Source: a virus. From it: a stretch of DNA of 31,322 nt. Positions within the stretch are counted from its first letter, which is position 1, and every line of letters begins with the position of its first letter. The stretch covers positions 1 through 31,322 of IMG/VR virus record IMGVR_UViG_3300025127_000144. The stretch is one strand, 5' to 3'. A program made the position numbers and the translations under genes. Shown here in pieces: positions 1 to 31,322 of the stretch. The notes below the pieces were generated by a model that saw nothing but the letters and a program-made list of their open reading frames with translations, was not told the DNA's origin and made no database searches.

Positions 1-77
1 ATAAATCTCAGCAGAATAAAGGTGGCATTATAATATTAACAAGATTGCTTAAAGAATTAGATAAGGGAGCAAACTAA
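1..77 (+). CDS. C-terminal end of an unidentified gene (partial)
   Basis: An open frame runs from the left edge (codons start at base 3) to TAA at 75-77. It encodes about 24 residues ending LLKELDKGAN. Its stop overlaps the next start codon as TAATG, which is typical of coupled phage genes. The tail is too short to assign. By position ahead of the head genes it could be a portal or another packaging protein, but nothing in the residues shows this. Confidence 0.5.
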   Translation, partial: KSQQNKGGIIILTRLLKELDKGAN

Positions 78-469
78 TGGAAGTTAAAAAGCATACTAAA
101 GTTTGGTATTCTCTTGACCCTAGTATTAGGGTTGAGAGAAAAAAGTTCTTTGACACTCTGAATCATTGGGGTATTATTGAGCAAGTAAATGTATACACAT
201 TTTGGAAAGAGTTTGAAGAAAATAGATTTAATGAAAAAATATTATCTCAATGTGAAACCAAAGTTGATAATGCATTTAGAAGAGCAATTGATATTAAAGA
301 AAACCTTTTAAGGAGCTTAGATCAAGATAACAGTATTGATGAAAAGATATTTCAGAATACTTATTCATATCTTCAAGGACAACTAAAGGATTTACAAGAT
401 GATCATTTTCAAATCCAAAACACATTCAAAGACATAAAAGCAAATATAGTTTTAAAACAAATGGAGTAA
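77..469 (+). CDS. Hypothetical helical phage protein, 130 aa
   Basis: The start has AAGGGAG upstream and is coupled to the preceding stop. The protein is charged and predicted mostly helical, rich in Lys, Asp, Glu and Gln, with no membrane segment or recognisable motif. It lies between the partial upstream gene and the cell-wall hydrolase, on the head side of the late block. It could be a small morphogenesis protein, but I do not recognise the family. Confidence 0.75.
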   Translation: MEVKKHTKVWYSLDPSIRVERKKFFDTLNHWGIIEQVNVYTFWKEFEENRFNEKILSQCETKVDNAFRRAIDIKENLLRSLDQDNSIDEKIFQNTYSYLQGQLKDLQDDHFQIQNTFKDIKANIVLKQME

Positions 470-485
470 TTTCTGGGAGGTTATT

Positions 486-953
486 ATGAAATATTGGATT
501 ATACTATTTCTTCTTCTTCTAGTCTGTTTTAAAGCTAGAGGAGATGAGGTAGAGTGTCTTGCCCTTAATATATACCATGAGGCTAGAAATCAGCCATTGG
601 TGGGTAAATTAGCAGTAGCAGAAGTAACAATTAATAGGATGAAAGATGACAGATTTCCTAACAATATTTGTGGAGTTATTTATCAGGGTTATTATTCCAA
701 CAATAATCCTATAAAAAATAAATGCCAATTTAGTTGGTGGTGTGATGGTAAGTCAGACAAACCAAGAGATAAAAAGGCTTGGCAAGAATCATTAAGACTA
801 GCTTCATATGTTTACAGTGGCTTATATGAAAATATTGAGATTGTTAAAGGATCTACTCATTATCATGCAGTATATGTGAAGCCTTATTGGACAAAAATGA
901 AAAAGAAAGTTAAGGTCATTGCAGATCATGTATTTTATGTATGGGAAAAATGA
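486..953 (+). CDS. Secreted SleB-type cell-wall hydrolase
   Basis: The family (Hydrolase_2/SleB) cleaves peptidoglycan glycan strands. Residues 1-19 form a signal peptide: Lys near the start, a Leu/Ile-rich core, and a likely cut after ARG. The SleB core follows: LALNIYHEAR at about 25-34, with Glu32 in the position of the catalytic acid, AVAEVTINR at 43-51, CQFSWWCDG at 80-88, and the closing THYHAVYVKPYW region at 124-135. At 155 residues it is a complete minimal domain. GGGAGG precedes the start. It lies well away from the holin-lysozyme cassette near 14-15 kb, so it may act at entry or assembly, or as an exported second lysis enzyme. The family call is strong; the role is inferred. Confidence 0.88.
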   Translation: MKYWIILFLLLLVCFKARGDEVECLALNIYHEARNQPLVGKLAVAEVTINRMKDDRFPNNICGVIYQGYYSNNNPIKNKCQFSWWCDGKSDKPRDKKAWQESLRLASYVYSGLYENIEIVKGSTHYHAVYVKPYWTKMKKKVKVIADHVFYVWEK

Positions 954-1255
954 ATTTTGAAAACTGTGTAAAATGTGGAGACAAACTCAGAGGTGCTACA
1001 AGAGTAAGAACTAAACCTAAGAAATGCTACAAGTGTCTTGGGCAAAGCGAACTTGCCAATAATTATGAACTCAAAAGATACTGTAAACAAATATTAAATA
1101 CACCTACAGAACCAGGTGAAGATGAACTAGTTTTTGAAGACGATCCTAGAGCAGTCAATGAAATAGAATATGGTAAAGTTGTAAAAAAATCAGTTGGTTA
1201 CGTTCACAGTGAAAGTTCATTAGGAAATGTAATTGTAGATACAAAAATTAAATAA
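950..1255 (+). CDS. Small zinc-ribbon protein, 101 aa
   Basis: I place the start at 950, where ATGA overlaps the hydrolase stop and a GGGA motif sits 5 bases upstream. The upstream in-frame ATG at 941 has no ribosome-binding site. Two CxxC knuckles (Cys6/Cys9 and Cys26/Cys29), separated by a basic stretch, suggest one zinc ribbon. The rest is acidic and unassigned. The gene could encode a nucleic-acid-binding or assembly protein. Translation is probably coupled to the hydrolase. Confidence 0.7.
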   Translation: MNFENCVKCGDKLRGATRVRTKPKKCYKCLGQSELANNYELKRYCKQILNTPTEPGEDELVFEDDPRAVNEIEYGKVVKKSVGYVHSESSLGNVIVDTKIK

Positions 1256-1271
1256 TTGTCTTTTACAATTA
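1253..1271. other. AT-rich inverted repeat over a stop codon
   Basis: TAATTGT and ACAATTA form a 7-bp stem with a CTTTT loop. It covers the stop of the zinc-ribbon gene and the -35 region of the candidate promoter that follows. It could be a weak terminator or an operator. The stem contains only two G-C pairs, so this is tentative. Confidence 0.3.
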
Positions 1272-1286
1272 AATAGCTATTATAAT
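1256..1286 (+). promoter_or_regulatory. Candidate promoter before the co-chaperonin and head genes
   Basis: The 82-base gap between the zinc-ribbon gene and the lysine-rich peptide holds a perfect TATAAT at 1281-1286 and TTGTCT at 1256-1261. Their spacing is 19; TATTAT at 1278 gives a spacing of 16. This is the largest gap in the first 5 kb, and the genes downstream are head-assembly genes needed in large amounts. In AT-rich DNA such matches arise by chance, so confidence is limited. Confidence 0.4.
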
Positions 1287-1337
1287 TTTATGAATAGAAC
1301 TCAATTTTCATCATTAATAAAAAAAGGGAGAAAAACA

Positions 1338-1433
1338 ATGTATCATGGTGGTGGTAAAAAAACTATGGATAAAAAGAAAACTACAAAGACTAAAAAGAAA
1401 AAAATGGCTAAAAAGAAAAATGGAAAAAAATAA
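1338..1433 (+). CDS. Lysine-rich 31-residue basic peptide
   Basis: ATG at 1338 follows a strong AAGGGAG site and runs 31 codons to TAA at 1431. The peptide starts MYHGGGKKTM and then consists almost entirely of Lys with a few Thr, Met and Asn, so it is extremely basic. From memory, similar MYHGGGKK-type peptides occur near head genes in uncultured marine phages. It could bind DNA or coat charged head proteins. The good ribosome site and isolated position argue that it is real. Confidence 0.65.
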   Translation: MYHGGGKKTMDKKKTTKTKKKKMAKKKNGKK

Positions 1434-1486
1434 AGACGTAAAGGTATTTGTCACTGGCGTTTCAATGTCAGGAGAAAGTAATTTAC

Positions 1487-1684
1487 ATGAACACGATAGA
1501 ACTTCTGAAAATAATAAAGAAGAACTTACGAGAGAAGAAAACGGCGATAGCCGAAAAGATGATTGAGGGCAGAGAGACTGACTTCAATTCATATCAAAAA
1601 GACGTTGGTATTGCACAAGGACTTGAAGATGCTTGTGTAATTATTGACGATACCCTAAAAACCTTAGACGAAGGAGATGAATAA
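1487..1684 (+). CDS. Hypothetical small helical protein, 65 aa
   Basis: I choose ATG at 1487, preceded by AGGAG 12 bases upstream, over a TTG 39 bases earlier that has no ribosome site. The protein is a compact charged helical type with the segments MNTIELLKIIKKNL and QGLEDACVIIDDTLKTLD. It ends two bases before the co-chaperonin start, so the two are probably co-translated. Its function is unknown. Confidence 0.65.
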   Translation: MNTIELLKIIKKNLREKKTAIAEKMIEGRETDFNSYQKDVGIAQGLEDACVIIDDTLKTLDEGDE

Positions 1685-1686
1685 TC

Positions 1687-2094
1687 ATGCCTCATCAACA
1701 TGAAGTAGCTAAAATATATACTGACGAAGAAACAAAAGGTACTTGTGGCGAACATCAACTACCTATTCCTATGGGTTGGAAAATACTAATTCAGCCAAAT
1801 CAAATCAAACAACAAACTAAAGGTGGCATATTATTGCCTACAAAAGCCAAAGAAAATGAGGCGTATCTTACTGCTCATGGCGAGGTTGTTGGTATTGGTG
1901 AACTAGCGTATAGAGAAAGAGAGACTGGAGCCAGTTGGCGTATTTATAATAAGCCAAAGAAAGGCGATAAGGTTACCTATGGCAAGTATGCTGGGCAAAA
2001 ACTAATAGTTAATGGTGTAAGATTTCTTTTACTGAATGATGACGAGATAACATCTATCTTGCCAAAAAACGTAGAAGTAACTGCATATTTATAG
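1687..2094 (+). CDS. GroES-like co-chaperonin (Cpn10)
   Basis: The family caps the host GroEL chamber for folding; T4 gp31 is the classic phage example, needed for coat folding. The Cpn10 fold is clear: GWKILIQP at 30-37, a mobile loop around TKGGILLPTKAKE at 44-56, GEVVGIG at 65-71, GDKVTYGKYAGQKL at 93-106 and a closing LLLNDDEITSIL at 114-125. It is longer than host GroES (135 versus about 97 residues) because of a roughly 28-residue N-terminal extension with His residues, plus an insert near 72-88. It lies directly upstream of the scaffold and coat genes, which suggests a role in head-protein folding. Confidence 0.88.
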   Translation: MPHQHEVAKIYTDEETKGTCGEHQLPIPMGWKILIQPNQIKQQTKGGILLPTKAKENEAYLTAHGEVVGIGELAYRERETGASWRIYNKPKKGDKVTYGKYAGQKLIVNGVRFLLLNDDEITSILPKNVEVTAYL

Positions 2095-2106
2095 GGAGTA
2101 GATACA

Positions 2107-3042
2107 ATGCAAGAACAAGACACAAACCCAGTTATTCAAGAAATAGAAAAAGAAATTGAAGACACTAAAAGAAAAAATAGTGACGATAATTTTGAAATTG
2201 AAATAACACAAGAGCAACCAAAAGTAGAAGCTCAAGAACAAGAAAAAAAAGCAGATACAAAAAAAGAGGATGACATATCTGATGAAGAGATGAGTCAAGC
2301 AGTACAATCAAGAATAAAAAAACTAGTTCAGCAAAGGCGAGATGCTGAAATAGAAACAAAAAATGGTCAAGAATTAATATCGCAATTGCAAAAAAGACTA
2401 GAAAGGCTTGAGCGTGGAACGCAAAATCAAGTTCAAAGTATGCAACAAAAAGAGTTTGACCAAAGATATAATCTTACAAAACAAGCATTAGAAAAGGCTA
2501 TAGAAGAAGGTGATACGAAAGCTCAAGTAAACTTTCAAGATCAGTTAGCAGATATGAGGGCGGCTATCAGAGTTGGTGATTTGCAAAAACAAATGCAACA
2601 AAGCCAATCTTATTCTCCTACAGTTGGCAGAGCACAACAAACTGCAACTGATCCAACGCCACAAAAAGCTATGCAGTGGTGGCAAAACAATAGGTGGTTT
2701 AACAGTAAAGGTTATGAGCGAGAAACGGCAGCCGCAAGAGCTATTGACGTTCAACTTGATTTAGAAGGATTTGATAAAAACGCAGATGAATATTATGCTA
2801 ATTTAAATAGTCGTTTACAAAGAATGTTCCCTGAGTTAGTATCATCCAATGAGATTATCGAAAGTAAGCCTAGAGCAAAGAGCAGTAAAGTAGTAACACC
2901 ATCTGCGGGTGGCTCTTCTTACAAAGGTAATAGAGTGCGAATGACACAAGATCAACTTAGGATGGCTAGGGAACTTGGAATAAATGACGAGGCAAGTCTT
3001 AAAAAATATGCATCTGAAATACAAAAAAGCCAAAGGAGCTAG
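2107..3042 (+). CDS. Putative scaffold / head assembly protein
   Basis: This 311-residue protein is rich in Gln, Glu and Lys, with a long acidic N-terminal region (1-75) and coiled-coil-like helices around 75-165. The C-terminal region (about 185-311) is basic and includes MTQDQLRMARELGI. This composition and its place just before the coat genes match podovirus scaffolding proteins. AGGGAG precedes the start. I see no protease motif. The assignment rests on composition and position, not on a sequence signature. Confidence 0.7.
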   Translation: MQEQDTNPVIQEIEKEIEDTKRKNSDDNFEIEITQEQPKVEAQEQEKKADTKKEDDISDEEMSQAVQSRIKKLVQQRRDAEIETKNGQELISQLQKRLERLERGTQNQVQSMQQKEFDQRYNLTKQALEKAIEEGDTKAQVNFQDQLADMRAAIRVGDLQKQMQQSQSYSPTVGRAQQTATDPTPQKAMQWWQNNRWFNSKGYERETAAARAIDVQLDLEGFDKNADEYYANLNSRLQRMFPELVSSNEIIESKPRAKSSKVVTPSAGGSSYKGNRVRMTQDQLRMARELGINDEASLKKYASEIQKSQRS

Positions 3043-3044
3043 TT

Positions 3045-3533
3045 ATGACTGAGAAGAGAAATGTTAGAGCAAGTGAAATAAGAGAGAGTGTTCGTGATGA
3101 AGTGAGTAGACCTCAAGGCACATGGACACCACCAGCGTTGTTGGATGCACCTGAACCTCGACCAGGGTATGTTCAACGATGGGTAGCTACCTCGATTCAG
3201 GGGAAGGACACACCTGATAATGTATACAAGCGTATGCGTGAAGGGTGGGAAACTCGCCCTGCTAGTACTGTGAAGAGTACGTTGTTCCCGACTATTAATC
3301 ATGGACAGTGGGAAGGTTGCATTGGAATTGAAGGAATGTTGCTTTGTGAGATGCCAATAGAAAAGCATAAACAAATGAAGGCTTATTATAGTGGTAAAAG
3401 TCACGAGCAAAATGAATCACTTTCAGGCGATCTTGATGCGTTAGGTCGTAAGGCTGGACAACCAATTTTTCAAGAAAGAAAAAGTTCAGTAAGTGGTGGC
3501 AGACAAGTGTCTGTCATGGAAGATAAACCTTAA
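3045..3533 (+). CDS. Conserved phage head-region protein, 162 aa
   Basis: AAGGAG sits before the start, 2 bases after the scaffold-like gene. The N-terminus is basic and the middle is rich in Pro, Trp and Arg (GTWTPPALLDAPEPRPGY, QRWVATSI, RMREGWETRP). The C-terminus is disordered and polar. I recall this type of protein from marine phage head modules without a known function. It may be a minor head protein. Arg and Pro content is higher than in its neighbours. Confidence 0.75.
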   Translation: MTEKRNVRASEIRESVRDEVSRPQGTWTPPALLDAPEPRPGYVQRWVATSIQGKDTPDNVYKRMREGWETRPASTVKSTLFPTINHGQWEGCIGIEGMLLCEMPIEKHKQMKAYYSGKSHEQNESLSGDLDALGRKAGQPIFQERKSSVSGGRQVSVMEDKP

Positions 3534-3547
3534 CTAAGGAGTGAAAA

Positions 3548-4102
3548 ATGGCAAATGTAGACGCCGCTTTTGGGTTAGTTCCCATTCGTTCTCTTGGTGG
3601 TTATGGTTATTCTCGTGCTAACAAATATACTATTGCTTCTGGATTAGCTGAAAACATTTTTACTGGGGATCTATGTATCCTTGATGCAAATGGTCAGATA
3701 ACACCACACACTGCTGGGGAAACAAATAATATAGGCGTTTTTGCGGGCGTATCATATACTGCTACAGATGGTTCATATGTTTATTCACAATATTGGCCGT
3801 CGGGTACTGTTGCAACTAATATAATTGCATACATATATGACGATCCACACACTGTGTATAAAGTTCAATCTGCGGGAACACCTGCTCAAACTAACATAGG
3901 TAACTGTGCTGAAGTTGTTGCTGGAACTGGATCAACTGTTACAGGACAATCAGGTTTTGAAATGAATGGTACTATGGCAAATGGTACTGCTAGTTTAAAA
4001 ATCATTGGACTGTATGAGTCACCAGACAACGCTTTTGGTACAAATGCTATAATGGAAGTTCTTATCAATGAACACTTGTTCAAAGATAGTGCTGGAATAT
4101 AG
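3548..4102 (+). CDS. Putative capsid decoration / head stabilising protein
   Basis: This 184-residue, Gly/Thr/Ala-rich, beta-type protein lies immediately before the major capsid gene. Recognisable parts are GLVPIRSLGGYGYSRANKYTI, FTGDLCILDANG, a Tyr-rich middle, and a closing FGTNAIMEVLINEHLF. This family precedes coat genes in many marine podoviruses and is usually annotated as a structural or head protein. A decoration role is inferred from size and position. AAGGAG gives a strong start. Confidence 0.72.
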   Translation: MANVDAAFGLVPIRSLGGYGYSRANKYTIASGLAENIFTGDLCILDANGQITPHTAGETNNIGVFAGVSYTATDGSYVYSQYWPSGTVATNIIAYIYDDPHTVYKVQSAGTPAQTNIGNCAEVVAGTGSTVTGQSGFEMNGTMANGTASLKIIGLYESPDNAFGTNAIMEVLINEHLFKDSAGI

Positions 4103-4115
4103 GGAGATTTAAACA

Positions 4116-5024
4116 ATGGCAATGAATAGAGCACAATTTGCAAAAATGCTTGAGCCTGGTTTAAATACCTTGTTCGGGCTAGAATATGATAGTTATCCAC
4201 CAGAGTATGATGCAGTTTTTGAGAGCAACACATCTCAAAAGGCATTTGAAGAGGATGTATTATTAACTGGTTTTGGTGCGGCTCCAACTAAAGACGAAGG
4301 TGCTGGAGTAACTTATGACAGTTCATCACAACAATGGACTGCTAGATATCAGCATGAAACAATCGCTTTGGCTTTCTCTGTGACAGAAGAGGCTGAAGAA
4401 GATGGTCTTTATGGGTCAATCGCATCAAGATACACAAAGGCGTTAGCTAGATCTATGGCTACAACCAAAGAGATTAAAGCGGCTAATGTATTAAATAATG
4501 CAACTGATTCTAACTTTACTGGTGGTGATGGTGCAACACTATTAAGCACTGCACATCCAACACAGAATGGCAATCAAAGTAATACTTTGGCTACTGCGGC
4601 AGATTTATCAGAAACATCTTTAGAGAGCATTCTGATTAATATTGCTGATATGAAAGATGATCGTGGTCTTAGGATCGCCGCACAAGGAACAATGTTAATT
4701 ATTCCTACTGCGTATACTTTCGTGGCTGAAAGATTACTAGAAAGTCAGTTAAGAACTGGAACTGCAGATAATGATCTCAACGCAATAAGATCAGGTGGTT
4801 ACTTACCACAAGGTTATCATGTGATGAGAAGGTTAACAGACAGTGATCAATTCTTCATTAAAACTGATGTGCCTGATGGTCTTAAAATGTTCCAAAGAAG
4901 TCCTATGAAGAAGGGCATGGAAGGTGATTTTGAGACTGGAAATGTACGTTATAAAGTAAGAGAAAGATATTCTTTTGGTTTTACTGATTGGCGTGGCATT
5001 TTTGGAACTGAAGGTGCTTCCTAA
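4116..5024 (+). CDS. Major capsid protein (Mu gpT-like, HK97 fold)
   Basis: The 302-residue protein shows the pattern of the Mu-like major head subunit family: MNRAQFAKMLEPGLNTLFGLEY at the start, VTEEAEEDGLYG near 90-101, an RYTKALARSMATTKE helix, a GATLLSTAHPTQNG loop in the middle, IADMKDDRGLRI, and a closing YKVRERYSFGFTDWRGIFG segment. There is no long N-terminal scaffold domain, which fits a separate upstream scaffold gene. AGGGAG precedes the start, and a strong hairpin follows the gene. Confidence 0.88.
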   Translation: MAMNRAQFAKMLEPGLNTLFGLEYDSYPPEYDAVFESNTSQKAFEEDVLLTGFGAAPTKDEGAGVTYDSSSQQWTARYQHETIALAFSVTEEAEEDGLYGSIASRYTKALARSMATTKEIKAANVLNNATDSNFTGGDGATLLSTAHPTQNGNQSNTLATAADLSETSLESILINIADMKDDRGLRIAAQGTMLIIPTAYTFVAERLLESQLRTGTADNDLNAIRSGGYLPQGYHVMRRLTDSDQFFIKTDVPDGLKMFQRSPMKKGMEGDFETGNVRYKVRERYSFGFTDWRGIFGTEGAS

Positions 5025-5033
5025 TAATTAAGA

Positions 5034-5059
5034 TAGGAGAGGGGATAACTCCTCTCCTA
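5034..5059 (+). terminator. Strong hairpin after the capsid gene
   Basis: TAGGAGAGG (5034-5042) pairs with CCTCTCCTA (5051-5059). A further G-U and G-C pair close an ATAA loop, giving 11 pairs. No T-run follows on the + strand, so it is not a classic intrinsic terminator. It may stabilise or process the abundant capsid mRNA, or reduce read-through into the next genes. Confidence 0.6.
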
Positions 5060-5112
5060 AACGCTAACCTTGATTGCATTTATGCAAACAAACCCAGAAC
5101 AAGGAGAATGAC

Positions 5113-6012
5113 ATGGGTACTACAACATTTAGCGGTCCCGTTAGATCGCAAGACAGTCTTAAATTAATAAGCAAAGATTCAACTACTGGTTTAATTGCAG
5201 ATAGAACATTACATGGTAATGCGGCTAGTGACACTAGAAGATATTACCTAGAAGAGTGGTTTAAGCAAATTCCAAAATTAAACGCAGTAAATACTATTGA
5301 TCCTGATGCAGACGATGCGTCAGCACTTGCACTTCATGTATTAGCTAATAAGGACTTTGAGGTATTAGGCACTAATATGACTAGTGCTTTATCTACTAGA
5401 AACGCAACCGCAGCGGGTATAACACTAACTACTGCTGGAGCAGATCAAGATCAAGCAATTGTATGTCCACATTTAGATAGCAATCAAACTGCATGGACTG
5501 GAACAAAGTGGGGTACAGAAAACCAAACTGTTTGGGAGTGCTCAATAAACACAAACGCTATTGATAATCAAAAGCTATGGGCGGGTCTTAAATTAACTAA
5601 TGATCAACTTGTAGCAACTGATGATGACCAAGCGTATTTTAAGTTTCAGACAGATGCAACAAACTCTGAAAGTTTTACAGATTTTACTAAGTGGCATTTT
5701 ATTCACAGTATTGGTGGCACAGACTTTATAAGTGTTTTACCAATAACAGTTGCGGCTAATACCATTTATCATTTTAAAATTGAAATAGACTCTGCAAGAA
5801 AGTTATCTATTTTTGTTGATGGTGTTCAGTACAACATTACAAGCACATCAGGATCAACTGGTGGCACTGCAGTAACAAGTGGTACAACCAAGTCTGGTGC
5901 TATGACTAACGATGTTGACTTCATTCCATATATAGGTATTGAGGCTGGAGCGGCAGCGGCTGAGGCAGTAGATGTACATTATCAATGCATAAGTAGGATA
6001 ATATTTGAGTAA
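5113..6012 (+). CDS. Virion structural protein with concanavalin-like features
   Basis: I start at ATG 5113, which has AAGGAG six bases upstream; an earlier in-frame TTG lacks a site. The N-terminus TTFSGPVRSQDSLKL resembles phage structural proteins that begin TTFSGP. The C-terminal half has beta-rich segments such as HFKIEIDSARKLSIFVDGVQ, typical of LamG or concanavalin-like domains, and ends in HYQCISRIIFE. It lies between the capsid and tail genes and could be a head fibre or decoration protein. Confidence 0.72.
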   Translation: MGTTTFSGPVRSQDSLKLISKDSTTGLIADRTLHGNAASDTRRYYLEEWFKQIPKLNAVNTIDPDADDASALALHVLANKDFEVLGTNMTSALSTRNATAAGITLTTAGADQDQAIVCPHLDSNQTAWTGTKWGTENQTVWECSINTNAIDNQKLWAGLKLTNDQLVATDDDQAYFKFQTDATNSESFTDFTKWHFIHSIGGTDFISVLPITVAANTIYHFKIEIDSARKLSIFVDGVQYNITSTSGSTGGTAVTSGTTKSGAMTNDVDFIPYIGIEAGAAAAEAVDVHYQCISRIIFE

Positions 6013-6019
6013 AATATAT

Positions 6020-6038
6020 TGGGGAGCTAGTCTCCCCA
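6020..6038 (+). terminator. Hairpin between two structural genes
   Basis: TGGGGAG (6020-6026) and CTCCCCA (6032-6038) form a 7-bp GC-rich stem with a CTAGT loop. Only a short pyrimidine tract (CTTTC) follows. It has the same layout as the hairpin after the capsid gene and may be a partial terminator or an mRNA stabiliser. The ribosome site for the next gene lies just downstream. Confidence 0.5.
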
Positions 6039-6057
6039 CTTTCATAAGGAGAATTAT

Positions 6058-6663
6058 ATGGCTTATGCAACCGATGTAAGTGCTTTAACTGTAAGCGATG
6101 AAAACGCTAGTGATGATGATAGATTAGTTACTGCGGCAAGACCTGACACCTCTGCTACTATGGCAAATACAACATTTGCTGGGGGTGCGGCAAGGAATGT
6201 TATAGTAACTACAACTGGAACTGGTGATAATGAAAAGACTTGTACTATTACTGGAACAGATGTTTTTGGTAATGCTCAGACAGAAGTGATAACCTCTACT
6301 GGATCAGCAGAGGCAGTAGCTGGAACAAAATTATTTTTGACAGTAACTGCAGTAGAATGTTCAGCCAAATATGCGGCTAACATAAAAGTAGGATCAGGAA
6401 CTTTGTGTGGTCAATCTATTGGTGGTGGAGCAAGAATAAGATTGAAGGGTATGTCTGTAGTGTCAGGTGGCACTGCTGGAACTATATCATTCTTCAATGG
6501 CACTCCAGAGAGTGGTACTGCTTTGTTTACTGCTAGAACTATTGGAACTGCAAATGAAACTGTAGATAGAACAATCCCAGCAGAGGGTATCTTGTTTGCT
6601 AGTGGCATGAGTGTGTCTTATACTTTAGATCACGCTGACATGATGACGTTCTTCTTCACATAA
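6058..6663 (+). CDS. Virion structural protein, 201 aa
   Basis: This is a low-complexity Gly/Thr/Ala beta-rich protein with repeated short strands (NVIVTTTGTGDN, TITGTDVFGNAQTEVIT). A C-terminal GISFF/TISFFNG-type region suggests a jelly-roll or Ig-like fold. AAGGAG precedes the start. By location after the capsid gene it is probably a head or neck component. No catalytic motif is visible, and I cannot name the family. Confidence 0.7.
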   Translation: MAYATDVSALTVSDENASDDDRLVTAARPDTSATMANTTFAGGAARNVIVTTTGTGDNEKTCTITGTDVFGNAQTEVITSTGSAEAVAGTKLFLTVTAVECSAKYAANIKVGSGTLCGQSIGGGARIRLKGMSVVSGGTAGTISFFNGTPESGTALFTARTIGTANETVDRTIPAEGILFASGMSVSYTLDHADMMTFFFT

Positions 6664-6672
6664 GGAGATGGT

Positions 6673-7347
6673 ATGGCAACATCAGGATCAGTCACATTTA
6701 GACCAAACGTAGAAGAGGTAATAACTGAGGCGTTTGAAAGATGTGGCATTGACGTACAGACAAGGACTGGTGATCATGCTAGATCCGCAAGAAGAAGTCT
6801 TAATTTATTATTTTCTGAGTTTGCTAATCGTGGCATCAATTATTGGACTGTGACACAAAACACTTTGACGCTTGTTAGTGGCACAACTAATTATACACTG
6901 CCAGTAGGAACTATAGATTTATTAGATGTAGTTGTAAGAGACAGTACATCAGACACAGATCAAATAATAAATAGAATTACTATAGAAGAGTATAATCAAA
7001 TACCTGACAAGACAAACGCTGGGAAGCCAAGTCAGTATATGTTAGATAGGCAATATACTCCAGTAATATATCTTTGGTCTGTGCCTAATGTATCTACATT
7101 ATCTCTTAATTATTGGGCAATGAACCAACAAGAAGACATAACTGCGTCAAATCAAGACACAGATATACCTTATAGATGGACTGATACCATATGTGCGGGT
7201 TTGTCAGCCAAGTTAGCAATGAAATATGCACCTGATAAATTCCAAGTATTGAATGAGATGTATGAGAGGTCATTTAGTTTTGCGGCATCTAGCGATAATG
7301 ATGGCGTAAGCCTTAGAGTACAACCAACTGCCTTGAATATAGTGTGA
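6673..7347 (+). CDS. Head-to-tail adaptor, P22 gp4 / T7 gp11-like
   Basis: The 224-residue protein opens with an alpha segment (VEEVITEAFERCGI, SARRSLNLLFSEFANRG), followed by beta strands around YTLPVGTIDLLDVVVR. A Tyr/Pro segment (PSQYMLDRQYTPVIYLW) precedes closing helices (GLSAKLAMKYAP, MYERSF). This order matches connector proteins that seal the portal ring in P22-like and T7-like phages. AAGGAG precedes the start. Its stop overlaps the next start as TGATG. Confidence 0.75.
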   Translation: MATSGSVTFRPNVEEVITEAFERCGIDVQTRTGDHARSARRSLNLLFSEFANRGINYWTVTQNTLTLVSGTTNYTLPVGTIDLLDVVVRDSTSDTDQIINRITIEEYNQIPDKTNAGKPSQYMLDRQYTPVIYLWSVPNVSTLSLNYWAMNQQEDITASNQDTDIPYRWTDTICAGLSAKLAMKYAPDKFQVLNEMYERSFSFAASSDNDGVSLRVQPTALNIV

Positions 7348-8381
7348 TGCCTAGATACGCAAGTGGAAAAAAATCAAAAGCAATAAGCGATATAACTGGA
7401 TTCAAAGTTCCATATACATCGCTAAGAACCACTTACGATAATCTTAGAGTTGAAAGAGAAGAGTTTGATCCAAAGCATCCTCAACTTACCCCAGCTAAAA
7501 ATGTAGTTGATGCAACTGCTTTATTTCAGCCACGACCTGACAATGCACAAGAAAATGTAAAATTATTTTTAGAATTTAATTACAATATATTTCAAGATAT
7601 TAGAGAAAGACCATCTGTAGGTGCTAAAGGCAAGGGTAATGTACAGTCTTTATCACCATCTAATTTTAGTTTTGGTGCAAATGTAGATGCTCAAAAGGGC
7701 ACAGGAGCAATAGGCACTGTAGCAGTTACTACAGAGCAATTAGTTGATGAAGAATCAGTGAGAGGTATTGGTGCAGTTGGTGTAGTAAACTCAATTGTGA
7801 ATGAATTTGTTGTTACAGTCGCAAGTGGCAACCCATCAAATCATCCTAATTATAATGTTGGGTCAACTAATAAATATGCTATTGGTGGATCAACTGCAAC
7901 TGCTGATGTAGTACTTGATCTTGTAGAAGGCAATACATATAGATTTGATCAATCAGATAGCTCAAATAGTGGTCATCCTTTAAGGTTTACAACTGATTCT
8001 CGTGCAATGCAAAATGTTGCATCTTCAGAGCTAACTGAATACACAACTGGCGTAACCACAAATGGCACTGCTGGATCAAGTGGTGCATATACAGAAATTA
8101 CTGTAGCAACTGATGCTCCTACTTTATATTATTATTGTACTAATCATTCGGCGATGGGTGCGACCCTCAACACCCCAGCCGCAGTTGTTTCAGTAACACT
8201 TACAGTTTCACCTAGTGCAGTCACTGGAACTGGAACTGTACAAGCGAGTACCACACCACCAAATGCAACTCGTGTACAAGATTCAGTTTCTGGCACTGGT
8301 GCTATTGGTAGTGCCACAAACATCAACATAGGTGGTTGGGGTGGTGGATCATGGGATAGTGGATCATGGGATGATGGATAA
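7347..8381 (+). CDS. Virion protein with degenerate zinc ribbon and cupredoxin-like domain
   Basis: The start is ATG at 7347, coupled to the previous stop. Residues 15-52 resemble a common marine-phage N-terminal ribbon (CDRCGF...LRVCxxCxDPKHPQ), but here the Cys are replaced (SDITGF, LRVEREEFDPKHPQ). Residues about 155-278 look like a cupredoxin-type sandwich: TYRFDQSDSSNSGHPLRFTT followed by APTLYYYCTNHSAMG. His210, Cys264, His267 and Met270 are placed like type-1 copper ligands. GTGAIG-type repeats and a Trp/Gly tail (GGWGGGSWDSGSW) flank the domain. Similar domains are familiar from cyanophage structural proteins. Copper binding is unproven. Confidence 0.7.
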   Translation: MPRYASGKKSKAISDITGFKVPYTSLRTTYDNLRVEREEFDPKHPQLTPAKNVVDATALFQPRPDNAQENVKLFLEFNYNIFQDIRERPSVGAKGKGNVQSLSPSNFSFGANVDAQKGTGAIGTVAVTTEQLVDEESVRGIGAVGVVNSIVNEFVVTVASGNPSNHPNYNVGSTNKYAIGGSTATADVVLDLVEGNTYRFDQSDSSNSGHPLRFTTDSRAMQNVASSELTEYTTGVTTNGTAGSSGAYTEITVATDAPTLYYYCTNHSAMGATLNTPAAVVSVTLTVSPSAVTGTGTVQASTTPPNATRVQDSVSGTGAIGSATNINIGGWGGGSWDSGSWDDG

Positions 8382-9007
8382 TGAATTACACAGAACTTAA
8401 AACAAATATACAAAACTTTATAGAGGATGATAGCACTGAATTGACTACATCTATAGACGTAATAATACAACAAGCAGAAGAAATGATCTTTCAAAGATTG
8501 CCTAGCTTACCTTGTTTTAGACAGATAGCCACTGGAAACTTTGTAATAGGAACATTTGATTACACAGTTCCAAATGCAAGAATGATTAGGCAAGTCTCAT
8601 TTACAGACAGTAGTAACAATGTTGTTTTTTTAGATCATAGAATAGATAGTTATCTTAGAGATTATCACCCTAATAGTAGCACAACATCAACGCCTGAAAT
8701 GTATAGTACAAAAAACGCTACAACTAGTGGCATAATAATTACTTTAGCACCTACCCCTAGTGCTACATCAGCCTACCAAGTTGATTTTGTTGCACCCGTT
8801 GCAGGGCTTTCCTCCAGTAACACTACAACTTGGATAGGCGATAATGCAGAGAATGTTTTACTTTCAGCGGCTCTGTATGAAGTTTCTACTTTCCTAAAAG
8901 CTCCTGAGACGTTACAATTGTACAAAGCTCAGTTTGATGAGGCTATAGCATTGTTTCAACAAGAGATGGGAAGAAACTACACATCAGAATACAACGCTGG
9001 AATATAA
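8381..9007 (+). CDS. Second head-to-tail adaptor-like protein
   Basis: This 208-residue protein has the same overall plan as the adaptor at 6.7 kb. N-terminal helices (NIQNFIEDD, IIQQAEEMIFQRLP) are followed by beta strands (FDYTVPNARMIRQVSF). A PEMYSTKN segment comes next, and a closing helical region contains NVLLSAALYEVSTFLKAPE. Proteins of this kind are usually annotated as phage adaptor or tail tubular A-like. Its ATG shares a base with the preceding TAA. The exact ring it forms (portal seal or tail nozzle) cannot be read from sequence. Confidence 0.72.
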   Translation: MNYTELKTNIQNFIEDDSTELTTSIDVIIQQAEEMIFQRLPSLPCFRQIATGNFVIGTFDYTVPNARMIRQVSFTDSSNNVVFLDHRIDSYLRDYHPNSSTTSTPEMYSTKNATTSGIIITLAPTPSATSAYQVDFVAPVAGLSSSNTTTWIGDNAENVLLSAALYEVSTFLKAPETLQLYKAQFDEAIALFQQEMGRNYTSEYNAGI

Positions 9008-9018
9008 GGAGAAAATAA

Positions 9019-9453
9019 ATGGCAATAACTCAAGCAATGTGTACATCTTTTAAATCAGAAATATTAAGTGATGATACTCACGATTTTTTAGCTGATACAA
9101 TAAAGATTGCATTATACACAAGTAGTGCAACTTTAAATGCAACAACAACTGCTTACTCAACTAGTAACGAAATAAGTGGTACTGGGTATAGTGCTGGAGG
9201 CGTTACTTTGTCTAGTAAGGTTGTAGGAACTGCAGATACATCTACATCAGGTGGCAAAGCATTTTTAGATTTTGCTGATCCAACTTGGACAAGTGCAACA
9301 TTTACTGCAAATGGAGCATTAATATACAATAGCACTGCTTCAGATAAAGCGATAGCAGTATTAGCCTTTGGTGGAGACTTTACAGTTTCAGGGGGTACAT
9401 TTCAAATTGTATTACCCGCAGCGGGTTCAAGTGCAATAATTAGAATAGACTAG
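9019..9453 (+). CDS. Conserved phage structural protein, 144 aa
   Basis: The N-terminus MAITQAMCTSFKSEIL, the strand KIALYTSSATLNATTTAYS and the SGTGYSAGG segment define a widespread small phage virion family that I recognise but cannot name functionally. It is all-beta with no enzyme motif. AAGGAG lies before the start. It sits between the adaptor and the fibre genes, which suggests a tail or tail-tip component. Confidence 0.75.
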   Translation: MAITQAMCTSFKSEILSDDTHDFLADTIKIALYTSSATLNATTTAYSTSNEISGTGYSAGGVTLSSKVVGTADTSTSGGKAFLDFADPTWTSATFTANGALIYNSTASDKAIAVLAFGGDFTVSGGTFQIVLPAAGSSAIIRID

Positions 9454-9463
9454 GAGTTTTGTA

Positions 9464-10723
9464 ATGCCTACATTTGTAAATAATTTAAGACTAAAAGAGA
9501 TGGCAACGGGTGAAGAAACTGGCACTTGGGGTACATCGACAAACGCAAACTTAGAACTTATAGCTGATGCATTAGGATTTGGAACAGAGGCGTTGTCAGA
9601 CGCATCAACTCATACAACCACAGTGCTTGATGGTGGAGCAGACCCAGCAAGAGCAATATATCAAATATATACTGGAACACTTAGCCAAGCGTGTACAATA
9701 ACAATAGCACCAGACGATATGAAAAGAGTGCACATAATTAAAAATGGCACAAGTGGATCGCAGAACATATTAATAAAACAAGGGTCAGGTGGTGGAGCCG
9801 CAGTAACCATACCTTCAGGAGACACAAAGGTTGTATCTTTAGATGGTGGTGGCAGTAGTGCAATAGTAACAGATGTGTTTGCGTCATTAAGTGTAGTGGA
9901 TTTAAAAGTAGAAGATGATCTTACAGTATCAGATGATTTATTATTATCTAGTGATAGTTCAGTAATATCTATGGGTGCTGATGCAGATGCTACACTTACA
10001 CACGATGGCACAACTGGACTAACAATAGCCGCAACACCTATATCTATTGACTCTACTGGAGAGCTACACTTAAACTCAACAACTGGTGATATTAAGTTAC
10101 AAGATGGTGGCACTGATCAAATAGCATTTGATTTAGATGGTACTGCTGGAGAGGTAATAATGAAACCAGCAGTTGATTCTGATGATTTAGTTATATCACA
10201 ATTTGATGGCACAGAGGTAATTCGTGTAGAAGATAATGCGAGTTTAGGATTGGTTGGCAACAAATTAAACATAGCAGACTCATCAAGTGATGTAATTATA
10301 AAGCCACTAACAGACGCAAAAGACATTATATTTCAACAATTTGATGGAACTGCAGTTATGACTGTAGAGGATAATGTTTCTCTTGCAATCAATAATGATA
10401 TAACAGTTGCTGGAAGAGCATCAGGTCATGTACATGACAATACTAACAGTTTTACATTCGATTTATCAGTTGCAAATGATTTTAAAACAACATCAAATAC
10501 TGGCTCTACTATAACATTTTCTAATGTAGTAGCAGGGCAATCTGGAAACATTATGTTAGTCAATGGTGGTAATCATGCTATTATTGGTCATGCCTCTGTA
10601 GCAGTAAATGCAGACGTATTAAGTACCATTTCAGCAACTGGAACATATCATCTAGCATATTTTGTAACTGCCGCAAGTGGTGATAATACAATATTAGTTT
10701 CAGCATCAGCGGCATTAACATAA
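9464..10723 (+). CDS. Tail fibre-like protein with beta repeats
   Basis: The N-terminus (FVNNLRLKEMATGEETGTWG) matches the conserved start of marine phage fibre or tail proteins, in which a short GTWGTSTN segment precedes the shaft. The shaft has short repeats: DLKVEDDLTVSDDLLLSS near 146-163, then two copies of a (Q)FDGTxVxxVEDNxSL unit at about 245-262 and 292-310. The C-terminal part is Ser/Thr/Asn-rich and may be the receptor-binding or capping region. There is no visible chaperone domain. AGGAG precedes the start. Confidence 0.75.
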   Translation: MPTFVNNLRLKEMATGEETGTWGTSTNANLELIADALGFGTEALSDASTHTTTVLDGGADPARAIYQIYTGTLSQACTITIAPDDMKRVHIIKNGTSGSQNILIKQGSGGGAAVTIPSGDTKVVSLDGGGSSAIVTDVFASLSVVDLKVEDDLTVSDDLLLSSDSSVISMGADADATLTHDGTTGLTIAATPISIDSTGELHLNSTTGDIKLQDGGTDQIAFDLDGTAGEVIMKPAVDSDDLVISQFDGTEVIRVEDNASLGLVGNKLNIADSSSDVIIKPLTDAKDIIFQQFDGTAVMTVEDNVSLAINNDITVAGRASGHVHDNTNSFTFDLSVANDFKTTSNTGSTITFSNVVAGQSGNIMLVNGGNHAIIGHASVAVNADVLSTISATGTYHLAYFVTAASGDNTILVSASAALT

Positions 10724-10732
10724 GGTTTATTT

Positions 10733-13330
10733 ATGAGTGTAATCAAAGCAAATGGTGCAGGAGATCAAAGTACAGGTTTCTATAATGGTGTAGCTACTCA
10801 GTCATTACGAAGCAATCAACCAAGCTCAACTCTTTTAAGCAAAACTTTAGGCACACCTACAACAAGAAGAAGGTGGACAATTAGTTTTTGGTTAAAACGA
10901 ACTCAATTTGGTCTTGGAGTAAATGCGACTAACTCCTACAATCCAATAATGGGATGTGACAATAAACTTGTAGCTAGATTTGACATAAACGATAAATTTC
11001 AACTTTATGATTATGATGGTAATTTTGATGTTAATTTAGTAAGCACAATGCGTTTCAGAGATCCTTCAGCTTGGTATAACATCGTTATTGTGACCGATAT
11101 TGATGGTCAAAGTGGTAATAACAGAATGAAATTATATGTAAATGGAGTAAGGCAAGATTGGTCAGGAGATGATCCTGGTGACTATGACCCAAGATGGAAT
11201 GGTAATTTATCACATCAATTGTTAAGTGATGGACAAACAACTGCCAGGTTTAATGGTTACGTCTCAGATGTGACATTTTTAGATGGTCAAGCTATTGGTG
11301 AAACAAATGGATATTTAGATGAGTTTGGAGAGGTAGTGAATGGTGTCTGGATACCTAAAAGCACATCTTCTCTTACATTTGGCAATAATGGATTTAAATT
11401 AGAATTTAAAAAAGATGGAACTGGTACAGGTGCATCAGATACAATAGGTGCTGATACTGCAAATACAAATCATTTTGATTCAAGTGGCATGAATACTGAA
11501 GATTGTAATATGCCAGATAGTCCAGAAAATAATTTTCCAGTATTAAATCCTTTGGTAAATACAAATGGAAGTACTCAATCTGATATTAAAGAGAGTGGAT
11601 TAGAAGTTGTTAAAACTGGACTTTCATATTCTTATTTTCAAGCTACAATGGCAGTAAAAAGTGGGAAATGGTATGCTGAATTCAGACCAACTTCAACTAT
11701 AAATGATCCCATGATTGGAGTTACAAATCAAAATATGAACACATATATGACTGGCGATAGTGTAGACCCTCACCTAACGACAGGAACTGTATGGTATAAT
11801 GGATATTCAGCAACTGCTGGTTATGGGCATTTTGATGGTTCATTTGTAAATGCTTCAACCTTTTCTAGTAATGTTGGTTATATAGCAGATGATATAATTG
11901 GTGTTGCAATAGATATGGATAGCTCCACAAATACTGTAGCATTTTATAAAAATGGTTCGCTTGTCACAACTAAAAATTTAACTTCAAATTTTGACGATCA
12001 TTTAACTTTTGCGTTAAATCTTTATAATACTAATACAATGGGTGTAAATTTTGGTGCTGATAGTACTTTTGGTGGTGATATTTCAAAAGCAACTAATACG
12101 GATGCAAATGGCTTTGGAAATTTTGCTCAAACAGTGCCCACTGGCTATTTAGCATTATGCACAAGTAACTTATCAGAACCAATAATCGGCCCGAATTCAG
12201 ATACACAAGCAAATGACCATTTTGATATATTAACTTGGACTGCAACTGGCTCTCGTCATATAGTACATGATAGAGACGATGGTGCTGGTGTTGGACTTAC
12301 ATTTAAACCTGATATGATATGGGGTAAAAAAAGAGCAGGGCAAGGTGATAATCATGTTATAGTAGATTCTACACGAGGTGTTACAAAAGAAGTATTTCCA
12401 AATACTACCGATGATGAAGAAACAAATTCCAATGGCGTAGAAAGTTTTGATGCACCAACATCGAGTAGTGCAACTGATGGGGGCTTTACACTTGTTGGTT
12501 CAGGTAGTGGTTCAGGCACTTGGAATGGTAACTCTGGTCATACTCATGTAGCTTGGAACTGGAAAGCAAATGGTGGCACAACTTCAAGTGATGGTAATGG
12601 TTCTATAACAAGTACAGTACAAGCAAACACAACTGCTGGATTTAGTATCATAACTTTTACTGGAAATGATACTGATGATGCAACTATAGGACATGGAGTA
12701 AAAGTAAATGGTAGTGCAAAAACACCTGCTTGGATAATTACTAGAAACAGAGATGATGACCAATCTGCTGGTGGTGTTGCCTCACACTGGAGAGCATGGC
12801 ATCAAAATCTAAGTGCAAATTATGTTTTATATTTATCTGGAAGTCTCAATCAGATTGCATCAAATGGACACTCAAATGGATATATTAAAACTGTGGGATC
12901 GACCACTTATTCTACTCATGACTCTAATGTAGACAGTAACGCAGTCAATGGTTCTGGTGATGCTATGATTGCGTATGCATGGGCAGAAGTAGATGGTTAT
13001 TCAAAATTTGGCAAGTATGAGGGCAATAACTCTTCTACAGATGGCGTTTTTGTTTTTCTAGGATTTAGACCCGCATTTGTCATCATAAAAAACATAGATA
13101 CAGATGGTGAAAATTGGCATATGTTTGATAGCACAAGAGCAAAAACTAATGTTATAAAAGCAAGATTGATAGCAGATGATAATACACAAGAAAATACAAA
13201 TGATGAAATTATAGATTTTTTATCAAATGGTTTTAAATTATATGATAATAATGCTGGTTATAATTCAAGTGCAACATTCGTATACATGGCATTTGCCGAG
13301 CAACCGTTTAAGTATGCAAACGCTAGATAG
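10733..13330 (+). CDS. Large tail fibre / host-recognition protein, LamG plus SPRY-like
   Basis: At 865 residues this is the largest gene in the window. Residues about 45-210 form a LamG-type sandwich (RRRWTISFWLKR, LYVNGVRQ, GYVSDVTFLDGQ). Residues about 295-485 are SPRY/concanavalin-like (SGKWYAEFRP, IIGVAIDMDSSTNTVAFYKNG). The C-terminal third holds two copies of another domain: FKPDMIWGKK...DSTRG at 524-549 and FRPAFVIIKN...DSTRA at 778-803. Each copy ends with an AWNW- or YMAFAEQPF-type strand. Such domains bind sugars, so host-surface recognition is likely. Confidence 0.8.
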   Translation: MSVIKANGAGDQSTGFYNGVATQSLRSNQPSSTLLSKTLGTPTTRRRWTISFWLKRTQFGLGVNATNSYNPIMGCDNKLVARFDINDKFQLYDYDGNFDVNLVSTMRFRDPSAWYNIVIVTDIDGQSGNNRMKLYVNGVRQDWSGDDPGDYDPRWNGNLSHQLLSDGQTTARFNGYVSDVTFLDGQAIGETNGYLDEFGEVVNGVWIPKSTSSLTFGNNGFKLEFKKDGTGTGASDTIGADTANTNHFDSSGMNTEDCNMPDSPENNFPVLNPLVNTNGSTQSDIKESGLEVVKTGLSYSYFQATMAVKSGKWYAEFRPTSTINDPMIGVTNQNMNTYMTGDSVDPHLTTGTVWYNGYSATAGYGHFDGSFVNASTFSSNVGYIADDIIGVAIDMDSSTNTVAFYKNGSLVTTKNLTSNFDDHLTFALNLYNTNTMGVNFGADSTFGGDISKATNTDANGFGNFAQTVPTGYLALCTSNLSEPIIGPNSDTQANDHFDILTWTATGSRHIVHDRDDGAGVGLTFKPDMIWGKKRAGQGDNHVIVDSTRGVTKEVFPNTTDDEETNSNGVESFDAPTSSSATDGGFTLVGSGSGSGTWNGNSGHTHVAWNWKANGGTTSSDGNGSITSTVQANTTAGFSIITFTGNDTDDATIGHGVKVNGSAKTPAWIITRNRDDDQSAGGVASHWRAWHQNLSANYVLYLSGSLNQIASNGHSNGYIKTVGSTTYSTHDSNVDSNAVNGSGDAMIAYAWAEVDGYSKFGKYEGNNSSTDGVFVFLGFRPAFVIIKNIDTDGENWHMFDSTRAKTNVIKARLIADDNTQENTNDEIIDFLSNGFKLYDNNAGYNSSATFVYMAFAEQPFKYANAR

Positions 13331-13339
13331 GAGATAAAT

Positions 13340-13894
13340 ATGGTTTGGAAACATAATGGTAGAGTAATCCAAGTTGGTCAATCATGGATAAGTGATACTA
13401 ACTATAAATATCCTAGACAATGGAACAATCTTAGTGATGCTCAAAAAAAAGACGCTGATTTAGTATGGGAAAAAGACCCAATAATAGAAACCTTTGATGA
13501 CAGATTTTATGTGTCAAAAGATCTTGAAAAGAAATTAGAAGATGAAAAAGCAGTTGATAGTGAGGGTAAGGCGATAATAGACCCAAGAACTGGAGAGCAG
13601 AGAATAGAGCTTGGTCTTAAATCGACTTACATCACACAAACAAAAAAAATCACTAACGACCTTCTTACAAAATCAGATTGGGAAGTTACAAGAAAAGCGG
13701 AAAAGGGTACTGCCATAGCTAGTGCAACATCTACATACAGAGATAAAGTAAGAACTGCTTGTGATACAATTGAAACAAAAATAAAAAATTGCTCTAATCT
13801 AAAAGAGTTTATGGCGTTGTTTGACTCACCTACTGATAGTAAGGGTGAAGTAAATGGTAAGCCACCCATATATGATTTTCCAGATGAGAGCTAA
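13340..13894 (+). CDS. Tail fibre assembly-like protein
   Basis: The C-terminal half contains TKSDWEVTRKAEKGTAIASA followed by YRDKVRTACDTIETKI. This is the pattern of fibre-assembly or DUF4376-like proteins, in which DW.VTR.AE is followed by a helix starting YR. The N-terminus (WKHNGRVIQVGQSW) resembles a small domain that often begins such proteins. It follows the large fibre directly and has AGGAG before the start. It is probably a chaperone or a small fibre accessory. Confidence 0.68.
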   Translation: MVWKHNGRVIQVGQSWISDTNYKYPRQWNNLSDAQKKDADLVWEKDPIIETFDDRFYVSKDLEKKLEDEKAVDSEGKAIIDPRTGEQRIELGLKSTYITQTKKITNDLLTKSDWEVTRKAEKGTAIASATSTYRDKVRTACDTIETKIKNCSNLKEFMALFDSPTDSKGEVNGKPPIYDFPDES

Positions 13895-13896
13895 TT

Positions 13897-14064
13897 ATGC
13901 CTAAATTAACTGTGCAAGAAATTCATGTAACTTTAGAAAAACATATTGCGGTTAGTGATGAGAGATGGAAAGAGACAATATTACGAATTAAACGTATGGA
14001 AGGTATAATGATAGGTACTGCGGGCACTATGATTGTGATGTTAATTGGTTTGTTAGTTAGGTAA
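13897..14064 (+). CDS. Small XhlA-like membrane peptide, 55 aa
   Basis: ATG at 13897 opens 55 codons ending at TAA 14062. An amphipathic N-terminal helix (VQEIHVTLEKHIAVSDERWKE) is followed by a short basic patch and one membrane segment at about 36-54 (GIMIGTAGTMIVMLIGLLV). This is the plan of XhlA/holin-accessory proteins. It begins the lysis cassette, 2 bases after the fibre-assembly gene. The ribosome site (GAGAG) is modest. Confidence 0.68.
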   Translation: MPKLTVQEIHVTLEKHIAVSDERWKETILRIKRMEGIMIGTAGTMIVMLIGLLVR

Positions 14065-14067
14065 GAT

Positions 14068-14271
14068 ATGACTGCGTTTATGTTGTACTGTACGCTAAAT
14101 GGATTTTTAGTAAAAGAAGGTGCAATATATTTTCGTAACATAAACGATTGCTTGAGATTTGAAAAAAAACTCAGTAATCAAATGTTTATGAAGAATAACG
14201 AAGAACAAGTATACGATTGTATTTGTAAATTAATACCTAATATAGACGCTAATAAAGTAAAGGTTTATTGA
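14068..14271 (+). CDS. Small Cys-containing hypothetical protein, 67 aa
   Basis: The protein has a hydrophobic start (MTAFMLYCTLNGFLV) and then RNINDCLRFEKKLSNQ and YDCICKLIPNID. Four Cys are present. I remember similar short proteins with a closing CxCKL motif from marine phages, without a function. It lies in the lysis cassette between two membrane proteins, and its stop overlaps the next start as TGATG. It could be exported or membrane-anchored, but no clear cleavage site is seen. Confidence 0.65.
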   Translation: MTAFMLYCTLNGFLVKEGAIYFRNINDCLRFEKKLSNQMFMKNNEEQVYDCICKLIPNIDANKVKVY

Positions 14272-14594
14272 TGACGCAAAAAAAATTACAAAAAGATTCG
14301 ATACTAAATGAATACGATTTGGATGGTGACGATACCATAACGGATGAAGAGCTACAAAGAGCTAAAGAAATTAAGGAGACAGAAACTAAACTTAGAAAAA
14401 ATTTAGCACAATTACGCATGGCTAGATATACATTAATTGGTATGGGTGTTTTTACTGTAGCGATGTTTTTTGTACCCATTGACAGAGTAAAAGTTCTATC
14501 GGATATATCCAATTTATTTTATATTTCAGGCAGTTCTATAGTTGGTTTCTACATGGGTAGCACGGCTTACATGGCAAAGAATGGAGTAAAATAA
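14271..14594 (+). CDS. EF-hand plus two-membrane-segment protein, possible holin
   Basis: I start at ATG 14271, coupled to the previous stop. Residues about 15-26 read YDLDGDDTITDEEL, a near-canonical EF-hand loop with Asp at positions 1, 3 and 5, Ile at 8 and Glu at 12; Gly at 6 is replaced by Asp. A charged helix follows, then two membrane segments at about 51-68 (TLIGMGVFTVAMFFV) and 80-98. Such EF-hand membrane proteins occur near lysis genes in marine phages. A calcium-responsive holin or anti-holin is one option, but unproven. Confidence 0.7.
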   Translation: MTQKKLQKDSILNEYDLDGDDTITDEELQRAKEIKETETKLRKNLAQLRMARYTLIGMGVFTVAMFFVPIDRVKVLSDISNLFYISGSSIVGFYMGSTAYMAKNGVK

Positions 14595-15001
14595 TGTTAA
14601 CTGCACTAATCGGGCCAGTCAGTAAGTTAGTTGGTAAATTTATTGAAGATAAAGACCAAAAAAATAAGTTGGCACACGACTTAGCTACATTAGCCTCTAG
14701 ACACGCTCAGGAACTTGCAAAAGGTCAGATAGAGGCAAATACACAACAAGCCAAACATCCTAGTTTATTTGTAGCTGGAGCTCGCCCAGCCATAATGTGG
14801 ATATGTGCTTTGGGTTTACTGACACAATTTTTTATTATGCCTATAGCTGAGTGGGCAACTGCAATCTGGCTGCCTGATGTATTGCTTCCAGAGCTTAACA
14901 CGGGTGAACTTATGACTTTGACACTTTCATTACTGGGATTAGGCGGAATGAGAAGTTTTGAAAAAACAAAAGGCGTAGCTAGAGAAAATATGAAGAAATG
15001 A
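14594..15001 (+). CDS. Holin of the 3TM family
   Basis: This 135-residue protein matches the GTA-type 3TM holin pattern. An N-terminal amphipathic region (IGPVSKLVGKFIEDKDQK) is followed by a charged helix and ARPAIMWICALGLL. A second hydrophobic stretch (FFIMPIAEWATAIW) comes next, then a C-terminal one with LLGLGGMRSFEKTKG. Holins open the inner membrane so that the endolysin can reach peptidoglycan. The lysozyme gene follows 8 bases later. Its ATG overlaps the preceding stop. Confidence 0.85.
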   Translation: MLTALIGPVSKLVGKFIEDKDQKNKLAHDLATLASRHAQELAKGQIEANTQQAKHPSLFVAGARPAIMWICALGLLTQFFIMPIAEWATAIWLPDVLLPELNTGELMTLTLSLLGLGGMRSFEKTKGVARENMKK

Positions 15002-15008
15002 GATAATT

Positions 15009-15452
15009 ATGGATATAGAAAAATTAAAAGAAGAAATTAAAGCCGATGAGGGAATAATCTACGAAATTTACAATGACCATCTTGGATATAAGACTTGCGG
15101 CGTGGGTCATTTATGCAGAGCTACAGATCCAGAAAATGAACTTGAGGTAGGAGATCCAGTTTCTGTAGAAAGAGTTAATGAATTATTTGCTGAAGATTTA
15201 GATATAACAATAGAAGAATGCAGAAAACTTTACGAATATTTTGATGATCTTCCAGAAGAAGTACAAAGAATCATATGCAATATGATGTTTAATATGGGCA
15301 GACCTCGATTAAGTAAATTTAAAAAAATGTATGAAGCAGTAATGGATGCCAACTGGATTGAAGCGGCAATTCAGATGGAAGATTCGCTTTGGGCAAGACA
15401 AGTGCCAAACAGAGCAGAAAGACTTTGTGAGAGGATGAGAAACGTAGCATAA
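15009..15452 (+). CDS. T4-type phage lysozyme (endolysin, GH24)
   Basis: It cleaves the glycan bond between MurNAc and GlcNAc. Catalytic spacing is exact for T4 lysozyme: Glu14 (in KADEG), Asp23 (YNDHLG) and Thr29 (KTCGVGH), that is E-x8-D-x5-T. NMMFNMGRPRLSKFKKM and WARQVPNRAERL are the family's C-terminal motifs. At 147 residues it is close to T4 length. There is no signal peptide, so release depends on the holins upstream. The last base is shared with the next start. Confidence 0.93.
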   Translation: MDIEKLKEEIKADEGIIYEIYNDHLGYKTCGVGHLCRATDPENELEVGDPVSVERVNELFAEDLDITIEECRKLYEYFDDLPEEVQRIICNMMFNMGRPRLSKFKKMYEAVMDANWIEAAIQMEDSLWARQVPNRAERLCERMRNVA

Positions 15453-17350
15453 TGCCATTGGTATCTTTAAAATTTAAACCAGGTATAGTCAAAGACCTAA
15501 CAGAATATTCATCAGGAAGAAATGGACCGTTTTATACTGACAGTAATTTAGTAAGATTTCGTAATGGATATCCTAAAAAGATTGGTGGTTGGTTAGAAGA
15601 AACATATCAATTCAACTATGATTTAGGACAAACTGCAAGAGTACAAGGCGTTCCTAGACGTATGGTCGCTTGGAGAGGTATAACAGATGGATCAGATTAT
15701 ATAGCAGTAGGCACTCATTCCCATGTATATATAATTAGAGATGGTATTGCTTATGATATCACACCTGTAAGAAAAACAACCACTAATGCTAGTAACCCTT
15801 TGGCAGTGACTAATGGTAGTGCAACTGTGACTGTAACAGACACTGGTCATGGTGCTAGTACTGGCGATATTATTGTTATTAGTGAGGCAACTGCAGTAGG
15901 TGGTATATCTGCAGACACTTTAAATGATAAAGATGGGTATGCAATAACTAAGGTGGATGATAATAGCTATACGTTTACTGCTGGATCTTCTGCCTCTAGT
16001 AGTGCCACTGGTGGAGGCACTGGTTTAGATATAGAATATCTTATAGGTGTTGCTGAGAATGTTGGTAATCAAAGTGCTGACCCAGCATTAGGTTGGGGTG
16101 TTGGTGCATGGGATGAAGGTGCATGGAATGAACCTAGAGATGGTACTTCTGCTACTGTATCTTTAGATTCAACTAATTGGTCACTAGTTTTATGGGGTGA
16201 AGACTTAATAATAAATAACAGAGGTGGTCAGCTATATTATTGGGATTTATCAGATAATGGTGTGTCAACAAGAGCGGCTTTAGTTTCAGCAGAATCAGGT
16301 GCTAGTGACGTTCCATCACAAGTACGAGCAGTAACAATATCTTTTCCAGACAGACACTTAATAGCGGGTGGTTGCTCACCTCTTGGTGGAACTACTTTAG
16401 ACCCTATGTTAGTTAGATTTTCAAACCAAGAAGATTTTGTCACATTTACACCTACTGCAACAAATACATCAGGCGATCAGCGTTTAGAAGTAGGTACAAA
16501 AATTATATCAATGATACCCACAAAAGATGAAACTTTTATACAAACAGATGAAGCCGCTTATGGTATGACATTTGTCGGGCCGCCTTTTACATTTTCATTT
16601 AGGTTATTAGCAGTCAATTGTGGAGCTATAGCTTTACATGGATCAGCAAATGTAGATGGCGATGTGTATTGGATAGGTAGAAATAACTTTTTTGTTTACA
16701 ATGGTGCAGTTCAAGAGTTGCCATGCTCAGTGCAACATTTTGTTTTTGATAGAATACAAGCGTCATTTAGAGATAAGATATTTGTAGGACACAACAAAAA
16801 ATTTAATGAAATCACTTGGTTTTATGTTAGCACTGATAACGTACAAAATTCAGATAATCCTGATCCTGAGCCAGACAGTTATGTCACCTTAAATTATGCA
16901 GATGGTGCATGGAGCATAGGAACATTACAAAGAAACACATGGAGCGATGCAGTAAACGTCAGAAATGTGCCTTTTGCATTTGATAAAGATGGTAAGTTAT
17001 ATAACCATGAAACTGGTACTACAGACAATGGATCAGCTATGAATGCATTTATAGAAACTGGCGATGTTGAGATAGATAGCGATGGTGAAACATTGTTTAT
17101 GGTTGATAAAATTATACCTGATGTGACTATGACTAGCGATACTAATTTATTTATGCAACTTAAAACTAGGAAATATCCTAATGCTACAGAAACTACAAAA
17201 GGTGATTTTACTGTAACGTCAACAACAAGAAAGGTCAGCACTAGAGCCAAAGGCAGACAAATGGCATTTAGATTTTTTAGTAGTGGCACAAAAGATGATT
17301 GGTTGTTAGGTGACTTTAGGATTAACGCTAGAAGGGATGGTATGAGATGA
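15452..17350 (+). CDS. P22 gp10-like DNA stabilisation / tail accessory protein
   Basis: This 632-residue protein starts with the characteristic GPFYTDSNLVRFRNGYPKKIGG segment seen in phage stabilisation proteins. It continues as a beta-rich repeat protein of the tail-hub type (MVAWRGITDGSDYIAVGT, DVYWIGRNNFFVYNG, NYADGAWSIG). Residues about 212-226 form a WG-repeat (GWGVGAWDEGAWNE). In P22, gp10 extends the tail tube below gp4. Its place after the adaptor genes fits this role. The next gene overlaps by ATGA. Confidence 0.78.
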   Translation: MPLVSLKFKPGIVKDLTEYSSGRNGPFYTDSNLVRFRNGYPKKIGGWLEETYQFNYDLGQTARVQGVPRRMVAWRGITDGSDYIAVGTHSHVYIIRDGIAYDITPVRKTTTNASNPLAVTNGSATVTVTDTGHGASTGDIIVISEATAVGGISADTLNDKDGYAITKVDDNSYTFTAGSSASSSATGGGTGLDIEYLIGVAENVGNQSADPALGWGVGAWDEGAWNEPRDGTSATVSLDSTNWSLVLWGEDLIINNRGGQLYYWDLSDNGVSTRAALVSAESGASDVPSQVRAVTISFPDRHLIAGGCSPLGGTTLDPMLVRFSNQEDFVTFTPTATNTSGDQRLEVGTKIISMIPTKDETFIQTDEAAYGMTFVGPPFTFSFRLLAVNCGAIALHGSANVDGDVYWIGRNNFFVYNGAVQELPCSVQHFVFDRIQASFRDKIFVGHNKKFNEITWFYVSTDNVQNSDNPDPEPDSYVTLNYADGAWSIGTLQRNTWSDAVNVRNVPFAFDKDGKLYNHETGTTDNGSAMNAFIETGDVEIDSDGETLFMVDKIIPDVTMTSDTNLFMQLKTRKYPNATETTKGDFTVTSTTRKVSTRAKGRQMAFRFFSSGTKDDWLLGDFRINARRDGMR

Positions 17351-17553
17351 TTAGATTACCAACACCACCAAAGCAAATGAGTGCACCCTCACCACCTATA
17401 GATTTTTTAAATAAATTTAATGAAGTAATACGCTTTCAACAAAACTTAGCGTCAGCGATAGAGCAACAACAAATATTAAATGAACAAAGAACAACTGTAT
17501 CTACATTAGAGGCAGAAGAAAACGCAGAGGCAAAGAGTTGGTTTAATGGCTAA
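17347..17553 (+). CDS. Small hypothetical structural protein, 68 aa
   Basis: The start overlaps the upstream stop (ATGA) and the end overlaps the next start. A Pro-rich N-terminus (RLPTPPKQMSAPSPP) is followed by a predicted helix rich in Gln, Glu and Ala. It could be a connector or scaffold-type peptide of the tail. No family is recognised. The tight overlaps support a real gene. Confidence 0.68.
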   Translation: MIRLPTPPKQMSAPSPPIDFLNKFNEVIRFQQNLASAIEQQQILNEQRTTVSTLEAEENAEAKSWFNG

Positions 17554-17869
17554 TAACTATAAAAATAGCAAACTAGATTTGACTACAACCAACATAACTA
17601 CGTTGTATACTGCTCCTGCGGCTACTCAAACAGTAATGAAATCTATATTGGTATCAAACGACAGTGGCAGTGCTGATACTATAACTTTAACAATTACTAA
17701 TAGTGCTTCAGCAGTTTTTAGTGTATACAAGAATGAGGAAGTAGGAGCATTGAGTAGTAAAGAATTATTAGAGCAACCATTAGTGGTAATGGAAAATGAA
17801 ATTTTAAAAGTAAATGCGGCAACTGCAGATAGACTTCATGTTGTTGCAAGTTACTTAGAGATTACATAG
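17546..17869 (+). CDS. Small beta-rich virion protein, 107 aa
   Basis: The protein has the segment LTTTNITTLYTAPAATQTVMKSILVSND and alternating strands ending in DRLHVVASYLEIT. This resembles the short beta-sandwich proteins found beside tail genes in marine phages. The 8-base overlap with the previous gene suggests coupled translation. Function is unknown; a tail-knob or fibre-base subunit is possible. Confidence 0.72.
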   Translation: MANNYKNSKLDLTTTNITTLYTAPAATQTVMKSILVSNDSGSADTITLTITNSASAVFSVYKNEEVGALSSKELLEQPLVVMENEILKVNAATADRLHVVASYLEIT

Positions 17870-17878
17870 GAGATAAAA

Positions 17879-19252
17879 ATGGCAGTAGGAGCGTTAACTG
17901 GGTTACCTTTATTACAAGATGAAAAAAACAAACCAAGAATATATAATGTTTTTCAATCTGTTCCACAAAATATAAATAGATCAGATTTTGACATACAAAC
18001 CATGTATGGAACTGCACAAATGCCAGTTTTTGAATGGGTTAAAAGCATACAAACTGGACAAAGAACATACAATCCACAAGATGAATTTGATAAAAGTTTG
18101 ATGGAAGAATACCAAGAACTTGAAAGAATGGGTCAAGTTCCAGAAGGCTATATGAGTGCCGCTGAAATATTAGCTCAACAAGCGTTACAAGCAACTGCTG
18201 GACAATTAGGTATGTCTGTAGGATCTAGTATTGGTGCTGAACTTGCTAGTCCATACGCTACTGGTGATACAGTGGATAAAATTACAAGTGGTTTAATGAA
18301 AACTGGGCAAAAAACTGGTGTAGAGGCGGCAAACTTAGCAAGATTTAGTGAACTTGATGATGCAACTAAAAACACATTACAAAGATTTGGTTTAGAGGAC
18401 AATTACCTACCAGAATTATCAAGTAGAAGTGTGGCAAAGGCAACTGGAAACCTTCCACAGTTTGAAAGGGGTTTGCGAGAAGGAACACTTGTAGATGCTG
18501 GTGATGGGGTTTATGTACCTACAGATAGATTTAGTCAATCGTTAACAGGCAGAAATTTAGATGTGGCAAAGTTGGATAGTGGCTTTGAAGGGTTTGAGGC
18601 AGGATCTATGCCAGCTAGAAGAGAGTTAGCTCCCCCTACAGTTGTCACAGATGCATCTAGATTAGGCACTATCACAGATAGACTAAATCCATTCACAGAC
18701 GCTGGGTCAGCAAATCTTACTGCGTCAGGAATTGGTGCTGGAGTTAATTTTGTAGGTAGAATAGCCGCAGGACAAGATGTAGATGATGCCGCAGTCTCAG
18801 CCGCAGATGCTGGAATTATTCAATATGCAACAACTGCATTACTAGCCGCAACTCCATTTGCACCTTTTGCAACTATTATAGGTGGTGTAGTTGGTGGTTT
18901 TGTAGGTAGAGTTATATGTAATGAGCTTATGAGACAAGGTATTATGGATCGCAAACAAGTTATATTAGATTATAAATTTACTAGAGACTATCTAACACCA
19001 ACTCATGTATCAGGATACCATGTATGGGCAGTTTGGATGGTAAAGCAAATGAGAAAAGGTAGATTAGTAAAACTTTGGTCACACATAGCTGGGCACAGAG
19101 CTAACGAGATAGCTTACATATATGGCGAAAGAGATAAGCCAGACTATTTAGGTAAGTTATATAGAAAAATCCTAGAACCAATTTGTTGGACTGTGGGTTT
19201 ATTCTGCAAAGAAACAGATTGGTCAATACTATATAGAAAGAAGGAGATTTAA
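17879..19252 (+). CDS. Putative internal virion / ejection protein with membrane segment
   Basis: This 457-residue protein has an Ala/Gly-rich middle and a hydrophobic stretch at about 305-340 (TTALLAATPFAPFATIIGGVVGGFVG). It ends in a conserved-looking Trp/Tyr/Arg-rich segment (YLTPTHVSGYHVWAVWMVKQ, AGHRANEIAYIYGERDKPDYLG, EPICWTVG) that I recall from C-terminal regions of roseophage and pelagiphage virion proteins. It may enter the host envelope during DNA delivery. AGGAG lies before the start. It is followed immediately by the Met-rich gene. Confidence 0.65.
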   Translation: MAVGALTGLPLLQDEKNKPRIYNVFQSVPQNINRSDFDIQTMYGTAQMPVFEWVKSIQTGQRTYNPQDEFDKSLMEEYQELERMGQVPEGYMSAAEILAQQALQATAGQLGMSVGSSIGAELASPYATGDTVDKITSGLMKTGQKTGVEAANLARFSELDDATKNTLQRFGLEDNYLPELSSRSVAKATGNLPQFERGLREGTLVDAGDGVYVPTDRFSQSLTGRNLDVAKLDSGFEGFEAGSMPARRELAPPTVVTDASRLGTITDRLNPFTDAGSANLTASGIGAGVNFVGRIAAGQDVDDAAVSAADAGIIQYATTALLAATPFAPFATIIGGVVGGFVGRVICNELMRQGIMDRKQVILDYKFTRDYLTPTHVSGYHVWAVWMVKQMRKGRLVKLWSHIAGHRANEIAYIYGERDKPDYLGKLYRKILEPICWTVGLFCKETDWSILYRKKEI

Positions 19253-19615
19253 ATGCCTGGACACACAGAAGATAAAATGATGAATCAAATGGGTGAAAGT
19301 CCACCTATGGAAAGTCAAATGCAGATGGGTATGCAAGAGGCTGGACAAAAAATTTTACAACCATCTAAAGCAGTTGGATCAATACTTATGTCTAGACTTA
19401 TGGAGATGAGCCCGGAAGAATTACAAAAGCTAGACAGAGCTATAACGCCAGATGTAGCTGGGGTTTTAATAAAATTACTTCCAGAGCTACAACAAATTAT
19501 TGAGGCAGTAGAAAGTGGTGGTGTGGCTGATGCTATGCCAGAAGACCAAGAAATGATGATGGATAGAGATGAAAATGATATGCCTAAAGATATGGGTGCT
19601 CTAGGCAATATGTAA
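19253..19615 (+). CDS. Met-rich small virion-region protein, 120 aa
   Basis: It begins MPGHTEDKMMNQMGESPPME and is exceptionally Met-rich, with an acidic C-terminus and a central helix (AVGSILMSRLMEMSPEELQKLDRAI). A PGHxEDxK element recurs at the N-terminus of the 550-residue protein at 21.1 kb. The start follows the previous stop directly, with AAGGAG upstream, and the stop overlaps the next start. A structural role in the ejection complex is a guess. Confidence 0.68.
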   Translation: MPGHTEDKMMNQMGESPPMESQMQMGMQEAGQKILQPSKAVGSILMSRLMEMSPEELQKLDRAITPDVAGVLIKLLPELQQIIEAVESGGVADAMPEDQEMMMDRDENDMPKDMGALGNM

Positions 19616-20049
19616 TGATTAGGAGAGCAAATGTTTTAGACATTTCTGCTATTATATTTTTATTAAATGAAATGCATAAAGAAACAGAAGTAGAAGTGCC
19701 TAAGATTAATACGCAAAAGCTGATAAACAAAATAAATGAGTTGTTACATAGAGGCGTAATTTTGGTGGCAGTTGAAAACAATAAATTGGTTGGATCTATA
19801 GGTGGCATCAGTGTAACTGATTGGTGGTCAGATGAACCATATTTATCAGACGCTTGGTTTTATGTATCGCCTAACTTTAGAAAATCAAATTTTGCAAAAA
19901 ATTTATGTATGGACTTTATCAAAATAGCAAAAGACGCTAAAATGAAAGTTAGATTGGGTCATGTTTTTTCTGGCGATCTAGATCGTAAAGATAAATTTTA
20001 CGAAAGATTAGGTCTAGTTAAAGTAGGATCAACTTATATGGAGAAATAA
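19615..20049 (+). CDS. GNAT-family acetyltransferase-like protein
   Basis: The 144-residue protein has the GNAT fold order: MIRRANVLDISAIIFLLNEM at the start, GVILVAVENNKLVGSIGGIS in the centre, and FYVSPNFRKSNFAKNL as motif A. Motif A normally reads R/Q-x-x-G-x-G/A; here it is R-K-S-N-F-A, so the first Gly is replaced by Asn. The C-terminal YERLGLVKVGSTYM matches motif B. It lies among virion genes, as in other marine phages. The acceptor is unknown and reduced acetyl-CoA binding is possible. Confidence 0.78.
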   Translation: MIRRANVLDISAIIFLLNEMHKETEVEVPKINTQKLINKINELLHRGVILVAVENNKLVGSIGGISVTDWWSDEPYLSDAWFYVSPNFRKSNFAKNLCMDFIKIAKDAKMKVRLGHVFSGDLDRKDKFYERLGLVKVGSTYMEK

Positions 20050-20050
20050 C

Positions 20051-21058
20051 ATGGGCAGTATGTGCACAGTTCAAAATGAACCTTTACCTGATCCAAAGAG
20101 TGTTTTAAGTGGCACAGATATCCCAGAATGGGTATCCGCAGCGGGCAGACAACTATATGATCAAGCCGCAGAAATAGCCGCACAAGACTACCCAGCATTT
20201 ACTGGACCCAGAATTGCAACGTATACTGACCCCATAACTGGAGAGGTTTCACGATTAACCCCTGAAGAGGTAGAGGCTAATAGATTGCTCTCACAGGGCA
20301 CAGAGACTTATCAAGGTTTCATAGACGATGCTAGTGCAATGGCTGATACATTAGGTCAAGGCTATACTGCCGCTACAAGAGAAGAATTAGTAGGTGATCC
20401 ATTTACAATGGAATCAGCACAACCATTTTTAGATGTATATCAATCTGCAGTTGATCCAGCTATTAGAGAAATTGAAAGACAAACAAGACAAAACCTTATA
20501 GCAGATAGTGCCGCAGCCGCAAGGGCGGGAGCTTTTGGTGGATCAAGGCAAGGTATAAGAGAGGCTACATCAATAGCTGAAGGTGCACAACTTGCTGGAG
20601 ATGCAAGAGCACAAGCCGCAGCCAGAGGGTTAGAGTTTGCTAGTGGTAGGTTTGACGCAGATAGGGCGGCAAGGTTTTCAGCAGAGGATGCACAAAGATC
20701 AGCATTTGAAACTGATGAGGCAAGTAGATTAAGAGCAACTCAAACATTACAAGAATTTGCACCTTTAGTTCAAGGATTGCAAGAACAAGCCGCATCAGGA
20801 TTACTTACTGCTGGAGAGGCTAGAAGAGCATTAGATCAAAGAGCATTAGACTTAGCCTATGGCGATTATTTAGAGCAAAGACAGTATCCTATGGAAATGT
20901 TAAACTTTGCTTTGGGTGCACTACAAGGTGTACCATATGAAACAAGGACAATTGGTCTAGAACAAGGCACACAGTATTCACAATCACCAAGTATTTATGG
21001 TCAAACATTAGGTGGTCTAGGATCGTTAGCTAGTGCTTACTACTTAGGAAGACAATAG
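20051..21058 (+). CDS. Ala/Arg-rich internal virion-type protein
   Basis: This 335-residue protein has a long Ala-rich helical middle (IREIERQTRQNLIADSAAA, EGAQLAGDARAQAAARGLEF) and a Gly/Tyr-rich C-terminus (GLGSLASAYYLGRQ). Such low-complexity helical proteins next to ejection genes are usual in podoviruses and related phages. MGSMC at the start is not a proper lipobox signal, because there is no hydrophobic core. AGAAATAAC precedes the ATG. No enzyme motif is seen. Confidence 0.62.
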   Translation: MGSMCTVQNEPLPDPKSVLSGTDIPEWVSAAGRQLYDQAAEIAAQDYPAFTGPRIATYTDPITGEVSRLTPEEVEANRLLSQGTETYQGFIDDASAMADTLGQGYTAATREELVGDPFTMESAQPFLDVYQSAVDPAIREIERQTRQNLIADSAAAARAGAFGGSRQGIREATSIAEGAQLAGDARAQAAARGLEFASGRFDADRAARFSAEDAQRSAFETDEASRLRATQTLQEFAPLVQGLQEQAASGLLTAGEARRALDQRALDLAYGDYLEQRQYPMEMLNFALGALQGVPYETRTIGLEQGTQYSQSPSIYGQTLGGLGSLASAYYLGRQ

Positions 21059-22711
21059 ATGACACATTTCCCAGGTCACGAAGAAGATAGAAAAAAAAGA
21101 AAAAATCAGTCGCAATTCATGCCAAAAAATGTTGGAGAGGTAGACAAATCTAATGAAAGTGGCGTAAAGTTAGCTCTTGGTTCATCTAGTACAGATTTTA
21201 AAACTTTAGACCCTTCACTTGGAGCATTAGCACCATTTGTAAATCAAGCATCAGGCATATTAGATGCAGTGTATGGCACAACAGAAAAAAAACCTACACA
21301 AAAAGAAAAAGATATAAATATGGGTAGACTAGCCTTAAAGTTTTTTACAACTTTAGGTGCACAGTCATCAGTTCCTGGGTCAACTTTGTTAAGTGCGGCT
21401 AATGTAGCTGGAGCAAGTGTAGCACAAGATTATCTAAACAAAGTACAGAGCGACAAAGACAAAGCTGAAAAACTAGAACAAGCTAAGAAGGCTAGTGCAC
21501 TTTCACTTGGTATGCAACTCAAGTCTACAGATGACGCTAAAAAACTTGCAGAAATAAAAGCTAGTAAAAAGACATTTTCAAAGCCTGACACATATAAAAT
21601 ATTAAATGCGTCTAAAGTACAGAAAGCACTTAAACTACCATTTATAAATCCAATGACTGGGACAATTTATAAAGATGGTGACATTATATCTCTTACTGCA
21701 GAAGAATTTGCAAAAGTTCCTAGAGGTAATTTATCTGTATTTAAAGAACAACAACCACCTAAACCTAATTCTTTTGAAAAACTAAGACTTGATGTAACGA
21801 ATGTTGTTGACAAATATATAGACAACGATAATCCAATAGATCCATTAGATGCTACAACTTTTAATTCATCTATTTTTCAAATACAAAAAGATACCTTCAG
21901 AACAATAGATGGAGAAGATGGTACTAAACAAACAATTGTGGAAGAAGGTTTGGATTTGCTATCTATATTGAAACAATCATATGGTAAAGAAAAGATAAAT
22001 AAATTATTAGCTAGAATGGGAGTAGATCAAACAACAGATACACCAATAACAAATAAAATAAATGAAGAAAATAAAAATAAAATTGAACCAAAAGAAAAAG
22101 AAGTTGCTGAAAATGGTGATGTTACAGAATATAATATTGTAAATGTTGGAAACAAAAAAATTAGAGTTTTATCAAAAAAGAAAGAAAAATTGTCTAAAGA
22201 ATTAGCAGTATCTCTTGCCAACTCAAAACAAGCCTTGAAAGATTTAGATTTAGCAGTAAGCATATTTTTTCCAAATGGTAAGTACAACCCTAAAATATCG
22301 TATCAAACGTCTACATTGGGTGGAAATTCAATTGGAGATGCTAGAGTTGCTTTCCAAACTATGAAAAGAGCCATAGAAGTAATTTTAAGATTAAGAACTG
22401 GAGCTCAAGCTCCAGAACCAGAAGTTATAAGTTATATGGATCAATATATGCCAAATATACTTGATGGTGCAGTTGAAGCAGAATTAAAACTTAATGCATT
22501 AATTGATTTCTTTGAAGAAGTTGCAAAAGGCATAAATGAAGGTAGACGACCAGATGATAAAACATGGGTAAGACGACCTAAATCTAATGTTGTAAAAGAT
22601 GTTTTAAAAGATGGTGGACAACTTAATGATGGAAGAAAAATAAAAATAATACAAGGTGTGCCACACATACAAAAAGAAAAAGGTTCAGATGTTTATGTGC
22701 GAATCAAATAA
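21059..22711 (+). CDS. Putative ejection protein with coiled-coil regions, 550 aa
   Basis: The N-terminus has FPGHEEDRKKRKNQ, related to the start of the Met-rich protein upstream. A Lys/Ala helical region (YLNKVQSDKDKAEKLEQAKK) precedes a long, charged, disordered middle and a helical C-terminus with EVILRLRTGAQAPEPE. Low-complexity Lys-rich sequences fit internal virion proteins. The start follows the previous stop directly. No peptidase or lytic domain is visible, so assignment rests on context. Confidence 0.62.
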   Translation: MTHFPGHEEDRKKRKNQSQFMPKNVGEVDKSNESGVKLALGSSSTDFKTLDPSLGALAPFVNQASGILDAVYGTTEKKPTQKEKDINMGRLALKFFTTLGAQSSVPGSTLLSAANVAGASVAQDYLNKVQSDKDKAEKLEQAKKASALSLGMQLKSTDDAKKLAEIKASKKTFSKPDTYKILNASKVQKALKLPFINPMTGTIYKDGDIISLTAEEFAKVPRGNLSVFKEQQPPKPNSFEKLRLDVTNVVDKYIDNDNPIDPLDATTFNSSIFQIQKDTFRTIDGEDGTKQTIVEEGLDLLSILKQSYGKEKINKLLARMGVDQTTDTPITNKINEENKNKIEPKEKEVAENGDVTEYNIVNVGNKKIRVLSKKKEKLSKELAVSLANSKQALKDLDLAVSIFFPNGKYNPKISYQTSTLGGNSIGDARVAFQTMKRAIEVILRLRTGAQAPEPEVISYMDQYMPNILDGAVEAELKLNALIDFFEEVAKGINEGRRPDDKTWVRRPKSNVVKDVLKDGGQLNDGRKIKIIQGVPHIQKEKGSDVYVRIK

Positions 22712-22723
22712 AGGATATCATAA

Positions 22724-24859
22724 ATGATTACAATAGCAGATCAAGAGGGTGCTCCATTGGATGTTAGGACAGTCGTATCCTCATATACTAAAAAAGAAGA
22801 TCAGCTTAGAGCATTAAGACAATATTTCCCAGATGCACAGTCTACAGATGGCACTGCACTAGGTGAAGGAAACTTTATATACACAGACCCAGACACTAAA
22901 GAAACAAAGTTTTTTAATCCAGAAGGTTTAGATTTGGGAGATGTATTAAGTTTTGGTAGAGAAATAGTTCAGACTGGTGGTGGAATGATAGGTGGCACAA
23001 TAGCCACAGTTGCTGGTCAAGCTGGCCCGCAAATGTTTACTCCAGAAGAATCTATAACTATTCCAGCGGCTGCGGCTTTTGGGTCAGAATTGGCTTCTAA
23101 GGGTTACGATATTGCAATGGATGCCTTGATACCAAAGACTATAAGTAGAGGTGATGTAATAGAAAGAACTATAGGTTCTGCTGAAAATATCATGGGTGAA
23201 ATGGTTGGTGGGAAATTGTTTCAAAACTTTATGGGTCAAGTAAGTGAAAAAGGTGGCAATTTAATTCGTAAGGTACTTGGATCAGGTGCAGAACGAAGAG
23301 AAGTTGGAAAGAAGATGGTGCTTGATGCACAAGAGCTAGGTATAAAAGTTCCAACTGCAGGAGTTGCATCAGGATCGCCATTATTACAATTTATAGAAAA
23401 AAGAATAGAGCAATTCCCAACTGCAAAAAATCAATTTGCAAAAAACTTTGATGTATTTAAAAGGTCTTTAGTGGAAGCCACAGAAAATATTTCTAAAAAA
23501 TATTCACAAGATAGTGGTATATCAGGAGAACAAATTGGTGGTAAGATTAGGGGTGGGATAGATAAAGCAAAATTAAAATTTAGAGAAGATCAAAAAAAAC
23601 TTTACGATAAGGCTTTTGATTTAGTTCCAGATGGAGCAAGTGGAAGATTAAATAATGTCATAGAACTTAGAGCAGAGTTGCAGAAAAAAATAGACTCAAA
23701 CCCTAAAGCATTTGCAGAGTATTTAAATCCTACAATAAAAAGAATAGATGCTTTATTAGAAAATGATGGCATTATGGATTTAAAAATAGGTAGAGAGCTA
23801 AGAACTGCATTAAGGCTCACTACAGATGCAACTGGTCCAGGTGGTCTGATAGGTGTTACTAAGCCACAAAATCAATACTTAATAAGTTTATACAGTGCCT
23901 TAACAAAAGATTTGAGCCAAATTGCTATTGATAAAGGTGGTGAAAAAGCACAAAAAGCTATTAAAATTGCAGATGCTTATACTAAAAACAGAATGGCATT
24001 AGATATTGAACCAGTAATAAATAAAATTTTAAAAATGGATACAGATAAAAAAGCATTTGATTTTTTAGTAAGTGGCACTAAAGAAAGTGGTGAACAACTC
24101 AATAGAGTTTTAAGAAATCTTCCAGAAGAAGAAAGAAAGTATGTACGAGCATCTATGTTGAATAGACTTGGTTATAGAAAACCTGGATCAATTGATGATG
24201 GTTCTACAGAGGAAATGCTAGACAAATTTTCTACAAATTCATTTTTAACTAACTTTTCAAATTTATCAAAAACATCTAAAGATGCATTGTTTGGTAAACA
24301 AGGTAGTCAATATCGTAAGGACTTAGATACAATTATTGATCTTATGGAAAACTTTCAAAGTGCAGATCAATATACAAACTTTTCAAGAACTGGAGATGCT
24401 ATATCCAACATTCTTGCTTTTGCACCTTTTATACCAGGTGGACAAATGATTCTTGGTGGTGAAATTGCAACAGGTGGAGCAACAATGGCATCAGGTTTAA
24501 TACCTCCATATTTGGCATCCAAAGCAGTTACTAATCCAGATTTTATAAGATGGCTTGTAGATGCCGCACCTAAAATGGCTAAAAACCCTGCAGACGTAAA
24601 CTTTCACTTAGGTAGACTTATGGAAATATTTAGTGGCGATGAAAGTATGACAGAAGTTGCTTTGTCCTATGTGAATGCACTTGTACCTACATTAGTGGGT
24701 AGTGCAGAGGCAAGTAACATGAGATCAGGTGTATTACAAGAGCCACAAACTCCTAGTGAAATTGTTCAGTTTGCACGAGAATTAAAACCTGAGACAAAAG
24801 AAAAAATTAGAAATATGAATTTAATTGATTTGTCTCCAGTTTCAGACAAAGTGCTTTAG
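22724..24859 (+). CDS. Large putative internal virion / ejection protein, 711 aa
   Basis: The N-terminus contains FIYTDPDTKETKFFNPEGLDLGDV, a segment I associate with long internal virion proteins of marine podoviruses. Residues about 85-155 are Gly/Ala-rich and partly hydrophobic (GGGMIGGTIATVAGQAG). Helical regions follow, and a second Gly/Ala-rich stretch lies near 565-600. Overall it resembles T7 gp15/16-type or P22 gp16/20-type ejection proteins in scale. A lytic transglycosylase motif is not visible. AAGGAT precedes the start. Confidence 0.66.
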   Translation: MITIADQEGAPLDVRTVVSSYTKKEDQLRALRQYFPDAQSTDGTALGEGNFIYTDPDTKETKFFNPEGLDLGDVLSFGREIVQTGGGMIGGTIATVAGQAGPQMFTPEESITIPAAAAFGSELASKGYDIAMDALIPKTISRGDVIERTIGSAENIMGEMVGGKLFQNFMGQVSEKGGNLIRKVLGSGAERREVGKKMVLDAQELGIKVPTAGVASGSPLLQFIEKRIEQFPTAKNQFAKNFDVFKRSLVEATENISKKYSQDSGISGEQIGGKIRGGIDKAKLKFREDQKKLYDKAFDLVPDGASGRLNNVIELRAELQKKIDSNPKAFAEYLNPTIKRIDALLENDGIMDLKIGRELRTALRLTTDATGPGGLIGVTKPQNQYLISLYSALTKDLSQIAIDKGGEKAQKAIKIADAYTKNRMALDIEPVINKILKMDTDKKAFDFLVSGTKESGEQLNRVLRNLPEEERKYVRASMLNRLGYRKPGSIDDGSTEEMLDKFSTNSFLTNFSNLSKTSKDALFGKQGSQYRKDLDTIIDLMENFQSADQYTNFSRTGDAISNILAFAPFIPGGQMILGGEIATGGATMASGLIPPYLASKAVTNPDFIRWLVDAAPKMAKNPADVNFHLGRLMEIFSGDESMTEVALSYVNALVPTLVGSAEASNMRSGVLQEPQTPSEIVQFARELKPETKEKIRNMNLIDLSPVSDKVL

Positions 24860-24868
24860 GAAAATGAT

Positions 24869-25621
24869 ATGGTTGTTGCCGAAATTCTTACAGGAATAGC
24901 ATTAGTACAGAAATCGGTTGACTTCATAAAATCTAATATAAACACAGTTTCGGATATTAAAGATATAGCCAAGCAGATAGATGGCTTTTTTGAAGGCGAG
25001 GCACAAATGAATAAGCGTCAAGGCAAAGGTCTTGGCATAAAAGAACAGTTTGGCATCGAATCAACTGCATCAGATTTTATAGATAGAAAACTACTTGAGG
25101 AGAGTAGAACCGAGCTAAAAAATATAATTAATCTCCGCTTCGGCCCGACTGCCTGGGATCAGATTCTTGCAGAAAGAGCTAACAGAATTAACGAGGCTAA
25201 AGAACAAGCTAGACTACAAAAGATAGAGGCTAAACAAAAACAAAAAGATTTGATAGATGCCCTTCAGACTATGGGTATTGTTTTTTGTGTACTTGCAGTC
25301 TTAGGTATATGTATTGTTTTAGCAATAAAAGCATACGCAGATGGCAAGATGTATAACGCACCTAAAGACTACACCTATAAGCAAAAAGTGTGGCAAGGTA
25401 AAATCAAAGAAAAAAAATATACAACTTGTAGATTAAAAAAAAGGCTAACATCCAAACATACAAATAAAAAAGCGTGTATTTATGAGGGCAATAATAGAAC
25501 ATATACGATGATGATTGAAACTTGGTGTCCTAAAAAATATAAATGTGAGATACAAAAACTAAGTTCAGATATGCCAAATATAGATCAAGTAATGGAAAGT
25601 TTGAGAAGTATATCTAAATAA
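24869..25621 (+). CDS. Membrane protein with cytoplasmic coiled coil and Cys-rich outer domain
   Basis: The N-terminal half is helical. LRFGPTAWDQILAERANRIN at 89-108 is a recognisable conserved block of marine-phage proteins of this layout. A charged helix (AKEQARLQKIEAKQKQ) leads to one membrane segment at about 134-156. The C-terminal domain has several Cys (CRLKKR, KKACIYEG, ETWCPKKYKCEI), suggesting disulphides outside the inner membrane. It is the last + strand gene. It could help DNA entry or superinfection control, but that is unsupported. Confidence 0.7.
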   Translation: MVVAEILTGIALVQKSVDFIKSNINTVSDIKDIAKQIDGFFEGEAQMNKRQGKGLGIKEQFGIESTASDFIDRKLLEESRTELKNIINLRFGPTAWDQILAERANRINEAKEQARLQKIEAKQKQKDLIDALQTMGIVFCVLAVLGICIVLAIKAYADGKMYNAPKDYTYKQKVWQGKIKEKKYTTCRLKKRLTSKHTNKKACIYEGNNRTYTMMIETWCPKKYKCEIQKLSSDMPNIDQVMESLRSISK

Positions 25622-26759
25622 AAGACATTTGACCATCATTGGGTCTGTTATATTTAGGATCATATGATTTATTATTGATACCTATATATTCATGAGAATA
25701 ACATATTCTATCTCTAGCTAAAGGTATAAGGCGTTTTTTATGATCATGTTTATCGCTACTTCTATCTTTTAGGTTGCTGACTGTAGCTCTCCACAGAGGC
25801 GATTTTTCTCTATATTCACCCATTCTTATATGTGATGTTTTAGAATAATATCTTACGTTTTGCTCTAACATAATCTCTCCAACTGCATCAGATATCCTAG
25901 TGCCAATACCTAAACCTTGAAAGTCAGGTAATACTACAGTCCTAGCCTCTCTCCATTTAAGCCTTGTGTCACCATCATATAATGGTGGTGTCCATCCAGG
26001 AAGCGATATAGTTGAAGAAAACCCAACAATTCTGTCACCCCATAAAGCCAAGTATACTTGTACAGACGATGGTAACTCTTCAGTTAAATAATGATGCTTT
26101 TTAAATAATTCCCAATATTTTTTTTGTCCTTTGACAATTCTAATTTCAATGGGTTGCCGAACTAACCCCCTTGATGCAAACTGCCTCACATCTGTATTGA
26201 AAACCCAATCAGGTTGTAACCATTCTAAAATATCATCATGACAAGTAGCCAAAACTATATTTTTTAATTTTTTACGTTTTACATATTTATATAAAGATAA
26301 TGAGCAAGATTTAGCTACATCTCTATTAACAACTGATGTAAACTCATCTATTACAATATTACTTCCTAATCGTCTAGCTAGATCACATCTAAAGCCTTCA
26401 CCATTAGATAAAACATTTCTAGGCTTTGCCCAAGTAGGCACTGTATTCAAACCAACTGCACCTAATCTTTCTATTGCATCTTCTACAGAATCAAAGTGTG
26501 AGGCTATGGTTTTATTATAATTCCAAACTAACTCTTGCTCTTCACCAAACTGTTTGAGCATAGATGATTTACCACTACCACTAGACCCATATATAACGCC
26601 AATAGAAAAGTCATTTTGTATTTTAGGAAAGTGTGGCACTGTAAATTCAGTTTTACCATCAAATTTGTAATCAAAGTTTTTGAATATTTCTTTATCAATA
26701 TCTGTTAGTTCAACTGTACTAGTCAAAACTGTATCTTGAAAATCAAATAAATCTCGCAT
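25614..26759 (-). CDS. ABC-type ATPase fused to a GNAT domain (Mom-like)
   Basis: The N-terminal half carries a Walker A loop GSSGSGKSS at 58-66, an ABC-like signature LSNGEGF at 117-123, Walker B NIVIDE at 134-139 and a switch His in ATCHDD at 171-176. Residues about 205-330 form a GNAT domain: YWELFKKHHYL, VGFSSTISLPG, VVLPDFQGLGIG at 275-286, and SPLWRATVSNL at 320-330. In phages this arrangement resembles Mu Mom-type acyltransferases, which alter adenine in phage DNA to block restriction. Whether this protein modifies DNA is inferred. Start: AGGAGAATA before ATG. An upstream terminator may limit expression. Confidence 0.8.
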   Translation of the reverse strand: MRDLFDFQDTVLTSTVELTDIDKEIFKNFDYKFDGKTEFTVPHFPKIQNDFSIGVIYGSSGSGKSSMLKQFGEEQELVWNYNKTIASHFDSVEDAIERLGAVGLNTVPTWAKPRNVLSNGEGFRCDLARRLGSNIVIDEFTSVVNRDVAKSCSLSLYKYVKRKKLKNIVLATCHDDILEWLQPDWVFNTDVRQFASRGLVRQPIEIRIVKGQKKYWELFKKHHYLTEELPSSVQVYLALWGDRIVGFSSTISLPGWTPPLYDGDTRLKWREARTVVLPDFQGLGIGTRISDAVGEIMLEQNVRYYSKTSHIRMGEYREKSPLWRATVSNLKDRSSDKHDHKKRLIPLARDRICYSHEYIGINNKSYDPKYNRPNDGQMSFI

Positions 26760-26777
26760 ATTATTCTCCTAGAATAA

Positions 26778-26798
26778 AAGGGAGCTTGACGCTCCCTT
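26778..26798 (-). terminator. Intrinsic terminator after the DUF932 gene
   Basis: On the minus strand AAGGGAGC and GCTCCCTT form a perfect 8-bp stem with a GTCAA loop, followed by TTATTCT, so four T in a row counting the stem end. This is a credible Rho-independent terminator. It lies only 3 bases past the DUF932 stop and 18 bases before the ABC-GNAT start, leaving no room for a new promoter. Partial read-through is therefore expected to feed the ATPase gene. Confidence 0.8.
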
Positions 26799-26801
26799 AT
26801 A

Positions 26802-27716
26802 TTATGCTACTTCTAGCTCTTTCCATTTCTTACTATTAATCATACTTCTTACATCATTTTGCCTACGTTGCTGAACTATATGATTATTAGTGCTATTAGC
26901 CTTTACATCACCAAGATGAGTTGACCATGCAGTTGCAGACTGATATGCACACCATAGAGAGCCTTTAGCACCATTTCTGCCATAATCACCCCTTCCATGT
27001 ATTTGAGCTACCTCTGCGTCATATAGACCCATTAAATGATATAGTTGCTTTTTATTAGTGTCTGACTGACCACTAGCAACCTTAATCTCATTTGCTTGGC
27101 TTTTAGCTATAGTAGATTTGAAAAGATCAATAACTTGCTGATCTTCTACTTTAGTATCCCACCACTTTTGGAAGTTTTTAGTTTCATCAGTTATAGCAGT
27201 AACTGCATTCTTAATCTTTTCATTAGACGCATCTACGTTAAAATGAGTAGTATGTCTGTTGGCAGTATAGGCGATCTTTTGACCACTAACCAAAGTATTA
27301 AAACATACTTGATTCATCCAACCAAAGAATGACTGAAACTTCCATTTGGCGTTGTAACTATTTCTAGCTACAAATTTAAGATATAAATTATGGTTACCAA
27401 CCTCTGCATGGTGTGCTGGAAGTAACAATTCCATCTTAGCCATAGCACCATTTTCGTAGGTATTGATGGTAATTTCATGATTTGAGAAATCTAGTCCACC
27501 ACTTTTCATAGCCTCAATAGCTCCACCAAATGCATCTACATGATGTATTGGCTTATACCTTGATCCTACTATACCCAATGGATCGCCATCTTGAGCACCC
27601 CACTGATCTAAGCGAACTACTTTTCTACCCATGTGTGAAGGGATACCTTGAATATCCCTCACATCTATTTCAAATGATACGTCTTGTAACGCTTCTTGTA
27701 ATTTTGTATCTAACAT
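26802..27716 (-). CDS. DUF932 phage/plasmid-like protein
   Basis: The 304-residue protein matches the DUF932 (phage/plasmid-like protein) family. VGSRYKPIHHVDAFGGAIEA, the ENGAMAKMELLLP region, and NSYNAKWKFQSFFGWMNQVCFNT are the conserved blocks. Members are common on plasmids and phages, but their biochemical role is unknown. The start shares a base with the previous stop (TAATG), and GGGAG lies upstream. It forms a unit with the small gene before it, led by the promoter at 28.1 kb. Confidence 0.82.
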   Translation of the reverse strand: MLDTKLQEALQDVSFEIDVRDIQGIPSHMGRKVVRLDQWGAQDGDPLGIVGSRYKPIHHVDAFGGAIEAMKSGGLDFSNHEITINTYENGAMAKMELLLPAHHAEVGNHNLYLKFVARNSYNAKWKFQSFFGWMNQVCFNTLVSGQKIAYTANRHTTHFNVDASNEKIKNAVTAITDETKNFQKWWDTKVEDQQVIDLFKSTIAKSQANEIKVASGQSDTNKKQLYHLMGLYDAEVAQIHGRGDYGRNGAKGSLWCAYQSATAWSTHLGDVKANSTNNHIVQQRRQNDVRSMINSKKWKELEVA

Positions 27717-28099
27717 TATGCCACTCCCGCTAGTTTAAATAATTTATTGTGCTTGAAACCTATGTTGAACTCAAAAGCTAGTTGATCGCCACCATAGTAC
27801 TTATCGTGCTCTAAACCATCTGCCTCAAGTATCCATCTGATTGCAGTTCTGTAGTTTTTAGCACCTAGCTTACAAGTGTCTTTTATTCTCTTAGCTAGAT
27901 TAGATACATTGTCAGCTTTAATTCTAGCTTCTTCTGCATCGTTCTTGACCATATCGTCAATAAGGTCATCCCAAATTTTTTGTTTGGCATCGTCTGTGCC
28001 ACAGTTCCAATGAAACCAAAAAGAGTTAGAAGGTCTATGACCCCAAGCATCTTTATGTAAATCTGAAACTGTTTCATCGCAAAAAGTATATTTAGTCAT
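27716..28099 (-). CDS. Conserved phage protein of unknown function, 127 aa
   Basis: This is the first gene of the promoter-28.1 kb unit. It starts YTFCDETVSDLHKDAWGHRP. A charged helical middle (DDLIDDMVKNDAEEARIKAD) is followed by NYRTAIRWILEADG and a C-terminus with YYGGDQLAFEF. I have seen similar small proteins in many phages, without a function. GGAGAAATAA precedes the ATG within the shared ACGA-AACAAAA leader. Its stop overlaps the DUF932 start. Confidence 0.75.
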   Translation of the reverse strand: MTKYTFCDETVSDLHKDAWGHRPSNSFWFHWNCGTDDAKQKIWDDLIDDMVKNDAEEARIKADNVSNLAKRIKDTCKLGAKNYRTAIRWILEADGLEHDKYYGGDQLAFEFNIGFKHNKLFKLAGVA

Positions 28100-28125
28100 T
28101 TATTTCTCCAATTTTTGTTAATCGT
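28100..28125 (-). promoter_or_regulatory. Shared leader motif with ribosome site (copy 1)
   Basis: On the minus strand the 26 bases before the 127-residue gene read ACGA, then AACAAAAAT, then GGAGAAA. The same elements with nearly equal spacing occur before the genes starting at 29621 and 29299. The SD part explains translation, but the conserved ACGA and AACAAAA portions suggest an added control or enhancer element. Confidence 0.6.
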
Positions 28126-28134
28126 TATTTTATT

Positions 28135-28166
28135 AATATAATAAATGTATATACATAAGTCAACCC
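28135..28166 (-). promoter_or_regulatory. Leftward sigma70-type promoter P1 with palindrome
   Basis: On the minus strand -35 is TTGACT (28163-28158) and -10 is TATATT (28140-28135), with a 17-base spacer. The spacer holds a perfect 12-bp palindrome, ATGTATATACAT (28145-28156), well placed for a repressor. 28145-28166 matches 29771-29792 at 19 of 22 bases. It drives the 127-residue and DUF932 genes and, past the terminator, the ABC-GNAT gene. Confidence 0.75.
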
Positions 28167-28180
28167 ATAAAAAGAGTTTT

Positions 28181-28366
28181 TTATATTTTTTTAACAAAAT
28201 CTAATTTAGCATAAATTATGTTGGTTATTCTGATGAAGTTATCTACTGCTTTTACTTTTTCTTCCTCTGATAATCTTTCGTTTAAAATATCAGCTTTATG
28301 CTTTTGTAGTAGCTTTCTTAAATATATAACTTCATCAGATGACTCTTTGAGCATAAATTTTACCAT
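28181..28366 (-). CDS. Small helical protein, 61 aa
   Basis: GAGGAT sits before the ATG, 9 bases after the preceding gene. The protein is charged and helical (SSDEVIYLRKLLQKHK, RLSEEEKVKAVDNFIRITN), with no motif. It is the last gene of the P2 unit and ends about 15 bases before P1. It could be a regulatory or antitoxin-like protein, but nothing specific shows this. Confidence 0.6.
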   Translation of the reverse strand: MVKFMLKESSDEVIYLRKLLQKHKADILNERLSEEEKVKAVDNFIRITNIIYAKLDFVKKI

Positions 28367-28375
28367 AATGTATCC

Positions 28376-28639
28376 TCAATCATATAAAAAATCTCCTTGC
28401 ATTGGATCGTGGGTTAGTGGCTTAAAAGTTATATTAACTAACTTATAAGTGCCTTTGAATTTAGATTGTATAGGTTTTGGATTAGGTTTCAAAGTTTTTA
28501 GCTCATCTACGCTGAGTTGCATTTTTTTACCATCATGGGTAATTATTAGTCCACCCATGTTGATTGCCTTTGTCACTTCATAATCTCTAACACTAACGTA
28601 TTTACCTTGCCATAGCTTAGTTACTACTCTTTGATACAT
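28376..28639 (-). CDS. Hypothetical protein, 87 aa
   Basis: AGGAGA precedes the ATG inside the stop region of the upstream gene. The protein has beta-type segments (RVVTKLWQGKYVSVRDYEV, GGLIITHDGKKMQLSVDEL) and a Lys/Pro-rich middle. No family is recognised. The position in a packed leftward operon supports it as a real early gene. Confidence 0.65.
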   Translation of the reverse strand: MYQRVVTKLWQGKYVSVRDYEVTKAINMGGLIITHDGKKMQLSVDELKTLKPNPKPIQSKFKGTYKLVNITFKPLTHDPMQGDFLYD

Positions 28640-28648
28640 TATTGTCTC

Positions 28649-28945
28649 CTATTTTTTTTTCTTTTCATATTGAGTTATGTTTGATTCAGCCATCAAACCT
28701 TGTAGTCTGTTTTCAAGACCATCTAATAATTGATCAGACATTTCGTGGTAATACCCATCCAACTGCCTATACATATGTATTAGCCTTATCAATTGATTAA
28801 TCTCAGTAAACGTAAGTAATGATCTATCTAACCTACTTATATTTCTATTAATTTTGTTACATTGATCATGGCAAAACTCATCACTATATGCTCTTTTTAG
28901 ATGTGTGGCAGTTGCCTTAATGCTTTCACTAATTCTATTTCTCAT
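28649..28945 (-). CDS. Helical hypothetical protein, 98 aa
   Basis: The start overlaps the stop of the 45-residue membrane peptide (ATGA), and TTGGAG lies upstream. The protein has a basic helical start (RNRISESIKATATHLKRAY), two Cys (FCHDQCNK), a Leu/Tyr-rich helix (INQLIRLIHMYRQLDGYYHE) and a Lys-rich end. It is not recognised. The CHDQC pair might bind metal. Confidence 0.62.
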   Translation of the reverse strand: MRNRISESIKATATHLKRAYSDEFCHDQCNKINRNISRLDRSLLTFTEINQLIRLIHMYRQLDGYYHEMSDQLLDGLENRLQGLMAESNITQYEKKKK

Positions 28946-29079
28946 ATCGTCACTCCAAAGTTGGTGTTAAAACAAGCATTATCAATTAGGCATACAAACC
29001 ATAAAAGATAATAAAAAAAGAACATGGTAGCTATAGCACCTACTATAGCCACCAATAATTTTATGATACTAAGCAACAT
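28942..29079 (-). CDS. Small membrane peptide, 45 aa
   Basis: It reads 45 codons from ATG (29079) to TGA (28944-28942) and fills what looks like an empty gap. It overlaps the upstream gene by 11 bases and the next gene by ATGA. One strongly hydrophobic segment (KLLVAIVGAIATMFFFYYLL) covers most of the peptide. An AGGG site lies 5 bases upstream. Its role is unknown; membrane peptides near early genes can affect superinfection or host membranes. Confidence 0.62.
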   Translation of the reverse strand: MLLSIIKLLVAIVGAIATMFFFYYLLWFVCLIDNACFNTNFGVTI

Positions 29080-29299
29080 CAAAACCCTTGCCTTTCATGA
29101 AATTCTCATACTCCTTATAAGTCATTTCATCAGCTTTAGTTTGCTCTTCTATTAGCTTAGTTTTCTCAGCTAACATCTTTTTTACTGACTTTAGAGCTTG
29201 ATTAATAAAGTAACCATCTGCACCATATATTGCTCTGTGACAGTTTAGATCCTTTTCAATTCTTTCTAAAGTAGTGGCATCTCTAAGTAAATCGTTCAT
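29069..29299 (-). CDS. Helical hypothetical protein, 76 aa
   Basis: It has the shared ACGA-AACAAAA-AGGAGAAA leader. The protein is helical and charged (DATTLERIEKDLNCHRAIYG, INQALKSVKKMLAEKTKLIEE) and ends EYENFMKGKGFDVA. No family is recognised. It is coupled to the 45-residue membrane peptide by overlap. Confidence 0.65.
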   Translation of the reverse strand: MNDLLRDATTLERIEKDLNCHRAIYGADGYFINQALKSVKKMLAEKTKLIEEQTKADEMTYKEYENFMKGKGFDVA

Positions 29300-29326
29300 A
29301 TCTTTTCTCCTATTTTTGTTGTTCGT
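29300..29326 (-). promoter_or_regulatory. Shared leader motif with ribosome site (copy 2)
   Basis: The minus-strand bases before the 76-residue gene repeat the pattern ACGA, AACAAAAAT, AGGAGAAA, 27 bases before the ATG. This copy overlaps the end of the 103-residue gene (codons for NEQQK and the stop), so the DNA serves both coding and leader roles. Confidence 0.55.
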
Positions 29327-29621
29327 TACTTAAATCGTTATTTTTAATATAGTCATATAATGAAACTACATCATCCATTACATAAACTATTTCTACTTCT
29401 TCACAGATGTTTAGAAAATAATAACATCCCTTGAAAAAATTTTTGAAATACATTTTAGTTGGTAATCCATTCCCATCCATTACACTCATGTTTTTGATGG
29501 CATTGTTTGTTGGAAAGTATCTAATAAAATGTAAATCATTATTATCTTTGTCTTTACCTTTAAGATAATAGATATCTTGACTTTCAAAACCTTCTTTTAT
29601 CTTCTTAATTAAATCTTCCAT
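29310..29621 (-). CDS. Hypothetical protein, 103 aa
   Basis: This is the first gene of the P2 unit, behind a long leader and the shared TTGGAGAAA site. The protein is mixed alpha/beta with many aromatics (YYLKGKDKDNNDLHFIRYF, YFKNFFKGCYYFLN) and a closing EVEIVYVMDDVVSLYDYI. There is no recognised family. A long 5' leader with hairpins suggests control of its translation. Confidence 0.65.
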   Translation of the reverse strand: MEDLIKKIKEGFESQDIYYLKGKDKDNNDLHFIRYFPTNNAIKNMSVMDGNGLPTKMYFKNFFKGCYYFLNICEEVEIVYVMDDVVSLYDYIKNNDLSNEQQK

Positions 29622-29648
29622 TTTTTTTCTCCAAATTTTGTTTTTCGT
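29622..29648 (-). promoter_or_regulatory. Shared leader motif with ribosome site (copy 3)
   Basis: Minus-strand bases before the 103-residue gene read ACGA, AACAAAATT, GGAGAAA. It is placed 27 bases from the ATG, like the other two copies. Together the three define a recurring early-gene leader in this phage. Confidence 0.6.
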
Positions 29649-29654
29649 TATGTT

Positions 29655-29686
29655 AGTGAGTTTTTATTTTAAGACCAAAACCCACT
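29655..29686 (-). promoter_or_regulatory. Ten-pair RNA hairpin in the P2 leader
   Basis: On the minus-strand RNA, AGTGGGTTTT pairs with AAAACTCACT (nine Watson-Crick pairs and one G-U) around a 12-base loop. It ends about 33 bases before the start codon and has no U-run, so it is not a terminator. A second hairpin lies upstream at 29714-29729. Regulatory function is inferred. Confidence 0.5.
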
Positions 29687-29713
29687 TAGAAAATGTCTTG
29701 CGATTTCAATTTT

Positions 29714-29729
29714 GTTTTAAGTCTAAAAC
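29714..29729 (-). promoter_or_regulatory. Six-pair RNA hairpin in the P2 leader
   Basis: GTTTTA and TAAAAC pair around a four-base GACT loop on the minus strand. The surrounding sequence (TTTTAAGNCNAAAAC) recurs at about 29667-29681, giving an imperfect direct repeat 45 bases apart. This could be a protein-binding repeat or an RNA element. Confidence 0.4.
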
Positions 29730-29760
29730 TGGGAGCTACTCTCAAAACGACTATACTTAT

Positions 29761-29792
29761 TATATAATTTATGTAGATATAAAAGTCAACCC
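29761..29792 (-). promoter_or_regulatory. Leftward sigma70-type promoter P2
   Basis: On the minus strand TTGACT (29789-29784) is 17 bases from TATATA (29766-29761) and 19 from a perfect TATAAT (29764-29759). It shares 19 of 22 bases with P1, but its spacer palindrome is broken (ATGTAGATAT). It sits in the largest gap of the leftward side (29622-29810) and should transcribe the unit from the 103-residue to the 61-residue gene. Confidence 0.7.
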
Positions 29793-29810
29793 TTTTAAAA
29801 TGTTTTTTTA

Positions 29811-30149
29811 TTATAATTTTATAGCTCTATAATTTGCTGACATAGTTTGCCATGCATCTATCTTGGCTTGGGATGCCTCTCTTAGAAAAGATAGCTTGGT
29901 ATCTAGCTCTATAGCCATCTGCAAAGCTCTAAGATGTTTTTGATATTCATCACTAGCATACGCCTCTCTTTCTTGTGCAGAGACTGGCAAATCTACATGA
30001 TCTTTCATGATGAGTGCCTTGAGAGATTTCCTAAATTCCTCTAAATACCTACGATTCGCTCTAGCGGCTGCCGCCTCTTTTGCAGTATCTCTTAAATAGT
30101 CTACTGCTTGTTGGACTTGTTTTTCTGTAATAATTGGTTGTTCATTCAT
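29811..30149 (-). CDS. Conserved phage protein of unknown function, 112 aa
   Basis: The start overlaps the HNH gene's stop (ATGA). The protein is almost entirely helical, with AAAARANRRYLEEFRKSLKALI, PVSAQEREAYASDEYQKHL and SFLREASQAKIDAWQTM. I recognise this layout from small proteins beside nuclease or recombination genes in other phages, but its role is unknown. It could be a DNA-binding or recombination accessory protein. Confidence 0.72.
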   Translation of the reverse strand: MNEQPIITEKQVQQAVDYLRDTAKEAAAARANRRYLEEFRKSLKALIMKDHVDLPVSAQEREAYASDEYQKHLRALQMAIELDTKLSFLREASQAKIDAWQTMSANYRAIKL

Positions 30150-30484
30150 TTTTTAAATCTTTCTTCATTGTATGGGGAAATATTCCACCAATATTCTGCA
30201 GTCTTCCTTCCAAAGTCTCTTTTTTTATTCTGAGAAACCCAAAAGCTATCTTCATCTCCTTGTTGGTCATGTAGCTTGGAGTGATGATAATAACATAGTG
30301 GCACTACATTATTATCACTAGCTTTCATTCCCATGCCTCTCTTGCCTTCATATGGCTTTAAAAGGTGGTGTGCTTGTACATTACCTCTGCACCAATCAGA
30401 TGAAAAGGTAAGGCAACATCTTTGCTTTGCTACATATTCCAAATGTCTTTTGCTTTTGATTCGTTTAGACTTAGGAATAAGCAT
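30146..30484 (-). CDS. HNH endonuclease-like protein
   Basis: I start at ATG 30484, directly after the lipoprotein stop; an in-frame ATG at 30508 overlaps that gene more. The core reads RCCLTFSSDWCRGNVQAHHLL, then NNVVPLCYYHHSKLHDQQGD. His in AHH and in HHSKLH provide the HNH metal site, and Cys pairs may hold zinc. These small HNH proteins often sit near recombination genes in phages. No ribosome site stands out, so coupling is likely. Confidence 0.78.
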   Translation of the reverse strand: MLIPKSKRIKSKRHLEYVAKQRCCLTFSSDWCRGNVQAHHLLKPYEGKRGMGMKASDNNVVPLCYYHHSKLHDQQGDEDSFWVSQNKKRDFGRKTAEYWWNISPYNEERFKK

Positions 30485-30485
30485 T

Positions 30486-30728
30486 TTAGTGCCCCAACTT
30501 TGGAGCACAAGTTATATCTGCAACCATAGGTATAGGTTTGTCATTTATATATCTTTTACTAAAAAATAATATTGGTCGTAAGTTTGCAGATTTACAATCT
30601 TCTATTGCATTTATAACTTCTTGCCTATGCATAAGGTGCTCTTTCTTTTCTACGATTATATCTGTATTAGGTTTAGAGCTACAAGCAGATGCAACTAAAA
30701 TTATTAGTAAACTACCAACCAATTTCAT
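30486..30728 (-). CDS. Phage-encoded lipoprotein, 80 aa
   Basis: I choose ATG 30728 with GGAG six bases upstream; earlier in-frame Met codons are less well placed. The N-terminus MKLVGSLLIILVASACSS is a lipoprotein signal with a lipobox-like VASAC and cleavage before the Cys. The mature part is short and charged, with two more Cys. It overlaps the upstream gene by 17 bases. Roles could include superinfection exclusion or envelope modification; none is proven. Confidence 0.7.
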   Translation of the reverse strand: MKLVGSLLIILVASACSSKPNTDIIVEKKEHLMHRQEVINAIEDCKSANLRPILFFSKRYINDKPIPMVADITCAPKLGH

Positions 30729-31122
30729 CTTCATCTCCATTGTTGTTATAAACTGTATTTCTTTCACTGTTTGGATCAGTGTAGGAGCTATCTGATGAAA
30801 ACTCTCTAACTTTCAAACTAGTGTATGGGTTTCCAGCCTCTGATATTTCTTTCCAAGCGGAGATAGTCATAGCACCACTGTCTTTGATCTTATTAACTAC
30901 ACCCTTTGCATTTGGCGATTTATCAGACTGTTTATCCTCATTTTTCTTGAGAGTGCCAATAGCTCTATATAATTCTACCATAGGCTGACCATCTTTGTTT
31001 TTACGACTAACGCCAATGATACGTTGCTCCTCACCCTCAATATTAAGTTTACCTTGTTGAATGATTTTCCAATCATCTGAATTTTTATATAATATTCCAG
31101 AATTTGTATTATCTTTACTCAT
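30712..31122 (-). CDS. Putative SSB-like protein with acidic tail, 136 aa
   Basis: The body is beta-type: DWKIIQQGKLNIEGEEQRIIGV, MVELYRAIGTL and TISAWKEISEAGNPYTSLKVREF, the last resembling DUF736-type strands. It ends in an acidic GDEDEIGW tail, similar in style to SSB C-terminal tails that recruit partners. A DNA-binding OB-type role fits the early gene neighbourhood, but no exact family match is visible. GGGAGAATAAA precedes the ATG. Confidence 0.55.
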   Translation of the reverse strand: MSKDNTNSGILYKNSDDWKIIQQGKLNIEGEEQRIIGVSRKNKDGQPMVELYRAIGTLKKNEDKQSDKSPNAKGVVNKIKDSGAMTISAWKEISEAGNPYTSLKVREFSSDSSYTDPNSERNTVYNNNGDEDEIGW

Positions 31123-31123
31123 T

Positions 31124-31322
31124 TTATTCTCCCTTAATTAATTTAATATACTTTTTGCACGTTCTCATAACTGAGTTAGCACCTACTTTATGCTCTTTTT
31201 TTTCAGATAACATTTCTGCCCAACCATATATATCTTGTAGTTGAATAATTGTAACTGAACTACAAGCATGACTTTTCTTTATCATAGGTATGGCTTTAGT
31301 TAATTCACCCATGTAGACACTG
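31124..31322 (-). CDS. Hypothetical protein, start possibly outside the window
   Basis: The frame is open to the right edge. ATG at 31312 lacks a ribosome site, so the real start may lie beyond 31322. The visible part is basic and helical (LTKAIPMIKKSHACSSVTII, QDIYGWAEMLSEKKEHKVGA) and ends RTCKKYIKLIKGE. No family is recognised. It is followed closely by the SSB-like gene. Confidence 0.6.
   Translation of the reverse strand, partial: SVYMGELTKAIPMIKKSHACSSVTIIQLQDIYGWAEMLSEKKEHKVGANSVMRTCKKYIKLIKGE

Follow-up and report, generated by a model that had tools for sequence, protein, structure and literature searches.

Does the fusion of an ABC-type ATPase to a GNAT domain, encoded on a 31-kb fragment of a marine phage, modify DNA, and does it do so as a relative of phage Mu Mom? 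Throughout, the window denotes this whole stretch of 31,322 nucleotides. The first-pass annotation described the gene as an ABC ATPase joined to a Mom-like GNAT domain and proposed a role in DNA modification or anti-restriction. Here we address the integrity of the fusion, its family, its relationship to Mom, and what its gene neighbourhoods suggest about its substrate.

The fusion gene is intact and both halves are conserved

The ABC-ATPase-GNAT fusion gene lies at 25614..26759 on the minus strand and encodes 381 amino acids from an ATG start; its coordinates, strand and frame are exact, and the open reading frame is confirmed as real and intact. The ABC ATPase half (residues about 1-200; 26160..26759, minus strand) carries a Walker A motif (GSSGSGKS, 58-65), a signature (LSNGE, 117-121), a Walker B motif with D138/E139 and an H-switch (H174). 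The GNAT half (residues about 201-376; 25632..26159, minus strand) carries HHYL (222-225), R273, VLPDFQGLGIG (276-286, with QGLGIG at 281-286), H310 and W323. Inspection of an alignment of 85 diverse relatives, most at least 30% identical, reveals that G63, L117, G120, R124, C173 and P278 are invariant (85/85), while K64, D138, E139, H174, H223, Y224, Q281 and W323 are present in 84 of the 85. Further conserved segments comprise G58..K64, L117-S-x-G120, C173-H174-x-D176 and H223-Y224-L225, together with R273, P278, Q281-G282-x-G284-x-G286, H310 and W323 in the GNAT half. The catalytic-type residues of the GNAT half are as strongly conserved as the Walker motifs, and conservation of the motifs over these relatives is far beyond chance. 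The earlier claim that both halves retain their key motifs is borne out in full, as Walker A, signature, Walker B, switch His and QGLGIG were all found and are conserved.

Profile and structural comparisons agree with this division. PF00583 matches the protein above the Pfam cut-off (23.0 versus 20.7 bits); PF00005 falls below threshold in the window protein and exceeds the cut-off in two relatives (L102, L315). PADLOC returned only weak P-loop matches, the best being mad3 at 1.1e-4 over 16 residues. AlphaFold2, supplied with the window and locus sequences only, produced a confident two-domain model (pLDDT 91.0, pTM 0.85), in which residues 5-198 match the ABC protein MJ0796 (VIA-align Z 13.5, 168 residues, rmsd 3.4) and residues 202-361 match the GNAT 1y9k (VIA-align Z 13.6, 138 residues, rmsd 3.9). 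When modelled alone (pLDDT 90.8), the GNAT half matches the canonical GNAT 1y9k (Z 13.1) as well as RimI, Ard1 and NAA50 at Z 11.5-13. The first half is assigned to the ABC ATPases on its Walker A, signature, Walker B with catalytic Glu, H-switch and ABC fold, and the second to the GNAT superfamily on its PF00583 match, GNAT fold and retained QGLGIG.

The protein belongs to a large and diverse phage family

The window protein matches phrog_11143 from end to end (3.7e-105, residues 15-363 onto profile positions 8-353 of 357), a family annotated in PHROG as being of unknown function. By tblastn, 51 phage records match the protein, with relatives in Aeromonas PX29 (47%), Tenacibaculum pT24 (39.5% over 77% of the query), Leptospira LE3, Gordonia, Streptococcus, Lactococcus P335 and Pseudomonas Komp_PAO1_1. 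Family scans returned 103 genome loci, 80 of which were kept, and at least 593 viral stretches. Together, the tblastn and scan counts indicate that phrog_11143 is a large, diverse phage family with many prophage members, and the ABC-GNAT fusion is retained across very distant phages.

Iyer et al. 2021 (PMC7824862), citing their own 2013 work, predicted that ABC-ATPase-coupled GNATs acylate a DNA base, and named phage pT24 as a carrier. By its sequence profile, the window protein is a member of this phrog_11143/Iyer ABC-GNAT family and shares with the pT24 protein its domain order and predicted role. A DNA-modification role for ABC-GNAT is, in other words, an already published idea and not new here. 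Unlike its pT24 counterpart, the window gene encodes one uninterrupted protein, and it comes from a marine phage of small size, whereas pT24 is a jumbo phage. One frame spans both halves in pT24 (L032:5809-6981), with an in-frame TGA falling within the GNAT domain, and the annotation divides it into two genes. COG2401, described as an 'ABC-type ATPase fused to a predicted acetyltransferase domain', presumably has the same architecture, a likeness drawn by description only. Our literature search found no paper on COG2401, on the fused architecture or on the com/formyltransferase operon described below.

The GNAT half resembles Mom only in class and in one motif

The first-pass annotation regarded HHYL, VLPDFQGLGIG and SPLWR as having comparable segments in Mu Mom. 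The resemblance holds for the general GNAT class and for one motif: like Mu Mom, the window protein is a phage enzyme of the GNAT superfamily with an HY motif, and in sister phages a Mom gene sits next to ABC-GNAT. It does not hold by sequence profile or by fold ranking. PF25680 has no match in the window protein (Pfam, E up to 1) or in any frame of the window, and hhalign comparison of the GNAT half with 28 Mom sequences was not significant (probability 0.5-1%, P 0.05-0.11). The sole stretch that hhalign aligned pairs KHHYL...GDRIVGF with KHYSRR...GRDLVGV of Mom, the HY being common to both. Mom contains no QGLGIG-like and no SPLWR-like segment, such that of the proposed correspondences only the HY segment stands. 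We treat this HY as a possible lead, not as a sign of membership.

Fold comparison gives a similar picture. Among the best 50 matches listed, the closest folds of the GNAT half are protein or small-molecule acetyltransferases of the RimI/Ard1 type, and the Mom structure 8bv8 is absent from the best 50 Foldseek and VIA-align matches and may still match lower down the list. The structural check proposed at the outset thus goes against a likeness to Mom; it does not decide the substrate, since the substrate of a GNAT is not predictable from fold rank. Set beside Mu Mom (PF25680, 8bv8), the window protein is distinguished by the lack of a profile relation, a fused ATPase, a canonical QGLGIG and best folds of the RimI/Ard1 type. 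It is therefore highly improbable that the protein belongs to the Mu Mom family proper and produces N6-carbamoylmethyladenine. The HY motif at a comparable position and the true Mom genes adjoining it in sister phages favour membership; the PF25680 and hhalign results, the acyl-CoA motif with no counterpart in the Mom alignment, and the fold ranking among the 50 matches listed argue against it, and on the PF25680 search and hhalign profile comparison we rejected it.

Neighbouring genes in the window and its clade

A gene for a 304-aa DUF932 protein (26802..27716, minus strand; PF06067 2.1e-13, phrog_1221) lies 42 nt upstream of ABC-GNAT on the same strand. The same gene run includes a 127-aa protein of unknown function (27716..28099, minus strand; phrog_21968), which occupies position U2 in most of the clade. 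DUF932 had been taken as a partner of the fusion gene. Its position directly upstream is correct and recurs in 16 other contigs of the window's clade, but a general partnership is unsupported outside that clade and one divergent lineage (L141), in which a DUF932-like protein occupies the same upstream position by inspection. The link is mostly lineage-specific. In having DUF932 upstream in place of a ParB-like protein, the window differs from the ABC-GNAT loci of the type described by Iyer et al.; neither a ParB-like protein nor its C-terminal domain has a match in the window.

The slot directly downstream of ABC-GNAT varies within the clade. It is empty in the window, where the next gene is convergent with an 8-nt overlap. 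A true Mom gene lies 21 nt downstream of ABC-GNAT in eight sister contigs (PF25680 5.4e-38; phrog_1384 6.9e-59), which look near-identical, probably represent one lineage and so count about once. Six other sister contigs hold in the same slot a second, stand-alone GNAT without the ATPase, and this paralogue (L012:6146-6739; L014:6146-6740) is about 58% identical to the GNAT half of the window protein. An intron was considered as the cause of a longer match in L014 and L015 and rejected, as Rfam gave no match and the extra DNA is the second stand-alone GNAT.

ParB-like, Com and formyltransferase neighbours in the wider family

A ParB-like protein or its C-terminal domain is found near ABC-GNAT in 75 of the 80 genome loci, usually directly upstream. 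In 51 of 190 loci, the same-strand gene directly upstream belongs to one cluster of ParB-like proteins, mostly about 188 aa in length, which occurs mainly in Planctomycetes and actinobacterial prophages, often with terminase genes next. The small C-terminal domain is a separate ORF of 51-66 aa in several loci, Mu-like ones included. The best PHROG matches of the cluster include phrog_498, a ParB-DNA methyltransferase family; the ParB-like partner of ABC-GNAT is thus related to the ParB part that is fused to phage DNA methyltransferases. In those proteins the catalytic module is a methyltransferase, and the window has no detectable ParB. A ParB-like gene beside ABC-GNAT is a common prophage context, neither defining nor universal. 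Directly upstream of ABC-GNAT, two viral loci (L152, L154) carry an N6_N4 methyltransferase protein and a separate lineage (L128) carries Mom; in two further loci (L174, L176) Mom lies within 2 kb. More generally, the family lies in replication/modification or packaging regions of phage genomes, with replication and recombination genes nearby in virulent phages and terminase nearby in prophages. In the census of genes around ABC-GNAT, none for RNA modification were noted.

The gene order com, ABC-GNAT, formyltransferase is present in 16 loci, mostly Mu-like prophages (L102, L079, L104, L114, L035 and 11 others) and with phage Komp_PAO1_1 included; the small ParB C-terminal domain often sits between com and ABC-GNAT. 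In phage Mu, com lies upstream of mom, and the com model gave 44 matches across 80 Mom loci, those listed being just upstream of Mom. As a control, 299 genomes from the genus of G017 (Pseudomonas) were searched for com (PF10122), which 88 of them carry, and 30 com loci (L291-L320) were sampled. The gene next to com was ABC-GNAT in one, a DNA methyltransferase in three and Mom in none, and the remaining loci had lectin-like (B_lectin-type), secreted, baseplate or unclassified genes in this position. This spread of neighbours suggests that Com regulates late cargo genes in general. The lectin-like and other cargo weakens any proof of DNA modification drawn from linkage to com. What the link shows after this control is only that ABC-GNAT is found in the regulated cargo slot that mom also uses.

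The halves are encoded in different frames in most Firmicutes phage loci examined

Among nine Firmicutes phage loci examined, seven (L031, L033, L272, L274, L276, L277 and L278) have the GNAT frame at -1 relative to the ABC frame, with an ABC/GNAT overlap of roughly 100 nt. The hosts are Streptococcus, Lactococcus, Oenococcus and Thomasclavelia. The -1 GNAT frames that were inspected mostly lack a usual start codon before the conserved part, and within the overlap the -1 peptide is more conserved than the 0 frame in 10 of 10 pairs from five phages. These patterns suggest that programmed -1 frameshifting joins the ABC and GNAT halves in Firmicutes phages. Relative to the literature searched, outside of which the 2013 Iyer source lies, no account was found of the frameshift, the Mom/GNAT slot or the com-formyltransferase loci, and these appear to be new.

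A probable DNA acyltransferase and its alternatives

On balance, we favour an ATP-dependent acyltransferase as the gene product. Its most likely target is an exocyclic amine of a phage DNA base, at adenine N6 or cytosine N4, and the acyl group would protect the DNA from host nucleases or mark it. DNA modification is the best-supported role, and a partly supported one, based on the published prediction for the same family, exemplified by pT24, and on gene context. That context consists of Mom, ParB-like and DNA methyltransferase neighbours and of com before and formyltransferase after ABC-GNAT in the same 16 loci, and it lends the DNA-marking idea moderate support. A further argument comes from TmcA, a precedent for an NTPase and a GNAT acting together on a base amine. 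Against DNA acylation stand the predicted folds, closest to protein and small-molecule acetyltransferases, as well as a Com that is not specific to DNA modification, the near-identity of the eight Mom-bearing sister contigs and the finding of neither ParB nor Mom in the window, itself a fragment of 31 kb.

In such a mechanism, the GNAT half would bind acyl-CoA as donor, and the ABC half would dimerise on ATP, holding or opening DNA, such that DNA is the substrate and its engagement is ATP-driven. The ATPase half might also serve as the DNA scanner that the first-pass annotation envisaged. Positioning of the enzyme on DNA may, in prophages, be aided by the ParB-like partner or by the small C-terminal domain of that protein, and the formyltransferase next to ABC-GNAT in Mu-like prophages may act as a second step, modifying the added group further. 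As the sister contigs of the clade show, either Mom or a second GNAT can be added directly downstream. A more tentative extension, which we hold to be rather doubtful, is that ABC-GNAT and its partners (the ParB-like protein or its C-terminal domain, with the formyltransferase in Mu-like prophages) use ATP to drive the formation of a so far unseen acylated DNA base, possibly a formyl-aminoacylated one, as an alternative to Mom that is swapped or stacked with it.

The main rival is a protein acetyltransferase for host takeover, directed at RNA polymerase, a ribosomal protein or a defence protein of the host; the ABC half would then either regulate the enzyme or bind ribosomes or nucleoprotein. 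We consider this unlikely. RimI, Ard1, NAA50 and other protein acetyltransferases are indeed the best folds, but fold rank does not predict the substrate of a GNAT; com-linked genes are often not DNA modifiers, yet the recurrent neighbours of ABC-GNAT are ParB-like proteins, DNA methyltransferases, Mom, terminase and replication genes. Acetylation of host RNA polymerase by phage GNATs is discussed in PMC7824862. Less likely again is an RNA-base acyltransferase akin to TmcA/NAT10, the tRNA/rRNA cytidine acetyltransferase, that would acetylate tRNA or rRNA cytidine in infection. TmcA (2zpa) appears at Foldseek rank 19 as a weak match (E 2.4e-5, TM about 0.3). Like the window protein, TmcA/NAT10 combines an NTPase and a GNAT in a single chain, and it uses ATP and acetyl-CoA to modify a base amine, demonstrating that such a fusion can do so. 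Its substrate is RNA, however, and its NTPase is helicase-like, whereas that of the window protein is of the ABC type by motifs and fold; the census of neighbours, in which no genes for RNA modification were noted, also argues against this explanation. Slightly less probable still is a role in DNA repair, recombination or packaging that falls to the ABC ATPase, the GNAT half being a regulatory part or a vestige. Such a role would suit the replication and recombination neighbours in virulent phages and the terminase in prophages, but not GNAT catalytic-type residues conserved to the degree of the Walker motifs, nor the retention of stand-alone GNAT duplicates.

If DNA acylation is the correct reading, phages carry a widespread family of DNA-modification enzymes, in at least 593 viral stretches, in which a motor domain is fused to the transferase. 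Cultured carriers (Aeromonas PX29, Pseudomonas Komp_PAO1_1, Lactococcus P335 and Leptospira LE3) would make the DNA chemistry directly readable by mass spectrometry, and new DNA chemistries bear on restriction evasion and on sequencing artefacts.

Elsewhere in the window, positions 10733-13330 encode an 865-aa protein with a DUF7483 match (2.3e-81) and a weak SPRY match, possibly a tail or receptor-binding protein.
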